From: Conexibacter arvalis
GTDB lineage: Bacteria; Actinomycetota; Thermoleophilia; Solirubrobacterales; Solirubrobacteraceae
Reading direction: 5' to 3'
Length of the DNA stretch: 64,000 bases
Assembly (NCBI RefSeq): GCF_014199525.1
Contig: NZ_JACHNU010000004.1
Span: forward strand, 124,001 to 188,000
Part shown: positions 1 to 64,000 of the stretch, one piece after another
Numbering within the stretch: position 1 is the stretch's first letter
Layout: every line of letters begins with the position of its first letter
Program-made: the position numbers and the translations under genes
The notes under the pieces: generated by a model
What the model was told of the DNA's origin: nothing
Databases searched by the model: none
What the model saw: only the letters and a program-made list of their open reading frames with translations

Positions 1-489
1 GACCTCGTGGGGGTGAACCTCTACCGGATGGGCGCCGACGACGCCGGCTACGCGGAGCGCGTGCGCGCGCTCGTGCGCGACGCCGGCAAGCCGGTCGCGA
101 TCACCGAGTTCGGCTGCTGCCCGCACCGCGGCGCCGAGCGCTCCGGCCCGGCCGGCTTCACGATCGTCAACTGGCTCGCGAGCCCGCCGCGCGTCAAGGA
201 CGGCGCGGTGCGCGACGAGGCGACGCAGGCGGCGTACCTCGACGAGCTGATCGCGCTGTACGAGGAGGCCGGCGTCGACGGCGCCTTCGTCTTCACCTTC
301 GCGATGCCGGCCTTCCCGCACCGTCCCGACGACCCGCGCCACGACCTCGACATGGCGAGCTTCGGCGTCGTGAAGGTCTCGCCCGACGACCCGCACGCGT
401 GGGAGCGCAAGGCGGCGTTCGACGCGGTCGCGGCGCGGTACGGGGCGCTCGCGACGCGGCGCCGCTCCGGGGCCGACACGCCGGCGTAG
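1..489 (+). CDS. Hydrolase-like TIM-barrel protein, C-terminal part (5' truncated by window)
   Basis: The reading frame is open from base 1 and ends in TAG at 487-489, so only the last 162 codons are present. The visible part has the motif ITEFGCC, followed by alternating helices and strands and the segment GAFVFTFAMP. That pattern resembles the last strands of glycoside-hydrolase-type (beta/alpha)8 barrels, where the Glu in an xTEFG strand is commonly the nucleophile. The family assignment is inference from this partial sequence; substrate cannot be told. The first in-frame ATG is internal and is not the start. No terminator hairpin was obvious in the 110 bp before the next gene. Confidence 0.7.
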   Translation, partial: DLVGVNLYRMGADDAGYAERVRALVRDAGKPVAITEFGCCPHRGAERSGPAGFTIVNWLASPPRVKDGAVRDEATQAAYLDELIALYEEAGVDGAFVFTFAMPAFPHRPDDPRHDLDMASFGVVKVSPDDPHAWERKAAFDAVAARYGALATRRRSGADTPA

Positions 490-600
490 GGGCGGGCATG
501 CGCGGCGGCCGCCGGCGGGAGCGCGGTCGGGGCGGTGATCTCGCCTGGGGCAGCGCCGCTCCTACCGTCTCCATACTCCAGTTTCGGGTATGAATCGGCG

Positions 601-1083
601 ATGCACCTTCCTCGCATGCGACTGCTCGCGGTGGCCGGGGCCTGCGGCGCGGTGCTGGCGCTCGCCGCCTGCGGCGACGACGGCGGCGGCGAGACCACGA
701 GTGGGGGCGGCGCCGCCAGCTCGATCCGCACCGCGCTGGAGACCACGACGCGGCCGCTGACCACGACGCTGCCCGAGACCACCACCACGGGACCGGCCGG
801 GAGCGCGGTGCTCGCCACGGGCAGAGAGGCGTTCGACTCCAACGGCTGCGGCAGCTGCCACACGCTCGCGGCCGCCGACGCGACCGGAAGCGTCGGACCG
901 GATCTCGACGAGGTCCTGCCGGGCAGAAGCGCCGCGTTCATCCACCAGTCGATCGTCGACCCCGACGCCGTGATCGCCCCGGGCTTCGCGGCGGGGACGA
1001 TGCCGACCGACTTCGGCCAGAGAATCCCGAGAGCCCAGCTCGCCGCGCTCGTCACCTTCCTCCGCACCCAGGCCGGCAGATAA
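601..1083 (+). CDS. Lipoprotein class-I c-type cytochrome
   Basis: A 160-residue exported monohaem cytochrome. The N-terminus is a lipoprotein signal with lipobox LAAC (Cys 24), followed by a low-complexity Thr/Gly/Ser linker (about 25-70). The haem motif CGSCH lies at 83-87, and the distal ligand is probably Met134 in GTMPTDFG. A closing helix (LAALVTFLRTQ) is typical of small cytochrome c domains. It should sit on the outer face of the membrane and pass electrons to an oxidase or other acceptor; no partner gene is adjacent. ATG 601 is chosen because an AT-rich TATGAAT lies 6 nt upstream; ATG 616 would also leave an intact signal. Several Arg codons are AGA, unusual at this GC content. Confidence 0.85.
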   Translation: MHLPRMRLLAVAGACGAVLALAACGDDGGGETTSGGGAASSIRTALETTTRPLTTTLPETTTTGPAGSAVLATGREAFDSNGCGSCHTLAAADATGSVGPDLDEVLPGRSAAFIHQSIVDPDAVIAPGFAAGTMPTDFGQRIPRAQLAALVTFLRTQAGR

Positions 1084-1146
1084 GGCGCGGGGCGGCGCGC
1101 ACCGCCGACGACGCGAGGTGGGGGACGGCGTGACCGAGCGAGGCCG

Positions 1147-2574
1147 TCACCGGCGGCGCGCCGCCCAGGCGACGCCGACGATCGCGAGCGCGAGACCGAC
1201 GAGCGCCAGCTGGAAGGCGGTGCGGAACTCGCCGACGTCGGCGCCGCCCGCGGCCGCGGCGGTCGAGGTCGTCACGGCCGTGCCGACGATCACCGTCAGC
1301 CCGAGCGCGCCGCCGAGCTGGTCGACCGAGCGCTGCACGCCCGACGCGGTGCCCGCGTCGTCGTCGGTCACGTCGGACAGCGCCGCGTTCTGGAGCGCGA
1401 TCAGCCCCACGGCCATCCCGACCGCGACCACGACCATGCCGGGGATCAGGTCGACCCACAGCCGGCCGTCGTCGGGCAGTCGCGCCAGCCAGGCGACCCC
1501 GGCGGCCGTGCACGCGAGGCCGGCGACGGCCGTCGGCAGCATGCCGAACCGCCCGATCAGCCGCGCGACCTGCGTGACCGCCAGCAGCAGCGCGGCGCAG
1601 AACGGCAGGAACGCGAGGCCGGTCTCCAGCGGGCCGAGCCCGAACGACTGCTGCATCGCGAAGGTCGAGAGGTAGAAGGTCGTCGACAGCGCGGCGCTGA
1701 GCAGGACGGTGGCGGCGTTGGCGACCAGGCGCGTGCTGTGCCGGAAGAAGGCGAGCGGCACCAGCGGGTGGCGCGACCGGGCCTCGACGATCGCGAACGC
1801 CGCCGCGCACCCGACCGCCGCCGCGGCGGGGAGGAGGACCGTCGGATCGGCCCACGAGACCTCCGCCGCCCGCACGATCGCGAAGATCAGCGCGAGCGGC
1901 GCGACGGTCAGCAGCGCCGCGCCGGGAAGGTCGAGCGGCATGCGCCGCGGCGGGCCATCGGCGGGGAGGAGGCGCGGCGTCGCGAGCAGCACGAGCGCGA
2001 CCAGCGGCGGGTTGACCAGGAAGATCCAGCGCCAGTCGAGCAGCTCGGTCGCAGCCCCCGAGAGCAGGACGCCGATCGCCAGTCCGCTGCTGGAGATCGC
2101 ACCCCAGACCCCGAGCGCCTTCGCGCGCTCCGCCGGCTGTGGGTACATCAGCGCGATCAGCGACATCGCCGCTGGCGACGCGAGCGCCTCGCCGGCGCCT
2201 TGCGCGAAGCGCGCGACGACCAGGGTCTCCAGGTTCGGCGCGGCGCCGGCGAGCAGCGACGCGCCGCCGAAGAGGCCGGCGCCGAGGAGGAACATCCGCC
2301 GGCGGCCGAGCAGGTCGCAGATGCGCCCGCCGAGCAGCAGCAGGCCGCCGCCGACGACGGTGTAGCCGGTGACGACCCACGTCAGCGACGCGGTTCCGGC
2401 GCCGAAGTCGGCGCCGATCGACGGCAGCGCGACGTGGACGACGGTGACGTCGATCGCGATCAGCAGCTGCAGCAGCGAGAGGAACGCCAGCGGCAGCCAG
2501 CGGTGGCGCGGCGGCGCGCTGCGACCGTCGGCGGACGCGGCCGGCCGGCCGGCCGCGGTGCGAGATGCATCCAT
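1147..2574 (-). CDS. MFS multidrug efflux transporter, DHA2 (14-TM) type
   Basis: A 475-residue integral membrane protein. The N-terminal half carries the DHA2 hallmarks: an Asp-containing first helix (AIDVTVVHVALPSIGADF), the motif-A loop GGRICDLLGRRRMF, a motif-C-like helix around GEALASPAAMSLIA, and DWRWIFLVNPP at the end of TM6. Length and about 14 hydrophobic segments fit the EmrB/QacA drug:H+ antiporter family; substrate unknown. The start ATG at 2574 is preceded by GGAG with 6-nt spacing. No TetR or MarR gene is next to it, but a 16-nt inverted repeat lies in its leader (2598-2613). The 3' end faces the cytochrome gene. Confidence 0.85.
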   Translation of the reverse strand: MDASRTAAGRPAASADGRSAPPRHRWLPLAFLSLLQLLIAIDVTVVHVALPSIGADFGAGTASLTWVVTGYTVVGGGLLLLGGRICDLLGRRRMFLLGAGLFGGASLLAGAAPNLETLVVARFAQGAGEALASPAAMSLIALMYPQPAERAKALGVWGAISSSGLAIGVLLSGAATELLDWRWIFLVNPPLVALVLLATPRLLPADGPPRRMPLDLPGAALLTVAPLALIFAIVRAAEVSWADPTVLLPAAAAVGCAAAFAIVEARSRHPLVPLAFFRHSTRLVANAATVLLSAALSTTFYLSTFAMQQSFGLGPLETGLAFLPFCAALLLAVTQVARLIGRFGMLPTAVAGLACTAAGVAWLARLPDDGRLWVDLIPGMVVVAVGMAVGLIALQNAALSDVTDDDAGTASGVQRSVDQLGGALGLTVIVGTAVTTSTAAAAGGADVGEFRTAFQLALVGLALAIVGVAWAARRR

Positions 2575-2597
2575 GAAGAGCTCCGGGATTCGGCAGA

Positions 2598-2613
2598 CGT
2601 GCCGGACGGCACG
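2598..2613. promoter_or_regulatory. Inverted repeat in the leader of the DHA2 exporter gene
   Basis: The arms CGTGCCG and CGGCACG are separated by 2 nt, 24 bp upstream of the exporter start and before its Shine-Dalgarno. It could be an operator for an unlinked repressor or an RNA hairpin. Function is inference. Confidence 0.35.
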
Positions 2614-2771
2614 CTGCGAGGTCGACGACAGGCCCGCCCTATGCGGGCGGGGCGACGAAGGCGCGGACGGCGGCTTGCCTCCCGCGCACGTGGGGCCGTG
2701 CGACGGCCCGGAGCTACTTCGTGACGGCGCTCACGCCCGCGACCTTACCGAACCGCGAGCGCACGCGGCCT

Positions 2772-4691
2772 TCACTGCCCCCAGGGTCGCTCCACTCTCG
2801 TCACCGCGACGGTGATGTCGGCGGTCGTCTTCGCGCGTCGCGGCTCGCCGCAGAACGGCTTCTCGTTGGTGACGGTGCGTCTGCCGCCCTCGAGCGGGAA
2901 TATCTCGATCCACGCCATGTTCAGGGGCCGCTCGAGCGCGGTGAAGGCGACCGAGATCGTGCCGTCGTCGTTGAGCTGCGCGCCGACGACCGCTCTGCCG
3001 GCGACGTCGCGTCCCCGCATCATGTCCTGCCCGCAGGTGTTGTCGACGGCCGCGGCCCACTCGCGTGCCGACCACTGGCCGTCGCCCTGCGCCGTCACCT
3101 CGCCGTGTCTGATCGCGACGGTGCCGCTGCCGGTCATCTCCGTCGGGACGACCCCCGGGCCCATGTCCTCGCGGTAGGCGACGTTGATCTCTATGCGCCA
3201 GTCGGTCTTCGCGATCGGGAAGATCGTGTGGTCGAACGGTCGCGGACGGCCGCCGGTCGTCGTGACCTCGGCGGTCGCGCAGGCCGGCTGGTACGGCTCA
3301 GGGCCCCATCTGCCGGCGTCGTCGACGACCGCCAGCGTGATCGACGGGCCGCGCGTCCCGGACGCGGTCAGCGTGCCGCACGACGACGCCGGCGCCCAGG
3401 TCGCGTCGGCGACCTTCTGGCCGTCGGCGCCGAGCGCGACGACCTCCCAGTCGGCGCGGCCGCCCTTGGCGACGCGCTCCGGCGAGCTGGTGAAGTCGAT
3501 CGTCGCGCAGGCGCGATCGTCGTACCAGCGTCTGTCGCCGCGGTGCAGCTCGCTGATCACGTCGCCGACCGCGACGGCGGTGAACGCGACGAGGGTCGTC
3601 GCCTCTCTGACGTCGCCGGAGGAGAGGTAGCGGCCCTTCGGGCCGCGCAGCCGCATCTCTCTGAGCAGGCTCGCGGGATCGGTCCCGATCGGCACGCCGC
3701 GCTTGTCGAGCGCGGTCCGGAACGTGCGCGTGCCCTCGCGCTTGAGCACCTTGCCGGTCGCGGTCGACTCGGTCTGCGCGCGCACCTCCAGCGCGCCGCG
3801 CAGCGCGACGTCGAATCTCTCCGCTCTGGCGGAGACGGCGACGTAGCCGTGCCATCTGCCCTCGATCACCTGCTTGACGACGCGGCGATAGCGCTTTCTG
3901 CCGTCGACGGCGATCGTCCCGACGATCACCTCCTGGCGCAGCCTCGACGGCAAGTCGCCCGCGCCGGTCGGGCACGTCGGCGTCGGCGGGCCCTTCTCGC
4001 CCATCCCGAAGACGAGCCCGCTGCCGCGTCTGTCGGTGACCTCCATCGTCGCGCTCGTCGCGTCGCCGTTCTCGTCGGTCTGCACGTCGATTCTGGTCGT
4101 CACGCCTCTGCCGGCGTCGAAGACGGCCTCCGCGCCGCCGGCCTCGAGCTTGACGCTGACCGATCTGCCCGCGCTGCTCGGCAGGCCTTGGAACGACGCG
4201 GCGGCGGCGCCGGAGGCGACGCGGGCGATGCCGTGGGGGAGCGAGGCGGGGGCGAGCCCGGCGGCGCGGGCGGCGCCGGCGCGTACGACCCGCAGCGCGG
4301 GCTCTCCGGCCTGGACGCGCTGCAGCATCCCGCTCGCGAGCTGCCGCGCGAGCTTGCGCACGCGCGCGCTCGGCCCCTTCGCCTTGCGGGACGCTCTCGG
4401 GGCGAGCGCGAGTGCGGCGTTGAGCGCGTCGAAGCGGCCGCCGGCGGAGGCTGGCGGGCGGGCGCAGCCCTGGGGCGCTCTCGCCGACCCGAAGGCGACC
4501 GTCCCGCGCGGGCAGCGGAGCGCTCTCGCCCGGCCCTTCTTCTTCGCCTTGCCTCTTCTGGCGGCGCCTCTCGTTGTCGCCGCGCCTCTTCTGGCTGCGG
4601 CGGCAGCGATCGGCGAGGCGGGGGAGGCGTGTGCGGCGGGGGCGGCGACGAGCAGCGCGACCGCGAGGGCGAGGGGAAGCAACAGGCGCAT
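2772..4691 (-). CDS. Large secreted protein of unknown function
   Basis: 639 residues. The start is ATG 4691, where translation gives a clean signal peptide (MRLLLPLALAVALLVAAP then AHA). A TACGTT hexamer ends 6 nt upstream, so the message is probably leaderless; the longer upstream reading from 4724 has no such support. After the signal comes a basic, low-complexity region (Lys/Arg/Ala, to about residue 60), a Cys-containing segment (LRCPRGTV), then about 500 residues rich in beta-strand patterns with scattered Cys and no recognised catalytic motif. No family was recognised. AGA Arg codons are frequent (seen as TCT on the plus strand), as in other exported genes of the window. It stands alone. 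Confidence 0.75.
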   Translation of the reverse strand: MRLLLPLALAVALLVAAPAAHASPASPIAAAAARRGAATTRGAARRGKAKKKGRARALRCPRGTVAFGSARAPQGCARPPASAGGRFDALNAALALAPRASRKAKGPSARVRKLARQLASGMLQRVQAGEPALRVVRAGAARAAGLAPASLPHGIARVASGAAAASFQGLPSSAGRSVSVKLEAGGAEAVFDAGRGVTTRIDVQTDENGDATSATMEVTDRRGSGLVFGMGEKGPPTPTCPTGAGDLPSRLRQEVIVGTIAVDGRKRYRRVVKQVIEGRWHGYVAVSARAERFDVALRGALEVRAQTESTATGKVLKREGTRTFRTALDKRGVPIGTDPASLLREMRLRGPKGRYLSSGDVREATTLVAFTAVAVGDVISELHRGDRRWYDDRACATIDFTSSPERVAKGGRADWEVVALGADGQKVADATWAPASSCGTLTASGTRGPSITLAVVDDAGRWGPEPYQPACATAEVTTTGGRPRPFDHTIFPIAKTDWRIEINVAYREDMGPGVVPTEMTGSGTVAIRHGEVTAQGDGQWSAREWAAAVDNTCGQDMMRGRDVAGRAVVGAQLNDDGTISVAFTALERPLNMAWIEIFPLEGGRRTVTNEKPFCGEPRRAKTTADITVAVTRVERPWGQ

Positions 4692-4697
4692 CGAGCC

Positions 4698-4703
4698 AAC
4701 GTA
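4698..4703 (-). promoter_or_regulatory. -10 element (TACGTT), leaderless start at 4691
   Basis: TACGTT on the minus strand lies 6 nt before ATG 4691. This fits a TANNNT -10 box with transcription beginning at or next to the start codon. Confidence 0.5.
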
Positions 4704-4833
4704 GGTCCCGGCGCGACGCCGCACGCCTGCCGGAGGTCGCTGGGAGCTACGACCTTCGTCGCAGGCGGTGCAGGGCGGGGGGCGCGATCGCCGGGCGCGC
4801 GACGCGCGGAACGTGATCGGTCGCCGCCCGCGC

Positions 4834-5382
4834 TCAGCTCCGAGCGCCCCAGTACCACCGGTCGAACGGCAGCCGTTCGCCTTGGGTGACGGCGTCGATC
4901 GCGGAGTCGAACAGCGCCAGCTCGTGGTCGTGGCGGCCGCGCCCCGCGGCAGAGCGGCACAGCACGCCCGCGAGGCCGTCGTCGCGCGCGTCCGCGCCGA
5001 GCGGCTGGCAGCGCTCGTGGCCGACGAGGTCGCCGGCGTGGTCGCGCGGGTAGCTCGCCGGCAGGCCGACGGCCGCGAGACCGTCGGCGGTGACGCAATC
5101 GCGCGCCTCCCGGTCGGCGACGTCGACGCGGACGAGGTCGTGCTGCTCGGAGGGGTCGAGGTCCTCGACGCCGAACGGCTGGCCCGCGAGCTTGTGGGCG
5201 ACCTGGAGGCGGGCCAGCTCGTCGGATCCGTTGAGGTAGAGCACGCCGTAGCTGCCGCGAGCGTTCCAGCGACCGCCTGCGCGTCTGGACCAGGAGGTGT
5301 CGAGCGGATCGGCCCAGCCCGGTTCGGCCAGTCGGCTGTAGGCCCCGCCGCACGGGGTCGAACGGGCGCGTGCCGCCGCCAC
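4834..5382 (-). CDS. RES-domain toxin of an Xre-RES toxin-antitoxin pair; one catalytic position altered
   Basis: 182 residues with the RES core AGGRWNARGSYGVLYL. Studied RES toxins such as mycobacterial MbcT degrade NAD+ and use an Arg-Tyr-Glu set spaced 11 and 11 residues apart. Here Arg38 and Tyr49 are present, but the residue 11 beyond Tyr49 is Gln60 (codon CAG) where Glu is expected. The start is GTG 5382, only 3 nt after the stop of the upstream antitoxin gene, so the two are translationally coupled in the usual antitoxin-first order. The second half (about 75-182) is Asp/Gly rich and less typical. It may be a weakened toxin, or a diverged one using another acid. Confidence 0.8.
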   Translation of the reverse strand: MAAARARSTPCGGAYSRLAEPGWADPLDTSWSRRAGGRWNARGSYGVLYLNGSDELARLQVAHKLAGQPFGVEDLDPSEQHDLVRVDVADREARDCVTADGLAAVGLPASYPRDHAGDLVGHERCQPLGADARDDGLAGVLCRSAAGRGRHDHELALFDSAIDAVTQGERLPFDRWYWGARS

Positions 5383-5385
5383 CGC

Positions 5386-6162
5386 CTACGCCGCTCTGGC
5401 CCAGTCGAACGAGTCGCGCACCGAGGCGAGCAGCTCGTCGTGGCGGTCGGCCGCGACCATCTCGAGCATCGTCAGCCCGCCGTACGCGTCGGCCGCCCGG
5501 CGCGCGACGCCGGGCACGCGGCCGGCCTTGAGCTTGCGCTCCAGCAGGTCTGCCAGCGCGAGCATCGACGCCAGCTTCTCCTGTCGGTCGGCGGGGACGC
5601 CGCCGAGGAGCCAGCCGTCGATCGCCTGTCGCGTGACGCCGAACAGCCGCCCGAGCTCGGACTTCGACAGCTCGAACACCCGCATCAACCGCTCCAGGTC
5701 GTTCTCACGGCCGTGCGCGAGCCGCGACCGGACGCGCCGCGCGAACAGCTCCGCGTCGCGGTCGCCGTACCTCCACGAGATGAAGCGCTTCGCCGTGCGC
5801 TTGACCGGAGGCTTGTCGATCCACTCCCGGACGGCGTCGACCAGATGCAGCGCAGCCGCGTCCCCGTGGTGGAGCGATGGCAGCGGCCACGCGGTGAACG
5901 GCGCCTTGACCGCCTCGTCCTCGACCAGCTCGACGAGCAGCTCCGCCGCCGGGGCGCCTGTGCTCGACGCGGTCGCGAACAGCCAGCTCGTCAGCTCGTG
6001 AACCGCGTTGGCGTACAGCGCCGCGCCCGACGGCGAACCTCTGAGCCCGTCGGCGAGGCCGCGCTCGAGCGCGTCGAGCAGCTCGCCGCGGTCGCGGCGC
6101 AGCTCCTCGAGGACCTCGGCCGGTTCGGTCGCATCGAACAGCGGAGACGAGACGCTCGGCAT
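5386..6162 (-). CDS. Xre-like antitoxin (MbcA/DUF2384 type) with long N-terminal extension
   Basis: 258 residues. The C-terminal half holds a helix-turn-helix (about 164-186, LSKSELGRLFGVTRQAIDGW), then a helical segment and the terminal LLASVRDSFDW that is characteristic of MbcA/Xre antitoxins and covers the RES active site in known complexes. Such antitoxins are usually 120-170 residues; here about 130 extra N-terminal residues of helical, Leu-rich sequence precede the HTH. ATG 6162 is chosen over a TTG at 6210 because TACGGT sits 8 nt upstream (leaderless). The operator-like repeats at 6178-6210 would otherwise be inside the gene. Confidence 0.8.
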   Translation of the reverse strand: MPSVSSPLFDATEPAEVLEELRRDRGELLDALERGLADGLRGSPSGAALYANAVHELTSWLFATASSTGAPAAELLVELVEDEAVKAPFTAWPLPSLHHGDAAALHLVDAVREWIDKPPVKRTAKRFISWRYGDRDAELFARRVRSRLAHGRENDLERLMRVFELSKSELGRLFGVTRQAIDGWLLGGVPADRQEKLASMLALADLLERKLKAGRVPGVARRAADAYGGLTMLEMVAADRHDELLASVRDSFDWARAA

Positions 6163-6170
6163 TTGCTTCG

Positions 6171-6210
6171 ACCGTAGCGCAAGCAAAACGCAACCGCAAG
6201 CGGAACGCAA
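6171..6210 (-). promoter_or_regulatory. Promoter and tandem operator of the Xre-RES module
   Basis: On the minus strand TACGGT (6171-6176) lies 8 nt before ATG 6162. Just upstream are two direct 16-bp repeats, 6178-6193 and 6195-6210, reading CGCAAGCaaAACGCAA and CGCAAGCggAACGCAA on the plus strand (14/16 identical, period 17). They cover the -35 area, the expected place for autorepression by the antitoxin-toxin complex. Confidence 0.6.
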
Positions 6211-6762
6211 TCAGCGGGCGCGAGCGACTCTTGGATTCCGTCCTATCTGCCTCATCTGCGCCGGTTCAGTTCGCTGTTGCGGCGCCGACCACCTGGTGCA
6301 TGGCAACCTTGCCCGGTGGGAGAGAGACGAGCAGCCGCTCGATGCCGCGGAGCGCAAAACGCTGCTCGAACTGGACGAGGAACTGCTTGGCGCACTTGCG
6401 GCAGCAGGTGCGCTGTCGAGCGGCGAGCTGGCCGAAACGGTGCCGGAGCGCTTCCGCCGCAACGAGACCTCGATCCGCGTCGGCGGCAGCTGCCGGTCAT
6501 GCGGGCGACGTGGCTCGTCGCCCCGGGCCGCAGGGGGAGCGCTTCTGCGGCGGCGTCCAGCGCTCAGCTGACCGCTGCGAAGGGGAGACGCCGGGGCAGG
6601 GGCGCCGGACGCGGGCTGGTGGCCTTGTACGGAGCGCTCCTCTGCGGGGACTCACGAGCGGAGACCGCGGCCGTCGGAGCTTCCCGACCGCCGCGGTCTC
6701 CTCGCCATGAGGCGCCGTCGACCGTTCGTCGCACAGCGCCAACGGCTGCTCGCCTCAGTCCG
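6211..6762. other. Transition stretch with one possible gene fragment
   Basis: About 550 bp between the TA promoter and the next minus-strand gene. A plus-strand frame (possible GTG start at 6296, stop near 6571) reads like protein for about 60 codons (WERDEQPLDAAERKTLLEL and onward, helical and acidic), then becomes Arg/Gly/Ser-rich nonsense. This looks like the remains of a truncated gene. No good Shine-Dalgarno or -10 was found, and no other feature is supported. Confidence 0.3.
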
Positions 6763-7455
6763 TCAGTTCGGCGGCGAGGGCCGGCCGCTTTGGAGCGCCG
6801 CGCCGTCCGGCGGTGCAGGCCGTCGCACGCCGCCGGGGAACTCTTGGGAGTAGGTCTGACCGGAGGCGCTCTTCCACGCGACCCCAGCGACGGCCGGCTT
6901 GGTCCCTTCGATCACCGCGTCGAAGACGTTGTCGCGGACAGGCACCGAGAGCATGTCGCCGGAGGTGAGAGCGATCGACACCTCGGAGACGCCGTCGGGC
7001 ACAAGTCCGGAGACCGTCGTGCCCGGTGTTCTCGGGTCCGCAAGCGTCACGAGCAGCAGCTTGCCATCGACGGCGTCGTTGACCGGAACGCAGGCGTGGC
7101 CCTCGTTGACGCCATCGCCGAGGCAGACGGCGTCGTTGCCCGGAACGATGAAGACGTTGCCGCCACCTGGCACCGGCACGGCCCGAGCGAGCGCCTTGTT
7201 CTGACCGAATGCCGCAGGGCCGGCCTCGGCCGTCTGCTTGTCGCTGACGAGCAGGCGATCGGTGCGGAACAGTCCGAAGGCCTCCTGCAAGCGCGGGTCG
7301 ACAGAGTTTGCGGGTGCCTGCGCCCGAGCGGGCCCATGCTCAGTGTCCTCGCCGCTGCCGGCAATCGCGATCGCACCGCCCGCCGCCACAGCCGCGACGG
7401 CGACCGCGCCAGCGACAGCGATCCGCCAGCGCGTCTTGTTCGCTGCCGTCTTCAT
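6763..7455 (-). CDS. Secreted or membrane-anchored protein of unknown function
   Basis: 230 residues. An N-terminal signal or anchor (RWRIAVAGAVAVAAVAAGG) is followed by a soluble domain with paired Cys residues (NDAVCLGDGVNEGHACVPV), then GLVPDGVSEVSIALTSGDML and a Pro-rich tail. From memory, proteins with this 'C...C...GLVPDGV' layout recur as paralogues in Solirubrobacterales; no biochemical role is known to me. ATG 7455 is chosen because it overlaps the stop of the upstream small gene (ATGA), implying translational coupling; ATG 7464 is an alternative. Confidence 0.7.
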   Translation of the reverse strand: MKTAANKTRWRIAVAGAVAVAAVAAGGAIAIAGSGEDTEHGPARAQAPANSVDPRLQEAFGLFRTDRLLVSDKQTAEAGPAAFGQNKALARAVPVPGGGNVFIVPGNDAVCLGDGVNEGHACVPVNDAVDGKLLLVTLADPRTPGTTVSGLVPDGVSEVSIALTSGDMLSVPVRDNVFDAVIEGTKPAVAGVAWKSASGQTYSQEFPGGVRRPAPPDGAALQSGRPSPPN

Positions 7456-7820
7456 GAGAACCATCCTGTCCACATCGCGCCGTTTACCGTGTGCGGGTTG
7501 TTGCCGTGATGCAGGTTGTAGCCGCGCTTCTGCAGACCGCTGGTGGTCTCGAAGTCGTAGCCAGAGCCGGCGTACTTGTTCCCGCACCGCTGCGGACCGA
7601 AGTAGCCCAATATGTCGACGTACGCTCCCTCGCACACCCAAAGGTTGCCTGACCCTGGATAGGTGGCTCTGTTGAGGTCGAACCCGTGGCTATTCACGGC
7701 GAAACACGCGTTCGGGTTCGGGTTGAACACGTATCCGCAGTACGTCCACGCCTGTCTCGCCGCTTGAGCCGAACCCGCCGCAAACGCGAGCGCCGCGCAC
7801 GCAACGACGACGGCGACAGC
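7452..7820 (-). CDS. Small Cys-containing secreted protein; start codon not resolved
   Basis: The frame from 7820 encodes a plausible signal peptide (AVAVVVACAALAFAAGSAQA) and a mature part of about 100 residues rich in Gly, Asn and Tyr with four Cys (TYCGY, NACFAV, LWVCEG, PQRCGN) and an ending HTVNGAMWTGWFS. A TGA stands immediately before the signal-coding region and no ATG, GTG or TTG precedes the mature part; the first standard start is GTG 7730, which would lose the signal. An ATG at 7833 lies one frame away, so a small indel near 7821-7826 would restore a normal gene. It overlaps the next gene by ATGA. Function unknown. Confidence 0.55.
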   Translation of the reverse strand, partial: AVAVVVACAALAFAAGSAQAARQAWTYCGYVFNPNPNACFAVNSHGFDLNRATYPGSGNLWVCEGAYVDILGYFGPQRCGNKYAGSGYDFETTSGLQKRGYNLHHGNNPHTVNGAMWTGWFS

Positions 7821-8363
7821 TCAGCGCCCACATCCCCGCGCTCGTTGCCAGGCGCGATGGCGAACCGCCTGGTCTCCCGACCGGCACACGTGAACCTCCC
7901 AAGAGAGGCCCTCCCTTCCCTGATCGAGGCGCGATGTCCCTGCCCTTCCCCCGAAGTGCTCGCCTCCCCTGCGACGAACATCGGCCAGTGTTTTGGCAGA
8001 TAGGCACTCTAAACTGAGGCGTGAGCGCGGGCAAGTAGGAACTGTGCCAGCGACGCCCACACGCGAAACGCCGTCCTGGGGTCTCGGGTCCGCGGGCGGA
8101 GTTGGGACGATCGTCGGTGGCCGCACAGTCAAGAAGGCCGAACCGACGGGGCAGCCGTTGACCAGCGACACGGGGGGACATGCGTTTGGGTCCATGCCGA
8201 GGATCGGCACCTGTGCGACGCAGATGGGGTCTCTGATCTGCAAGGTCTCGATGGCTGACAGAAAGATCTGCTGCCCGTGAACGCCGGCGAGGATTGGAAC
8301 GTCTGCCACGTCGAACGTCGCCGTTTCGTTCGCGGTGCGCATCCCGCCACTCCAGACGAGCAT
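7821..8363 (-). CDS. Hypothetical open frame, possibly a gene remnant
   Basis: An open frame of 180 codons from ATG 8363. The first 100 residues look protein-like (FDVADVPILAGVHGQQIFLS, two Cys-Pro segments and a Pro-rich tract TVRPPTIVPTPPADPRPQ). The last 70 are Arg/Gly-rich and atypical. The coding look begins a few codons before the ATG, after a TAA, which suggests the 5' part is lost or frame-shifted. No homology was recognised. Confidence 0.25.
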   Translation of the reverse strand: MLVWSGGMRTANETATFDVADVPILAGVHGQQIFLSAIETLQIRDPICVAQVPILGMDPNACPPVSLVNGCPVGSAFLTVRPPTIVPTPPADPRPQDGVSRVGVAGTVPTCPRSRLSLECLSAKTLADVRRRGGEHFGGRAGTSRLDQGREGLSWEVHVCRSGDQAVRHRAWQRARGCGR

Positions 8364-8824
8364 TGTGTTGGTATCGCTGTCGAGTGCCTCTCTCCCGGAG
8401 CATGATTAGCTCGGCTGAGACCTGACCGTGATAGCCGGACGCGGCCGCAACGCTGGGCGCGAGCCTCCTACGCTCGATAATCGATCTTATGTGAACCACG
8501 AACTCGGAAGGGGCTTTCGGCTGGCTTCGTGTGGACCTGTTCATGCACGTGCGCGACGCCGGCGACGATCCTGGGCGCCCGCGAGCGCGCAATGCCGAAT
8601 TCACGCGAGCGGCTACGGCGGCCGCCGTCCCCGACAGACCGGCCCGCTCAGCTTCGCCGGCGACTACTCGCCACCGCGACGATCGATGGCGCGCTTCCCA
8701 CCGACCACCACGCGGCTACCTGGCACGCGCAGGCTCAACAGGCCGCTCTGTCCCGCCAGTCAACCCGATGTGACGCCGCCGTACGCTCACTCGCGTCAGC
8801 CGTGTACGCGAGTTCGAGCGTGTC
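8364..8824. other. Non-coding or degraded stretch downstream of the ATPase gene
   Basis: About 460 bp of lower-GC sequence with no convincing gene. Overlapping open frames on both strands are compositionally atypical. No repeat, tRNA or clear terminator hairpin was found. Confidence 0.4.
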
Positions 8825-11176
8825 TCATTGGGCCTGTCTGTGGGCAATCAGTCTGGCCACCCATTCGGCTGTCTCAGGATTGATTGCATCGACAAGCGCT
8901 CGCTCGAGGTCGGGCAGTCTGTCGGGATTCTCCACGAACCCGATGACCAACCGCTGCAGATCGAGCATCGCCAGCGCGTTCTGTTCGGTGATGCTCACCA
9001 TGGTGTCACGAGCAAGTCGGCCGGGAACGAAGAACGTGACGGAGGCGTCAGGCGGCGCGTTAACCGTCTGTGGCCGCAGTCTGTCGAGGACATCGATCGC
9101 GTGACCGGAGTCACCGGCACGTGCGCTGACGTTGGCAAGATTCCACTGTGTCGGCCAGCCGTCTGCTGGGCCTCGCTCCAGCGCCTCGATCAATGCGTCT
9201 CTCGCTTCGCTGAGCCGATCCTCAAAGAGACTTCGTACGAAGCCGAGATGACTGAGAGCGATACTCAGATCCCAGGTGTCTTGCACGCGCGCCCCTCGCA
9301 GTGCCGCGACTGTCCTGGTTGCGAGGGCGAGCGCGGCCTCAGGGTCCCCTCCGTCCCAGTCTCTGAACTCAGCGTGCATCGCGTTGAAGGCGGCGGCTGG
9401 TATCAGCTGCGTGAGGGCCTTTCGTGCATCGTCATTTCTGAGCACGACGACGTGTGATCCACTCCACGTCATCTCCGCAGCGACGACTATCGGCATCCAG
9501 TCGTCAACCTCTTCGGAGACGATCTCGTTGATCTGGTGGGCCGTCCACTCGGCTGAGGGCAGCACCCAGATCTCACCGCGACTTAATTCCTCGCCGTCAG
9601 ACCCCACACTAAAGTTCACTAGGGCAATGGCCAAGTCTTCCGTACCCCGAATTACCGCAGCCATGAGATCGAACTCTTCGTCGCCGAAGGGCATTACGTC
9701 GACCTCGAGGCCAGCGAACGGGACGGCATTCAGCGAATGCCGCATGCGAGCGCCGGGAGCATAGGCTCTACTGGCTATTGAGAAGAAATGGCCGAGGCGC
9801 GTTGCCTCACCGATGCGCTCTGAGACCCGGGTCGCGCAATCTTTGACCAGTGGCTCCCCCACGCATGCGAGAAACGGGATCTCGAACGAGACGTCGGAAG
9901 CTTGATCGCCCGCGAAGATGCGGGCCTGATATTTCAACGCCAGCGCCGCAGCAGGCCCGCCTTGCACCGTGAAACGCCCGTCATCGCACAGCGTAACGAC
10001 TCCGTCGGTTTCTAAGGCCTCGAGTTCAGCGATGACCTTTTCTTGTTCATCATCCAGATCTGCGGTCAGTAACCGTCGAGCGATACGATCGTCGTCGTTG
10101 GGCAGCCCGAGCAGCCGTGCAATGGCGATCTGCCGTGTGGTCAGCTCTGAAAGCGCGACAAGCTTGAGAGCAGGACCGATCCGCTCAGGACTCAGATCGG
10201 TGACGGCCTTCGCGCCAGCGATCAGCTCCTGAGAGGCGCCTGTGTACAACGCCAGCTCTTCGAGGACACGTTCGAGCACCGCGGGAGTCAAGACGTAATG
10301 TTCCTGTTCGCCAAGCTGACATGCGAACCAGAGATGGCGGCCGACGAGCGCGATCTCGAACGGATTACCGCCCGTCAGTCGAAGGACGTCAAACAGGAAG
10401 CTATGGTCTCCTCTTCTAACGAGGCGATCAGCTACGTCACTATCCAGCGGTGCCGCTAAGCAATGGTAGATGCGGTCCGGACTCCAGAAAGGACGAAGCG
10501 AGACACGCTCAAAACGGCGCAGAGCAGGCGAGATTGCTTCGGCCAGATGTTCGGCGCCTTGGTACGTAGCAGCGACTGCAAGCGTCCATCCGCCCACTGA
10601 ATCCAGCAACGTCACGAGTCGCTCAAAGGTGCCGCAATCCTCCAGAAGGGCGTCACTGTCGTCGACGGTGACGAGAATGCGCTTGAACCCCCGTTCGTTC
10701 GAGAGCGCGCTCAGCTTCCTAAGGTCGTGCTCAAGAACTGCAGGCGCAGGCAAAGTACCGGGTTCGGCAGCGAGGGCAAGCGCGCTGACGAGCACGTCGC
10801 TCACGCCCATCGGCGAGCGATCACGTAAGTAGACACGATCGCACCATGCTCGGTACCAGGCTGGTGCCGTCGCTTGGTCTCGAACGAGCGCTTCGGCTGT
10901 TGCCGCTAGCAGGGAAGCTGGGAGTCCATTGCCGAGGTTCTCCTCGTCCACCAAGCGGAGCGGGACAACAAGGACATCATGCTCGCGCGCCTGTCGTCCG
11001 ATTTCCTCGAGCAGACTCGTCCGTCCGCTGCGTGGTGCTCCGAGCACAAGAACGTGGCGTCCTATCGAGTCAGGTGAGGTGGCCACTCCGACAGCGCGTC
11101 TGATTTGGGCGCGCCGACTGCTGAGCAGTCGCGGGTTGTCGATCGGATCCAGGCTGTATGGATTGCGTTTCGCCAC
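8825..11176 (-). CDS. Large P-loop ATPase (AAA_16/STAND-like) in a toxin-antitoxin operon
   Basis: 783 residues. Order of parts: a short N-terminal lead (NPYSLDPIDNPRLLSSR, typical of the linker before an AAA_16/ORC-type ATPase); a P-loop at 46-53, GAPRSGRT, with Arg in place of the usual Lys; Walker B at about 167-174 (RILVTVDD); TGGNPFE at 268-274, as in STAND/AAA_16 proteins; a winged-helix-like segment (about 335-405); a middle domain with beta pattern (about 420-590); and a C-terminal TPR-like helical region (about 600-780). GTG 11176 is preceded by AGGGAGGT and lies 13 bp after the HTH gene. Third gene of the operon; GC is lower than its neighbours. Possible role: sensor or effector in defence. 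That role is inference. Confidence 0.8.
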   Translation of the reverse strand: MAKRNPYSLDPIDNPRLLSSRRAQIRRAVGVATSPDSIGRHVLVLGAPRSGRTSLLEEIGRQAREHDVLVVPLRLVDEENLGNGLPASLLAATAEALVRDQATAPAWYRAWCDRVYLRDRSPMGVSDVLVSALALAAEPGTLPAPAVLEHDLRKLSALSNERGFKRILVTVDDSDALLEDCGTFERLVTLLDSVGGWTLAVAATYQGAEHLAEAISPALRRFERVSLRPFWSPDRIYHCLAAPLDSDVADRLVRRGDHSFLFDVLRLTGGNPFEIALVGRHLWFACQLGEQEHYVLTPAVLERVLEELALYTGASQELIAGAKAVTDLSPERIGPALKLVALSELTTRQIAIARLLGLPNDDDRIARRLLTADLDDEQEKVIAELEALETDGVVTLCDDGRFTVQGGPAAALALKYQARIFAGDQASDVSFEIPFLACVGEPLVKDCATRVSERIGEATRLGHFFSIASRAYAPGARMRHSLNAVPFAGLEVDVMPFGDEEFDLMAAVIRGTEDLAIALVNFSVGSDGEELSRGEIWVLPSAEWTAHQINEIVSEEVDDWMPIVVAAEMTWSGSHVVVLRNDDARKALTQLIPAAAFNAMHAEFRDWDGGDPEAALALATRTVAALRGARVQDTWDLSIALSHLGFVRSLFEDRLSEARDALIEALERGPADGWPTQWNLANVSARAGDSGHAIDVLDRLRPQTVNAPPDASVTFFVPGRLARDTMVSITEQNALAMLDLQRLVIGFVENPDRLPDLERALVDAINPETAEWVARLIAHRQAQ

Positions 11177-11189
11177 CTCGACCTCCCTG

Positions 11190-11480
11190 TTACGCCGAAA
11201 GGTTTGGCGTGAAATCCAGCGTCACGCCAAGTGGGCCACCCAACGCTTGAAGCGTTTCGACTGTTGGGTTTCCTTGACCTCGCTCGATACGAGAGATGTC
11301 GCCTTGCCCGATTCCGCTCAGGTCCGCGAGCTGACGCTGGGAGAGACCGGCGGCAAGTCGTCGTTCGAGGAGTTTGGCGCCAATGCCGAACTGGCGCCGG
11401 CGCGCATCCAGGTCGCGACGTTCCGCCGGCGTCGCATCACGTTCGACTTCTTCTACGAAGTCGCGGAACTTATTGGACAT
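11190..11480 (-). CDS. higA: HTH (XRE/Cro) antitoxin, HigA-like
   Basis: 96 residues. After a charged N-terminal helix, residues about 44-80 form a classic XRE helix-turn-helix (LSQRQLADLSGIGQGDISRI then ERGQGNPTVETLQALGGPLG). In HigBA and similar modules the antitoxin follows the toxin, as here: the toxin gene ends 72 bp upstream. ATG 11480 has an AGGGAG Shine-Dalgarno 5 nt before it. The intergenic gap contains its own likely promoter inside an inverted repeat, so the antitoxin (with the ATPase behind it) may be transcribed separately from the toxin. Confidence 0.85.
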   Translation of the reverse strand: MSNKFRDFVEEVERDATPAERRDLDARRRQFGIGAKLLERRLAAGLSQRQLADLSGIGQGDISRIERGQGNPTVETLQALGGPLGVTLDFTPNLSA

Positions 11481-11500
11481 GTCGACTCCCTGGCAAGATC

Positions 11501-11528
11501 GGGTGTGATGCGTTTTATACCATCACCC
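11501..11528 (-). promoter_or_regulatory. Internal promoter/operator between toxin and antitoxin genes
   Basis: TGATG (11506-11510) and CATCA (11521-11525) form an inverted repeat extended by GGTG/CACC. Between them the minus strand reads GTATAAAA, a strong -10-like sequence in GC-rich DNA. The place fits an autoregulated antitoxin promoter. Confidence 0.5.
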
Positions 11529-11552
11529 TAGAGGAAGCGCAAGGACTCGGCA

Positions 11553-11999
11553 TCAAGGCTGTCGCTTCGCAGCTGCGCTGAGCCGCTGTTGTTTCAACTC
11601 GAACGACCGCAGTCGTCTCCGGGCGCGAGCAATCTCGCGCTCCTGCCGTCGCTTCGAGGGGTCGAGGCCCTTGTCGTAGGCGCCCAGAAGAAGGATGATC
11701 TTCTCGCCGTACGCGAGGAAGAACACACGCAGTAACAGGTCCGTGCTGCTCGCTCCGTCGGCAGGTCTCCCAGCTTTTCTAAGGATCGTTTCTTCGTCGT
11801 GCCGGAGGCGAAACTCGTAGAGCCCCCTACCGAGCGCTTTTCCGTATTCCGTCTGGCACACATCCAGCCCCATAGGTTCAAGGACCGTTTCGATCGCGGC
11901 AATAAGCGCGTTGCGTTTGCGATAGTCGAGATCCTTGAGGAACTTCCGAACAGGCTGGTTTCCGTTCGCGTCGGAGAAGAACTCGATTTCCCACCCCAT
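11553..11999 (-). CDS. higB: HigB-like toxin (phage Gp49/RelE superfamily)
   Basis: 148 residues. The N-terminus (WEIEFFSDANGNQPVRKFL) and the following LRHDEETILRK and LRVFFLAYGEKIILLLGAYD match the Gp49/HigB2 branch of RelE-fold ribosome-associated mRNA interferases: a beta-hairpin core and the conserved basic C-terminal helix (KRRQEREIARARRR). The C-terminus is longer and more basic than usual. ATG 11999 is preferred to the upstream reading because the family begins at this point and TACGCT lies 7 nt upstream, implying a leaderless transcript. First gene of the toxin-antitoxin-ATPase operon. Confidence 0.8.
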   Translation of the reverse strand: MGWEIEFFSDANGNQPVRKFLKDLDYRKRNALIAAIETVLEPMGLDVCQTEYGKALGRGLYEFRLRHDEETILRKAGRPADGASSTDLLLRVFFLAYGEKIILLLGAYDKGLDPSKRRQEREIARARRRLRSFELKQQRLSAAAKRQP

Positions 12000-12006
12000 C
12001 ACGCGA

Positions 12007-12012
12007 AGCGTA
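12007..12012 (-). promoter_or_regulatory. -10 element (TACGCT) of the HigB-like toxin operon
   Basis: TACGCT on the minus strand ends 7 nt before ATG 11999. It supports this start and a leaderless toxin message. Confidence 0.5.
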
Positions 12013-12167
12013 TTCGGTGTTGCGGGACAGCGTGGCACTCCTCGCCTGGTAGCGCTCCTAACGAGAGGTACGACGCCCCTGAGCTTGCGCGTCGTGCTCT
12101 CGGTTGTACTCGCCCGAATGATTCGATCGCTCTACGCCGAGACGGGCGACGTCAACCGCCGCAGTGC

Positions 12168-12308
12168 AGCGCCCTTCAGGGCGCTACCTCACGTCGCGGC
12201 GGCGATCTCGGGGCCGTGACCGGTTCAGGGACGGCCGGGCCTCTTGAGTCGCGATTCGGTCGCGTGCCCCTCGCATCGGCCTGACTCAAGGATGGTCGCG
12301 ACTCGGTC
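12168..12308. repeat. Cluster of short inverted and direct repeats upstream of the toxin operon
   Basis: AGCGCCCT and AGGGCGCT (12168-12175 and 12178-12185) form a tight palindrome. CTTGAGTC (12243-12250) and GACTCAAG (12283-12290) are inverted. TCGCGAtTCGGTC (12249-12261) recurs as TCGCGAcTCGGTC (12296-12308). The roughly 290-bp gap holds no gene. It could be operator sites, a terminator for the flanking hydrolase gene, or an island edge. Confidence 0.35.
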
Positions 12309-12329
12309 CCGCCAACAGGACCGTCACTC

Positions 12330-13211
12330 TCAGCGTTGAAGCAACGTGTGCAGTTCCGCGGCGATCTCCGTCGGTGCGGTCTCGGCCATGAAGTGGCCGT
12401 AGTTGGCGGTGACGTGGTGGAGGTCATCGGCCCAGGCGCTCCACAGCGCTCGTGCGTCGTAGCCAAGGGCGGCGCCCCAGTCCTGCTGCACGACGGTCAA
12501 CGGCATTGTCAGCCTCGTGCCAGCGTCGCGATCGATCTGGTCGTGTGCGATGTCGATCCCGGCCGAGGCGCGGTAGTCGGCGACGATTGACGGGACCGCG
12601 GCACGGCAGGCGTCGAGGTAGGCGGAGCGGACAGCGGCCGGAATCGCGTCGGGGCTGGCGCCCCAGGCGTCGAGGAAGGAGCCGAAGAAGGCGTCGGGGC
12701 TGCCTGCGATCAGCTGCTCGGGAAGCCCGGGCGGCTGCGCCATCAGGTAGAGGTGGAACGCGGGCGCGGCGGTGACGCCGCGCAGGACCGCCCACATGTC
12801 GAGCGTCGCCAGCACGTCGAGGCAGGCGAGGTGGGTGATCGTGCCCGGGTGATCGAGGCCGGCGCGCAGTGCGACCAGTGCGCCGCGGTCGTGGCCGGCA
12901 AGCGCGAACCGGTCGTGGCCGAGCGCCTGCGCAAGCGCGACGATGTCGGCGGCCATCGTGCGCTTCGAGTAGGTGTCGCCGTCGGCTGTTTCGGCCGGCT
13001 TCTCGCTGGCGCCGTAGCCGCGCAGGTCGGGGCAGATGACGGTCCGCTCGGCGGCGAGCGCGACGGCGACATGGCGCCACATCAGGTGCGTCTGCGGAAA
13101 GCCGTGCAGGAGCACCAGCGGCTCGCCTGCGCCTCCGATCGCCGCGTGCAGCGCGACGCCGTCGGCGACGGTCACGCGTTCGTACGAGAAGCCGGGGATG
13201 GTCGGGGTCAT
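12330..13211 (-). CDS. Alpha/beta hydrolase (haloacetate dehalogenase / epoxide hydrolase-like)
   Basis: 293 residues with the full alpha/beta-hydrolase set: oxyanion segment HGFPQTH (36-42), DLRGYG (62-67), the nucleophile elbow GHDRGA with Asp108 as nucleophile, an acid near Asp132 and the catalytic His near 273 (YGHFMAE). An Asp nucleophile points to dehalogenase or epoxide-hydrolase chemistry. In fluoroacetate dehalogenases a second Arg follows three residues after the first (DRGxR); here it is Leu, so fluoroacetate specificity is unlikely. ATG 13211 has AAAGGA upstream. It diverges from the SARP-type regulator gene, which may control it. Confidence 0.85.
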   Translation of the reverse strand: MTPTIPGFSYERVTVADGVALHAAIGGAGEPLVLLHGFPQTHLMWRHVAVALAAERTVICPDLRGYGASEKPAETADGDTYSKRTMAADIVALAQALGHDRFALAGHDRGALVALRAGLDHPGTITHLACLDVLATLDMWAVLRGVTAAPAFHLYLMAQPPGLPEQLIAGSPDAFFGSFLDAWGASPDAIPAAVRSAYLDACRAAVPSIVADYRASAGIDIAHDQIDRDAGTRLTMPLTVVQQDWGAALGYDARALWSAWADDLHHVTANYGHFMAETAPTEIAAELHTLLQR

Positions 13212-13281
13212 CGCGTCAGTCCTTTCGTTGCGGAAGGACCAGGCTCGCGCGCGCCGATGAGCATCCGATCAGCGGCCGCTC

Positions 13282-13287
13282 TACCGT
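13282..13287 (+). promoter_or_regulatory. -10 element (TACCGT) of the SARP regulator gene
   Basis: TACCGT lies 7 nt before ATG 13295 and overlaps the alternative GTG 13286. This makes ATG 13295 the more likely, leaderless start. Confidence 0.5.
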
Positions 13288-13294
13288 GCAGGAG

Positions 13295-15319
13295 ATGCAG
13301 GCCAGCTTCGGAGTCCTCGGCCCCGTCGTCGCGTGGGATCGCAACGGAGCCGAGGTCGCACTGAGAGGGCCGCGCCACCGTGCGGTGCTCGCGCGGCTGC
13401 TCGTCGCCGAAGGCCGTGTCGTTCCGGTCGACCGCCTCGTCGATGATCTCTGGGCGGATCCGCCGGAGGGCGCGGTCGGAGCAGTGCGGACGTTCGTCGC
13501 CGCGCTGCGACGGGCGCTCGAGCCGCAGCGTCCACCCCGTGCACGGCCGCAGCTCCTCGTCACCGACGGGCCGGGATATGCGCTCCTGGTCGGGCCGGAA
13601 GCGGTCGACGCTCGCCGCTTCGAGGCGGCGACATCAACCGCATCCGGTTTGGATGCTCCAGCCCGGCTGGCACAGCTCGAAGAGGCACTGGGCTGGTGGC
13701 GTGGCCCGGCCTACGCGGGGCTCGACGAGCCGTGGGCCCGTACGGAGCGCGCGCGTCTGTCCGAGCTGCGGCTGCACGCCGTCGAGCAGCGGGCGGCTGC
13801 GCTGGTGGCGCTCGGGCGCGGGCCGGTCGCGGCCTCCGCTCTCGCGGCTCACGTCGCTGAGCACCCGTGGCGCGAGGAGGGCTGGCGACTGCTCGCCCTG
13901 GCGCTCTACCGCAGCGGTCGCCAGGCCGACGCGCTCGCGGTGCTGCGACGGGCGCGGGCGCTACTGATCGAGCATCTGGCCATCGAGCCCGGGCCGGCGC
14001 TGCAGACGCTGGAGCACGACATCCTCGTCCAGGCCGAGCACCTGACGGAGGGTGCGGGCTACGCGCGCGCTGATGGCGGCCGCTCCGCCGACGATCCCGT
14101 CGGCCGCGTCTGGACAGAGACGGCGGCTGCCTACGACCGCGCCGTCGCGGCGGACGCTCGATCGCGGCTGGAATCGACCATCGGGCTGCTGCGTGACCTC
14201 GCCATGGCGGGCGGCGGCGGGCTGCAGGCAGCACGGCGCCAGCGCGTCGCCGCGGCAGCGGCGGCCGAGGAGCTGAGCGACCCCGAGCTGACGGCCCGCG
14301 TGATCGGCGCCTACGACGTCCCCGCGAGCTGGACCCGGGTCGACGACCCCGACCAGGCGGCAGCGATCGTCGCAGCTGCAGATCGGACGCTGGCACGGCT
14401 CCCAGGCGGCGCCGCCGCAGCCCGCGCGCGTCTGCTCGCGACGATCGCGCTCGAGTCGCGCGGCGACGGCAGTTCGCGTGCCGCGCAGGCCGCGCGTGAG
14501 GCTGAGGCGATCGCACGGGAGATCGACGACCCTGCACTGCTAGCGTTCGCGCTCAACGGCCGATGGATGCAGTGCTTCGAGCGCGCGGGCCTCGCGCGGG
14601 AGCGCGACGCGATCGGCGCCGAGCTGCTCCCGCTGGCCGAACGTCATGGCCTCGTGAGCTACGAGATCCTCGGCCACCTGATCCGGATGCAGGCGCGCAG
14701 CGCGCTCGCGGACTTCGCTGCGGCCGACCAGCACGCCGTCGCCGTCGACCGGCTCGCCGCAGTGCACGAGCGTCCGCTCGCCGGGGTCTTCACCACCTGG
14801 TACCGCGCGCTCCGCGTCGCCGTGACGGCGACGCCTTCTCCCGCCGATGCGTCGACCGCGGTCGCACCGCTCAGCGACGCCGACGCCGCCTACCGCGCAG
14901 CCGCAGCCCAGCTCACCGACGCAGGCATGCCAGGGCTGACGCGCGGGCTGCCGGCGCTCGCGCTGCTCTGCCTGCGCATCGCCCGACGCGAGCCGGCGCC
15001 GACCGACCGCACGCTCGACTGGGGCCCGTACGCGCAATGGGCACGACCGCTCGTCCTGCTCGCAGACGGTGACGCGAACGGCGCGGCAGTGGCGCTGCGG
15101 GCCGCACCCGACCCGCCGCCCGACCTTCTCATGGAGGCGATCTGGTGCCTGCTGGCACAGGCGGCGCTCGCGCTCGGTGACCACGACCGCTGCAAACGCG
15201 CCCGTGCAGCGCTCGCACCAGCCGCCGCGGAGATCGCGGGCGCCGGCAGCGGCCTGCTCACCGCCGGCCCCGTCGCCACCCACCTCGCCGACCTCGACGC
15301 AGCCCTCGTGACCCGCTGA
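13295..15319 (+). CDS. SARP/AfsR-type transcriptional activator with helical C-terminal domain
   Basis: 674 residues. Residues about 1-95 form an OmpR-like winged helix (FGVLGPVVAW, then RHRAVLARLLVAEGRVVPVD and DLWADPPEGAVGAVRTFVAAL). Residues about 95-250 form the bacterial transcriptional activation domain with helix pairs (LRRARALLIEHLAIEPGPAL). The remaining 400 residues are Ala-rich helical repeats with no P-loop, so this is a SARP-plus-repeat protein and not a full AfsR with NB-ARC. It is divergent from the alpha/beta hydrolase gene, a layout common for local regulators. The start is set by the TACCGT hexamer 7 nt upstream; GTG 13286 would add three residues. Confidence 0.85.
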   Translation: MQASFGVLGPVVAWDRNGAEVALRGPRHRAVLARLLVAEGRVVPVDRLVDDLWADPPEGAVGAVRTFVAALRRALEPQRPPRARPQLLVTDGPGYALLVGPEAVDARRFEAATSTASGLDAPARLAQLEEALGWWRGPAYAGLDEPWARTERARLSELRLHAVEQRAAALVALGRGPVAASALAAHVAEHPWREEGWRLLALALYRSGRQADALAVLRRARALLIEHLAIEPGPALQTLEHDILVQAEHLTEGAGYARADGGRSADDPVGRVWTETAAAYDRAVAADARSRLESTIGLLRDLAMAGGGGLQAARRQRVAAAAAAEELSDPELTARVIGAYDVPASWTRVDDPDQAAAIVAAADRTLARLPGGAAAARARLLATIALESRGDGSSRAAQAAREAEAIAREIDDPALLAFALNGRWMQCFERAGLARERDAIGAELLPLAERHGLVSYEILGHLIRMQARSALADFAAADQHAVAVDRLAAVHERPLAGVFTTWYRALRVAVTATPSPADASTAVAPLSDADAAYRAAAAQLTDAGMPGLTRGLPALALLCLRIARREPAPTDRTLDWGPYAQWARPLVLLADGDANGAAVALRAAPDPPPDLLMEAIWCLLAQAALALGDHDRCKRARAALAPAAAEIAGAGSGLLTAGPVATHLADLDAALVTR

Positions 15320-15420
15320 CGAGCGCAGCGCGCCTTCAGAACTCGCACGTCACCGATGACCGGCGACACGAGCGGGGCCGCGCCCCGCGGCCGGCTCGCG
15401 CGCTGGCGAGCGTCAGGAGG

Positions 15421-16590
15421 TCAGAGGCCCATCGAGCGGCCGATCAGCTCCTTCATGATCTCGTTGGTGCCGGCGTAGATCCGGTTCACGCGGGCGTCGG
15501 CCCAGAGCTCGCTGATCTTGTATTCGGTCGTGTAGCCGTAGCCGCCGAACAGCTGGACGCCGGCGTCGGCGACCTCGCACAGGAGGTCGGTCGTCCAGTA
15601 CTTGGCCATCGCCGCCTCCGGCACCGTGCAGGTGCCCTCGACGAATCTGCCGATCGTGCGGTCCAGCCAGCAGCGCGACAGCTCGACCTTGGTCTGCAGC
15701 TCGGCGAGCACGAAGCGGGAGTTCTGGAAGGAGCCGATCGGGCGGCCGAACGCTCTGCGCTCCTTCACGTACTCGAGCGTCAGGTCGAGCGCGGCCTCCG
15801 CGGCGGCCATCGAGCTGACGGCGAGGCCGAGGCGCTCCGGAATCAGGTGGGCCATCAGCTGCCCGAAGCCCGTCCCCTCCTCGCCGAGCATGTTCTCGGC
15901 CGGGACCTGGCAGTCGTTGAAGAACAGCTCGGCGGTGTCGTTGGCGTGCTGGCCGCGCTTGTGGATCTGCTGGCCGCGCTCGAAGCCCTCCATCCCGCGC
16001 TCGATCACGAACATCGACAGACCGCGGTGGGGATCGTCGCTGGTGCGCACGGCGGTGACGACGAGATCGGCGTTGATGCCGTTGGAGATGAAGGTCTTGC
16101 CGCCGTTGATGACGTAGCCGTCGCCGTCGCGCTTGGCGCGCGTCGCGATGCCGGCGAGGTCGGAGCCCGTGCCGGGCTCGGTCATCGCCAGCGCCAGGAT
16201 CTTCTCGCCCGACGCGACGCCCGGGAACCAGCGCTGCTTCTGCTCCTCGTTCGCAGCGGCGAGCAGGTATGGCATGCCGAGGTCGTTGTGGACGCTCGGC
16301 CCCATCCACGACGACTGGACCATCGCGTAGGCCGCTTCCTCGGCGAGGACCGCGTTGAAGCGCCAGTCCGCGACGCCGGAGCCGCCGTACTCCTCGTCGA
16401 CGGCCATCGCGAGGAAGCCGTACTCGGCGGCCTTCGTGAAGAGGTCGCGCGAGACGATGTGGTCGTGCTGCCACTGCTCGTGGTGCGGGACGACCTCGGC
16501 CTTCAGGAAGCTGCGGAAGCTCTCGCGGTAGTCGTCATGGACGTCCTCGAACAGCGGGCGCCGCGTGCTGGGAGCGGGGATGATCGACAT
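15421..16590 (-). CDS. Acyl-CoA dehydrogenase, long-chain (LCAD/IVD) type
   Basis: 389 residues, FAD-dependent. It shows the acyl-CoA dehydrogenase signatures MTEPGTGSDLAGI (136-148), GGKTFISNG (163-171), RRAFGRPIGSFQ and LFGGYGYTTEY. The C-terminal signature reads IYAGTNEIMKELIGR: the MCAD/SCAD catalytic Glu (YEGT) is Ala, as expected of the LCAD/isovaleryl branch, where the base sits on an earlier helix; here that is Glu252 in IPERLGLA. So the enzyme should be active, on long or branched acyl-CoAs (inference). ATG 16590 follows an AAGGA Shine-Dalgarno. A perfect 16-bp palindrome lies about 70 bp upstream. Divergent from recC. Confidence 0.9.
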   Translation of the reverse strand: MSIIPAPSTRRPLFEDVHDDYRESFRSFLKAEVVPHHEQWQHDHIVSRDLFTKAAEYGFLAMAVDEEYGGSGVADWRFNAVLAEEAAYAMVQSSWMGPSVHNDLGMPYLLAAANEEQKQRWFPGVASGEKILALAMTEPGTGSDLAGIATRAKRDGDGYVINGGKTFISNGINADLVVTAVRTSDDPHRGLSMFVIERGMEGFERGQQIHKRGQHANDTAELFFNDCQVPAENMLGEEGTGFGQLMAHLIPERLGLAVSSMAAAEAALDLTLEYVKERRAFGRPIGSFQNSRFVLAELQTKVELSRCWLDRTIGRFVEGTCTVPEAAMAKYWTTDLLCEVADAGVQLFGGYGYTTEYKISELWADARVNRIYAGTNEIMKELIGRSMGL

Positions 16591-16658
16591 GCACGTCCTT
16601 CGCTTCGGTCGGTTTGAAGTGGGGCATCGCGATCGGCGTCGCGGGCGGAGATACCGTA

Positions 16659-16674
16659 TTGACCCGCGGGTCAA
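16659..16674. promoter_or_regulatory. Perfect 16-bp palindromic operator upstream of the acyl-CoA dehydrogenase gene
   Basis: TTGACCCGCGGGTCAA is an uninterrupted palindrome lying next to TACGGT on the minus strand (16653-16658). It resembles TetR-family sites controlling fatty-acid genes in actinobacteria. No regulator gene is adjacent, so the repressor would act in trans. Confidence 0.55.
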
Positions 16675-16788
16675 GTCGGTCGCGCTTCCCGACGCGCGCG
16701 CGTCCGTCCGGCACGGTTGACACGCTGCAAGGCCGGGCGCCGTCGAAACGCGCGCGGGCTGCCCCACAGCACCGGCCAAGCTGCAGAG

Positions 16789-19700
16789 ATGCTCCACGTC
16801 CATCACGCCGACCGCGCCGACCGGCTCGTCGGTGCGCTGGCCGACGTGCTGCAGGCGCCGTTGGACGATCCCTTCGCCGCCGAGGTCGTCGCGGTGCCGA
16901 CGCGCGGCGTCGAGCGGTGGCTGGCGCAGCGGCTCTCCGGCCGGCTCGGGACCTCGCCCGGCGGCGGTGACGGTATCTGCGCGAACGTCGCGTTCCCGAC
17001 GCCGCGCCGGCTGGTCGAGGAGGCGATCGCGGCCGCAGCGGGGCTCGATCCGGCGACCGATCCGTGGCGGCCGGCGCGGGCGCTGTGGCCGCTGCTGGAG
17101 CTGGTCGACGCCGCCGGCGGCGAGCGCTGGCTGCGACGGCTGAGCGCCCATCTCGACCGCGACGCCGGCGACCGGTCGCGCCGCCTCAGCGCCGTGCGGC
17201 ACGTCGCGCGGCTGTACGAGCGCTACGCGCTCCACCGTCCGTCGATGCTGCGCGCGTGGGCCGAGGGCCGCGACGAGGACGGCGCGGGCGGCCCGCTCGC
17301 CGCCGAGCACCGCTGGCAGGCCGAGCTGTGGCGGCGTCTGCGCGAGCGCGTCGGCGTCGCCGGGCCGGCCGAGCTGCTGGAGACCGCGGAGGTCCGCCTG
17401 GTCGAGGATCCGGGTCTCAGCGACCTGCCGGAGCGGATCTCGCTGTTCGGCCTCACGAGCCTGCCGGCGCGTGACCTCGCGCTGCTGCGCGCGCTCGCCG
17501 AGCGCCGCGACGTCCATCTCTTCCTCTCGACGCCGTCGCCGGCCGCCTGGCGCGCCGTCGCCGACGCCGCGCGGGAGGCGGCCGCCCGCGGCGCGCCGCT
17601 GCGCACCCGCGCGCAGGCGGCGAGCGCCGCGCTGCCGGCCAACCCGCTGCTCGCCTCCTGGGGCCGCGACGGGCGCGAGCTGCAGCTGCTGCTCGAACCG
17701 CTGCCGGACGCGGCCGTCCACGGCGCCGACGGCGGCGCGACGACCGCCGCGGCCGGACCGCACGGCGCCGCGGGCCGATCCGGCGACACCGCAGAAGCGG
17801 ACGGCCCCGCCCCGCCCTCCACCCTCCTCGCCCGCCTGCAGGCCGACGTCCGCGCCGACCGCGCGCCCGGCGACGGCGCGCCGCTGCAGCTCGCCGAGGG
17901 CGACGCCAGCGTCCAGGTCCACGTCTGCCACGGGCGCGCCCGCCAGGTCGAGGTGCTGCGCGACGCGATCCTGCACGCGCTCGCCGACGACCCGACGCTG
18001 GAGCCGCGCGACGTGATCGTGATGTGCCCCGACATCGAGGCGTTCGCGCCGCTGATCGAGGCGACCTTCGGCGCCGGCGACGCCGACGTCGAGGAAGCGC
18101 TCCCCGGCGTCGATCCGGACCGCTCCGGCCCCCACCCCGTCGAGCTGCGCGTGCGGCTCGCCGACCGCTCGCTGCGACAGACCAACCCGGTCCTCGGCGT
18201 CGTCACGCGGCTGCTCGAGCTCGCCGCCGACGGGCGCGTCGCCGCCTCGGAGGTGCTCGACCTCGCCGACCGCGAACCGGTCCGTCGCCGCTTCCGGCTG
18301 GAGGAGGACGATCTCGCGCGGATCGAGGACTGGGTCGCCGCGAGCGGGGTCCGCTGGGGTCTCGACGCGGCCCGCCGCGCGCCGTTCAAGCTCCAGCGCG
18401 TCGAGCAGGGCACGTGGGAGGCCGGCCTCGACCGCCTGCTGACCGGCGTCGCGCTCGCCGAGCAGCCGGGCCGCACGCTCGCCGGCGTCCTGCCGCTCGA
18501 CGACGTCGACAGCGCGGCGATCGACCTCGCCGGCCGCTTCGCCGAGCTGCTGGAGCGGCTCGGCACCGCGCTCGACGCGCTCGCCGCGCCGAAGCCGATC
18601 GCCGCGTGGGCGAGCGCGATCGCGACCGCCGCCGACACGCTCACCGCGACCAGTCCCCGCGACGCCTGGCAGCGCGCCGAGCTGCAGCGGCTGCTCGCCG
18701 ACGTCGTCGCCGAGGCGACCGCCGCGGACGGGTCGGTCAGCCCGGTCGCGCTCGAGGTCGCCGACCTCGCCGCGCTGCTCGCCGACCGCCTCGCCGGCCG
18801 GCCGACGCGCGCGAACTTCCGCACCGGCCACCTGACCGTCTGCACGCTCCAGCCGATGCGGTCGGTCCCCCACCGCGTGATCTGCCTGCTGGGCCTCGAC
18901 GACGACGTCTTCCCACGCCGCTCCCCGCGCGACGGCGACGACGTGCTGCTCGACGAGCCGTGGGCCGGCGACCGCGACGGCCGCTCGGAGGACCGCCAGA
19001 TCCTGCTCGACGCGCTGATGGCGGCCGGCGACCGCCTGATCGTCACGTACGCCGGGCACAGCGAGCGCACGAACGCCGAGCGCGCGCCGGCCGTGCCGCT
19101 CGCCGAGCTGCTCGACGTGATCGACCGCACCGCCCGCGCACCGGCCGGCGGTCGGGCGCGCGACGCGATCGTCGTCCGCCACCCGCTGCAGCCGTTCGAC
19201 GCCGCCAACTTCGCCCCGTCGGCGCTCGTCGACCGGCGGACCTGGAGCTTCGACGCCGTCACCCTCGCCGGGGCGCGGGCGCTCGGCGGCGAGCGCCACG
19301 CGCGGCCGCCGTTCCTCCCCCACCCCCTGCCGCCGCGGCAGCTCGACGTGATCGAGCTCGACCAGCTGCTCGCGTTCGTCGGCCACCCGATCCGCGCCTT
19401 CCTGCGGCAGCGCCTCGGGGTCGGCGTCGACGCCGGCGCCGAGGAGCTGAGCGACAGCCTGCCGATCGAGCTCGACCCGCTCGCGCGCTGGGGCCTCGGC
19501 GCGCGCCTGCTCGCGGCGCGCCGCGCCGGCGTCGAGATGGCCGTCGCGGTCGCCGACGAGCGCGCCCGCGGCATGGTTCCGCCCGGCGCGCTCGGCGACG
19601 CGGTGCTCGACGGGGTCGTCGCCGAGGTCGAGGCGGTGCTCGCCGCGGCCGCCGACACGGTCGGCGGCGGCGGGCCGCTGCGCACCGTCGACGTGCGGAT

Positions 19701-20310
19701 CGCGCTCGGCGACGGCCGTACGCTCGCCGGCACGATCGGCGGCGTCGGCCACTACGTGCTGCCGGTCGTCACCTACTCGCGCGTCGACCCGCGCCGGCGG
19801 CTGGAGTCGTGGGTGCGGCTGCTGGCGCTGACGGCCGCCTTCCCGGAGCGGCCGCTGGTGGCGACGACCGTCGGCCGCGCCCGCGCCGAGGCCGACGACG
19901 CGACGACGACGATCGCGCGGATCACGCAGCCGCCCGGCGACCCGGAGGCCCGCCGCGCGCAGGCGCGCGCGGAGCTGGAGCGGATCGTCGACCTCCACGA
20001 CCGCGGCATGCGCGAGCCGCTGCCCCTCTTCCGCCGCACCTCCGCCGCCTACGCCGCCGGCGGCGGCGACGCGATCGCACGGGCTCGCAAGCAGTGGGAG
20101 ACCGACTTCCAGCCGCTGTGCGAGGACCGCGACCCCGAGCACCTGCTCGTGTTCGGCGCGAGACTGCCGTTCGAGCGGCTGCTCGCCGAGCCGCCGCGCG
20201 ACGACGAGCAGGGCGACGGGTGGGAGCCGTCGGAGACGACCCGCTTCGGCCGCTACGCGCGGCGCCTCTGGTCCGGCCTGCTCGCGCACGAGGAGCTGAT
20301 CGACCGGTGA
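16789..20310 (+). CDS. recC: Exodeoxyribonuclease V subunit gamma (RecC)
   Basis: 1173 residues. The N-terminus MLHVHHADRADRLVGALADV and the segment VPTRGVERWLAQRLS are typical RecC openings; later landmarks are LFGLTSLPARDLALL, VHVCHGRARQVEVLRDAIL, PRDVIVMCPDIEAFAPLI, MRSVPHRVICLLGLDDDVFP and a C-terminal PD-(D/E)XK-like fold without an intact catalytic set. RecC recognises Chi-like sites and binds RecB and RecD. ATG 16789 is chosen because it starts the conserved N-terminus; the open frame before it has no support. The stop overlaps the RecB start (GTGA), so it is the first gene of a recCBD operon. Confidence 0.95.
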   Translation: MLHVHHADRADRLVGALADVLQAPLDDPFAAEVVAVPTRGVERWLAQRLSGRLGTSPGGGDGICANVAFPTPRRLVEEAIAAAAGLDPATDPWRPARALWPLLELVDAAGGERWLRRLSAHLDRDAGDRSRRLSAVRHVARLYERYALHRPSMLRAWAEGRDEDGAGGPLAAEHRWQAELWRRLRERVGVAGPAELLETAEVRLVEDPGLSDLPERISLFGLTSLPARDLALLRALAERRDVHLFLSTPSPAAWRAVADAAREAAARGAPLRTRAQAASAALPANPLLASWGRDGRELQLLLEPLPDAAVHGADGGATTAAAGPHGAAGRSGDTAEADGPAPPSTLLARLQADVRADRAPGDGAPLQLAEGDASVQVHVCHGRARQVEVLRDAILHALADDPTLEPRDVIVMCPDIEAFAPLIEATFGAGDADVEEALPGVDPDRSGPHPVELRVRLADRSLRQTNPVLGVVTRLLELAADGRVAASEVLDLADREPVRRRFRLEEDDLARIEDWVAASGVRWGLDAARRAPFKLQRVEQGTWEAGLDRLLTGVALAEQPGRTLAGVLPLDDVDSAAIDLAGRFAELLERLGTALDALAAPKPIAAWASAIATAADTLTATSPRDAWQRAELQRLLADVVAEATAADGSVSPVALEVADLAALLADRLAGRPTRANFRTGHLTVCTLQPMRSVPHRVICLLGLDDDVFPRRSPRDGDDVLLDEPWAGDRDGRSEDRQILLDALMAAGDRLIVTYAGHSERTNAERAPAVPLAELLDVIDRTARAPAGGRARDAIVVRHPLQPFDAANFAPSALVDRRTWSFDAVTLAGARALGGERHARPPFLPHPLPPRQLDVIELDQLLAFVGHPIRAFLRQRLGVGVDAGAEELSDSLPIELDPLARWGLGARLLAARRAGVEMAVAVADERARGMVPPGALGDAVLDGVVAEVEAVLAAAADTVGGGGPLRTVDVRIALGDGRTLAGTIGGVGHYVLPVVTYSRVDPRRRLESWVRLLALTAAFPERPLVATTVGRARAEADDATTTIARITQPPGDPEARRAQARAELERIVDLHDRGMREPLPLFRRTSAAYAAGGGDAIARARKQWETDFQPLCEDRDPEHLLVFGARLPFERLLAEPPRDDEQGDGWEPSETTRFGRYARRLWSGLLAHEELIDR

Positions 20311-23300
20311 CCGCCGCCACCGGCGTCGACGCCTTCGACCCCTGCGGCCCGCTGCCGGAGGGCGTCACCGTGCTGGAGGCCAGCGCCGGCACCGGCAAGA
20401 CGTGGACGATCGCCGCGCTCGCGACCCGCTACGTCGCCGACGGGATCCCGCTCGACCAGCTGCTGATCGTCACCTTCACGCGGATGGCGACCGGGGAGCT
20501 GCGCGACCGCGTGCGCGACCGGCTCGCGACCGCGCGCGACGCGCTCGACGCGATCGCCGCCGGCGCCGACCCCGAGCGCTTCGACGAGATCGTGCGCCTG
20601 CTCGCCTCCGGCCCGAACGCCGAGGTCGCGCGGCGCCGCGACCGGATCGTCCGCGCGCTCGCCGAGTTCGACGCGGCGACGATCACGACGATCCACAGCT
20701 TCTGCCAGGAGGCGCTCGGCGAGCTCGGCTTCGCCGCCGACCTCGACCGCGACCACCGCTTCCAGGAGGAGGTCCGCGACCTCGCCGACCAGGTCGTCGA
20801 CGACCTCTACGTGCGCGGCTTCCTCACCCGTCCTCCCCACTTCGGCCGCGCCGAGGCGGGGCGCGTCGCGCTGAAGGCGATCGACAACCCGTCGGCGGCG
20901 CTGGAGCCGAGCGCCGCGCCGAGAACGACCTTCGCCGGGATGCGCCACGGCCTCGCCACCGCCGCCCGCGCCGAGCTCGACCGGCGCAAGCGCGCCGCGG
21001 CGCTCGTCACCTTCGACGACCTGCTGCTGCGCCTGCGCGCCGCGCTGGAGGGACCCGACGGCGCGGCCGTCGCGGCGCGCCTGCACCGGCGCTACCGCGT
21101 CGCGCTCGTCGACGAGTTCCAGGACACCGACCCCGACCAGTGGGCGATCATGCGCCGCGCCTTCGCCGAGACCGGCACGACGCTCGTGCTGATCGGCGAT
21201 CCCAAGCAGGCCGTCTACTCCTTCCGCGGCGCCGACGTCTTCGCCTACCTCGACGCGGCGCGAGCGGCCGGCTCCCACCCCACCCTGCGCGTCAACTGGC
21301 GCAGCGACCAGGGGCTGCTCGACGCCTACGACGCGCTGTTCGGCGAGGCGCGCCTCGGCCACGACGAGATCGTCTACCGGCAGGTGAGGGCGGCCGCGCC
21401 CAACCGCGCCCCGCGCCTCCACGGCGCGCCGGGCGCCGCGCCGCTGCGAATCCGCGTCGTCCCGCGCGACGCGCCGTCCGTCAGGACGACGCCGGGCGGC
21501 TACGCGAGCGCCCCGTCGGCACGCGCCCACGTCGCCCGCGACCTCGCCGCCGACGTCGTCGCGCTGCTCGACGCCGGCGCGCGGATCGAGACGCGCGACG
21601 CCGACGGCAGCGCGCTGCGCCACGCGCCGGTCGGCCCCGGCGACGTCGCCGTGCTCGTGCGCAAGAACGCGCACGCGCGCGAGATCAAGGCGGCGCTGGA
21701 GGCGGCAGGCGTGCCCGCCGTCGTCGCCGGGGCGGGCAGCGTCTTCGCCGGCGAGTCGGCGCGCGACTGGCTCACGCTGCTGGAGGCGCTGGAGCGGCCC
21801 GAGCTGCTCGCGCGCGCCCGCGCGGCGGCGCTGACCGCCTTCCTCGGCTGGAGCGCCGCGCGCGTCGCCGCCGCCGACGAGGAGGCGTGGGACCAGCTGC
21901 AGCAGCGGCTGCACGTGTGGGCCGGCGTGCTGCGACGCCACGGGGTCGCGGCGCTGACCGAGACGATCATGGCGAGCGAGCGGGTCGCGGTGCGGCTGCT
22001 GGAGGCCGTCGGCGGCGAGCGCCGCCTGACCGACCTGCGCCACGTCGGCGAGCTGCTGCACGCCGCGGCGGTCGACGGGCAGCTCGGCGTCACGGCGCTG
22101 GCGGCGTGGCTGCGGCGCCGGATCGACGCCGGCGACCGCGACGCCGACGCCGAGGACCGCGCGCGGCGGCTGGAGTCCGACGCCGAGGCGGTCCAGGTGC
22201 TGACCGTCCACCGCAGCAAGGGGCTGGAGTTCCCGATCGTCTACTGCCCCTACCTGTGGGACCCGATCTGGATCCCGAACGAGCCGACCCCGGCCACCTT
22301 CCACGACGCAGACAACGGCGGCCGGCGCACGATCGACGTGGCGCTCGACGAGGGCAACGCCGACTACCGCCGTCACCGCCGCCAGGACAAGGAGGAGCAG
22401 CTCGGCGAGGAGCTGCGGCTCGCCTACGTCGCGCTCACGCGCGCCCGCCACCAGGCGGTCGTCTGGTGGGCCGGCTCGTGGTCGAGCCGCGACTCGGCGC
22501 TCGGGCGGCTCGTCTTCGAGCGCGACGCGCACGGCAACGTCCCGGCGACCGGCAGCTTCACCCCGACCGACGAGGCCGCGACCGCCCGCTTCGAGCAGCT
22601 CGCGGCCGCGGCCGGCGGGGCGATCGCGGTCGAGCGCTCGACGGTCGCCGACGGGGTCCGCTGGTCGCCGCCGCGAGAGCCGGGCAGCGAGCTGGAGGCG
22701 GCGTCGTTCGACCGCGCGCTCGACGTCCGCTGGCGGCGCACCTCGTTCACGACGATCACCGCCGCCGCGCACGAGGCGCGCGTCGCGAGCGAGGTCGAGG
22801 AGGCGGCCGGCGCCGACGACGGCGGCGACGAGCCCCGCCTCCTCCCCGCCTCCGGCGCCTCCGGAGCCGACGGCGCGAACGCGGGCGCGGCGCTGCGGGC
22901 GAGCCCGGTGCCGCTGTCGGAGCTGCCGGCCGGCACGCGCATCGGCACGCTCGTCCACGGCGTGCTGGAGGCGACCGACTTCGCGGCGGAGGACCTCGAC
23001 GGCGAGCTGGCCGCGCAGATCGACGCGGCGCTCGGCCGCCGGCGGGTCGACGTCGGCGACCCGGCCGCGCTCGCGAGCGGTCTGCGCGCGGCGATCGAGA
23101 CGCCGCTCGGCGATCTCGCCGGCGGGTGGCGCCTGCGCGACCTGCCGCGCGGCGCGCGGCTCGACGAGCCGGCATTCGAGCTGCCGCTGGTCGGCGGCGA
23201 CGCGCCCTCCGGCGACCTCACGCTCGCCGCCGTCGCGCGGGTGCTGCGCGAGCGCCTCGACCCGCGCGACCCGCTCGCCGGCTACGCCGACCGGCTCGCG

Positions 23301-23726
23301 GACCCGGCGCTGCGCTCGCACCTGCGCGGCTATCTCGCCGGCGCGATCGACCTCGTCGCCCGCCCCGGCGGAGACGTCCCGTACGCGCTCGTCGACTACA
23401 AGACCAACCGGCTCGCCGGCCCGGGCGAGGCGCTGACCGCCTGGCACCACCGCCCCGCCGCGCTGGCCGAGGAGATGCAGCGCTCCCACTACGCGCTGCA
23501 GGCGCTGCTGTACGCGGTCGCGCTGCACCGCTACCTGCGCTGGCGCGCACCCGGCTACGACGCCGAGCGGGACCGGCCGGTCGTCCTCTACCTCTTCCTG
23601 CGCGGGATGACCGGTCCGGAGACGCCGGTCGTCGACGGCGCGCCCTGCGGCGTCTTCACGTGGCGGCCGCCGGCCGGCCTGGTGCCGGCGCTCAGCGACC
23701 TGCTCGAGCACGGGGCGGCGCGATGA
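20307..23726 (+). CDS. recB: Exodeoxyribonuclease V subunit beta (RecB helicase-nuclease)
   Basis: 1139 residues. UvrD-type superfamily 1 helicase: Walker A ASAGTGKT (25-32), TFTRMATGELRDRVR (motif Ia), VDEFQDTDPDQW (motif II), IGDPKQAVYSFRGAD (motif III), LTVHRSKGLEFPIVY (motif V) and AYVALTRARHQAV (motif VI). The C-terminal nuclease has VDYKTNRLAGPGE around residue 1030, the catalytic Asp and Lys of the RecB nuclease. GTG 20307 overlaps the recC stop; the long open frame before it is antisense-like noise. It unwinds DNA 3'-5' and degrades both strands at double-strand ends. Confidence 0.95.
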   Translation: MTAATGVDAFDPCGPLPEGVTVLEASAGTGKTWTIAALATRYVADGIPLDQLLIVTFTRMATGELRDRVRDRLATARDALDAIAAGADPERFDEIVRLLASGPNAEVARRRDRIVRALAEFDAATITTIHSFCQEALGELGFAADLDRDHRFQEEVRDLADQVVDDLYVRGFLTRPPHFGRAEAGRVALKAIDNPSAALEPSAAPRTTFAGMRHGLATAARAELDRRKRAAALVTFDDLLLRLRAALEGPDGAAVAARLHRRYRVALVDEFQDTDPDQWAIMRRAFAETGTTLVLIGDPKQAVYSFRGADVFAYLDAARAAGSHPTLRVNWRSDQGLLDAYDALFGEARLGHDEIVYRQVRAAAPNRAPRLHGAPGAAPLRIRVVPRDAPSVRTTPGGYASAPSARAHVARDLAADVVALLDAGARIETRDADGSALRHAPVGPGDVAVLVRKNAHAREIKAALEAAGVPAVVAGAGSVFAGESARDWLTLLEALERPELLARARAAALTAFLGWSAARVAAADEEAWDQLQQRLHVWAGVLRRHGVAALTETIMASERVAVRLLEAVGGERRLTDLRHVGELLHAAAVDGQLGVTALAAWLRRRIDAGDRDADAEDRARRLESDAEAVQVLTVHRSKGLEFPIVYCPYLWDPIWIPNEPTPATFHDADNGGRRTIDVALDEGNADYRRHRRQDKEEQLGEELRLAYVALTRARHQAVVWWAGSWSSRDSALGRLVFERDAHGNVPATGSFTPTDEAATARFEQLAAAAGGAIAVERSTVADGVRWSPPREPGSELEAASFDRALDVRWRRTSFTTITAAAHEARVASEVEEAAGADDGGDEPRLLPASGASGADGANAGAALRASPVPLSELPAGTRIGTLVHGVLEATDFAAEDLDGELAAQIDAALGRRRVDVGDPAALASGLRAAIETPLGDLAGGWRLRDLPRGARLDEPAFELPLVGGDAPSGDLTLAAVARVLRERLDPRDPLAGYADRLADPALRSHLRGYLAGAIDLVARPGGDVPYALVDYKTNRLAGPGEALTAWHHRPAALAEEMQRSHYALQALLYAVALHRYLRWRAPGYDAERDRPVVLYLFLRGMTGPETPVVDGAPCGVFTWRPPAGLVPALSDLLEHGAAR

Positions 23727-25591
23727 CCTCGCTGCGCGAACGCGACCCGTTCGACGTCCGGCTCGCGCGCACGGCGCCGCCGCTGCTGGAGGCGTTCAAC
23801 GACGCGGGGGTCCTGTCGATCGCCGACATCCAGGTCGCGCGGCGCCTCGGGCGGCTCGGCGGCGTCGAGGCGCCGGAGCTGCTGCTCGCCTTCGCGCTGG
23901 CGGTGCGCGCGCCGCGGCTCGGCCACGTGCTCGTCGACCTCGCGACGATCGGCGCGACCGTCGCGGTCGACACCGAGGAGCCGATCGACCTCGACGCGCT
24001 GCCGTGGCCCGAGCCCGGCGCATGGACCGCGGCGCTGGCGGCCTGCCCGCTGGTCGCGGTCGGCGACGAGGAAGACGACGGCGGCGGCGGCGCCGTGGGC
24101 GGCGCGAGCGGCGCGCGCGGCGGCGCGATGCCGCTGCGGCTGGTCGGCAGCGCGCTCTACCTCGATCGCTACTGGCGCGAGGAGCGCGAGGTCGCGACCG
24201 AGCTGCGCGGCCGCGCGGGCCAGATCCCCGAGCCGGTCGACGAGCGGGAGCTGAGCGCGCGGCTGGAGCGCCTCGGCTCCGGTGATCTCTCGCAGCGCCG
24301 CGCCGTCGCGGCGGCCGCCCTGCGTCCGTTCGCGACCGTCGCCGGCGGCCCAGGCACCGGCAAGACGACGACGGTCGCGCAGATCGCGGCGCTCGTCGTC
24401 GAGCAGGCGCGCGGCGCCGGCCGACCGGCGCCGCTGATCGCGCTCGCGGCGCCGACCGGCAAGGCGGCCGCGCGGCTGGAGGAGCAGGTCCACCAGCGCG
24501 CCGCCCTGCTCGACACCGCGCCGGAGGTGCGCGCCCACCTCGCCGGCCTGCGCGCCTCGACGCTGCACCGGCTGCTCGGCTGGCGGCCGGGCAGCCACAG
24601 CCGCTTCCGCCACGACCGCCACACGCGCCTGCCGCACGACATGGTGATCGTCGACGAGGCGTCGATGGTCTCGCTCACGCTGATGGCACGTCTGCTGGAG
24701 GCGGTCCGGCCCGACGCCCGCCTCGTGCTCGTCGGCGACCCCGACCAGCTCGCGTCGATCGAGGCCGGCGCGGTGCTCGGCGACATCGTCCGCTCCGCCA
24801 GACCGGGCGACGGCATCGTCCGGCTCGAACGGGTCTACCGCTTCGGCGCGGGGATCGGCGCCGTCAGCGCCGCCGTCCGCGACGGCGATGCCGACGCGCT
24901 GGTCGCCGCACTCGGCGGGGCGCCCGGCGAGGTCACCTGGATCCCCGTCGACGGGGCCGACCCCGCGACCGCCACCGCGGCCGCGCTCGCGCCGGTGCAT
25001 GACGCGGCGACTGGCGCCGGTCGGGCCGTGATCGCAGCCGCCCGCGCCGGCGACGGGCGCGCGGCGCTCGACGCGCTGGGCGCCTTCCGGCTGCTGTGCG
25101 CCCACCGCCGCGGCCCGCACGGCGTGTCGGCGTGGGCGCCGCGGGTCGAGCGCTGGCTCGCCGCCGACATCGCCGCGACCGGCGCCTGGAGCCGCGACTA
25201 TCCGGGCCGGCCGCTGCTGGTCACCGCCAACGACTACGACCTCGACCTCTTCAACGGCGACACCGGCGTCGTGATCGCCAGCCCCGCCGGCGGCCTCACC
25301 GCCGCCTTCGAGCGCCGCGGCGAGATCGTCACCGTCCGTCCCACCCGCCTGCGCGCCGTCGACACGGTCCACGCGATGACGATCCACAAGAGCCAGGGAT
25401 CGCAGTTCGGCACCGCCGCCGTCGTCGTCCCGCCCGCCGACTCGCGCATCCTCACCCGCGAGCTGCTCTACACCGCCGTCACCCGCGCCCGCCGCCACCT
25501 GATCGTCGTCGGCACCGAGGAATCGCTCCGCGCGGCCGTCGCCCGCCCCGCCGCGCGCGCCTCCGGGCTCGCCGGGAGGTTGCGGGCGTAG
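23723..25591 (+). CDS. recD: Exodeoxyribonuclease V subunit alpha (RecD helicase)
   Basis: 622 residues, a 5'-3' superfamily 1B helicase. The N-terminal domain is followed by Walker A GGPGTGKTTT (about residue 207), APTGKAAARL, MVIVDEASMVSL (about 309), LVGDPDQLASIEAGAVLGDI, and a C-terminal UvrD-like part TIHKSQGSQFGTAAVV and LLYTAVTRAR. A Gly/Ala-rich insert (about 115-132) separates the N-domain. ATG 23723 overlaps the recB stop (ATGA). Last gene of the operon; the VapBC control region begins just after its stop. Confidence 0.95.
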   Translation: MTSLRERDPFDVRLARTAPPLLEAFNDAGVLSIADIQVARRLGRLGGVEAPELLLAFALAVRAPRLGHVLVDLATIGATVAVDTEEPIDLDALPWPEPGAWTAALAACPLVAVGDEEDDGGGGAVGGASGARGGAMPLRLVGSALYLDRYWREEREVATELRGRAGQIPEPVDERELSARLERLGSGDLSQRRAVAAAALRPFATVAGGPGTGKTTTVAQIAALVVEQARGAGRPAPLIALAAPTGKAAARLEEQVHQRAALLDTAPEVRAHLAGLRASTLHRLLGWRPGSHSRFRHDRHTRLPHDMVIVDEASMVSLTLMARLLEAVRPDARLVLVGDPDQLASIEAGAVLGDIVRSARPGDGIVRLERVYRFGAGIGAVSAAVRDGDADALVAALGGAPGEVTWIPVDGADPATATAAALAPVHDAATGAGRAVIAAARAGDGRAALDALGAFRLLCAHRRGPHGVSAWAPRVERWLAADIAATGAWSRDYPGRPLLVTANDYDLDLFNGDTGVVIASPAGGLTAAFERRGEIVTVRPTRLRAVDTVHAMTIHKSQGSQFGTAAVVVPPADSRILTRELLYTAVTRARRHLIVVGTEESLRAAVARPAARASGLAGRLRA

Positions 25592-25594
25592 CCG

Positions 25595-25625
25595 TCGGGT
25601 GTGATGCGTTGATGCGTTAGCATCA
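25595..25625 (+). promoter_or_regulatory. Promoter/operator of the VapBC module
   Basis: TGATGCGT occurs twice in tandem (25602-25609, 25610-25617). TGATGC-GTTA-GCATCA (25610-25625) is a palindrome containing the -10 box TAGCAT (25618-25623), which ends 7 nt before ATG 25631. A leaderless, autorepressed promoter is likely. The first 16 nt are identical to a site in the HigBA region. Confidence 0.6.
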
Positions 25626-25630
25626 TCTGC

Positions 25631-25852
25631 ATGCGCACGACGCTCGACATCGACGACGACGTGGTCGCTGCCGCGCGTGAGTTGGCGACCGGTGGGAGAC
25701 GGTCGCTCGGAGCGGTGATCTCAGAGCTCGCGCGGCGGGGCTTGACGCCCGCACGCGTCGCCTCGGAGTCCGGGCTGCCGGTCGTCCGCGTCCCAGCCGG
25801 GACGCCGGCGATCACGCCGGAGATGGTGCGGCGCGCGCTCGACGAGGGCTGA
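25631..25852 (+). CDS. vapB: VapB-type antitoxin
   Basis: 73 residues. MRTTLDIDDDVVAAARELA is the ribbon-helix-helix N-terminus of VapB antitoxins, which dimerise to bind the operator. The rest (LPVVRVPAGTPAITPEMVRR) is the extended tail that inserts in the toxin's active site. ATG 25631 is fixed by TAGCAT 7 nt upstream. The toxin gene begins 7 nt after its stop, so the pair forms one transcript. Confidence 0.9.
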   Translation: MRTTLDIDDDVVAAARELATGGRRSLGAVISELARRGLTPARVASESGLPVVRVPAGTPAITPEMVRRALDEG

Positions 25853-25859
25853 GCCGAGC

Positions 25860-26276
25860 ATGGCGCTGCTGGACGTCAATGCGCTCGTCGCGCTGGCGTG
25901 GGACTCGCATGTCCACCACGGCCGGATGGTCGAGTGGTTCCGCGCGCACGGCGCCGCGGGCTGGGCGACCTGCCCGGTCACCGAGAGCGGCTTCGTGCGC
26001 GTGTCGTCGAACCCGAAGGCGCTTCCCAGCCCGCTCGGGCTCGAGGATGCCCGCGGCGTCCTGAGGTCACTGCGCGCGGTCGCGGGACACCGCTTCCTGT
26101 CCGACGACGTCTCGCTGGTCGACGACGACGTGCCGCGCCTCGTCGGCCACCGGCAGGTCACCGACGCGCATCTCCTCGCGCTCGCCCGTCGCCACCGCAC
26201 CCGCGTGCTGACGTTCGACGCGCGGCTGCACCAGCTCGCGGCCGGACGCGACGTCGAGCTGCTCACCGTCGTCTGA
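25860..26276 (+). CDS. vapC: VapC-type PIN-domain ribonuclease toxin
   Basis: 138 residues with the four PIN acidic residues: Asp5 (LLDVNALVALAW), Glu42 (VTESGFVRVSSN), Asp102 (VTDAHLLALA) and Asp120 (LTFDARL). The HVHHGRMVEWF and ATCPVTESGFVRV segments match the mycobacterial-type VapC clade, Mg-dependent RNases that cut tRNA or rRNA. It lies 7 nt behind its antitoxin. All catalytic residues are intact, so it is probably functional. Confidence 0.9.
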   Translation: MALLDVNALVALAWDSHVHHGRMVEWFRAHGAAGWATCPVTESGFVRVSSNPKALPSPLGLEDARGVLRSLRAVAGHRFLSDDVSLVDDDVPRLVGHRQVTDAHLLALARRHRTRVLTFDARLHQLAAGRDVELLTVV

Positions 26277-26421
26277 GGCGGGCCGGCGGCACTGGAGCCG
26301 CGGCCGCCGCGGCGCCGCCGCCCGGTCCGACGGCTGACCGCCGGCCGGCCAGCGCACCGCGCGAAGCTGGCACGTTCACATATGGTCCGGCCGCGTGATC
26401 CCCAGATCCGGCGGAGGTTCG

Positions 26422-27612
26422 ATGAACCGGAGCATCCTGAGACGACGGCACGCGATCGGCGCCCTGGCGGCGGCGGCCGTCCTGGCCCCTGCGACCGAGG
26501 CCGCGGCCTCGAAGATCGTCTACAGCTGCGCGCCCGAGCTGTGCGTCGTCGACCCGGCGACCGGCGCCTCGGCGCGCCTGACGAGCGACGGCGAGAGATC
26601 GCCGTACCGCTGGCCGGCGATCTCGCGCGACGGCCGCACGCTCGTCGCCGCCCGCGGCGGCGACGTGATGAGAGGCGGCTACGGCGGCAACCTGACGGAG
26701 CGCTGGGCCGGCTGGCGCGACATGAACGACGTCGCGATCTCCCCGGACGGCTCCGGCGTCGCCGAGAGCCACTCCTACGTCGAGAACCGCTTCGGCTGCC
26801 CGCTGACCGGCGGCTGCCTCCAGCTCGTCGACCAGAGCGCCGCCTTCTTCACGACCGGCACCCCGCCGGCGGAGAGAAGCAGCCGCCACCCGGGCGGCGG
26901 CGGGGTCGGCTTCCTCGGCGACGGCTCGCTGCTCAGCTCCCGGTACACGATCGGCGACGAGCTGCACTCGATCTGCGTGATCTCGGCCCCGGGCACCGAC
27001 GCCTCCTCCGAATGCCGCACGCCGATCACCTCGCCGACGACGCTCTCCAGCCCGGACGGCTCGCCCGACAGCAGGCTGATCGCGGTGACCGTCGGCGAGC
27101 CGGCGCCCTCGGAGGAGTCGGCCGTCCGCCTCTACGACGCCGCCGGCGGCGGCGAGGTCCGCCGCCTCGCGAGCGGCTGGGCCCCCTCCTTCTCCCCCGA
27201 CGGCCGTCAGGTCGCGTTCACGACGCCCGACGGCTGGATCGCCGTCGTCGCGACGCGCGGCGGCAGAGCGCGCAAGCTCGTCAGAGGCAGCACGCCGGCC
27301 TGGGGCGGCGGCGCCGCTCCCGGCCCGGCGCTCGCGGCGAAGAAGCTGCGCTACCGCGGCGGCGCGATCCCGGTCAAGGTCCGCTGCGGCGGCCCCGGCG
27401 CCTGCCGCGGCAGCGTGCGGATCGCGAAGGGCAAGCGCGCGCTCGCGACCGCCTCCTACCGCGTCGCGTCCGGACGCGCCGCGACGGTGCGGGTGCGTCC
27501 GAGCGCCGCCGGCCGGCGGACGATCGCCGCCGCGCGCAGCCACCGCGTCACCGTGCGCCTCGCACCTGCCGGCGGCAGAGCGATCTCGACCGCGGCGACG
27601 CTGCGGCGCTGA
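26422..27612 (+). CDS. Secreted TolB/WD40-like beta-propeller protein
   Basis: 396 residues from ATG 26422. The N-terminus has an Arg-rich export signal (ILRRRHAIGALAAAAVLAP). The body contains repeated PD40-like strands (RWPAISRDGRTLVAARGG, NDVAISPDGSGVAE, SFSPDGRQVAFTTPDGWIAV), giving a TolB-like propeller. The last 100 residues are basic beta-rich sequence without a recognised domain. A GGAGG Shine-Dalgarno lies 4-5 nt before ATG 26422; GTG 26395, 8 nt behind a TATGGT hexamer, is an alternative leaderless start adding nine residues. Partner unknown. Confidence 0.75.
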   Translation: MNRSILRRRHAIGALAAAAVLAPATEAAASKIVYSCAPELCVVDPATGASARLTSDGERSPYRWPAISRDGRTLVAARGGDVMRGGYGGNLTERWAGWRDMNDVAISPDGSGVAESHSYVENRFGCPLTGGCLQLVDQSAAFFTTGTPPAERSSRHPGGGGVGFLGDGSLLSSRYTIGDELHSICVISAPGTDASSECRTPITSPTTLSSPDGSPDSRLIAVTVGEPAPSEESAVRLYDAAGGGEVRRLASGWAPSFSPDGRQVAFTTPDGWIAVVATRGGRARKLVRGSTPAWGGGAAPGPALAAKKLRYRGGAIPVKVRCGGPGACRGSVRIAKGKRALATASYRVASGRAATVRVRPSAAGRRTIAAARSHRVTVRLAPAGGRAISTAATLRR

Positions 27613-27851
27613 GCCGCCGGCCGTCCGCCGCGCGGCGTGCCGCGCTCGCGTCGGTGCGCGCCGGGCCGCTCGGTCCGGCGCGCGGCGCTCCGCGTTTGCG
27701 TCATCCACGCCGGGGCGCTCGGCTCGGCGCGCGGCGCGGGGCCGTCAGCGCGGCGGGCGTCCGCGCCGGACCGGTCGGTCGGCGCGCGGCGCGGTCAGCG
27801 GGGCGGTCGGCGCTCGCGCGGTAGCGACCGCCGCGCGCCCGCCCGCGGTCC

Positions 27852-28897
27852 TCACGCCCTCCCGACGCGTCCGCGGGTGCCGATCACGAACCCTCTCCCG
27901 CGGCTGACGCAGCGCAGCGCGCTGCGCCGACGCGTGTGCTGGTGGGCGCAGCGGAAGGAGCCGCTGCGGAAGGTCAGGCCGCGCGCGAGCTCGAACCACT
28001 CGTGGAAGCCCTCGTCGACGCAGGTGAAGCCGACCTCGAGGCGGCCGTCGCGGGTCAGCGCGGCGCTCGGGATCGTGCCGCCGAAGTTGCAGGCGCCGGC
28101 CGGCGGCCTCCGCTCGCCGCCGTAGGTCAGGCATCGCAGTCTGCCCGCCGACACGAAGCACTCGACCCGCAGCCCGTCCTTGCCGAGCGCGACCGCGAAG
28201 CCCGGGCCCGGCGCCCGCGGCGGCAGGCCGCAGCCGGGCTCGATCGAGCAGGCGATGTCCGACGGCACGCCGCGCTGGCCGATGTCCTGCAGCTGTGCGT
28301 CGGCCGCGACGACCCGCCACCGCTTCCCGTCGCGCCGCACCCATGCCGCCCACGGTCGCTGGGTCGGACCGCCCGTCGGCCCTCCCCGCGGCTCGAACGC
28401 GAACCCCTGGATCTGGCACCAGCCCTTGGCGCGGACGCTGCAGCGCCCGCTGACCCCGTGGATCCGCTCGGCCTCCGTCAGGTACCGACGGGCCCACCGC
28501 GTCGCCGCGTCGACGGCCGCCCGCGGCACCGACGCCGCCGCGAGGCGGGCCGACGGTGCGCCGACGGCGACCGGCTCGGCGGTCCCAGGCGGCAGCGCGG
28601 GCGGCGTCGCGGCAGCCGGTGGGGCGGCAGCTGGCGGAGCGGCAGCCGGCGGGGCGGCAGCCGGCGGACGGCAGCCGGCGGGACGGCAGCCGGCGCGGCA
28701 GAGGCCGGCGCAGCCGTCGCCGGCGCGGGGGCCGCTGCCGCGGTCGGCGACAGAGCGGCCGTCGGTGCGGTACCTGCCGCTGCAACGGCGGCGACCGCGA
28801 GGGCGGCGACGGTCGTGCGCCGAACGCGCCGCGGCCGACGCGGGCGTACGCCGGAGGGCCCCTTCCCCGCCGACCTCAGATCGCGCACGCCCGTCAC
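27852..28897 (-). pseudogene. Secreted protein gene (DUF6636-like C-terminus) frameshifted in a 15-bp tandem repeat
   Basis: Two frames together make one sensible protein. The 5' part (possible GTG 28897) gives a signal anchor ([19 protein letters not shown]) and an Ala/Pro linker ending in AAVPP. The 3' part gives a PPAAA repeat linker and a domain of about 240 residues with eight or more Cys ([51 protein letters not shown]). The ending resembles DUF6636 proteins. The switch occurs in the tandem repeat at 28618-28691, where one unit is 14 instead of 15 nt. The gene is either inactive or switchable by slippage. Confidence 0.6.
28618..28691 (+). repeat. 15-bp tandem repeat with one 14-bp unit
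   Basis: Five head-to-tail units of the type GGCGGAGCGGCAGCC: 28618-28632, 28633-28647, 28648-28662, 28663-28676 (14 nt) and 28677-28691. The unit encodes PPAAA on the minus strand. The short unit causes the frame change in the surrounding gene. Confidence 0.8.
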
Positions 28898-29160
28898 TCG
28901 AAATCCCCATCCATCCTCGGCACCTCTCCCATCCGATCCCGACGGCCCGGACGCACCCGGCGCCCCGATCGCGCAATCCAATCATCTGCTCGCAGGTGCG
29001 TCCATCGACAACTCTCCGGATCGCGGTCGACCCAGCCGTCGGGGCGGTCGGTCAGCTCGTCGAACGTCGGCGTGAGGCCGAGCGCGTGGCCGATCGGCGC
29101 GCGGCGATGAGTTTTCGGAACCGCTCCAGTCTCATGACCGACATCTCCGCACGGCGGCGC

Positions 29161-29191
29161 TTGACTTCAACCTTGGTCGAAGCTCGACAAT
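29161..29191 (+). promoter_or_regulatory. MerR-type promoter of the ABC exporter operon
   Basis: -35 TTGACT (29161-29166) and -10 GACAAT (29186-29191) are 19 bp apart, the overlong spacing used by MerR-family activators. Within and just before the spacer is the dyad CTTCAACC-TT-GGTCGAAG (29165-29182, one mismatch). The exporter ATG is 50 bp further. No intact MerR gene was seen beside it. Confidence 0.6.
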
Positions 29192-29241
29192 CGCCGCAGG
29201 CCCCGTCGCGGATCGACCACGAGAGCGACCAGAGGAACTCC

Positions 29242-30228
29242 ATGACTGCCGAATCACCGCTCGCGATCGAAGCGAGCGGGCTCGTCAAGACGTTCGGCGA
29301 GACCCGTGCCGTCGACGGCGTCGACCTCGCCGTCCCGACCGGCTCTGTCTACGGCGTGCTCGGCCCCAACGGCGCCGGCAAGACGACGACGATCCGGATG
29401 CTCGCGACGCTGCTGCGCCCCGACGCCGGCAGCGCGCGCGTCTTCGGCCACGACATCGTGCGCGAGGCCGACGCCGTGCGCGGCTCCGTCAGCCTCACCG
29501 GCCAGCTCGCCTCGGTCGACGAGGAGCTGACCGGCCGCGAGAACCTGATCCTGCTGGGGCGTCTGCTCGGCCACGGCATCCCGGCCGCGCGCGAGCGCGC
29601 CGACGAGCTGCTCGACGCCTTCGGGCTGGAGGCCTCCGCCGGCAAGCTCGTCAAGAACTACTCCGGCGGCATGCGGCGGCGGCTCGACATCGCCGCCAGC
29701 ATCGTCGTCACGCCGCGGCTGCTGTTCCTCGACGAGCCGACGACCGGCCTCGACCCGCGCTCGCGCAACCAGGTGTGGGAGATCGTGCGGCTGATGGTCT
29801 CCGCGGGCACGACGATCCTGCTCTGCACGCAGTACCTCGAGGAGGCCGACCAGCTCGCCGAGGGGATCGCGGTGATCGACCGCGGCAGGGTGATCGCCGA
29901 GGGAACGCCGGCGCAGCTGAAGGCGTCGGTCGGCGCGGGCTCGCTGCACGTCCGCCTGCTCGACCCGGCCCAGCGGCCGCAGGCCGAGCGGGTGCTGTCG
30001 GCGCGGATCGGCACGACCCACCTGGAGGTCGACCCGGCGGCGCTGTCGACGCCGTGCGGCGACGCCGACCAGGCCGCCGAGGCGATCGCCGAGCTGGGGC
30101 GCAACGGGATCGCCGTCGCCGGCTTCTCGCTCGGGCAGCCGAGCCTCGACGAGGTCTTCCTCGCCCTGACCGGGCGTCCCGCCGACGAGGACGCCGAGAC
30201 CGCGACGACCGAGGAGCGGGTCGCATGA
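29242..30228 (+). CDS. ABC transporter ATPase, DrrA-type drug exporter
   Basis: 328 residues. Walker A GPNGAGKT (41-48), signature [11 protein letters not shown] (141-151), Walker [14 protein letters not shown] (160-172), and the D/H loops; the C-terminal extension ending in [16 protein letters not shown] is characteristic of the daunorubicin-resistance DrrA subfamily. It powers export of a hydrophobic or antibiotic-like compound with the permease that follows. ATG 29242 has AGAGGA upstream, and its stop overlaps the permease start (ATGA). Expression is probably governed by the MerR-geometry promoter upstream. Confidence 0.9.
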
Positions 30229-31076
30229 GCACGACACCGACGACCGGGGCGGCCGTCTCGACCGCCTCCGAGCAGGAGGCGCTGCGCAAGGCGATCGCCT
30301 CCGGCACCCGCCCGCCGCGCGCCAGCGCCTTCGCCGCCTGCCGCGCCTTCGCCTGGCGCGGGATCCTGAAGATCAAGCACGTCCCCGAGCAGCTGATGGA
30401 CGCGACGATCACGCCCGTCCTCTTCACGCTGATGTTCACCTACATGTTCGGCGGGGCGATCGCCGGCTCGACGAAGGACTACCTGCAGTTCATCCTGCCG
30501 GGCATCGTCGTCCAGTCGGTCCTCTTCACGACCGTCTACTCCGGCGTCGCGCTCAACACCGACATGACCAGAGGCGTCGTCGACCGCTTTCGCTCGCTGC
30601 CGCTGTGGCGGCCGGCGCCGCTCGTCGGCGCGGTCGCGGGCGACAGCATCCGCGCCTTCTCGGCCGGAGCGGTCGTCGTCGTGCTCGGCCTGATCCTTGG
30701 CTTCCGCCCCGACGGCGGCGTGCTCGGCGTGCTCGGGGCGATCCTGGTCGTGCTCGTCTTCGCCTTCGCGCTGGCGTGGGTCTTCACGACGCTCGGGCTG
30801 GTGATGCGCTCGCCGAGCGCGGTGATGAACACCGGCTTCATGGCGCTCTTCCCGCTGATCTTCCTCAGCAACATCTTCGTCGCGCCGGAGACGCTGCCGG
30901 CCGCGCTGGAGGCGTTCGTCGACGTCAACCCGATCACCCACCTCGTGACGGCGACGCGCGGGCTGATGGACGGGAACGCCGACGGCGGCGACATCGCGCT
31001 CGTGCTCGGCGAGGCGGCGCTGCTGACGGCGATCTTCATCCCGCTGACGAGCCGCTACTACCGCAAGGCCGGGTAG
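30225..31076 (+). CDS. ABC transporter permease, DrrB/ABC-2 type
   Basis: 283 residues. A hydrophilic N-terminus (about 1-60) is followed by six membrane segments ([17 protein letters not shown], then the segments around [59 protein letters not shown] and [16 protein letters not shown]). [16 protein letters not shown] is the usual ABC-2 signature before the last helix. It pairs with the DrrA-like ATPase, whose stop it overlaps by ATGA. AGA codons are sparse here. Confidence 0.9.
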
Positions 31077-31113
31077 GCGGGGCGGCGGGCGGCCGGGCGC
31101 GGGCTCGGCGGGG

Positions 31114-31119
31114 TACGAT
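31114..31119 (+). promoter_or_regulatory. -10 element (TACGAT) of the small membrane protein gene
   Basis: TACGAT ends 7 nt before GTG 31127. It supports this start and a leaderless message separate from the ABC operon. Confidence 0.45.
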
Positions 31120-31126
31120 CGGCGCC

Positions 31127-31459
31127 GTGCTCCGCCCCCGCACCGCCCGCCGCGCCTTCTTCGCCGTCGCCGCGATCGTGCTGGCGGCGGCGCTCGCGCT
31201 CGTCCCGCACGTCGGCGCCGGGGTCCTCCACCTCGCGCCGCTGCTGCTCCTGCTCGGCCTGCTGTTCGCGGGCCGCTACGTCGGCGAGCACCAGCTCGAG
31301 CGGCTGCGCGGGCTGCTCGCGCGGCGGCGCGGCCCGGCCCGCCGCCGCCCGACCGCCGGGCGCGCCCCGCGGCCCCGGCCGGGCCGGGCCGTCCCGCGCG
31401 GCGGCCTCCTGATCGGCTCGTCGCTGGCCGTCCGGCCGCCTCCCTCGCCGGTGCGCTGA
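31127..31459 (+). CDS. Small membrane protein of unknown function
   Basis: 110 residues. Two hydrophobic helices (AFFAVAAIVLAAALALVP and LLLLLGLLFAGRYV) are separated by a short loop, followed by a strongly basic cytoplasmic tail (ARRRGPARRRPTAGRAPRPR). The start GTG 31127 is set by TACGAT 7 nt upstream. No recognisable family. It stands between the ABC exporter and the metal-related trio and does not overlap either. Confidence 0.55.
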   Translation: MLRPRTARRAFFAVAAIVLAAALALVPHVGAGVLHLAPLLLLLGLLFAGRYVGEHQLERLRGLLARRRGPARRRPTAGRAPRPRPGRAVPRGGLLIGSSLAVRPPPSPVR

Positions 31460-31541
31460 CCCGCGGCGGCGCCCTCGCGGCGCCCCGCCCGCGACCGGCC
31501 GACTGTCGGCCGGCCGCCTCCGCCACCGACGAAAGGAACAG

Positions 31542-32168
31542 ATGACGATTCCCCGCACCTGTGCGGCGCTGTGCGCCGCCGCGCTGCTCGCGCTCGGGAC
31601 GAGCGCCTGCGGCAGCTCCTCCGACGACGACGCCGCCGCGACGGCGGCCGCGACCGCGCCGGCGACGACGCCGGCCGAGTCCGGCGGCCACGCCGGCATG
31701 GACCACGGCGCCGGCCACGGCGACCCGATGCAGATGGACGGCGAGATGAGACCGCTCGCGACCAAGGAGCAGGACGGGATGAAGATCGAGGTCGTCGCGA
31801 TGGGCCCCGAGCCGTTCACCGTCGAGGAGGGCGGCAGAACGATCCACCACAGACCGAAGCCCGACGACAACGCCCACCTGATGGTCACCCTGACCGACGT
31901 CGAGACCGGCGACCGGATCCCGTACTCCTCGGTCCAGATCGCGCTGTCGCGAGACGGGAGACGGCTGCTCGACACGCGCCTCTGGCCGATGATCGCGCAG
32001 ACCGTCGGGATGCACTACGGCGAGAACGTCGCGCTGCCGGAGTCGGGCCGCTTCGACGCCGTCGTGACCGTCGGCGCCCCGGAGGTCGCGCGCCACAGAG
32101 AGCTGGCCGGCAGATGGACCAGACCGGTCAAGCTCTCGTTCCCGCTCGACTGGACCGCGCCGAGATGA
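31542..32168 (+). CDS. Lipoprotein of the P19/Tp34 periplasmic iron/copper-binding type
   Basis: 208 residues. Lipoprotein signal with lipobox near TSAC; then a His/Met-rich stretch (GGHAGMDHGAGHGDPMQMDG, about 48-67) suited to Cu or Fe, and a beta-sandwich-like domain with NAHLMVTLTDVETGDRIPYS, typical of the Fe2+/Cu-binding P19/Tp34 family, which accompanies iron permeases. AAAGGAAC precedes ATG 31542. Its stop overlaps the DyP-like gene start (GATGA). The neighbours suggest export-side metal or haem handling (inference). AGA codons are common. Confidence 0.75.
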   Translation: MTIPRTCAALCAAALLALGTSACGSSSDDDAAATAAATAPATTPAESGGHAGMDHGAGHGDPMQMDGEMRPLATKEQDGMKIEVVAMGPEPFTVEEGGRTIHHRPKPDDNAHLMVTLTDVETGDRIPYSSVQIALSRDGRRLLDTRLWPMIAQTVGMHYGENVALPESGRFDAVVTVGAPEVARHRELAGRWTRPVKLSFPLDWTAPR

Positions 32169-33775
32169 GCGGGCGCGTCGACCGGCGCGGCGCGAGCGAC
32201 GACAGGCGGGACGCCGCGCCGGCGAGCGGGCGCGTCGACCGGCCCGGCGCGAGCGACGACGGGCGGGACGCCGCGCCGGCGAGCGGGCGCGTCGACCGGC
32301 CCGGCGCGAGCGACGACAGGCGGGACGCCGCGCCGGCGAGCGGGCGCGCCACGCGGCGCGGGGCGCTCGCGGCCGGCGGGATCGCCGCCGGCGGAGCGCT
32401 CGCCGCCGCCTGGCTGGCGCGCGGACGGCCGAGCGAGCCAGGCGGCCCGGGCGGGGACGTGCCCGCGGGGTCGTCCACCGGGACCGTGAGCGACCGGCCG
32501 GCACGGGTGACCGTGCCGGCCGCGCCCGGCCTTCCCGCCGCCCAGCACGCATGGGATGCGACGCTGCGCCGCGACGAGCACGGCAACGCGCTGCTGCCGC
32601 GCCACCACCGGCTCCTGCTGCTCGACCTCGCGCGGGAGCCCGACGCGGCCGGCGCCGCGCAGGTCGAGAACGCGCTGCGGCGGCTGGAGCGCCGGCACGC
32701 CCACGGCCCGGATGGCCTGCTGACGCTGCTCGCCTGGGGCCCGGCCTACTTCGCCGTGATCGGAGCGCCCTCCCCGGTCCCGCCCGCCGTCCCGCTCGAC
32801 GCCGACGAACTGCCGGAGATCGACGACGCCGCGGCGCTGCTGATCCTTGCCAGCGACCACGAGCGGCTGCTCGACGCGGCCGAGCGGGAGCTGGTCGGGA
32901 CGGATGCGAGCGACGGCGCCGCGGCGGGCGCGAGCGGTGGCGGCGCGGCGGGCGCGAGCGGCAGCGGCGGGGCGGGCACGAGCGGCAGCGCGGCGGGCAC
33001 GAGCGGCGCCGGCGCGGCGGGCACGAGCGGCAGCGGCGCGGCGGGCACGAGCGGCGGCGGTGCGAGCGGCGGCGCCTTCGCGGGCGTGCTGCGGCTGCGG
33101 GAGCGGCGGACCGGGTTCGCGGGCGCCGGGCTGCCGGCGCGGGCGCAGCGGCGCGGCGGCGGGCTCGGGCTGGCGCGGCCGATCGCCGCGGAGGCGCCGC
33201 TGTTCATGGGCTTCAAGTCCGGCCTGCGCCGCAACCAGGCGAGCGAGGAGGACGTGACGATCGCCGCCGGCCCGCTCGCCGGCGGCACGACGCTCCACCT
33301 CAGCGCGATCGCGCTCGAGCTCCGCAGCTGGTACGAGCTGAGCGAGCGCGATCGCGTCGCGCGCATGTACGCGCCGCAGGTGACGCCGGCGCAGGCGACC
33401 CGCTTCACCGACGACGCGCCGGCGCCGCGCGAGAGCGTCGCCCGCACGGCCACGCGGCACGGGCGGGTCGGCCACGTCCAGGCGCTCGCGACGGTCCGTC
33501 GCGACGGCCGTCCGCTGATCCTCCGCCGCGACGTCAACACGCTCGACGACGGCGGCCCCGGGCTCCACTTCGTCGCGCTCCAGCGCTCGGTCGACGACTT
33601 CGTCGCGACGCGGCGGGCGATGACGGCCGCCCGCTCGCGCGCCGCGCCGCAGCTGACCGGTCAGCTCAACAACGGGATCAACGAGTGGATGCGCGTCACG
33701 CGGCGGGCGAACTTCGCCGTCCCGCCCCGCCGAGCGCGCGCCTTCCCGCTGCTGGAGGAGGTCGACCGTGGCTGA
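32165..33775 (+). CDS. Tat-exported DyP-type peroxidase-like protein (DUF7405-like)
   Basis: 536 residues. The N-terminus has three exact-period 19-residue repeats before a twin-Arg region (ATRRGALAAGGIAAGGALAA). The catalytic part includes LLLLDLAREP, GPDGLLTLLAWGPAYF, FMGFKSGLRRNQASEEDVTI and AGGTTLHLSAIALEL, resembling a DyP-superfamily branch (DUF7405) first known to me from haloarchaea; the usual GFKDG is GFKSG here. A Gly/Ala/Ser low-complexity insert lies in the middle (about 255-305). ATG 32165 overlaps the lipoprotein stop. It probably acts outside the membrane on haem, iron or peroxide (inference). Confidence 0.75.
   Translation: MSGRVDRRGASDDRRDAAPASGRVDRPGASDDGRDAAPASGRVDRPGASDDRRDAAPASGRATRRGALAAGGIAAGGALAAAWLARGRPSEPGGPGGDVPAGSSTGTVSDRPARVTVPAAPGLPAAQHAWDATLRRDEHGNALLPRHHRLLLLDLAREPDAAGAAQVENALRRLERRHAHGPDGLLTLLAWGPAYFAVIGAPSPVPPAVPLDADELPEIDDAAALLILASDHERLLDAAERELVGTDASDGAAAGASGGGAAGASGSGGAGTSGSAAGTSGAGAAGTSGSGAAGTSGGGASGGAFAGVLRLRERRTGFAGAGLPARAQRRGGGLGLARPIAAEAPLFMGFKSGLRRNQASEEDVTIAAGPLAGGTTLHLSAIALELRSWYELSERDRVARMYAPQVTPAQATRFTDDAPAPRESVARTATRHGRVGHVQALATVRRDGRPLILRRDVNTLDDGGPGLHFVALQRSVDDFVATRRAMTAARSRAAPQLTGQLNNGINEWMRVTRRANFAVPPRRARAFPLLEEVDRG
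32167..32345 (+). repeat. 57-bp coding tandem repeat (3 copies plus a part)
   Basis: Units begin at 32167, 32224 and 32281, with a partial at 32338. Each encodes 19 residues of the type SGRVDRPGASDDRRDAAPA, placed before the Tat signal. Copies differ by only a few bases, implying recent expansion. Confidence 0.8.
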
Positions 33776-33794
33776 GCGCGCGCAGCACCGCCAC

Positions 33795-33837
33795 CAGTGG
33801 CGTTCTGGGGGCGCATATCACCCCCAGAACGCCACTG
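33795..33837. repeat. Palindromic repeat element, copy 1
   Basis: Perfect 17-bp arms, CAGTGGCGTTCTGGGGG (33795-33811) and its complement (33821-33837), with a 9-nt loop around GCATATCA. It matches the reverse complement of the element at 52607-52651. It lies between the DyP-like stop and the probable signal peptide of the next gene. Confidence 0.75.
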
Positions 33838-33845
33838 CTCGCCCC

Positions 33846-34352
33846 GTGCGGGTGCTGGCGGCCGTGGCCGTCCTGACAGTTGCGGTGGCGCTGGCGCTGC
33901 CGGCGGCGGCGGTCGCCCACGGCGGCGCGCTGCTGCTCGAGCGCGAGGCCGGGCCGTACGCGGTCGCGCTGAACGCCTCCGTGCCGGTGCGCGAGGGCGG
34001 CGGCGCCGTCGACTACACCGTCACGCTGCGTCGCGACGGACGCCCCGAGGAGGCGGCGACGGTGCGGCTGCGCGTGCGGACCGCGGCCGGCGGCTGGTCG
34101 CGCCCGTACGCGGCGCAGCGTGCGGCGAACACCTACGAGGTGATGCTCGCCCAGCCGGCGCGCGACGCCTGGAAGGAGTGGGACGTGCGGATCGAGGTCG
34201 ACGGCCCCGGCGGGCCGGCGCAGGTCGACCACCGCGCCGGCGAGACGCCAGAGCAGCCGGGCGCCCCGGTCGGGCCGCTGGTCCTCTCGCTCGCCGCGCT
34301 CCTGGCGCTCGCCGCCGCGCTCGCGCTCCGTCGCCGGCGCCGTCGTGTGTAG
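33846..34352 (+). CDS. YtkA/FixH-like membrane-anchored protein
   Basis: 168 residues from GTG 33846, with signal peptide (VLAAVAVLTVAVALALPAAA), a beta-sandwich of about 110 residues starting AHGGALLLEREAGPYAVAL, and a C-terminal helix with RRRRRR tail. The 'hGg..l...GPY.v.v' start and strand pattern resemble YtkA/FixH domains linked to copper and haem biology. The frame is open from GTG 33768, which overlaps the previous gene, but that reading would translate a palindromic repeat (33795-33837), so the downstream GTG is preferred. Third gene of the metal/haem trio. Its 3' end is duplicated in tandem. Confidence 0.65.
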   Translation: MRVLAAVAVLTVAVALALPAAAVAHGGALLLEREAGPYAVALNASVPVREGGGAVDYTVTLRRDGRPEEAATVRLRVRTAAGGWSRPYAAQRAANTYEVMLAQPARDAWKEWDVRIEVDGPGGPAQVDHRAGETPEQPGAPVGPLVLSLAALLALAAALALRRRRRRV

Positions 34353-34468
34353 ACCGCGTAGGCCGGCGGCCGGGCGCACCGGCCGCGCTCGCCCGTCGCC
34401 GGCGCCGTCGTGTGCAGACCGCGTAGGCCGGCGGCCGGGCGCACCGGCCGCGCTCGCCCGTCGCCGGC
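34329..34468 (+). repeat. 65-bp tandem duplication at the 3' end of the YtkA-like gene
   Basis: The unit begins with CGTCGCCGGCGCCGTCGTGT at 34329 and repeats from 34394, with a partial third copy from 34459. Copy 1 holds the stop TAG; in copy 2 the same triplet is CAG. Confidence 0.75.
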
Positions 34469-34494
34469 CGCGCCCGCGCCGCGCCCCGCCCCGG

Positions 34495-35664
34495 TCAGCG
34501 CGTGAGCGTCAGGCTCGACGGGATCTCGGGCAGTTGCAGCGCCGTCTTCAGGGCGGCGCCGTCGACGGTGCGGATGCCGCCGCTGCCGAGCACGCGGGCG
34601 GTCGCGATCCGCGGCGAGGCGCCCCGTCTGACGACCTCGACGCCCAGCAGCGAGCCGTCGAGCAGGCCGGCCGAGCGCAGCCGCGCCTGCGCGGTGGCGA
34701 GCGGGATCCGCCGCAGCCATCTGTGGTTGACGTTGCTGCTGGCGGCGCCGTCGTAGGGGTCGTCGACGCCGACGAGGTACGGCCGCGGCGAGCTGCCGGG
34801 GAAGCCGACCTCGACGTTCTCGGTGTGGCCGCCGGAGGAGGCGTGGAAGTAGGTCGGGACCGGCTCGCCGCCGTAGGTGACGACCTCGCCGCGGGTGGCG
34901 CGCACGGCCGCGTCGGTCGCGGCCGTCTCTCTCGCGATCCCGACGTAGGCCTGCGAGCGGGTGTCGTCGAACTGGTCGTAGTCGCGGCCGTCGCCCTTGA
35001 CGATCGCGATCGCGTAGGTGCGCGCGACGACGGCCTGCGCCTTCAGCGCCTCCGCGTGCCAGGTCGAGTAGGCCTCGTGCGGCACGACGCCGCGCATGTA
35101 GTCCTCCAGCCCGACCCGGTTGACGACCCGCAGGTCGCCGCCCGGCGCCCTCGACAGCAGCAGCGCGCCGCGGTAGCGGCCCTTGCCGCCGACGCCGACC
35201 ACCGGGCGGCCGGTCACCGGCGCCTTCGCAGCGATCCGGATCGTGCGGCCGCCGCCGCGCAGCGCGATCGCCTTCCCGGCGACCGACGCGCGGTAGGAGA
35301 CGCGCGGGTTGAGCGTCCGCTTGCCGGCGCGGACGGCGCCGGTGATCGTCACCGGGCCGCTGGTCCCGAGCAGCACCCGCACCGTCCGCGTGCGACGCAG
35401 CTTCTCGAGCTTCGTGCCGCGGTAGTAGTGGCCAAGGATCCAGCGGTATCCGCGGCCGTTGGTCGCGAAGCCCTGCGCGCCCCACTGGCTCATCCCGACG
35501 CCGTGCCCCCATCCCCCGCCCTCGGCGACGAGCGTCGCGGCGGCCGCGCCGGCCTGCGGCGCCGGCCGCGCCGCCGCGCCAGCGATCGCGGCCGCCCCCG
35601 CGGTGAACAGCGCGGCGAGCAGCAGGGCGAGAACGGTCGTGAGCGGGGACGGGCGGCGGGACAT
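34495..35664 (-). CDS. SpoIID/LytB-domain protein (amidase enhancer or lytic transglycosylase type)
   Basis: 389 residues. The signal peptide (LTTVLALLLAALFTAGAAA) is followed by the typical opening GWGHGVGMSQWGAQGFA, a linker domain, then VVPHEAYSTWHAEALKAQAVVARTYA, whose Glu matches the catalytic Glu of SpoIID. SSGGHTENVE and YLVGVDDPYD complete the SpoIID signature. These proteins cut or activate cutting of peptidoglycan glycan strands; sporulation is not implied. ATG 35664 has CAGGAG upstream. Monocistronic. Confidence 0.9.
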   Translation of the reverse strand: MSRRPSPLTTVLALLLAALFTAGAAAIAGAAARPAPQAGAAAATLVAEGGGWGHGVGMSQWGAQGFATNGRGYRWILGHYYRGTKLEKLRRTRTVRVLLGTSGPVTITGAVRAGKRTLNPRVSYRASVAGKAIALRGGGRTIRIAAKAPVTGRPVVGVGGKGRYRGALLLSRAPGGDLRVVNRVGLEDYMRGVVPHEAYSTWHAEALKAQAVVARTYAIAIVKGDGRDYDQFDDTRSQAYVGIARETAATDAAVRATRGEVVTYGGEPVPTYFHASSGGHTENVEVGFPGSSPRPYLVGVDDPYDGAASSNVNHRWLRRIPLATAQARLRSAGLLDGSLLGVEVVRRGASPRIATARVLGSGGIRTVDGAALKTALQLPEIPSSLTLTR

Positions 35665-35770
35665 CGGCGGGCTCCTGCGGATCGGGACGTCTGCGCGCCA
35701 GGGTAGTGGGCGGCGGCGACGACCGGCCTCGCGGCGGGCCGCGGGTCCCGCCCGCGAGCCGCCGCCCGTC

Positions 35771-36886
35771 TCACGGCAGACCGGGTCGCTCCAGCCTCGG
35801 CGCGTCGGTCCAGCGCGTTCTCGGCAGCCGCTCCTTCGGCGCCGCGACGCCGTCCGGCAGCGACCGCACGTTCCGCGCCACCCCCTCCGCGACGACGGTG
35901 TCCGCTCGCCCGCCGCGCGGGCCGCGCGTCTCGAGCAGCCGCCCGTCGCGCGCTCTGACGACCACGTGCTCCGGCCGGTTGCGCCACAGGAACGTCAGCA
36001 CGAGGCCCGGGCGACCGAGCCGGTCTCTCCCCATCCCGTACACGCGCGCGCCCGGGAGCAGCACGAACGCGCGCAGGAGCCCGGCCCGCTGCCGCGGTGT
36101 GACGGGCAGCGCCAACAGCGACCGGATCGTGACGAACTGCGCCGCCGCGAGCGCCTTCTCCTCGCCGAACTCCTCCGCGGCCGGCAGCGATCCGCGCGCC
36201 CGCACCGCCTGCTCGATCGCGTCGAGCAGCGCCGCCGGATCGCTCGGAAGCGCGCGCACCTGCGCGGGCGTGAGCAGCCCGGTGTCGAGCGGGAGGCCCG
36301 TGACGCGCGCGAAGGCGACGTCGGCGTCGGGTGGCGTCGGCCGCGCCGCGCTGCGGCTGCGCCTGTGGCTGCGCAGCCATCTCTCGCGGTGGCCGCGGAA
36401 CGGGAACCACGTGCGGACCGTCAGGCTTCGCGTGCGACCCACCTGACCGAAGCCGCTCCAGCGCTCGATCGAGTACAGGCGCCGCACGCCGAGCATCTCG
36501 ATCCCGCCGTCCGCCGATCTCGGGCCTCTGACACCCCACTGGTCGATCCCCTCCTCGCGCACGTACCAGACCTCCCCGTCGCGCAGGACCGGCGGCGGGG
36601 GCGCCTGCTCGGCGGCGTCGGCGACCCGCTCCAGCAGCGCGATCGACGCCGCCGGGACCCGCTCCTCCCCCGTGCCGTCGCCGCCCCCGCCGCCGGCCGC
36701 GACGACCAGCACGACCGCCGCGAGGGCGGCCAGCGCGGCGAGCGCGCCCGCGGTCGCGCGCGGCAGCGGCCCGATGCGACGACGGGCGCGGCGCGGGCGG
36801 GCGCGCGGGCCCTCGCCGGCCGCCTCTCGTCCCTCCGCCTCGATCGCCGCGGCGAAGCGGCGCTCCAGCTCGTCGAGCACCTCCAT
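35771..36886 (-). CDS. ECF-sigma-associated membrane protein
   Basis: 371 residues. A cytoplasmic N-terminus of about 45 residues, one membrane helix (GALAALAALAAVVLVVAAGG) and an extracytoplasmic domain of about 300 residues. This is the layout of an anti-sigma or signal-sensing partner, though no zinc-anti-sigma HxxxCxxC motif is present. ATG 36886 overlaps the sigma factor stop by one base (TGATG), so they are co-translated. The outer domain (LYSIERWSGFGQVGRTRSLT, VTIRSLLALPVTPRQRAGLL, VYGMGRDRLGRPGLVLTFLW) belongs to no family I can name with certainty. Confidence 0.7.
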   Translation of the reverse strand: MEVLDELERRFAAAIEAEGREAAGEGPRARPRRARRRIGPLPRATAGALAALAALAAVVLVVAAGGGGGDGTGEERVPAASIALLERVADAAEQAPPPPVLRDGEVWYVREEGIDQWGVRGPRSADGGIEMLGVRRLYSIERWSGFGQVGRTRSLTVRTWFPFRGHRERWLRSHRRSRSAARPTPPDADVAFARVTGLPLDTGLLTPAQVRALPSDPAALLDAIEQAVRARGSLPAAEEFGEEKALAAAQFVTIRSLLALPVTPRQRAGLLRAFVLLPGARVYGMGRDRLGRPGLVLTFLWRNRPEHVVVRARDGRLLETRGPRGGRADTVVAEGVARNVRSLPDGVAAPKERLPRTRWTDAPRLERPGLP

Positions 36887-37452
36887 CACGACACCTCCTC
36901 GGCGGTCGCCGCCGGGTCGATCGCGCCGGCGAGCGCGCGCAGGCCGCGCGAGACGCGCATCCGCGTCGTCTGCTCGCTCACGCCCAGCCGCCGCGCCACC
37001 TCGTCGTAGGGCAGCTCCTCGACGATCCGCATCCGCAGCGCCTCGCGCTGGTCGCGCGACAGCGTCCGCAGCCCGGCCGCGACGGCGCCGCGCAGCGGCT
37101 CCAGTCCGGCCAGCTCCTCGATCCGCGCCAGCTCGGCGTCGGCGAGCGCCGGCACGTCGACCCCGAGCCGCGCGAGCGCGCTCCGCTCGCAGCGGCCGCG
37201 GCGGTACCAGTCGCGCAGCAGGTTGCGCGCGATCCCGTACAGCCACGCTCCCGCCGCGTCGTCGTCGCCGCCGCGGAATGTCGCGCGGCCGTCGTAGGCG
37301 CGCGCGAACGTCTCCGCGGCCAGGTCGAGCGCGACCTCGGCGTCGCAGACGCGGCGCGCGAACCAGACCAGCAGCGGCTCGGAGCGGGCGCGGTAGAAGG
37401 CGGTGAAGGAGGCGGACGTCGCCAGCCAGCCCTCCCGTTCGTCGTTCCCCAT
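36886..37452 (-). CDS. ECF-type RNA polymerase sigma factor
   Basis: 188 residues. Region 2: [20 protein letters not shown] and [20 protein letters not shown], then [20 protein letters not shown]. Region 4: [20 protein letters not shown] and [20 protein letters not shown]. It should direct RNA polymerase to its own regulon, usually including this operon. It is co-translated with the membrane protein downstream. A second, similar sigma/membrane pair lies at 49.4-51.5 kb. Confidence 0.9.
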
Positions 37453-37529
37453 GCCCTATCAGTGGATCGAACGGCGAAGGTGTGACGCGCCACCTCGCGC
37501 TCCACCGCGGAGGCGGCGGAGCGCGCCGC

Positions 37530-37535
37530 TACCAT
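37530..37535 (+). promoter_or_regulatory. -10 element (TACCAT) of the LLM flavoprotein gene
   Basis: TACCAT lies 9 nt before ATG 37545, supporting this start and a near-leaderless message. Confidence 0.4.
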
Positions 37536-37544
37536 GGAACTTCG

Positions 37545-38654
37545 ATGTCCGCCGAACAACGCGTCCTCCCTCCCGTCTCCGTCCTCGACCTCGTCCCCGT
37601 CACCGACGACGGGTCGCCGGGCGAGGCGCTGCAGCGCAGCCTCGACCTCGCGCGCCACGCCGAGCGGCTCGGCTACACCCGCTACTGGGTCGCCGAGCAC
37701 CACAACATGCCGGGCATCGCGAGCGCCGCGACCGCGGTCGTGATCGGCCACCTCGCCGCCGGCACCGAGACGATCCGCGTCGGCGCCGGCGGGATCATGC
37801 TGCCCAACCACGCGCCGCTGACCGTCGCCGAGCAGTTCGGCACGCTCGACGCGCTCTATCCCGGCCGCATCGACCTCGGTCTCGGCCGCGCGCCCGGCAC
37901 CGACCAGCTGACCGTCCAGGCGCTGCGCCGCGACCCCTCGCGCGCCGACGACTTCCCGCGCGAGGTCCAGGAGCTGCGCGCCTTCCTCGGCCCGGTCGAG
38001 CCCGGCCAGCCTGTCCAGGCCGTCCCCGGCGGCGGCAGCGAGGTGCCGGTCTGGATCCTTGGGTCGAGCACCTTCGGCGCCCAGCTCGCCGCGCTGCTCG
38101 GCCTCCCCTACGCCTTCGCCTCCCACTTCGCGCCCGATGCGCTGCACGAGGCGCTGCGGCTCTACCGCGAGCGGTTCGCGCCCTCCGAGCAGCTCGCCAG
38201 ACCGCACGCGATGATCGGCGTCAACGTCGTCGTCGCCGAGAGCGACGCCGAGGCCCGCCGCCTCTTCACGACGATCCAGCAGGGCTTCGCCGACCTGCGC
38301 CGCGGCCGCCCTGGCCGCTACAAGGCGCCGATCGACGACATCGAGGCGTATTGGAGCCCGGTCGAGAAGGCGCAGGCGTCGCACATGCTCCGCTATGCCG
38401 TCGTCGGCGCGCCGGAGACGGTCCGCGCCGGCCTCGACGCGCTCGTCGCCGAGACCGGCGCCGACGAGCTGATGGTCGTCTCGGCGATCCACGACCACGC
38501 CGCGCGCGTGCGCTCGTACGAGCTGCTCGCGGAGCTGGCCGGCCTCGACGGGCCGGTCGATCCGGCGAAGGCGCCCGGCGACGACCGCATCGCCGCCCGC
38601 ACGGCAGCGGCCGCGACCGCGTCCGGTGCCGGCGACGCGCAGGCGGCCGCCTGA
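37545..38654 (+). CDS. LLM-class flavin-dependent oxidoreductase (luciferase-like monooxygenase)
   Basis: 369 residues. Bacterial luciferase-like (beta/alpha)8 barrel: [53 protein letters not shown] and [21 protein letters not shown] are the signature segments of the group that binds FMNH2 or F420H2. Substrate unknown. An Ala/Thr-rich tail ends the protein. Its stop overlaps the HAD phosphatase start by one base (TGATG), so both are co-translated. ATG 37545 is chosen with the TACCAT box. Confidence 0.9.
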
Positions 38655-39343
38655 TGGCCGCCCCGCACCCGGCCGAGGCGTTCGCCGGCCACACCTTCGA
38701 CGGGATCCTCTTCGACCTCGACGGCACGCTGATCGACTCGCGCATCGCGCTGGAGCGGGCGTGGGGCCGCTGGGCGGCCGAGGAGCGGATCGACCTGTTC
38801 CAGCTGCAGGGCAGCCACGGCATGCCGGCCGCCGAGATCGTCGCCCGCCTCCTGCCCGCGCCGCGGGTCGAGGCGGCGCTGGCGCGGATCGTCCGCTACG
38901 AGGAGACCGACACCGACGGCGTCGTCGCGCGCCCCGGCAGCCACGAGGCGCTGGCCGCGCTGCCGCACGGGACCGCCGCCCTCGTCACCTCCTGCACCCG
39001 CGTGCTCGCCGCCGCGCGCGCCGGCGCCGCGAGGCTGACGCTGCCCTCCGCGGTCGTCACCTTCGACGACGTCACGCGCGGCAAGCCGGCGCCCGACCCG
39101 TTCCTCGCCGGCGCCGCGGCGCTCGGGCTCGACCCGTCGCGCTGCCTCGTCGTCGAGGACGCGCCGGCCGGCCTGACCGGCGCCCGCGCCGCCGGCTGCG
39201 CGACGCTCGCCGTCGACGGCACCCACCACCTCGACGAGCTCGACGCCGACGCCGCCGTCCCCGACCTCTCGCACCTGCGCTTCGAGGCCGGGCCCGGCGG
39301 GGTGCGGCTGCTCGCGGCGGCCGCGTCGGCTACGCGCGGCTGA
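38654..39343 (+). CDS. HAD-superfamily sugar-phosphatase-like hydrolase
   Basis: 229 residues. Motif I DLDGTLIDS with Asp21 (nucleophile) and Asp23; motif II Ser/Thr in VTSCTRVLAAARAG; Lys in TRGKPAPDPFL; motif III VVEDAPAGLTGARAAG. The cap domain is of the beta-phosphoglucomutase/GPP type, so a small sugar or polyol phosphate is likely (inference). Co-translated with the LLM oxidoreductase. The last 14 bp overlap the AIM24 gene's 3' end on the other strand. Confidence 0.85.
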   Translation: MAAPHPAEAFAGHTFDGILFDLDGTLIDSRIALERAWGRWAAEERIDLFQLQGSHGMPAAEIVARLLPAPRVEAALARIVRYEETDTDGVVARPGSHEALAALPHGTAALVTSCTRVLAAARAGAARLTLPSAVVTFDDVTRGKPAPDPFLAGAAALGLDPSRCLVVEDAPAGLTGARAAGCATLAVDGTHHLDELDADAAVPDLSHLRFEAGPGGVRLLAAAASATRG

Positions 39344-40010
39344 ACGGCAGCGACGTCGTCAGCCAGGAGATCAGCGCGCTGGGGTCGCGCGACTGGGTCA
39401 GGACCCGTCCGGGGCCGCTGAACTCCATCACGAGGCCCTCGCCGGACTTCAGCGTCGCCATCATCCCCTTCGTCACCTTGCGGGTCGTGAACTGGACCGT
39501 CGGGTCGAACGCGACGACGTGGCCGGAGTCGATCACGACCGACTCGCCGGCCGCCAGCTCGACGGTGTCGAGCGCGCCGTAGCAGGAGACGACGACCGTC
39601 CCCGTCCCGGTCGCGTGGACGAGGAAGCCGCCCTCGCCGCCCATCAGGTTCTTGAAGCCGCCCCACTTCGTGTCGAGCTCGATCGTCGCCGCCGACGCCA
39701 GCCAGTTGCCGCGCGAGACGTTGAGCGCGCCGCCGTTCAGCTCGATCGTCGTGACGTCGCCGGGCAGGTTGGCGGCGACGTCGACCCAGCCGCCCTCGGC
39801 CGGCGCGTGGAAGGTCGTCACGAACAGCGACTCGCCGCCGAGCATGCTGCGCTTGAGGCCCTTCATCAGGCCGCCCTGCATCTTCGCCTCGATCGCGACC
39901 CCGGCCGAGTGGGCCATCATCGCGCCGGACTCGGCCTTGATCGACTCGTTGCCCGAGAGCTGCACGCGCGCGACTGCGAAGCTCGGGTTGTGGCGGGTGG
40001 TGACGTTCAT
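39330..40010 (-). CDS. AIM24-family protein (TIGR00266-like)
   Basis: 226 residues with the family's double beta-barrel repeats: YNPSF-like start (RHNPSFAVARVQLSGNESIK), GESLFVTTFHA, GGWVDVAANLPGDVTTIEL, NLMGGEGGFLVHATGTGTVV and PFSRA end. Bacterial members have no settled function; the yeast relative is mitochondrial. ATG 40010 is fixed by TACGTT 7 nt upstream on the minus strand. It is divergent from the rpiA leader. Confidence 0.9.
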   Translation of the reverse strand: MNVTTRHNPSFAVARVQLSGNESIKAESGAMMAHSAGVAIEAKMQGGLMKGLKRSMLGGESLFVTTFHAPAEGGWVDVAANLPGDVTTIELNGGALNVSRGNWLASAATIELDTKWGGFKNLMGGEGGFLVHATGTGTVVVSCYGALDTVELAAGESVVIDSGHVVAFDPTVQFTTRKVTKGMMATLKSGEGLVMEFSGPGRVLTQSRDPSALISWLTTSLPFSRA

Positions 40011-40017
40011 GGCCGGC

Positions 40018-40023
40018 AACGTA
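40018..40023 (-). promoter_or_regulatory. -10 element (TACGTT) of the AIM24 gene
   Basis: TACGTT on the minus strand ends 7 nt before ATG 40010. Leaderless start. Confidence 0.5.
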
Positions 40024-40094
40024 GCGAGCGCGCAGGCGCACCGGCGGTCCGACCCCGACAGCGGCTTCCCGCCCGCTGCCGCCTGCCGGCGGCG

Positions 40095-40100
40095 TAGAGT
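40095..40100 (+). promoter_or_regulatory. -10 element (TAGAGT) of the rpiA leader peptide
   Basis: TAGAGT ends 6 nt before GTG 40107, giving a leaderless message that begins with the small leader frame. Confidence 0.4.
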
Positions 40101-40106
40101 GCGCTC

Positions 40107-40184
40107 GTGAACGAGGAGCCGAGCGGCCCGATAACCGCTGCGAGCCGCCGGCACGGAGCCGGCGCCGTAGCATGCCGGCCGTGA
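40107..40184 (+). CDS. Possible 25-residue leader peptide coupled to rpiA
   Basis: GTG 40107 begins 25 sense codons (VNEEPSGPITAASRRHGAGA then VACRP). Its TGA at 40182-40184 overlaps the rpiA GTG start (GTGA). A TANNNT box lies 6 nt upstream. The arrangement looks like translational coupling or a regulatory leader; the peptide itself resembles nothing known. It may be chance. Confidence 0.35.
   Translation: MNEEPSGPITAASRRHGAGAVACRP
40168..40173 (+). promoter_or_regulatory. -10 element (TAGCAT) immediately before rpiA
   Basis: TAGCAT ends 7 nt before GTG 40181 and overlaps the alternative ATG 40172, which favours GTG 40181 as the rpiA start. Confidence 0.45.
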
Positions 40185-40834
40185 TCGAAGCCGAGAAGCG
40201 GGTCGCGGCGGAGGCGGCGGCGACGCTGGTGCAGGACGGGATGACGGTCGGCCTGGGGACCGGCACGACGGTCGCGCAGCTGCTGCCGGCGCTCGCCGCG
40301 CGCGACCTGCGCGGCGTCCGCTACGTCTCGACCTCGCCGCGGACCGAGGCGGCGGCGCGCGCGCTGGGGCTGGCGGTCGAGCCGTTCGCGCTGCCGGCGC
40401 TCGACCTCGCGATCGACGGCGCCGACCAGGTCGCGCCCGACGGCTGGCTCGTCAAGGGCGGCGGCGGCGCCCACACGCGCGAGCGGCTCGTCGCGGCGGC
40501 GGCGCGGCGGTTCGTCGTGATCGTCTCCTCCGACAAGCCGGTCGAGGCGCTGCGGCCGCCGGTCCCGCTTGAGCTGCTTGCCTTCGGGCTGGAGTCGACG
40601 CTGCGCCGGCTGCCCGGCGCGCGGCTGCGCGAGCCGGCCCAGCCGTCGCCCGACGGCGGCCTGATCGCCGACCTGCACGAGCCCGACGGCCCGCTCGCCG
40701 ACCCGGCCGCGCTCGCCGCCGGCCTCGACGCGACGCCCGGCGTCGTCGCGCACGGCCTCTTCCCGCCGTCGCTCGTCGCCGACGTGTTGATCGCGCGCGG
40801 CGGCGAGGTCGAGCACCGGCGCCTGCGGGCGTGA
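40181..40834 (+). CDS. rpiA: Ribose-5-phosphate isomerase A
   Basis: 217 residues. RpiA interconverts ribose-5-phosphate and ribulose-5-phosphate in the pentose phosphate pathway. Signatures: VGLGTGTTVAQLLPAL (phosphate loop), TSPRTEAAARALGL, DLAIDGADQVAPDGWLVKGG with the catalytic Asp pair and Lys, and the Glu of REPAQPS-type C-terminal region. Near the C-terminus ATPGVVAHGLFPP is typical of RpiA. GTG 40181 is preferred over ATG 40172, which lies within the -10 box. Length fits the family (about 220). Confidence 0.92.
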   Translation: MIEAEKRVAAEAAATLVQDGMTVGLGTGTTVAQLLPALAARDLRGVRYVSTSPRTEAAARALGLAVEPFALPALDLAIDGADQVAPDGWLVKGGGGAHTRERLVAAAARRFVVIVSSDKPVEALRPPVPLELLAFGLESTLRRLPGARLREPAQPSPDGGLIADLHEPDGPLADPAALAAGLDATPGVVAHGLFPPSLVADVLIARGGEVEHRRLRA

Positions 40835-40922
40835 GGTCCGGTCGTCTCGCCCCCTCGGCAGGGCGGCGACGACCGAGGTTCCTATGCTCGAAGGAGGAAC
40901 CGACCGAGGAGGAACGCGAGAG

Positions 40923-41933
40923 ATGGGCCATGTGAGCCGCGAGATCCATCTGGCGCAGCGCCCGCATGGCGTCCCCGACGCCGACACCTTCGCGCTCGAG
41001 GAGGTCCAGCTCCCCGACCCGGGGCCCGACGAGATCCTCGTCCGCAACCACTGGATGAGCGTCGACCCGTACATGCGCGGGCGGATGAGCGGCGCGAGAT
41101 CGTACGTCGCGCCGTACCAGGTCGGCGCGCCGCTGGAGGGCGGCGCGGTCGGCGTCGTCTGCAAGTGCGGCAGCGGCCGCTTCGACCCCGGCGACGTCGT
41201 GCTCCACGGCCTCGGCTGGCGCGACATGGCGCTCGTCAGACACGACGCCGCGCAACGGCTCGACATCTCGCGCGTGCCCGAGCAGGCGTACCTCGGGATC
41301 CTTGGCATGCCGGGGCTGACCGCCTACGCCGGGCTGGTCGAGGTCGCGCCGGTGAGAGCGGGCGACGTCGTGCTGATCTCGGCGGCCGCCGGCGCGGTCG
41401 GCAGCGCCGCCGGCCAGTTCGCGCGCAAGCTCGGCGCCGCGCGCGTGATCGGCAGCGCCGGCGGACCCGAGAAGTGCATCCACGTCGTCGAGGAGCTCGG
41501 CTTCGACGCCGCGATCGACTACAGGCAGGGCGAGCTGGAGGACCAGCTCCACGACGTCGCCGCCGACGGGATCGACGTCTACTTCGACAACGTCGGCGGC
41601 GAGCAGCTCGAAGCCGCGATCGGCGCGCTGCGCGTCCACGGCCGGATCGCGATCTGCGGCGCGATCTCGCAGTACAACGCGACGAGACTGCCGCCCGGCC
41701 CGCGCAACCTCTTCCGCCTGATACAGACGCGCGGGACGATCCGCGGCATGCTCGTCTCCGACCACGCCCACCTGAAGCGGAGATTCTTCGAGCAGGCCGG
41801 CAGATGGCTCGCCGACGGCTCGCTCAGATACCACGAGACGGTCGTCGAGGGGCTGGAGAACGCGCCGCGGGCCTTCTGCGACCTGCTCGCCGGCGCCAAC
41901 ACCGGCAAGATGCTCGTGCGGCTGGTCGACTGA
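40923..41933 (+). CDS. Zinc-free medium-chain NADP-dependent oxidoreductase (leukotriene B4 dehydrogenase/CurA-like)
   Basis: 336 residues. NHWMSVDPYMRGRMS near the N-terminus and LGMPGLTAYAGL with AAAGAVGSAAGQFARKLGA (Rossmann loop) and DVYFDNVGGEQLEAAIG are diagnostic for the PTGR/CurA-type enoyl reductases, which reduce alpha,beta-unsaturated ketones and aldehydes with NADPH. No zinc ligands. ATG 40923 is preceded by GGAGGAA. Transcribed alone, between rpiA and a LAL-type ATPase gene. Uses AGA for several Arg. Confidence 0.9.
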   Translation: MGHVSREIHLAQRPHGVPDADTFALEEVQLPDPGPDEILVRNHWMSVDPYMRGRMSGARSYVAPYQVGAPLEGGAVGVVCKCGSGRFDPGDVVLHGLGWRDMALVRHDAAQRLDISRVPEQAYLGILGMPGLTAYAGLVEVAPVRAGDVVLISAAAGAVGSAAGQFARKLGAARVIGSAGGPEKCIHVVEELGFDAAIDYRQGELEDQLHDVAADGIDVYFDNVGGEQLEAAIGALRVHGRIAICGAISQYNATRLPPGPRNLFRLIQTRGTIRGMLVSDHAHLKRRFFEQAGRWLADGSLRYHETVVEGLENAPRAFCDLLAGANTGKMLVRLVD

Positions 41934-42032
41934 GGTCGCTCCCGTGGCCGCCCGGCGACGCGAGATCGCGCCGGCGCGCCGGGCCGGCGCGCAACCGTTC
42001 GCCCGCCCGAACGCACCGCGCTCCGGGCGATC

Positions 42033-42038
42033 TACCCT
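42033..42038 (+). promoter_or_regulatory. -10 element (TACCCT) of the LAL-type ATPase gene
   Basis: TACCCT ends 7 nt before GTG 42046, supporting a leaderless start. Confidence 0.5.
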
Positions 42039-42045
42039 TCGGGTC

Positions 42046-44652
42046 GTGAGGCTGCACGGACGCGATGGCGAGCTGGGCGCGATCGAGCAGGCGGTCGCGA
42101 GCGCCGGCGCCGGCGAGCGGCGGATGCTCGCCGTCAGCGGCGAGTCCGGGATCGGCAAGAGCGCGCTGCTGGAGGCCGGCGCGGCGCTTGCGTCGGCGAG
42201 CGGCTTCACCGTGCTGCGCGGCCGCGCCGGCGAGCATCTGCGCGAGGTCGCGTTCGGGCTCGTCGTCACCGCCCTCGACCGGCCCGCCGCCGCGCTCGGC
42301 CGCCGCGAGCTGGCGGCGCTGCCGCCGGAGCTGGGCGCGATCCTGCCGGCGGCGCGCGACGACGGCGCGCCCGCGCCGCCGACCGGCGGCCCGGCCGAGC
42401 GCTTCCGCCTGCACGCCGCGGTGCGCAAGCTGCTGGAGCGGCTCGGCGCCGAGCGGCCGCTGGCGCTCGTGCTCGACGACGTGCAGTGGGCCGACGAGGG
42501 CACGATCGAGCTGCTCCTGCACCTGATGCGCCGCCCGCCGCCGGTCCCGTTCCTGCTGCTGTTCGCGCTGCGCCCGTCGCGCGGCGGCGCGAGGCTGCTC
42601 GACGCCGGGCGCGCCACCGACGGCTGGCGGGAGCTGCGCCCCGCGCCGCTCGGCCGCGCCGCCGCGAAGGCGGTGCTCGGCTCCGGGCTGGAGCCGGCCG
42701 TCCGCGAGCGCGTCCTGCGCGAGTCCGATGGCCGCCCGCTGTTCCTGCGCGAGCTGAGGCGCGGCTGCATGCTCGCCGCCGCCCACCACGAGCCGGCGCC
42801 CGACGCCGTCTCGGAGTCGCTCGCGCGGGAGCTGGAGGTGCTCGGGCCGCGGACGAGAGCGCTGCTCGACGGCGCCGCGATCGCCGGCGACCCGTTCGAC
42901 CCTGCCGTGGCGGCGGCCGCCGCCGAGCTGACCGAGGCCGAGGCGCGCGCGGCGCTGGAGACGCTCGTCGCCGGCGAGGTCGTGCGGCGCGAGGGCGACG
43001 ACCTGTTCGGCTTCCGCCACACGCTCGTCCACCAGATCGTCGTCGACGCGACGCCGCGCGGCTGGCGGCGCGACGCCCACCGCCGCGCCGCCGCCGCGCT
43101 CGCCGCCGGCGGCGCCTCGCCGGCGCTGCGCGCCCACCACGTCCGCCACCTCGCCGGCCCCGGCGACGAGCAGGCGGTCGCGCTCTTCGTCGAGGCGGCG
43201 CAGGCGTCGCTCGACGCCTCGCCGTCGGTAGCCGCGCACTGGTACGCCGCGGCGCTCGCGCTGCTGCGCGACGCCGAGCCGGCACGGCGGGCGCAGCTGC
43301 TCGCGCCGCTGGCGCTCGCGCTCGGCGCCGCCGGCCGCCTCGACGAGAGCCGCGCGGCCTTCGACGACTGCCTCGCGCTGCTGGCGCCCAACGCCGCCGA
43401 GCGGCGCGCGGCGCTGCTCGCCGCCGTCACCGTCGCCGACGTCTTGCTCGGCGCCTTCGGCACCGCCGCCGTGCGGCTCGACGCCGCCCTGGAGGAGGCG
43501 CCGCCGGCCGCCCGGCCGCGGCTGCTCCACTACCGCTCCGAGGTCGCCGCCTTCGCCGACGACCCCGACGGCATCGTCGACTGGGCCGATCGCGCCGCCC
43601 GCGAGCTGGAAGGCCGCGACATGGAGCCGCTGCGCGCGGCCGTCGAGTCGGAGCAGGCGCTCGGCCGCACGCTTCGCGGCGAGCCCGACCAGGGCCTGAT
43701 GACGCAGGCCGAGCGGCGCCTGCGGGCGGTCGGCGACGGCGAGCTGGCGGCGCACGTCGACGCCGCCTGGACGGTCGGCGGCAACCTCGCGCGGGTCGAG
43801 CGCAGCGCGGAGGCGGCGCCGGTGCTGCGGCGCGGGATGCGGCTCGCGCGCGAGTCGCTCCAGAGCCATCTCGTCTTCCACGTCCACCTGCTGCTGACGA
43901 TCGCCGAGCTGCCGCTGCTGGAGCTCGACGCCGCGCAGGAGCACGCCGACGCCGCCGAGGAGGTCGCGCGGCTGCAGGATCTCTCCTACGAGCTGGCGTT
44001 CGCGCTCGCGCTGCGGGCGCAGGCGCTCGCCGCGCGCGGCGAGCGCGACGCCGCCCGCGAGGCCGCGCGCGACAGCGACGCGCTGCTGCGCCTCCACCAG
44101 CCGCACGGCGCGACCGCAGCCAGCCGCGTCGGCAACGCGCTGCTGCTCCACGGCGACGACCCGGAGCGGCTGCTCGCGGCGCTCACGCGGATCGGCGGAG
44201 AGGAGCTGCGGCGGCTCGACCGCACGGCGCTGTCGGTGCCGCTGCTCGCGGCGACCCGCGCCGCGCTCGCGCTCGGACGCCACGACGAGGCGCAGCGGTG
44301 GGCCGAGCGGGCGGTCGCGGCGGCGGCCAGCGGCGACCTGCCCGCGACTTCGGTGCGCGCCGAGCGCGCCGCCGCGGAGGTGCTGCTGGCGGGCGGCGCG
44401 ACCGCCGAGGCGCGCCGCGTCGCCGCCGGCGCCGTGCGGATCGCGGCCGGCCACGGGCTGCTCGCGCAGGAGCTGGAGGCGACGCTCCTGCACGGCCGCG
44501 CGCTGGCGGCGGCGGGCGAGCGAGACCAGGCGGCCGACCATCTCGAGCAGGTGGTGCAGCGTGCCGCCCGCCACGGCGCGCTCGCGCTGCGCGACGCCGC
44601 GAGCGCCGAGCTGCGGCGGGCCGGCGCGGCCCCTACCAGCGGTGGCCGATGA
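42046..44652 (+). CDS. LAL-type AAA ATPase with helical repeats but no LuxR DNA-binding domain
   Basis: 868 residues. Walker A GESGIGKS (32-39), Walker B LALVLDDVQWADEGTIELLL, then the STAND-like helical region (HTLVHQIVVDATPRGWRRDA) and long TPR-like repeats. LAL regulators normally end in a LuxR helix-turn-helix; here the frame stops (ELRRAGAAPTSGGR) where that domain should begin, and the following bases are the convergent murB gene, overlapped by 20 bp. So it is either truncated or a regulator that works through a partner. GTG 42046 follows TACCCT by 7 nt. Confidence 0.8.
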   Translation: MRLHGRDGELGAIEQAVASAGAGERRMLAVSGESGIGKSALLEAGAALASASGFTVLRGRAGEHLREVAFGLVVTALDRPAAALGRRELAALPPELGAILPAARDDGAPAPPTGGPAERFRLHAAVRKLLERLGAERPLALVLDDVQWADEGTIELLLHLMRRPPPVPFLLLFALRPSRGGARLLDAGRATDGWRELRPAPLGRAAAKAVLGSGLEPAVRERVLRESDGRPLFLRELRRGCMLAAAHHEPAPDAVSESLARELEVLGPRTRALLDGAAIAGDPFDPAVAAAAAELTEAEARAALETLVAGEVVRREGDDLFGFRHTLVHQIVVDATPRGWRRDAHRRAAAALAAGGASPALRAHHVRHLAGPGDEQAVALFVEAAQASLDASPSVAAHWYAAALALLRDAEPARRAQLLAPLALALGAAGRLDESRAAFDDCLALLAPNAAERRAALLAAVTVADVLLGAFGTAAVRLDAALEEAPPAARPRLLHYRSEVAAFADDPDGIVDWADRAARELEGRDMEPLRAAVESEQALGRTLRGEPDQGLMTQAERRLRAVGDGELAAHVDAAWTVGGNLARVERSAEAAPVLRRGMRLARESLQSHLVFHVHLLLTIAELPLLELDAAQEHADAAEEVARLQDLSYELAFALALRAQALAARGERDAAREAARDSDALLRLHQPHGATAASRVGNALLLHGDDPERLLAALTRIGGEELRRLDRTALSVPLLAATRAALALGRHDEAQRWAERAVAAAASGDLPATSVRAERAAAEVLLAGGATAEARRVAAGAVRIAAGHGLLAQELEATLLHGRALAAAGERDQAADHLEQVVQRAARHGALALRDAASAELRRAGAAPTSGGR

Positions 44653-45697
44653 AGACCGGCTCGGGCACGAGCGCGACGCCGAAGGCCGCCTGCACGCCGG
44701 CGGCGATCTCGCGCGCGAGCGCGACCAGCTCGGCGGTCGTGCCGCCGCCGCGGTTGACGAGCGCGAGCGTGTGCTTGGCGGAGATCCCGATCCGGCCGTC
44801 GCCGTGGCCGCGCTCGAAGCCGGCCCGCTGGATCAGCCACGCCGCCGAGGTCTTGACGCGGCCGTCGGGCTCCGGGAAGGCCGGCGGGTCGCCGGCGCCG
44901 TCGGCGGCCGCGCGCGCCCGCAGCGCCGCGAACGCCGGCGCGTCGAGGATCGGGTTGGTGAAGAAGGAGCCGGCGCTGACCGAGTCGGGGTCGCTCGGGT
45001 CGACGACCATCCCCTTGCCGCGGCGCAGGCGGAGGACCGCCTCGCGCACCTCCCGCAGCGGCGCGCGCTCGCCGACCTCGACGCCGAGCGTCCGCGCCAG
45101 CTCGGCGTAGGCGACTGGCCGGCCGAGGCCGTCCGGGGCGGCGTCGAGGTCGAAGCGGACCGACAGCACGATCCGCTCGTCGCTGCCCTTGAAGGCGGAG
45201 TGGCGGTAGGTGAAGGCGCAGGCGGCGGCGTCGAGCTCCTCGACGGCGCCGCTGCGGCGGTCGAGCACCCGGACGGAGGCGACCGTCTGGCTGACGTCCT
45301 GGCCGTAGGCGCCGACGTTCTGGATCGGCGTCGCGCCGGTCGAGCCGGGGATCCCGGACAGCGCCTCGATCCCGGCGAGCGCCTGCGCGCCGGCTTCCGC
45401 GACGACGTCGTCCCACCGCTCGCCGGCCTGCACGAGCAGGCTGTCGCCGTCGCGCTCGATCCCGCGCGTGCGGACGAGCACGACCGTGCCGTCGAAGCCG
45501 TCGTCGGCGATCACGACGTTGCTGCCGCCGGCCAGCACGAGCAGCGGCTCGCCGGCGGCGTCGAGCTCGCGCACCGCGGCGATCAGCTCCTGCTCGGAGG
45601 CGGCTTCGACCAGCCGCCGCGGCGGGCCGCCGAGGCCGAGCGTCGTCAGCTCGGCGAGCGGCGCGGCGGCGCGCTGATCCTGCGACGGGACGGGCAT
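44633..45697 (-). CDS. murB: UDP-N-acetylenolpyruvoylglucosamine reductase (MurB, type I)
   Basis: 354 residues; NADPH- and FAD-dependent second step of UDP-MurNAc synthesis. FAD segment LAGGSNVVIADDGF and GIPGSTGATPIQNVGAYGQD; YRHS with Arg165; proton donor Ser244 in SAGSFFTNP; Glu near 346 in VPEPVFIG. The YRxSxFK segment marks type I (E. coli-like) MurB. ATG 45697 is set by TATCGT 8 nt upstream on the minus strand; the longer open frame upstream crosses other genes. It diverges from the L,D-transpeptidase gene, so wall synthesis functions are grouped. Confidence 0.95.
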   Translation of the reverse strand: MPVPSQDQRAAAPLAELTTLGLGGPPRRLVEAASEQELIAAVRELDAAGEPLLVLAGGSNVVIADDGFDGTVVLVRTRGIERDGDSLLVQAGERWDDVVAEAGAQALAGIEALSGIPGSTGATPIQNVGAYGQDVSQTVASVRVLDRRSGAVEELDAAACAFTYRHSAFKGSDERIVLSVRFDLDAAPDGLGRPVAYAELARTLGVEVGERAPLREVREAVLRLRRGKGMVVDPSDPDSVSAGSFFTNPILDAPAFAALRARAAADGAGDPPAFPEPDGRVKTSAAWLIQRAGFERGHGDGRIGISAKHTLALVNRGGGTTAELVALAREIAAGVQAAFGVALVPEPVFIGHRW

Positions 45698-45705
45698 CCG
45701 CGGCG

Positions 45706-45711
45706 ACGATA
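45706..45711 (-). promoter_or_regulatory. -10 element (TATCGT) of murB
   Basis: TATCGT on the minus strand ends 8 nt before ATG 45697, indicating a leaderless message. Confidence 0.5.
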
Positions 45712-45847
45712 GCGGCTGCCCGGCGGCCTCGCGGCGCCGTCGGCGCGGCGCGCGCGGCGCCTCGCCGTCTCCTCCCCTCGTGGTCAAGACGCTGACATTG
45801 GTGAGGATCGTTGAACGCGATCTTTCAACTCGCGCCGCCGCGTCGTC

Positions 45848-45853
45848 TACCTT
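45848..45853 (+). promoter_or_regulatory. -10 element (TACCTT) of the L,D-transpeptidase gene
   Basis: TACCTT ends 9 nt before GTG 45863. Confidence 0.4.
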
Positions 45854-45862
45854 CTTGGACTC

Positions 45863-46933
45863 GTGCCAACGCGCTCTCACACGTCTCGAGCACGGACGCT
45901 CCTGATCATCGCGGGCGCGATCGTGCTGCTGCTGGCCGCCGCGGTCGGCTTCCTCGGCTGGAACGCCAACGCGGCCAGCGACCGCATCCCGAACGGCGTC
46001 ACGATCGGCGGCGTCCACGTCGGCGGCATGTCCGCCGCGGAGGCGCGCAGAACGCTCGACCGCGCGATCGGCAGACCGGCCCAGCGCCCGGTCCAGGTCG
46101 AGGTCGACGGCAGAACCGTCGAGCTCTCCGCAGCGAGGGCGGGCGTCGCGATCTCCTTCGACGCGGCGATCGAGCGCGCCCTCGCCCGCGGCGAGGAGGG
46201 CAACTTCCTCACCCGCGGCTGGCGCGAGCTGACCGGCGGCGAGGTCGACGGCAACGAGACGCTGAAGGTCGCCGTCAAGGAGAAGGCGGTCGGCGCCTTC
46301 GTCGACCGGATCGCCAAGCAGGTCGACAGACCGGCCGTCGACGCGGCGCTGGCGATCTCGCTCGACAGCGTCACCGTCACGAGATCGCAGGACGGCGCCA
46401 GGCTCGCCGACCCGAGAAGACTGCGCCGCCAGCTCGTGCGCGCGCTCCGCAAGCCCCGCGGCGAACGCAGATTCGCCGCCGCCGTCACCGTCGTGAGACC
46501 GGAGAAGACGACCGACCAGGTGTGGGAGGCGACCCCGACGGTCGTGACCGTGTCGAAGTCGTCGACGACCGTCCGCGTCTTCGTGAGAGGCGAGCTGACG
46601 AAGACCTACAACGTCGCGGTCGGCTCGGCCGAGTACCCGACGCCCGAGGGCCAGTTCGCCGTCCAGACGATGCAGGTCGATCCGCCCTGGAACGTGCCGA
46701 ACTCCGAGTGGGCCGGCGACCTCGCCGGTCAGGTGATCCCCGGCGGCGCGCCCGACAACCCGCTGAAGGAGCGCTGGATCGGCTTCGACGGCGCCGTCGG
46801 CTTCCACGGCACCGCCGACGTCGGCTCGATCGGCAGCGCCGCCTCGCACGGCTGCGTCCGCATGGCGCCGGCCGACGTGATCGACCTCTACGAGCGCGTC
46901 GCGATCGGCACGCCGGTCATGGTCGCCGCCTGA
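45863..46933 (+). CDS. L,D-transpeptidase (YkuD) with N-terminal peptidoglycan-binding-like domain
   Basis: 356 residues. One N-terminal membrane anchor (TLLIIAGAIVLLLAAAVGF), then a VanW/PG_binding_4-type domain (IPNGVTIGGVHVGGMSAAEA and onward), and a YkuD domain with HGTADVGSIGSAASHGCVRM, catalytic Cys331 with His329. It forms 3-3 cross-links in peptidoglycan outside the membrane. GTG 45863 with TACCTT 9 nt upstream. Divergent from murB. AGA is used for about a dozen Arg residues. Confidence 0.92.
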   Translation: MPTRSHTSRARTLLIIAGAIVLLLAAAVGFLGWNANAASDRIPNGVTIGGVHVGGMSAAEARRTLDRAIGRPAQRPVQVEVDGRTVELSAARAGVAISFDAAIERALARGEEGNFLTRGWRELTGGEVDGNETLKVAVKEKAVGAFVDRIAKQVDRPAVDAALAISLDSVTVTRSQDGARLADPRRLRRQLVRALRKPRGERRFAAAVTVVRPEKTTDQVWEATPTVVTVSKSSTTVRVFVRGELTKTYNVAVGSAEYPTPEGQFAVQTMQVDPPWNVPNSEWAGDLAGQVIPGGAPDNPLKERWIGFDGAVGFHGTADVGSIGSAASHGCVRMAPADVIDLYERVAIGTPVMVAA

Positions 46934-46984
46934 TCGCCGACACGGCGACGCAGCGACCGTCCCGACTCCGTCACCATTGACGGG

Positions 46985-47713
46985 ATGAGCGAGCAGCAGC
47001 TCCACGACCCGCGCCGCGACTCGGTCGCCGCCGCGACCCGCGCGCCGACGGCCGGCGCCGCCTTCGCCGAGGCGCTCGGCGGCCCGCTCGGGATCGTCGA
47101 GTCGGCGCTGCCGGCGGCCGCGTTCGTGATCGCCTACACCGTCGGCGGGCTGGAGCCGACGCAGGCGGCGATGGTCGCCGTCGCGATCGGCGTCGTGCTC
47201 GCGATCGCCCGCCTCGCGCGGCGCCAGACGGTCCAGTTCGCGCTGTCGGGCCTGTTCGGGATCGCGATCGCCGCCTTCATCGTCTCCCGCACCGGCAAGG
47301 CCGAGGACTTCTTCCTCCCCGGGCTGCTGCTCAGCGGCGCCTACGTGATCGGCCTCGCCGGCTCGATCTTCCTGCGCTGGCCGATCGCCGGCGTCGCGCT
47401 CGGGCTCGTCTCGCAGACCGGCACGGCATGGCGCAGAGACCCGGCGAAGGTGCGGATCTACTCGCACGTGACGTGGATCTGGGTCTTCGTCTTCGCCGCC
47501 CGGCTGGCCGTCCAGCTGCCGATGTACCTCGCGGGCGCCGTCGTCGCGCTCGGCGTCGCGCGCGTCGCGATGGGCCTGCCGCTGTTCGCCGTCGGCATGT
47601 GGCTCTCCTGGCTCGTGCTGAAGCAGGAGGGCGCGCTGCAGGCCGCCCAGGAGGCGATCGCCGACGCCGAAGACGGCGACCGCGGCGCCGACGCCCCCGC
47701 CCCGCCCCGCTGA
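46985..47713 (+). CDS. DUF3159 integral membrane protein
   Basis: 242 residues with about six membrane helices. AFAEALGGPLGIVESALPAAAF and TVQFALSGLFGIAIAAFIVSRTGKAEDFFLPGLL are characteristic of DUF3159, an actinobacterial family of unknown role. A charged, Asp-rich tail follows the last helix. ATG 46985 begins 51 bp after the L,D-transpeptidase stop; the two could be one operon. Confidence 0.85.
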   Translation: MSEQQLHDPRRDSVAAATRAPTAGAAFAEALGGPLGIVESALPAAAFVIAYTVGGLEPTQAAMVAVAIGVVLAIARLARRQTVQFALSGLFGIAIAAFIVSRTGKAEDFFLPGLLLSGAYVIGLAGSIFLRWPIAGVALGLVSQTGTAWRRDPAKVRIYSHVTWIWVFVFAARLAVQLPMYLAGAVVALGVARVAMGLPLFAVGMWLSWLVLKQEGALQAAQEAIADAEDGDRGADAPAPPR

Positions 47714-47757
47714 TCCGCCGCCGCCCGCGCCCGACACCCTGGCGCGTCCGCGCTCTC

Positions 47758-47794
47758 TGGCGGTTTGTACAGGTTGTTCCTGTACGAACCGCCA
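47758..47794. repeat. Palindromic repeat element, variant
   Basis: Arms TGGCGGTTTGTACAGG (47758-47773) and CCTGTACGAACCGCCA (47779-47794) pair at 15 of 16 positions around a 5-nt loop. It shares the TGGCG/CGCCA ends with the elements at 33.8 and 52.6 kb but not the core. It could act as a terminator after the DUF3159 gene. Confidence 0.6.
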
Positions 47795-47822
47795 ATGATC
47801 CGAGGCCGCTTCGCCATCGCGC

Positions 47823-47828
47823 TACGAT
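47823..47828 (+). promoter_or_regulatory. -10 element (TACGAT) of the small Cys protein gene
   Basis: TACGAT ends 7 nt before ATG 47836. Leaderless start. Confidence 0.45.
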
Positions 47829-47835
47829 CGGTTGC

Positions 47836-48039
47836 ATGGGCAACGATCCTGCGTGCACCACCGGGCTCTGCGGCACCGACGTGCCGCCGCTCGTCGGGAG
47901 CGTCCTGACCGGCGTCGGGATGACGCTGCCGCAGGCGGCGCGAGCGCTCGAGCAGGGCCGCGAGCTCCAGCTCACCGACGTCCAGCGCCGCCTGGTCGAG
48001 CAGTGGGCCGAGCGGCAGCTCGGCGATCCCGCGCGCTGA
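47836..48039 (+). CDS. Small protein of unknown function (67 residues)
   Basis: MGNDPACTTGLCGTDVPPLV opens the protein with a CxxxxC pair, followed by an amphipathic helical stretch (LPQAARALEQGRELQLTDVQ). Third positions are GC-saturated and a TACGAT box lies 7 nt upstream, so it is very likely a real gene. The Cys pair could bind a metal or form a disulphide (inference). No family recognised. Confidence 0.65.
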   Translation: MGNDPACTTGLCGTDVPPLVGSVLTGVGMTLPQAARALEQGRELQLTDVQRRLVEQWAERQLGDPAR

Positions 48040-48201
48040 GCGGTGCGCGCCGCACGCCGCGGCCGCAGGCGCGCCGACCGACCGGTCGCCGAGCGGGGGG
48101 CGCTGGCTCCCGCCGGCCCACGCGCCAGCTAGTCTGACGCCCCTCGGTCCGGCGGCGGTCGCGCCCCGGCAGATCGCTCGAAGCTACGGAGGGACGCACG
48201 G

Positions 48202-49239
48202 ATGCGCCGTTGGATCGCCGGAGCCGCCGCCTGCGCGGCGCTCGCCCTCGCCCCGTCGGCCGCGCGGGCAGACCTCGTCCCGTTCGTCGACTGCGTGGAG
48301 CTGACCGCGGGCGCGAACGAGAACGTCTGGTTCGCCTACGCGAACAGCGATCCCACGACCGTGACCGTCGACGTCGGGGTGCCGAACTACTTCCTGCAGG
48401 CGCCGAACTTCCGCCCCGGCCAGCCGATCGAGTTCCAGCCCGGCGTCCGGCGCAGGGTGTTCAGCGTCTCCCACGACGTCGACGCCGGCCCGCTGACGTG
48501 GCGCCTCACCGGCGCGGATGCCGAGGCGACGGCCGCCTCGCCGCGCTGCGCCGCAGCCCTGATCGTCTGGCGCGGCACGTGGAACGCGCTGACCGCATAC
48601 GCGACCGGCGACACCGTCTTCGCCAACGGCTCGTCGTGGATCGCGACGGCGCCGAGCACGAACGTCGAGCCGGCCGAGGGGACGAGCTGGAACCTGCTGG
48701 CGGCCGGCGCCTCCGGTCCCGCCGGTCCCCAGGGCCCGGTCGGTCCAGTCGGTCCCCAGGGCCCGGTCGGTCCAGTCGGTCCCCAGGGCGCGGACGGCGC
48801 GGTCGGGCCGGTCGGTCCCCCGGGCCCGCCCGGCGCGGACGGCGCGGACGGGCCGGTCGGTCCCGAGGGCCCGCGCGGCGCGGTCGGCGCGGACGGGCCG
48901 GAAGGCCCGCGGGGCCTCCAGGGACCGCCCGGCGCGGACGGCGCGCCGGGCGAGCGGGGCGCGACCGGACCGCCGGGCGAGCGGGGCGCGACCGGACCGC
49001 CGGGTGAGCCCGGACCGGCCGGCGCGGTCGCCGGCGCGAAGGCGCGCCGCTTCGGCCGCAAGGGCCTCGCGACCGTCGTCGACCGGCGCGTCCGCACGAC
49101 GAGCGTCGTGCTGGTGCAGTACGCCGACCCACGCCGCCGCTCCCTGCGCCCGACCAACGTCCGCGCGACCCGCACCGGCCGCTTCGTCGTCGCCGGCGAG
49201 CCGGGCGCCCGCTTCCGCTGGATCGTCGTGCAGCCGTAG
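48202..49239 (+). CDS. Secreted collagen-like (Gly-X-Y) protein
   Basis: 345 residues. Signal peptide ([20 protein letters not shown]), then a domain of about 95 residues with Cys31 and Cys116, a chitin-binding-3-like module ([20 protein letters not shown], about 123-166), a Gly-X-Y tract of about 35 triplets (169-274; e.g. [18 protein letters not shown]), and a basic C-terminal domain of 71 residues. The tract is rich in Pro and charged GER, GPR and GAD triplets, so a stable triple helix is plausible; trimeric surface fibres are inferred. A 27-bp DNA period is visible in the first triplets. GGAGGGAC precedes ATG 48202. Confidence 0.85.
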
Positions 49240-49330
49240 CCGCGGCGCCTCGACGTTCACCACACCGCCCCCGCCGGGGCGTCGCCTGGCCCCGTCCCGG
49301 CGCTGTCAGCGTCCCCAGCGGCGCCGCGCG

Positions 49331-49461
49331 CCAGGCGCCTCACCGCCGCCCGCGCAACGCGCCGCGCACGGCGGCGTCGTGCACCAGGCGCCTCACCGCC
49401 GCCCGCGCAACGCGCCGCGCACGGCGGCGTCGTGCACCAGGCGCCTCACCGCCGCCCGCGC
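49331..49461 (+). repeat. 53-bp tandem repeat at the 3' end of a membrane-protein gene
   Basis: Units start at CCAGGCGCCTCACCGCCGCC (49331, 49384, 49437), period 53, about 2.5 copies. The last copy contains the stop of the minus-strand gene ending at 49446. Each full unit includes a GCCGC...GCGGC hairpin. Confidence 0.75.
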
Positions 49462-50930
49462 CACACGACGCGCCCAGCCCTGTCGCGCCAGGTCTCGCCG
49501 ACGACCCGGACGCGGCCGGCGCCGCGCGGGACCGAGACGGCCGCGAGGTTGCCGCGCACGGTCACGGTCCGCCGCAGGCCGTCGGCGAAGGCCAGCTCGA
49601 CCGTCGCAGCCGCGTCGGGCACGATGCCGTGGACGAGCGACCAGCCGCGTCTGCGACCGGCGCTGCGGGAGCCCCACCCGCCGCGGACGCGGTCGGATGT
49701 GATGCCGCCGTAGATCGCGAGCCGCGAGTCGACGAGCATCACGTGGACCTCTCTCGCCACCCGCCGCCGCACCCGCTCGAGCCGCGCCGCCTCGCGTCGC
49801 AGGCGCGGGGTCGTCGACCGCAGGCAGCCGTCCGGAGGCTTCGGCAGCTGCCGCCGCATCGTGACGAGGAAGAGCGGCCGGCCGTCGGGCGCGGTCCCGG
49901 TCCGGCGCAGCGCGCCGAGGTCGATCTCGCCGCGGTACGGCATCAGGAACGGCCGCGCGAAGCGCCCGCGGGGATCGCCTCTGCCGAGCAGCCGCCGGAC
50001 CAGCCACGCCGGCCGGTCGTCGGGCCGCTGGGCGCGCCGCAGGGCGCCGTACCCCTCGCGAATCGCCGGCGGGAACGGCAGCGCGGCGTCTGACAGCGTC
50101 ACGTCGTCGATCCCGGGCGGCTCGCAGCCGCGCGGCAGGAAGCCGGCGCTGCCGGCGCCGCCGTTGGGGATCCCGACGGCGCCCAGCTCGCGGCCGGCAC
50201 CGTCGAAGGCGACCGCGCGCGCCATCGGGTTGGCCTCCGTCACCTCGCCGACCCAGAGCGCGAACGGCCGCTCGACGCCGATCGCGTCGAGGAGCCGACG
50301 GTCGTGCATGCGCACGATCCGCGCCGGCTCGGCGACCCGCCGCTCGCCGTGACCGTGCGCCAGCGTGACGCGCGCGGCAGCCGGCGAGACCGCGCCGAGC
50401 AACGTCGAGGGACCGCGACCGCCGAGCCGGTCGAGATAGCCCTGCCAGTCGATCGCCCGCCCCTCGCGCGGCACGTCGACCGCGCAGCCGCCGCCGATGT
50501 TGGCGATCGCCGGGAAGTCGATCGCGACGCACAGCCCGCTCGTCGTCTGGAAGGCGATCAGCTGCCAGCTCCAGCCGCTGTGCGGCTGGCGGCCGCGTCC
50601 GATCACGACCGGTCTGGTCGTCTCGCGCAGCCCGGCGGCGCGCTGCTCCGCGGTCAGCCGCACGTACGTCAGCGTCGGCGGGCCGCCGACCTCACCGCGC
50701 CCGGCGAGCAGCCCGGCCGCGCCGCCGACGCCGGCCAGCGCGACCGTGACGCCGCCGGCCAGCAGCAGCGTGCGCCCGGAGCGGCGCCGCAGCCACGCGA
50801 TCGGACCGCGCCCGCCGCGCCGTTCAGGCCGACCTCCGCTCGGGAGGAGGCGTCGCAGGCCGCGGCGCGCCGTCTGCCGCTCGGCGGCGTCACGCAGCTC
50901 GCTGCCGAGGCGCGGGATCAGGTCGCTCAT
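49446..50930 (-). CDS. ECF-sigma-associated membrane protein (second module)
   Basis: 494 residues. Cytoplasmic basic N-terminus (about 1-52), one membrane helix (TLLLAGGVTVALAGVGGAAG) and a large extracytoplasmic domain with scattered Cys (GLCVAIDF, GGGCAVDV, RGCEPPG, DGCLRS). No known domain recognised. ATG 50930 overlaps the sigma gene stop (ATGA). By layout it is the sensor or anti-sigma partner of that sigma factor. The 3' end lies in a 53-bp tandem repeat. Confidence 0.7.
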   Translation of the reverse strand: MSDLIPRLGSELRDAAERQTARRGLRRLLPSGGRPERRGGRGPIAWLRRRSGRTLLLAGGVTVALAGVGGAAGLLAGRGEVGGPPTLTYVRLTAEQRAAGLRETTRPVVIGRGRQPHSGWSWQLIAFQTTSGLCVAIDFPAIANIGGGCAVDVPREGRAIDWQGYLDRLGGRGPSTLLGAVSPAAARVTLAHGHGERRVAEPARIVRMHDRRLLDAIGVERPFALWVGEVTEANPMARAVAFDGAGRELGAVGIPNGGAGSAGFLPRGCEPPGIDDVTLSDAALPFPPAIREGYGALRRAQRPDDRPAWLVRRLLGRGDPRGRFARPFLMPYRGEIDLGALRRTGTAPDGRPLFLVTMRRQLPKPPDGCLRSTTPRLRREAARLERVRRRVAREVHVMLVDSRLAIYGGITSDRVRGGWGSRSAGRRRGWSLVHGIVPDAAATVELAFADGLRRTVTVRGNLAAVSVPRGAGRVRVVGETWRDRAGRVVWRGRR

Positions 50931-51490
50931 GCTTCCTCCTCCAAGTGGGCGCGCAGCGTCGCGAGGCCGCGGCTGACGCGCTGGCGCACGACCGCCTCAG
51001 AGCAGCTCAGCTCGCGCGCGATCTCGGGATAGTCGCGCTCGTCGAGGATCCGCGCGACGACCGCCTCCCGCTGCGCCGCCGGCAGCCCGTCGAGCAGCCG
51101 CAGCAGCGGCCTGCGCCCGCCGGCGGCGAGGTCGGCGAGCGTCTCGACCCGCTCGAGGTCGTCGTCGGTCACCTGCAGCGGCTGCATCCGGAGCCGGCGC
51201 CGGGCGCGATCGGCGACGACCCCGCGTCGGGCGGCGTCGGCGAGCTTGTTGCGGGCGATCGCGAACAGCCACGCCGCCGCCGGCGCCTCGCTCGGCCGGT
51301 AGCGGCGGCTGCCGCGCAGCGCGGCCGCGAACGTCTCGGCGGCGAGGTCGGCCGCTGCCTCCGGCTGGCGCGTGCGGACCGCGAAGTAGGCGAGCACCGC
51401 CTCGGCGTAGCGGAGGTAGAACAGCTCGAAGGCGCGCGGCTCGCCGGCGGTCGCGCGCAGCAGCTCCTCGTCGGTGCGGGCGTCGTCCAT
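50927..51490 (-). CDS. ECF-type RNA polymerase sigma factor (second module)
   Basis: 187 residues. Region 2: [56 protein letters not shown]; region 4: LPAAQREAVVARILDERDYP and EIARELSCSEAVVRQRVSRG. It is co-translated with the downstream membrane protein, the same plan as the pair at 35.8-37.5 kb, so the two modules are probably paralogous. Confidence 0.9.
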   Translation of the reverse strand: MDDARTDEELLRATAGEPRAFELFYLRYAEAVLAYFAVRTRQPEAAADLAAETFAAALRGSRRYRPSEAPAAAWLFAIARNKLADAARRGVVADRARRRLRMQPLQVTDDDLERVETLADLAAGGRRPLLRLLDGLPAAQREAVVARILDERDYPEIARELSCSEAVVRQRVSRGLATLRAHLEEEA

Positions 51491-51622
51491 CTCATCCGAC
51501 TCAATCGCACGACAAGTGCGCGTGTGACAGACCGTTCGCCAGGCGGCCGGCGGCCCAAGAGCCCGGCCCCTCGGCCGCCGGCGCCGCGGACTCCTGCGTG
51601 TTTGGCGCGCAGGATCGCCGAC

Positions 51623-51628
51623 TATGCT
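51623..51628 (+). promoter_or_regulatory. -10 element (TATGCT) of the ROK kinase gene
   Basis: TATGCT followed by GGCCCC and ATG 51635. The same GGCCCC-ATG arrangement follows TAGGCT at 60602. Leaderless start. Confidence 0.55.
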
Positions 51629-51634
51629 GGCCCC

Positions 51635-52591
51635 ATGTCAGCACGCGGCGGGATCGACCTCGGCGGGACGAAGATCCAGACGGTCGTCGTCGACGAGGAC
51701 AACCGGGTCCTCGGACAGGCGCGCCGCGCGACGCCGCTGAAGGGCGGGCCGCAGGACGTCGCCGAGGCGATGGCGGCCGCCCTGCGCGACGCGGCGGCCG
51801 AGGCCGGCGTCGAGCCGCGCGAGCTGACCGGCGTCGGCGTCGGCTCGCCCGGCGCGATCGACGCAAGCGCCGGCTCGGTCGGCCAGGCCCGCAACCTGCC
51901 CGACTGGGAGGGCGTCTTCCCGCTCGCGGCCGCCCTGACCGACGCGCTGGAGGGCGTGCCGGTGAGACTCGGCAACGACGTCTCGGTCGCGACCGACGCG
52001 GAGGTCGCGCTCGGCGCCGGCAGGGACGCGCGCTCGCTGCTCGGCGTCTTCTGGGGCACCGGCGTCGGCGGCGGCGTCGTGCTGGAGGGCAGGACGTGGG
52101 ACGGCGAGGGCGCCGCCGGCGAGATCGGCCACATGGTCGTCAAGCAGGGCGGCGCGAGATGCCCGTGCGGCCGCCGCGGCTGCCTGGAGGCGTACGCGGG
52201 GCGCGGCGCGATGGAGGCACGCGCCCGCAGGCGCCACCAGGAGGGTGAGAAGACCGACCTCTTCCACCTGATGAGGAAGCACGACAGACCGCGGCTGACG
52301 AGCGGCATCTGGGCGCGCGCGCTCGCGCACGGCGACAAGCTCGCGATCGAGCTGGTCGACGAGGCGGTCGAGGCGCTCGGCACCGGCGTCGCCTCCGCGG
52401 TCAACCTGCTCGACGTGCAGGTCGTGATCATCGGCGGCGGCCTCGGGCTGCGGCTGGGCGAGGAGTACCGCGCGCGGATCGCCGACGCGATGATGCCCCA
52501 CCTCTTCAACGACGACCGCCCGCCGGACGTGCGGCTGGCGGCGCTCGGCGACCTCGGCGGCGCGATCGGCGCCGCGCTCCTGGTCGCCTGA
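51635..52591 (+). CDS. ROK-family sugar kinase (glucokinase-like)
   Basis: 318 residues. ATP/phosphate segment GGIDLGGTKIQTVVVD, sugar-binding VRLGNDVSVATDAEVALGAG with the catalytic Asp, GTGVGGGVVLEG, and the ROK zinc motif GEIGHMVVKQGGARCPCGRR with GCLEAYAGRGA. Zinc ligands (His and three Cys) are complete, and no DNA-binding N-domain is present, so it is a kinase and not a ROK repressor. Glucose is the likeliest substrate (inference). ATG 51635 with TATGCT 6 nt upstream. Confidence 0.9.
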   Translation: MSARGGIDLGGTKIQTVVVDEDNRVLGQARRATPLKGGPQDVAEAMAAALRDAAAEAGVEPRELTGVGVGSPGAIDASAGSVGQARNLPDWEGVFPLAAALTDALEGVPVRLGNDVSVATDAEVALGAGRDARSLLGVFWGTGVGGGVVLEGRTWDGEGAAGEIGHMVVKQGGARCPCGRRGCLEAYAGRGAMEARARRRHQEGEKTDLFHLMRKHDRPRLTSGIWARALAHGDKLAIELVDEAVEALGTGVASAVNLLDVQVVIIGGGLGLRLGEEYRARIADAMMPHLFNDDRPPDVRLAALGDLGGAIGAALLVA

Positions 52592-52606
52592 CGCGCCCGA
52601 CCCGGA

Positions 52607-52651
52607 CCAATGGCGCCCTGGGGGTGATATGCACCCCCAAAGCGCCACTCC
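52607..52651. repeat. Palindromic repeat element, copy 2
   Basis: Arms TGGCGCCCTGGGGGTG (52611-52626) and CACCCCCAAAGCGCCA (52632-52647) pair at 14 of 16 positions. Read on the minus strand it matches the element at 33795-33837, including the central GCATATCACCCCCAG. It lies just after the ROK gene stop. Confidence 0.75.
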
Positions 52652-52669
52652 TCCCCACGCGCGGGGCGG

Positions 52670-52870
52670 CTACGGCGCGTTCGGCGCCGGGTCCTCGTTG
52701 TCGCGCTCCTCGGGCGGCGGGGTGCCCTCGCCCTCGTAGTCGACGTCGCTGTCGAGCGGCGGCGCGTCGGCGGTGATCATGTCGTCGTCGTCCGGCGGGT
52801 TGCTCGACTGCGCGTCGCCGAGCGACGCCTCGCCGTGACCGACGCGATCGGCTTCCTTCGTGCGATCGGC
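52670..52870 (-). CDS. Small acidic protein, start codon unresolved
   Basis: A 66-codon frame ending in TAG at 52670 with almost fully GC third positions: ADRTKEADRVGHGEASLGDA, then QSSNPPDDDDMITADAPPLD and an acidic Pro-rich end. A TGA lies directly before it, and no ATG or GTG precedes the internal Met. An ATG at 52874 is one frame off (ATGAGCC), so a one-base indel at the start is likely, or a shorter product begins at the internal ATG. Unknown function. Confidence 0.45.
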   Translation of the reverse strand, partial: ADRTKEADRVGHGEASLGDAQSSNPPDDDDMITADAPPLDSDVDYEGEGTPPPEERDNEDPAPNAP

Positions 52871-52964
52871 TCATGGCGGGAGTCTGCCCCGGCCGCGGCG
52901 CCGCGATGCGCCGAACGCGGCCGTCCGACGCGGCCGCCCGAGCGCGGCGATCTTCACAGAACGC

Positions 52965-53023
52965 TAACCGGAGCGGCCGCTCCCCTTGTGCTACCTTGCG
53001 CAACCGGATCAACCACTCCGGTT
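52965..53023. promoter_or_regulatory. Operator/promoter region of the DHA2-TetR pair
   Basis: AACCGGA (53002-53008) and TCCGGTT (53017-53023) are exact inverted arms 8 bp apart, just downstream of a TACCTT -10 box (52992-52997). Another AACCGGA half-site (52965-52971) leads into the perfect palindrome GGAGCGGCCGCTCC (52970-52983). This is the expected target of the TetR regulator encoded downstream. Confidence 0.6.
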
Positions 53024-53048
53024 ACATCAAGGGACGGAAGAAGACCGC

Positions 53049-54527
53049 ATGTCAACACAGGCCCCAGCCGCATCCGCGCAGGCCTCGAGCACGGAGACGA
53101 ACCGCTGGGTCGTGCTCGTGCTCGTCTGCCTCGCCCAGTTCATGGTCGTGCTCGACGCGACGATCGTGAACGTCGCGCTGCCGTCGATCCAGTCGGACCT
53201 GAACTTCAGCCCGGGCAACCTCGCCTGGATCATCAACTCCTACACGCTGCTCTTCGGCGGCTTCCTGCTGCTCGGCGGCCGCGCCGCCGACCTCTTCGGG
53301 CGCAAGCGCGTCTTCCTCGCCGGCGTCGTCCTCTTCAGCATCGCGTCGATGCTGTGCGGGCTGGCGCAGTCGCAGGGGACGCTGATCGCCTTCCGCGCCC
53401 TCCAGGGCCTCGGCGCCGCGCTCGTCTCCCCCGCCGCGCTCTCGATCATCATGACCACCTTCGCCGACGGCGCCGAGCGCACGAAGGCGCTCGCCGTCTG
53501 GGGCGCGATCGCCGCCTCCGGCTCGGCCTTCGGCCTGCTGCTCGGCGGCTTCCTGACCGAGTCGCTGTCGTGGGAGTGGATCTTCATCGTCAACGTCCCG
53601 ATCGGCATCGCCGCCTTCCTCTTCTCGCTCAGACTGATCCCCGAGTCCAAGGGCGAGAGCGACGGCCAGAGCTTCGACCTCGTCGGCGCGCTGCTCGTCA
53701 CCGGCGGCCTCGTGTCGCTCGTCTACGCGATCGTCAAGGCCGGCGAGGAGAGCTGGGGCTCGAGCGCGACGCTCGGCTTCGGCGCGCTGGGCATCGTGCT
53801 GCTGATCGCCTTCATCGCGATAGAGACCCGCCATCGCGACCCGCTCGTGCGGCTCGGGATCTTCAAGATCCGCTCGCTCTCGACCTCCAACGGCGTGATG
53901 CTCGTCGTCGCCGGCGGCATGTTCGCGATGTTCTTCTTCGCGACGATCTACGTCCAGGAGGTGATGGGCTACTCGCCGCTGAAGGCCGGCCTCGCCTTCC
54001 TGCCGTTCACCGTCGGCATCATCGCCGGCTCGGTGATGGCCCAGCAGCTGATCCCGCGGATCGGCGTGCGGCTGCAGATCCTTGGCGGCCTCACGCTGGC
54101 CGCGATCGGCCTGCTGCTGATGACGCGGATCACGCCGGAGGGCTCCTACGCCGCCGAGCTGCTGCCGGCCGTGATCGTGATGTCGATCGGCATGGGCAAC
54201 ACGTTCGTCCCGCTGACGCTGCTGGCGACGACGAACGTCGAGGCCGAGGACGCCGGGCTCGCCTCCGGCCTCTTCAACACCTCCCAGCAGATCGGCGGCG
54301 CGCTCGGCCTCTCGATCCTCTCGACGCTCGCCGCGTCGCGGACCGACGGCCTGATCGCGGACGGCTCCAACCCGGTCGGCGCGCTCGTCGACGGCTACCA
54401 CCTCGCCTTCCTGATCGGCGCGGTCTTCATCGCCGCCGGCGCCGCCGCGATCGTCCTGCTGATCCGCAGAAGGGACGTCGCGTCGATCAACGCGGCCGAG
54501 GCCGGGCAGGTCCAGATGGCGCACTGA
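53049..54527 (+). CDS. MFS multidrug efflux transporter, DHA2 (14-TM) type
   Basis: 492 residues. VVLVLVCLAQFMVVLDATIV, LLGGRAADLFGRKRVFLAG (motif A), FRALQGLGAALVSPAALSI (motif C region) and SWEWIFIVNVPIG define the EmrB/QacA branch. ATG 53049 follows GGAAGAAG; the TACCTT box and inverted repeat lie upstream, so the start at 52986 is rejected. The TetR gene begins 47 bp after its stop, and the pair likely forms one drug-inducible operon. Substrate unknown. Confidence 0.9.
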   Translation: MSTQAPAASAQASSTETNRWVVLVLVCLAQFMVVLDATIVNVALPSIQSDLNFSPGNLAWIINSYTLLFGGFLLLGGRAADLFGRKRVFLAGVVLFSIASMLCGLAQSQGTLIAFRALQGLGAALVSPAALSIIMTTFADGAERTKALAVWGAIAASGSAFGLLLGGFLTESLSWEWIFIVNVPIGIAAFLFSLRLIPESKGESDGQSFDLVGALLVTGGLVSLVYAIVKAGEESWGSSATLGFGALGIVLLIAFIAIETRHRDPLVRLGIFKIRSLSTSNGVMLVVAGGMFAMFFFATIYVQEVMGYSPLKAGLAFLPFTVGIIAGSVMAQQLIPRIGVRLQILGGLTLAAIGLLLMTRITPEGSYAAELLPAVIVMSIGMGNTFVPLTLLATTNVEAEDAGLASGLFNTSQQIGGALGLSILSTLAASRTDGLIADGSNPVGALVDGYHLAFLIGAVFIAAGAAAIVLLIRRRDVASINAAEAGQVQMAH

Positions 54528-54574
54528 CGGCGGCGACGGAGGAGCGGACCTCGGTATCGTCGAAGCGAGACGCG

Positions 54575-55225
54575 ATGGCGACGGTCGACACCACACGAGG
54601 CGGCGAGGCGCAGCGGACGCTGCGGGCCGACGCGCGACGCAACCGCGAGCGCGTCCTCGCCGCCGCCTCCGCGGCCTTCGCCGAGGAGGGCTTCGACGTC
54701 GGCGTGGCGGCGATCGCCAGACGCGCCGGCGTCGGCACCGGGACGCTCTTCCGCCACTTCCCGACGAAGCTCGAGCTGGAGGTCGCGGTCGTGCTCGAGC
54801 GCGCCGCCGGGATGAGCGAGAACCTCCAGGCCGCGCTCGCCGAGCCCGATCCGTGGGAGGCGTTCACGACGCTGATGACCCGGATCGTCGAGCAGACCTC
54901 CTCCGACCGCTGCCTCGGCCAGGCGACGAAGCCCGAGCTGCTCGGCGACCCGCGCATCCAGGAGCTGCAGGACGAGCTGCTGCGCGGCGTCGAGGAGATC
55001 CTCAGACGCGGCCGCGACGCCGGCGTCCTGCGCCGCGACGTCACCGCCGAGGACATCCCGGTGCTCGCCTCCGCGATCGGGACGACGATGGAGCGCTTCC
55101 GCACCAGCCAGCCGGAGCTGTGGCGCCGCTACCTCGGCGTCGTGCTCGACGGTCTGCGGGCCGACGGCGCCGCCCCGCTGGAGCCGGGCCCGCCCGGCCC
55201 CGACCTGCTCAGCGGGACCTGCTGA
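54575..55225 (+). CDS. TetR-family transcriptional regulator
   Basis: 216 residues. The N-terminal HTH spans about 20-65 (ADARRNRERVLAAASAAFAE, then GVAAIARRAGVGTGTLFRHF with the typical LFRHFPTK). The C-terminal ligand domain is helical. It probably represses the DHA2 exporter by binding the AACCGGA/TCCGGTT dyad. ATG 54575 is the first start before the conserved part. The last 17 bp overlap the convergent Bcr-type gene. Confidence 0.88.
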   Translation: MATVDTTRGGEAQRTLRADARRNRERVLAAASAAFAEEGFDVGVAAIARRAGVGTGTLFRHFPTKLELEVAVVLERAAGMSENLQAALAEPDPWEAFTTLMTRIVEQTSSDRCLGQATKPELLGDPRIQELQDELLRGVEEILRRGRDAGVLRRDVTAEDIPVLASAIGTTMERFRTSQPELWRRYLGVVLDGLRADGAAPLEPGPPGPDLLSGTC

Positions 55226-56429
55226 GCGATCCCCCGCGCCCGTCCGGCCGCGCCAGCAGCGCGAAGGCCGCGACCGACGCCGCGCCCAATCCGGCGATCA
55301 CGAGCGCGAGCGGCAGCGCCGTCTCCGCGCCGCCGATCCCCGCCAGCGGCGCGAACGCCCCGCCGAGTGCGAACTGCGAGAGGCCCAGCAGCGCCGCGGC
55401 GCTGCCCGCCGTGCTCGGGTCGCCGGCGAGCGCCAGCGCCGTCGCGTTCGGCGCGACGAGGCCGTAGCTGGAGACGATCGCGAAGAACGACGGCAGGATC
55501 GCGACGAGGCCGCCGCCGAGCACGACCGCGGCGAGCAGGCCGGCGGCGCCGGCGACGCCGAGCCACAGCCCCGCGGCGAGCAGCCGCCGCGGAGCGACCG
55601 CTCCCGCCAGCCGTCCGCTGAGCTGCGCGAGCAGGACGATCCCGAGGGCGTTGACGGCGAAGGCGACGCTGAACGCCTGCGCCGACAGCCCGTGGATGTC
55701 CTGCAGGACGAAGGGCGAGCCGGCGATGTAGCAGAACATCATCGCGGCGCCGAGCCCCTGCGCGAGCGTGTAGCCGACGAAGACGCGGTCGCGCAGCAGA
55801 CGCCCGAAGACGCCTATGGTCGCGCCGAAGCCGCCGCGGTGGCGTGCCTGCGCCGGCAGCGTCTCGGGCACCCAGCGCCAGCCGACGAGGAACAGCACGA
55901 CGCCGACCGCCGCCAGTGCCCAGAAGACGCCGCGCCAGTCGGTGACGCCGAGCAGCTGGCCGCCGGCGATCGGGGCGACGATCGGCGAGAGGCCGTTGAC
56001 GAGCGTCAGCAGCGCGAACGCCCGCGCCGCGGCCTCGCCCTCGTGGAGGTCGCGGACGACGGCGCGCGCGATCACGATCCCGGCAGCGCCGGCGGCGCCC
56101 TGGACCAGCCGCAGCGGGATCAGCGTCCAGATCGACGGCGCGACCGCGCACAGCGCGGAGACGAGCGCGTACAGCGCCAGTCCGGCCAGCAGCGGGCGGC
56201 GACGGCCGCGCGCGTCGCTGAGCGGCCCGGCCAGGAGCTGCCCCGCGGCGAGGCCGATCATGCAGGCCGTCAGCGTCAGCTGCGTCATCGGCGCGGAGGT
56301 GCCGAGGTCGCGGCTGAGCTCCGGCAGCCCCGGCAGGTACATGTCGAGCGAGAGCGGCCCGAACGCGGTCAGCGCGCCGAGCGCGACGATCGGCGCGCGC
56401 GTCCGCGAGCGCCGTGTGATGGAGGTCAC
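55209..56429 (-). CDS. MFS drug efflux transporter, Bcr/CflA (12-TM) type
   Basis: 406 residues. APIVALGALTAFGPLSLDMY is the Bcr/CflA opening (LSxDMYLPxxP); GPLSDARGRRRPLLAGLALY is motif A; AAGIVIARAVVRDLHEGEAA and WRGVFWALAAVGV follow. Such pumps export chloramphenicol, bicyclomycin and similar compounds. GTG 56429 faces a divergent EmrB-type gene 65 bp away; the shared gap has three AAAGAT half-sites, so both may be controlled by the MarR regulator at 57985. Confidence 0.88.
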   Translation of the reverse strand: MTSITRRSRTRAPIVALGALTAFGPLSLDMYLPGLPELSRDLGTSAPMTQLTLTACMIGLAAGQLLAGPLSDARGRRRPLLAGLALYALVSALCAVAPSIWTLIPLRLVQGAAGAAGIVIARAVVRDLHEGEAAARAFALLTLVNGLSPIVAPIAGGQLLGVTDWRGVFWALAAVGVVLFLVGWRWVPETLPAQARHRGGFGATIGVFGRLLRDRVFVGYTLAQGLGAAMMFCYIAGSPFVLQDIHGLSAQAFSVAFAVNALGIVLLAQLSGRLAGAVAPRRLLAAGLWLGVAGAAGLLAAVVLGGGLVAILPSFFAIVSSYGLVAPNATALALAGDPSTAGSAAALLGLSQFALGGAFAPLAGIGGAETALPLALVIAGLGAASVAAFALLARPDGRGGSLSRSR

Positions 56430-56435
56430 AGCAGG

Positions 56436-56477
56436 CGAAAGATCGTTCGTGTTCTAATCTTTCGGCACCTAAAGATT
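56436..56477. promoter_or_regulatory. MarR-type operator region between divergent efflux genes
   Basis: CGAAAGAT (56436-56443) is inverted with ATCTTTCG (56457-56464). AATCTTT (56456-56462) is inverted with AAAGATT (56471-56477). Three half-sites lie in an AT-rich pocket, where promoters of both genes must lie. MarR dimers bind such sites. Confidence 0.55.
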
Positions 56478-56494
56478 CCTAGCGTCAGGCCCCG

Positions 56495-57988
56495 ATGTCC
56501 GAATCTCATACTGCCTCACCCGCCCGCGGCGGCGTGCCCTCGCACGTCTGGCCGATCGCGATCGTCGTGATCCTGGGCATGATCATGTCGGTCCTCGACA
56601 CGACGATCGTCAACGTCGCGCTCGAGGACCTCTCACAGGAGCTGCGCGCCCCGCTGGACGAGATCCAGTGGGTCGTCACCGGCTACATGCTCGCGCTCGC
56701 CGCCGTGATCCCCGTCACCGGCTGGGCGGCGACCCGCTACAGCGCGCGCCGGCTCTACATCGCGTCGCTCGTCCTCTTCACGCTCGGCTCGCTGCTGTGC
56801 GGCCTCGCCTGGTCGCCCGGGACGCTGATCGCCGCCCGCGTGCTGCAGGGGCTCGGCGGCGGCATGCTCGCGCCGATCGGCCAGATGATCCTCGTCAAGG
56901 CCGCCGGCCCGAGAAACCTGCCGCGCATCATGAGCGCGATCGGCGTCCCGATCATCCTCGCCCCCGTCTTCGGCCCCACGCTCGGCGGCCTGTTGATCGA
57001 GCACGCCGGTTGGGAGTGGATCTTCTTCGTCAACCTTCCCGTCGGCGTCGCGGCGGTCGCCGCCGCGGTCAAGCTGCTGCCCGGCGACAGCGGCGACCCG
57101 GCCGCCGGCCGGCTCGACGCGATCGGCCTCGTGCTCGTCGCGGTCGGCCTCGTCGGCGTCACCTACGGTCTCGCGGAGAGCGGCACGGCCGGCAGCCTCA
57201 CCGACGACAGCGTCCTGATCCCGGCGCTCGGCGGACTCGTCCTGATCGCCGCCTTCGTCGTGCGCGCGCTGCGGATCCCGAGACCGCTGCTCGACGTGCG
57301 CCTGTTCGCCAACAAGGCGTTCACGGCCGCGTCGCTGACGACCTTCTGCCTCGGCGCGGCGCTGTTCGGCGCGATGATCCTGATGCCGCTCTACTTCCAG
57401 ACGGTGCGCGACCAGGACGCCGTGCAGACCGGCCTGCTGCTGATCCCGCAGGGGCTCGGCGCCGCGATCGCGATGGCCTTCTCGGGCCGTGCGACCGAGC
57501 GGCTCGGCGGCGGCATGACCGCGCTGATCGGCGGCGTCGTCACGATCGTCACCACGGTCCCGTTCGTGCTGATCGGCGCCGAGACCTCGTTCGTGCTGCT
57601 CGGCGTCGCGATGGTGCTGCGCGGCTTCGGCATCGGCATGTCGATGATGCCGTCGATGACCGCCGCCTTCGCGGTCCTGCGGCCCGACCAGATCAACCAC
57701 GCGACGCCGCAGCTGAACGTCGTCCAGCGCGTCGGCGGATCGGTCGGCACGGCGATCCTCTCGGTCGCGCTCAGCAGCCGGATCGCCGACGCCGGCGGCG
57801 CCTCCGCCACCCCCGCGGCGGTCGCCGACGCCTTCGGCTCGACCTACCTGCTCGTGCTGCTGGTGACGGTCGTCGCGCTCGCGCCGACGATCCTGCTGAC
57901 CGTCGTCGAGCGGCGCGCCCGCGCGCGCGACGCGGCGACGCCGGTCCCGCCGGAGGCGCTCGCGGAGCTGGAGGCCGAGGCGGCATGA
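56495..57988 (+). CDS. MFS multidrug efflux transporter, EmrB/QacA (DHA2) type
   Basis: 497 residues. GMIMSVLDTTIVNVALEDLS (first helix with Asp), IQWVVTGYMLALAAVIPVTG, LQGLGGGMLAPIGQMILVKA and GWEWIFFVNLPVGVAAV mark the family; about 14 membrane helices. ATG 56495 is 65 bp from the divergent Bcr-type gene. Its stop overlaps the MarR start by ATGA, so pump and regulator are one operon. Substrate unknown. Confidence 0.9.
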   Translation: MSESHTASPARGGVPSHVWPIAIVVILGMIMSVLDTTIVNVALEDLSQELRAPLDEIQWVVTGYMLALAAVIPVTGWAATRYSARRLYIASLVLFTLGSLLCGLAWSPGTLIAARVLQGLGGGMLAPIGQMILVKAAGPRNLPRIMSAIGVPIILAPVFGPTLGGLLIEHAGWEWIFFVNLPVGVAAVAAAVKLLPGDSGDPAAGRLDAIGLVLVAVGLVGVTYGLAESGTAGSLTDDSVLIPALGGLVLIAAFVVRALRIPRPLLDVRLFANKAFTAASLTTFCLGAALFGAMILMPLYFQTVRDQDAVQTGLLLIPQGLGAAIAMAFSGRATERLGGGMTALIGGVVTIVTTVPFVLIGAETSFVLLGVAMVLRGFGIGMSMMPSMTAAFAVLRPDQINHATPQLNVVQRVGGSVGTAILSVALSSRIADAGGASATPAAVADAFGSTYLLVLLVTVVALAPTILLTVVERRARARDAATPVPPEALAELEAEAA

Positions 57989-58437
57989 GCGCGGAGGCGG
58001 CCGCGCGCGAGCAGCGGACCGACGAGCTGCGCGCCGCCTTCGGCGAGCTGCTCGCGGCCGAGCGGCGGCTGCGCAGCCGCGACCCGCAACGGCCCGGCGC
58101 GCTCTCCTACGCCCAGGTGCGCGCGCTCGCGCGGCTCGACGACGCCGAGCAGGCGACCGCCGGCGAGCTCGCGAAGGCCGCCGACCTCACCCCCGCGAGC
58201 GTCACGGCGATGCTCGACCAGCTCGAGCAGGCGGGGATGGTCGAGCGCCGGCGCGGCCAGTCGGACCGCCGCCAGGTCGTCGTCTCGCTCACGCCGGCCG
58301 GGCGTGCGCTGCTGCGCGAGAAGCGCGCCCGCTGGCGCGGCTGCTGGGAGGCCGCGACCGACGACCTCTCCGAGCGAGAGCTCGAGGCCGCCGGTGTCGT
58401 GATGCGGCGGCTGGCCAGGCTGCTCGACGGCCTCTGA
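57985..58437 (+). CDS. MarR-family transcriptional regulator
   Basis: 150 residues. Winged helix: LSYAQVRALARLDDAEQATA, GELAKAADLTPASVTAMLDQ (recognition helix) and MVERRRGQSDRRQVVVSLTP (wing), with helical dimerisation ends. It is co-translated with the EmrB-type pump and is the obvious candidate to bind the AAAGAT-type dyads upstream. Loss of binding on ligand would derepress the pump and perhaps the divergent Bcr-type gene. Confidence 0.9.
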   Translation: MSAEAAAREQRTDELRAAFGELLAAERRLRSRDPQRPGALSYAQVRALARLDDAEQATAGELAKAADLTPASVTAMLDQLEQAGMVERRRGQSDRRQVVVSLTPAGRALLREKRARWRGCWEAATDDLSERELEAAGVVMRRLARLLDGL

Positions 58438-58495
58438 GCCGGCGTGCGGCGCGCCGCCGGGCCGCAGCTCCGGGCGCCCGACCGGCGCCCGACCG

Positions 58496-59512
58496 TCAGC
58501 CGGCGCGCCCGGCCGCGGCGGCGTGCTCGAACACGGCCTCCAGCTCGCCGACGTGGTCGAGCACGACCTCCTTGGCGGCCCATCTGCGGCCGGCCGCCGA
58601 CAGGCGCCGGCGCGCCTCCTCGTCGACGACCAGCGCATGCAGCGCGGAGGACCACTCGCCGTCGGCGACCAGCCGGCCGCCCTCGGCCTCGCCCATCCAG
58701 GCGTAGCCGCCGACCGGCGAGGCGAGCCACGGGATGCCGAGCGCCGCGTACTCCTTCAGCTTGACGTTCGAGCGCGTCTGGTTGAACGAGACGTCGGCGA
58801 GCGGCGCGATCGCGACGTCGCAGCGCGCCAGCTGGCCGGGCAGGTCGTCGTAGGCCTGCCAGTCGAGGAACTCGTAGCGCGGGCTCGAGATCCCGAGGTC
58901 GGTGCCGATCGCCAGCAGGCGCAGATGGAGATGGCGCTCGAGCAGGTTGACGAGCGCGTCGCGGATGCCGAGCCGGTCGAAGTCCCAGCGGTGCTCGGCC
59001 ATCGCCGCCCACCCGACCGTGACGCCTCTGCCCGGCAGCGTGCGCGGGCGCGTGAAGGTCGGCGGCAGGAAGTTCTCGACGACCTGCACGTCGGCGGCGC
59101 CGGCGGCGCGATAGCGCTCGGCGAGCTCCTCGGTCGGCGCGACGACGACGTCGGCGAGCCGCACCATCGCGTGCTCGTCGGCGATCGCGCGCTGGCCGCC
59201 GAGCCCTCTCAGCGCGGCGGCGACCGGATGGCCGGAGGGCGCCGCGGTCAGGTCGAAGTCGTTGTCGTAGACGATCCCGACGCCCGCTTGGCGCAGCTGT
59301 CTCGCGAGCCGGCGCGCCGGCTGGTGCGAGAGGCGGAAGAAGTGGACGACGTCGACGTCGAGCAGGGGGCCCGGGTCGCCGACGGCGTTGCGCTCCTCGA
59401 CGTGGACGCGATGGCCGTTGATCGCCAGCGCCTGCATCGGGATGAACGAGCGGTACAGCGAGCTGGGCGCCCCCTCAGGCACCAGCGAGACGATCTGCAT
59501 CAATCGGAGCAT
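58496..59512 (-). CDS. Glycosyltransferase, GT-B (GT4-like)
   Basis: 338 residues from ATG 59512. N-terminal Rossmann half (MQIVSLVPEGAPSSLYRSFI, VVHFFRLSHQPARRLARQL, GVGIVYDNDFD) and C-terminal donor-binding half (VGWAAMAEHRWDFDRL, DVAIAPLADVSFNQTRSNVK with LKEYAALGIPWLAS, the usual E-x7-E-like region). It resembles GT4-type transferases of unknown acceptor. ATG 59500 (MQIV) is an alternative. AT-rich CTTAATT lies about 15 nt upstream. No sugar-biosynthesis neighbours. Confidence 0.75.
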   Translation of the reverse strand: MLRLMQIVSLVPEGAPSSLYRSFIPMQALAINGHRVHVEERNAVGDPGPLLDVDVVHFFRLSHQPARRLARQLRQAGVGIVYDNDFDLTAAPSGHPVAAALRGLGGQRAIADEHAMVRLADVVVAPTEELAERYRAAGAADVQVVENFLPPTFTRPRTLPGRGVTVGWAAMAEHRWDFDRLGIRDALVNLLERHLHLRLLAIGTDLGISSPRYEFLDWQAYDDLPGQLARCDVAIAPLADVSFNQTRSNVKLKEYAALGIPWLASPVGGYAWMGEAEGGRLVADGEWSSALHALVVDEEARRRLSAAGRRWAAKEVVLDHVGELEAVFEHAAAAGRAG

Positions 59513-59644
59513 GCCTGGGGCGCGCGAATTAAGCAAACGATCGCGGCGGACGGGCGTCCAATCCGCGCGGCGGCGCGGGCGGCACCGGCGGCACGGAGCG
59601 CCGCGCGCCGGCGCCGGCGGGCGCGTTGCCGCGGCCCGGTCCGC

Positions 59645-60535
59645 TCAGTCGTCGAGCCGCAGGCCGGCGAGGCTCTCGAGCACCTCGACGACCGCGGCGA
59701 AGTCCTGCTCGCCGAGGCCGCGGCCGACGCCGGCGCTCAGCAGCTCGCGCGCCTGCGCCGCGGCGGGGAACGGGACGCCGAGCTCGCGGGCGGCGTCGAG
59801 CGCGAGGCCGGCGTCCTTGAGCATGTGCTCGAGCTTGAACAGCGGCGCGAAGTCGTGGTCGAGCATCGGCTGCGCCTTCAGCTCGACCATCCGCGAGCCG
59901 CCGGCCGATCTCGGCAGCACCTCGACCATCCGCTCGAGGTCGACGCCGGCGCGCTTGCCGATCAGCAGCGCTTGCGCGAGCGCCGTCACGTTCGCGGCGG
60001 CGAGCGCGTTGCTCAGCACCTTGACGGTCTGGCCGTGGCCGACCGGTCCGACGTGGACGATCGTCTCGCCCATCGCGTCGAGCACCGGCCGCACGCGCTC
60101 GACGTCGGCCGGCTCGCCGCCGACCATGATCGTCAGCGTGCCGTCGGCGGCCTTCGGCGCGGAGCCGGTGACGGGCGCGTCGAGGAAGCGGGCGCCGTGC
60201 TGCGCCAGCCGCTCCGCGAGCGCCCGCGCCTCGGCCGGCGCGATCGTCGACATGTCGATGCAGTGGAGGCCCTCGCGCGCCGCCTCGGCGAGCCCGCCGG
60301 GGCCGAAGATCACCTGCTCGACCTGGGCGCCGTCGACGACGATCGTGACGACGACGTCGCAGCGGACCGCGACGTCGGCGGGCGTGTCGGCGACCTCGCC
60401 GCCGTGCTCGGCGGCCCACGCCTCGGCCGTCGCGCGGGTGCGGTTCCAGACGAGCACGGGATGGCCGGCGCGGCGGACGCACGCGGCCATCCGCGAACCC
60501 ATGATCCCGAGGCCGATGAAGCCGACGTGCTCCAT
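59645..60535 (-). CDS. Beta-hydroxyacid dehydrogenase (3-hydroxyisobutyrate dehydrogenase-like)
   Basis: 296 residues. NAD(P)-binding GFIGLGIMGSRMA (5-17), substrate segment DAPVTGSAPKAADGTLTIMV, catalytic Lys in GHGQTVKVLSNALAAANVTA, and the LFKLEHMLKDAGLAL helix define the 6-phosphogluconate/3-hydroxyisobutyrate/tartronate-semialdehyde reductase superfamily. Substrate not fixed. ATG 60535 is set by TAGGAT 8 nt upstream on the minus strand. Divergent, 78 bp apart, from a saccharopine-dehydrogenase-like gene. Confidence 0.88.
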   Translation of the reverse strand: MEHVGFIGLGIMGSRMAACVRRAGHPVLVWNRTRATAEAWAAEHGGEVADTPADVAVRCDVVVTIVVDGAQVEQVIFGPGGLAEAAREGLHCIDMSTIAPAEARALAERLAQHGARFLDAPVTGSAPKAADGTLTIMVGGEPADVERVRPVLDAMGETIVHVGPVGHGQTVKVLSNALAAANVTALAQALLIGKRAGVDLERMVEVLPRSAGGSRMVELKAQPMLDHDFAPLFKLEHMLKDAGLALDAARELGVPFPAAAQARELLSAGVGRGLGEQDFAAVVEVLESLAGLRLDD

Positions 60536-60543
60536 GGCGGTGG

Positions 60544-60549
60544 ATCCTA
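60544..60549 (-). promoter_or_regulatory. -10 element (TAGGAT) of the hydroxyacid dehydrogenase gene
   Basis: TAGGAT on the minus strand ends 8 nt before ATG 60535. Leaderless start. Confidence 0.5.
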
Positions 60550-60601
60550 TCCCGTCGCCGCGCCGCGCAAAGACCTCGGATCCGGTGCGTCGGGGCTGGC
60601 G

Positions 60602-60607
60602 TAGGCT
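60602..60607 (+). promoter_or_regulatory. -10 element (TAGGCT) of the saccharopine-dehydrogenase-like gene
   Basis: TAGGCT, GGCCCC, ATG 60614: a leaderless start with the same sequence between box and start as at 51623. Confidence 0.55.
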
Positions 60608-60613
60608 GGCCCC

Positions 60614-61834
60614 ATGCGCATCCTGATCATCGGCACGGGCGGGGTCGGCGCCGCGGCGGCGGCGATCGCGCAGCGCCGCGGCTTCTTCTCCCACATGGTC
60701 CTCGCCGACGTCGACGGCGCGCGCGCCCAGACGGTCGCCGACCGGCTCGGCGAGCCCGATCGCTTCAGTGCCGCGCAGATCGACGCCTCCGACGAGGCGG
60801 CGCTCGTCGCGCTGATGCACGCGAGCAGAGCCGACGCCATCCTCAACGCCTGCGATCCGCGCTTCAACGAGCCGATCTTCAACGCCGCGCACACGGCGCG
60901 CGTCACCTATCTCGACATGGCGATGACGCTGTCGCGGCGCCATCCGACCCACCCCTACAGCGAGACGGGCGTGATGCTCGGCGACGCGCAGTTCGCCGCC
61001 GCGCCCGCGTGGGAGGAGGCGGGCCTGCTGGCGCTGGTCGGCATCGGCGTCGAGCCCGGCCTCTCCGACGTCTTCGCCAGATACGCCCAGGACCACCTCT
61101 TCTCCGAGATCGACGAGATCGGCGTCCGCGACGGCGCCGACCTCGTCGTCGAGGGCTACGAGTTCGCGCCGACCTTCTCGATCTGGACGACGATCGAGGA
61201 GTGCCTCAACCCACCGCTGATCTGGGAGCGCGAGCGCGGCTGGTTCACGACGCCGCCGTTCTCGGAGCCGGAGGTGTTCGACTTCCCCGCCGGGATCGGC
61301 CCGGTCGAGTGCGTCAACGTCGAGCACGAGGAGGTCGCGCTGATCCCGCGCTGGGTCCACTGCCGCCGCGTGACGTTCAAGTACGGCCTCGGACGCGAGT
61401 TCATCGACGTGCTGAGAACGCTCCACAAGCTCGGGCTCGACTCGACCGAGCCGGTGCGGGTGCGTGGCGTCGAGGTCGCCCCGCGCGACGTCGTCGCCGC
61501 GGCGCTGCCCGACCCGGCGACGCTCGGCGAGCGGATGACCGGCAAGACCTGCGCCGGCACGTGGGTGCGCGGGACCGGGAAGGACGGCAGACCGCGCGAG
61601 CTCTACCTCCACCACGTCGCCGACAACGAGACGACGATGCGCGAGTACGGCAGCCAGGCGGTCGTCTGGCAGACCGCGATCAACCCGGTCGTCGCGCTCG
61701 AGCTGCTCGCGAACGGGACCTGGAAGGGGACGGGCGTGCTCGGCCCGGAGGCGTTCGACGCCGCCCCCTTCCTCGACCTGCTGGCCGACTACGGCGCTCC
61801 CCACGGGGTCGAGGAGCGCGGACCGGGCGCGTAG
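60614..61834 (+). CDS. Saccharopine dehydrogenase-family oxidoreductase
   Basis: 406 residues. N-terminal Rossmann fold MRILIIGTGGVGAAAAAIAQ, then NACDPRFNEPIFNAAHTARV with YLDMA and ALVGIGVEPGLSDVFARYA, characteristic of LYS9-type/carboxynorspermidine-synthase-like enzymes. The C-terminal domain (LYLHHVADNETTMREYGSQA, VALELLANGTWKGTGVLGPE) is complete. It may form or break a secondary amine between an amino acid and a keto compound; substrate unknown. Divergent from the hydroxyacid dehydrogenase gene. Confidence 0.88.
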   Translation: MRILIIGTGGVGAAAAAIAQRRGFFSHMVLADVDGARAQTVADRLGEPDRFSAAQIDASDEAALVALMHASRADAILNACDPRFNEPIFNAAHTARVTYLDMAMTLSRRHPTHPYSETGVMLGDAQFAAAPAWEEAGLLALVGIGVEPGLSDVFARYAQDHLFSEIDEIGVRDGADLVVEGYEFAPTFSIWTTIEECLNPPLIWERERGWFTTPPFSEPEVFDFPAGIGPVECVNVEHEEVALIPRWVHCRRVTFKYGLGREFIDVLRTLHKLGLDSTEPVRVRGVEVAPRDVVAAALPDPATLGERMTGKTCAGTWVRGTGKDGRPRELYLHHVADNETTMREYGSQAVVWQTAINPVVALELLANGTWKGTGVLGPEAFDAAPFLDLLADYGAPHGVEERGPGA

Positions 61835-61866
61835 GCCCGCCCCGCGCCGCGCGCCACGCCGCGCCG

Positions 61867-64000
61867 TTACCGCGTGCCGGTCGTGCCCGGCGGGCGGTGC
61901 GGCACCGCCTGGGCCGGCGGCGGCCCGCCGCCGGGATCGTCGCTCAGCGCGCGCGCCAGTCTCGTCAGCATCGCCGCCAGCTCCTCGTGCTGCGCGGGCG
62001 ACCAGCCGTCGAGCAGCTCCTCCAGGCGGTCGCGGCGGGCGGCGAGGAGGCGGTCGCGGACGGCGACGCCTGCCGGCGTCAGCACGAACGGCACCTCGCC
62101 GGCGGCGGCCGCCTCCGGGCCGACGCCGTCGGGCGCCCAGCCGGGGTCGCCGGCGTCGGCGGCGAGCGGGCCGCCGCCGACGTCGCAGGCGTCGACCAGC
62201 CGCTCCATCACCAGCTCGCCGAGCGGGATTCTCAGCCGCGCTCGCGGGACGCCGGTCTGCTCCGAGAGCTCCTCCAGCGTCACCGGCGCCAGCTCGGAGA
62301 CCCGCGCCAGCAGCCAGACGGCCGCGGGCGACAACTCGACGCCGGCCCGCGCCGCCAGCCGCTCGTAGATGCGGCGGCGCGTGTCGCGCCGCGCCAGCAC
62401 GCTGACCGCGCGCGCGATCTCGTCGTAGGAGGCGTCGGGCTTCGGGACCGCGAAGCTCTCCCCCAGGCCGCTCGACTCGACCGTTCTGCGCAGCGGCACC
62501 TCGCGCAGCAGCCACGTCAGCGCGAAGGCGAGCAGCGCGATCGGCACGGCGATCCAGAAGACGGTCTGCAGCGCCTCCGCGTAGGCGTCGACGAAGCCGG
62601 TGCGGGCCGCGCCCGGCAGCTGCTGGATCGCGGCCGGGTCGACGCCGCCGCCGTGGCCGCCGCCGGCCCCGGCCAGCGCCGCGGGCAGCCCGCCGGGGAA
62701 CTGGTCGGCGAGCGTGTCGGTCAGCCGGTTGGAGAAGATCGCGCCGAAGATCGCGACGCCGAAGGAGCCGCCGATCGAGCGGAAGAAGGTCGCGCCGGAG
62801 GTGGCGGTCCCGAGGTCTCTGTACTCGACGGCGTTCTGCACCGCGAGCACGAGCACCTGCATCGTCAGGCCGAGGCCGAGGCCCAGCACGAGCATCGACA
62901 GCGAGCGCTGCAGGGTGGTGGTCGCGGCGTCCATCTGCGCCAGCAGCGCGAAGCCGATCGCCATCGTGAACGTCCCGGCGATCGGGTAGCGCTTGTACCT
63001 GCCGGTGCGGGCGATGATCTGGCCGCTGGCGATCGAGGTCAGCAGGACGCCCGCCATGAGCGGCAGCAGCTGCAGGCCGGAGTCGGTCGCGCTCGCGCCG
63101 TTGACGACCTGCAGGAAGAGCGGCAGGAAGGTGATCGCGCCGAACATCCCGAAGCCGACGATGAAGCCGATCCCGCTCGTGACCGCGAAGACGCGGTTGG
63201 AGAACAGCCGCAGCGGCAGGATCGGCTCGGCGGCGCGCCGCTCGGCGAGCACGAACAGCGACGTCAGCACGACGCCGCCGGCCGCCAGCGCCAGCGACTG
63301 CGGCGAGCCCCACGGCTGCGTCGTGCCGCCAAGGCTGAGGAAGAGGATCAGGCAGCTGACGCCGGTCGCCATCAGCGCCGTCCCGAGCCAGTCGACCGCA
63401 TGCTGTCTGCGGATGTCGCTGGCCGGCAGCACCGCGGCGATCACGACCAGCGCCACGGCCCCGATCGGCAGGTTGATGTAGAAGATCCACTCCCACGAGA
63501 GGTGCTCGACGAAGAAGCCGCCGAGCAGCGGCCCGGCGACCGACGCGACGCCGAAGACGGCGCCGAAGAAGCCCTGGTAGCGGCCGCGCTCGCGCGGGGA
63601 GACGACGTCGCCGATGATCGCCTGCGCGCCGACGATCAGGCCGCCGCCGCCGATCCCCTGCAGCGCGCGGAAGAGGATCAGCTCCAGCATCGACTGGCTC
63701 AGCCCGCACAGCGCCGAGCCGACGAGGAATATGACGATCGAGACCTGGAAGACGCGCTTGCGCCCGTACAGGTCGCCGAGCTTCCCGTACAGCGGCGTCG
63801 AGGCGGTCGAGGCGAGCAGGTAGGCGGTCGTCACCCACGAGATGTGCTCCAGCCCGCCGAGGTCGCCGACGATCGTCGGCAGCGCGGTGGCGACGATCGT
63901 CTGGTCCAGCGCGGCCAGCAGCATCGCGAGCATCAGCCCGCCGAAGATCGCCAGCACGCGGCCGTGGGAGACCTGCGGCGGCGCCTGCGCGCCCGCGCCG
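61867..64000 (-). CDS. MFS DHA2 efflux transporter fused to a C-terminal winged-helix domain (5' end outside window)
   Basis: At least 710 residues are present; the frame stays open to the window edge ([20 protein letters not shown]), so the start is missing. Residues of the visible part: 14 helices of the DHA2 family ([76 protein letters not shown]), then, after the last helix ([15 protein letters not shown]), about 210 cytoplasmic residues. These contain [48 protein letters not shown] and [20 protein letters not shown], matching a MarR-like winged helix with its flanking helices. A pump carrying its own regulator-like domain is uncommon. Confidence 0.88.

What the first reader, a model, noticed from the sequence alone, without database searches (positions are those of the whole stretch)
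33795..33837. Dispersed palindromic element, copies at 33.8 and 52.6 kb, related hairpin at 47.76 kb
Seen: 33795-33837 and the reverse of 52607-52651 align over about 40 bp, including the central GCATATCACCCCCAG and termini TGGCG/CGCCA, with compensating arm differences. 47758-47794 has the same termini but another core. All lie at gene 3' ends. This suggests a REP/MITE-like family or a mobile terminator not tied to any known transposase here.
Basis: seen in the sequence. Interest (0 to 1): 0.6.

Follow-up and report, generated by a model that had tools for sequence, protein, structure and literature searches.

The report
Palindromes paired with endonuclease genes
The scattered 51-letter hairpin sequences in this soil bacterium come in several families, and each family is paired with its own copy of a predicted DNA-cutting gene, which looks like an unnoticed counterpart of the REP/transposase partnerships known from other bacteria.

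Summary
The 33.8/52.6-kb hairpins belong to a 51-bp palindrome family with 21 places in this Conexibacter genome. The 47.76-kb hairpin belongs to a second family (6 places) in the same frame: 23-bp stem, 5-nt loop. Relatives carry other families in that frame, mostly at gene 3' ends.

Key result: each of this genome's eight genes for one protein type (AbiEi-like DNA-binding domain fused to an EDxHD/Vsr-like endonuclease, DUF559) starts 6-14 nt from such a palindrome. The eight palindromes are of eight families, and seven of them also occur as solo copies in the 864 kb scanned. In the genus 24 of 28 such genes have one (any hairpin before control genes: 64 of 1235). Seven of the 24 have a second copy downstream. 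Palindrome and protein similarity co-vary, also between genomes. Two window copies are absent from the matching sites of relatives.

PF01797 (RAYT) was not found in the genus. This resembles REP/RAYT but uses an unrelated enzyme. Pairing is well supported in the genus. Outside it the adjacency is weak or unproven. Mobilisation by the endonuclease is inferred, not shown, and a terminator side-role is untested. Nothing describing it turned up in the papers searched.

The parts
33791..33841 (+). Family F1 palindrome (solo copy), 15 nt after the stop of a + gene and 10 nt before the next predicted + gene
   Evidence: (E 1.4e-12); 41 of 51 positions identical to the palindrome at the L074 endonuclease gene
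52604..52654 (-). Family F1 palindrome (solo copy) after a + gene whose relatives' copies were used for the empty-site comparison
   Evidence: (E 3e-13); 45 of 51 identical to the L074 palindrome. Not present at the matching place in 6 relatives: best similarity to any genus palindrome 26-28 of 51
47751..47801 (+). Family F2 palindrome (solo copy), same outer TGGCG/CGCCA boxes, GTACAGG core, 37 nt after the stop of a + gene
   Evidence: 38 of 51 identical to the palindrome at the L082 endonuclease gene. Not present at the matching place in 5 relatives: best 26-28 of 51

Best explanation
The palindromes are the DNA (or hairpin) partners of a family of selfish-looking endonuclease genes. Each autonomous unit is a roughly 290-residue gene with an N-terminal AbiEi-type DNA-binding/antitoxin fold and a C-terminal EDxHD (Vsr/I-Bth0305I-like) nuclease. 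It has its own 51-bp palindrome right at the gene start and sometimes a second copy after the gene. The most likely working is this. The AbiEi part recognises the cognate palindrome, probably as a homodimer on the two arms or on the extruded hairpin, and represses its own gene there. The nuclease nicks or cuts at palindromes or target DNA. Repair or replication then copies the solo palindromes to new places, which are kept mainly behind stop codons where they do little harm and may help to end or trim transcripts. Shown: the families, the one-to-one pairing, the co-divergence, intact catalytic residues, absence at matching sites of relatives, 3'-end placement. Inferred: binding, autoregulation, cutting, mobilisation and any transcript effect.
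For: Eight of 8 such genes in this genome carry eight different palindrome families at the gene start. Genus-wide 24 of 28 do (the script counted 25; I dropped L384, a 9-bp hairpin 37 nt away), against 64 of 1235 control gene starts with any hairpin, Fisher p 1e-27 with 25. Seven of 24 have a same-family copy downstream: 37-48 of 51 identical, the other 17 at most 26. Hairpins found beforehand elsewhere match a flanking palindrome of their own genome at 35 or more of 51 in 36 of 59 cases (4 of the 59 were F2 copies added by hand); the best of 2000 random palindromes reached 32. A direct scan of 1.44 Mb finds 38 solo places at 35 or more, with 0 for the palindromes read backwards. Protein and palindrome similarity correlate (r 0.42, n 23, no larger value in 5000 permutations; between-genome pairs only r 0.44, 0 of 10000), while same-genome palindromes are no more alike than others (0.418 against 0.427). 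Fold: AlphaFold2 mean pLDDT 94; residues 1-188 like AbiEi 6y8q (Z 12.9), 197-292 like I-Bth0305I 3r3p (Z 13.4) and Vsr 1cw0 (Z 11.2). E200, D227, D240, H245 and D254 are invariant in 52 of 52, E238 in 51. AbiEi proteins are reported to bind inverted repeats in their own promoter (PMC7319586, abstract).
Against: No binding, cutting or movement was observed. 17 of 24 units lack a downstream copy, so most are not classical flanked transposons. No target duplications. Four of 28 genes lack a convincing upstream palindrome. Outside the genus the adjacency is weak: 5 of 19 genes in one set (p 0.003) and 7 of 75 in another (p 0.12, not above control). One of the eight families (F10) has no solo copy in the 864 kb scanned. 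At three sites units lie at the same place in two or more species, so at least some units are inherited vertically rather than hopping.
Confidence: 0.62

Rival explanations
1. The palindromes are operator sites. The AbiEi-type protein represses its own gene through the upstream palindrome, and the scattered copies are regulatory or decoy sites spread by some unrelated process, with no role of the nuclease in spreading them.
For: The palindrome sits at the gene start in 24 of 28 genus genes, but only 7 of 24 have one downstream. AbiEi antitoxins autoregulate through inverted repeats (PMC7319586, abstract). The correlation with palindromes is stronger for the AbiEi part (N-terminus r 0.32, middle 0.42) than for the nuclease part (0.24).
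Against: Solo copies lie mostly behind genes rather than in promoters: 2 of 34 intergenic copies between divergent genes, about 11 expected. It needs a separate copying mechanism specific to each family. The catalytic residues are invariant.
Confidence: 0.22
2. They are ordinary bidirectional transcription terminators of this lineage; repeats arose by copying or convergence, and closeness to the endonuclease genes is incidental.
For: 17 of 38 solo copies lie between convergent genes (3.8 of 34 intergenic copies expected from base pairs), and 13 of 15 co-directional ones within 40 nt of the upstream stop. At some orthologous gene ends other species have a hairpin of another family (F6 and F7 sites).
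Against: One-to-one family/gene pairing. Sequence conservation far beyond what a hairpin needs. No excess of G-U over A-C mismatches on the transcribed strand in co-directional copies: 9 against 14. The listed flanks of 27 copies show no T-run. Palindromes sit at the start of their own gene. Matching sites without any hairpin exist in relatives.
Confidence: 0.07
3. The endonuclease gene is a toxin-, defence- or addiction-like module, and the genomic palindromes act as titration or protection sites rather than as mobile offspring.
For: The N-terminal part matches AbiEi models of the PADLOC defence library (best E 1.6e-26 for L074). AbiEi is known from a phage-abortive toxin-antitoxin system (PMC3985639, title and start of abstract in the listing).
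Against: I saw no partner toxin, but did not search for one systematically. Copy number and 3'-end placement are not expected for protection sites.
Confidence: 0.07
4. Classical REPs moved by a RAYT (Y1 tyrosine transposase), present or recently lost.
For: Many short palindromes behind genes, family-specific, in numbers resembling REPs.
Against: PF01797 has no match in 7 of 7 genus genomes, while the same search found it in 5 of 14 named control genomes. No unpaired GTAG/CGTC-type tag; both ends belong to the palindrome.
Confidence: 0.02

Closest known systems
REP elements with RAYT (REP-associated tyrosine transposase)
   Same: Short palindromes in several families per genome, behind genes; a gene flanked by its own family; gene and palindrome co-diverge; solo copies depend on which gene is resident (RAYT features from the passages of PMC2817692 shown)
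   Different: The enzyme is AbiEi plus an EDxHD nuclease, not an HUH tyrosine transposase; 51 bp instead of 20-40; no unpaired GTAG/CGTC head; only 7 of 24 units have copies on both sides, RAYTs being 'always flanked by two REPs'; about a third of RAYT loci lie in BIME arrays, which I did not see here
AbiEi type IV antitoxin
   Same: Fold of residues 1-188 (6y8q, Z 12.9) and PADLOC AbiEi models; inverted repeats at its own gene start
   Different: Fused to a nuclease; the repeat family is also scattered over the genome; no partner toxin noticed (not searched systematically)
EDxHD homing endonuclease I-Bth0305I and Vsr nuclease
   Same: Catalytic domain fold (3r3p Z 13.4; 1cw0 Z 11.2); PMC3943268 passages say I-Bth0305I dimerises on a target of nearly 60 bp, close to 51 bp
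   Different: Free-standing gene with an AbiEi DNA-binding part, not in an intron; its sites are dispersed palindromes, not one homing site
Untagged REP-like palindromes (M. tuberculosis, D. radiodurans, Bordetella, Brucella, Cyanobacteria)
   Same: REP-like palindromes without a terminal tag; [quoted passage not shown]
   Different: Here a cognate protein is identified; I made no sequence comparison with those families

Membership tests
REP/RAYT | RAYT gene (PF01797, Y1_Tnp) in the genome | tested here: not met
   0 of 7 genus genomes; search rings in 5 of 14 control genomes
REP/RAYT | Unpaired GTAG or CGTC tag at one end | tested here: not met
   Ends are paired with each other in F1 and in the superfamily alignment
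REP/RAYT | Palindromes predominantly between convergent or co-directional genes | tested here: met
   32 of 38 solo copies; 2 divergent, 4 inside predicted genes
REP/RAYT | Enzyme gene flanked on both sides by its own palindromes | tested here: inconclusive
   Upstream 24 of 28, downstream as well 7 of 24
REP/RAYT | Enzyme and palindrome co-diverge | tested here: met
   Mantel r 0.42-0.44; shows the RAYT-like behaviour, not membership
AbiEi family | AbiEi_4 domain / AbiEi fold | tested here: met
   PF13338 above cut-off in both proteins scanned (39.8 and 25.3 bits, cut-off 25); 6y8q Z 12.9
AbiEi type IV toxin-antitoxin system | Cognate AbiEii (DUF1814) toxin next door | not tested
   No family scan of the neighbouring genes was made
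EDxHD/Vsr-like endonuclease | Fold and conserved acidic/His active-site residues | tested here: met
   DUF559 above cut-off, 3r3p Z 13.4, E200 D227 D240 H245 D254 in 52 of 52; assignment of these to the namesake motif is recalled
EDxHD homing endonuclease | Cleaves a homologous empty site and copies its own gene there | not testable with these tools
   Needs biochemistry; one empty site of a unit is visible (L315)
MITE | Target-site duplications and a parent transposon sharing the terminal inverted repeats | tested here: not met
   Direct repeats at 27 copies no longer than shuffled (2.15 against 2.04, P 0.34); no solo arms with 1 mismatch or fewer
Intrinsic terminator | Hairpin followed by a T-run | tested here: not met
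   No T-run in the 12 nt listed on either side of 27 F1/F2 copies (read by eye); U-less termination not tested

The most novel reading that the evidence does not exclude
A separate kind of mobile genetic unit: an AbiEi/EDxHD endonuclease gene that propagates itself and its own class of 51-bp palindromes. It arose independently of HUH transposases, forms 1-to-1 lock-and-key pairs that diversify within a genome (eight pairs here), and seeds gene 3' ends across Thermoleophilia.
Probability: 0.5. Interest if true: 0.92.

Novelty: new variant of a known kind. Interest (0 to 1): 0.83.

Why it matters
REP-like palindromes without a tag or a transposase have been an open question: PMC3733652 asks whether they are associated with specific binding proteins. 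Here such palindromes come with a named, intact, foldable partner, and eight natural protein/site pairs in one genome allow swap experiments straight away. It also offers a role for AbiEi-DUF559 fusion proteins. In my searches no held paper contains both terms, and the two papers with DUF559 and 'palindrom' concern other subjects by title.

Tried and rejected
RAYT/IS200 transposase: no PF01797 in the genus. MITE with a parent transposon: no solo arms, no target duplication. Rfam: no match at gathering scores in 33000-54000. The exact F1 core was not found in genome contigs or viral contigs, but records of this genome may be left out there. RNA wobble signature: absent. First gene finder trained on the wrong frame and was replaced (discarded, one search used). 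A single palindrome model (R1) finds the F1 core only here among 101 genomes; weak hits in 11 others have different cores or other sequence. R2 was built from hairpins that had been chosen as hairpins, so its covariation is partly by construction; R2 scored only 29 candidates per genome, so its counts are lower bounds, and several of its weak hits are plain GC-rich sequence.

The within-family covariation at the three variable stem positions (0 of 500 shuffles reach the score) favours pairing being kept, but shuffles ignore relatedness, and DNA-level palindrome correction could give it too. Orphans that fit no resident gene: L202:18732 in G003, L216:7820 in G006, L124 in G000 (compared by eye only). 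The third window copy (33791) could not be compared with relatives: no orthologous stretch was among the held loci. Adjacency outside the genus was tested and is weak or not significant.

Full report
OBSERVATION. The two sequences at 33.8 and 52.6 kb share the exact core GCATATCACCCCCAG inside palindromes of 51 bp: GGAGGAG-TGGCG-NNN-T-GGGGG-TGnATATCA-CCCCC-A-NNN-CGCCA-CTCCTCC. A structure model of 21 aligned copies finds exactly these 21 places in the 5.2-Mb genome; four further places are weaker relatives and one is a chance-level match. The 47.76-kb hairpin is one of 6 places of a second family with the same outer boxes and a GTACAGG core. Symmetry stops at 51 bp and there is no target duplication. 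F1 was found in this genome only among 101 relatives; the weak hits elsewhere have other cores.

THE FRAME. A neutral hairpin scan (stems of 14 or more, loops 3-8) of 864 kb of this genome, 400 kb of G003 and 180 kb of G006 turned up further families (F5-F9 here, others in the relatives). The family hairpins re-centred fit one frame: 51 nt, centre of an odd loop, about 23 bp of stem, ends near [CG]GA[GT]...[AC]TC[CG]. G003 has the size of C. woesei (recalled).

PLACEMENT. Scanning 1.44 Mb for similarity to the palindromes at the endonuclease genes (35 or more of 51, no hairpin required) gives 42 places, 4 of them inside two units and 38 solo. Of the 38, 17 lie between convergent genes, 15 co-directional, 2 divergent and 4 inside predicted genes; the same palindromes read backwards give 0. 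From base pairs 3.8, 19.5 and 10.7 of the 34 intergenic ones are expected (p 2.5e-12), and coding sequence is 92% of the bases. Thirteen of 15 co-directional copies start within 40 nt of the upstream stop (the others 139 and 290). Gene calls are from a home-made finder and are approximate; for example the 52604 copy counts as co-directional and convergent.

THE PARTNER GENE. Two model hits about 950 bp apart in this genome and two in G014, another genus of the family, turned out to flank the same kind of gene. It has AbiEi_4 (PF13338) and DUF559 (PF04480). Homologues elsewhere in this genome touch palindromes of other families. A profile search finds 8 such genes here and 31 loci in the 7 genus genomes, fragments included. 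I examined 30; two lacked the N-terminus, one 52-residue fragment was not fetched. All 8 genes here have a palindrome 6-14 nt before the match start, of eight families: F1 L074, F2 L082, F9 L174, F7 L413, F10 L414, F5 L415, F8 L416, F6 L417. The closest pairs share 31 of 51. By genome the counts are G000 8 of 8, G002 2 of 2, G003 5 of 6, G004 2 of 2, G005 4 of 4, G006 3 of 5, G001 0 of 1. Control gene starts with any comparable hairpin: 64 of 1235.

FAMILY MATCH. Of 59 hairpins collected away from the genes, 36 match a palindrome at a gene of the same genome at 35 or more of 51; for 35 of these that is also the best match overall. The other 23 score at most 31, mostly 14-24, like random palindromes (mean 22.5, maximum 32 of 2000). 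Four of the 59 were F2 copies added by hand. Seven of the eight families here have solo copies in the 864 kb; F10 has none. Seven of 24 units carry a same-family copy after the gene; in F1 the two copies point in opposite directions, in L403 in the same.

CO-DIVERGENCE. For 23 genes protein identity and palindrome identity correlate, r 0.42, with none of 5000 permutations as high. Between-genome pairs alone give 0.44, 0 of 10000. By part: first 50 residues 0.32, middle 0.42, nuclease 0.24. Palindromes of one genome are not more alike than those of different genomes. At one orthologous site G000, G003 and G005 each have a unit, with three different palindromes, and a Solirubrobacteraceae MAG has none (L414, L401, L426, L315). 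At another, G000, G003 and G005 have units and in G004 the gene is broken into several frames (L416, L418, L402, L427). So units can be inherited in place while gene and palindrome change together.

EMPTY SITES OF SOLO COPIES. At the places matching 52604 (6 relatives) and 47751 (5 relatives) nothing resembles any genus palindrome beyond 26-28 of 51, the chance level. Only G005 keeps both neighbours of the 52604 copy. At other sites relatives have a hairpin of another family (F6 site in G004 and G005, F7 site in G003) or none (F5 site).

THE PROTEIN. AlphaFold2 with 52 sequences: mean pLDDT 93.9, pTM 0.78. Residues 1-188 match AbiEi of S. agalactiae (Foldseek E 3e-6; Z 12.9, rmsd 3.9 over 176), residues 197-292 the homing endonuclease I-Bth0305I (E 2.5e-4; Z 13.4, rmsd 2.1 over 91) and Vsr (Z 11.2). 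The profile search of PDB sequences agrees: 3hrl 1.4e-11, 3r3p 1.1e-6. E200, D227, D240, H245 and D254 are invariant in 52.

MECHANISM. AbiEi binds inverted repeats in its promoter (PMC7319586, abstract), and I-Bth0305I is said to dimerise on a target of nearly 60 bp (PMC3943268, passages). A homodimer reading both arms of a 51-bp palindrome would explain the symmetry and why arms change together between families. Pairing kept within a family at unconserved positions points in addition to an extruded hairpin or to palindrome correction. The lack of a G-U excess on the transcribed strand speaks against an RNA hairpin as the main selected form. Cutting and copying are inference.

AGAINST AND OPEN. 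Outside the genus the upstream adjacency is 5 of 19 (p 0.003) and 7 of 75 (p 0.12), so I claim the pairing for Conexibacter and only suggest it for the class, where 51-nt hits also occur. REP/RAYT comparison rests on the abstract and passages of PMC2817692 and PMC3733652. Ten library searches showed no description of such a system in what was listed.

Noticed in passing
L361, L369, L370, L375 (downstream of AbiEi-DUF559 genes of Nakamurella, Pseudonocardia, Actinomycetospora): Longer hairpins (30-31 bp stems) with TGATC/GATCA-type ends lie just behind the gene; possibly a second form of the same partnership in other Actinobacteria.
   Followed up: no
L116, L120, L202:18732, L295 (G003): A G003 palindrome family (TGGCGATCTGACCAC core) without a recognised partner gene; one G003 gene (L419) showed no upstream hairpin.
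   Followed up: partly
L427 (G004:C1 about 789 kb): AbiEi-DUF559 gene broken into pieces in several frames beside flanks matching the F8 unit site: the genes decay.
   Followed up: partly
L148:53-85 and L168:54-86 (starts of contigs C1 and C4 of G000): The same 33-nt hairpin with the same surroundings stands about 53 nt from the start of two contigs, probably a repeat at which the assembly broke.
   Followed up: no
window 52965-53024: Imperfect 27-nt inverted repeat (TAACCGGAGCGG..., 74%) upstream of the gene predicted at 53112; unrelated to the palindromes, perhaps regulatory.
   Followed up: no
G000:C1:846054-846312: Long G/C runs flank a stretch of about 250 bp in contig 1; assembly artefact or low-complexity element.
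   Followed up: no
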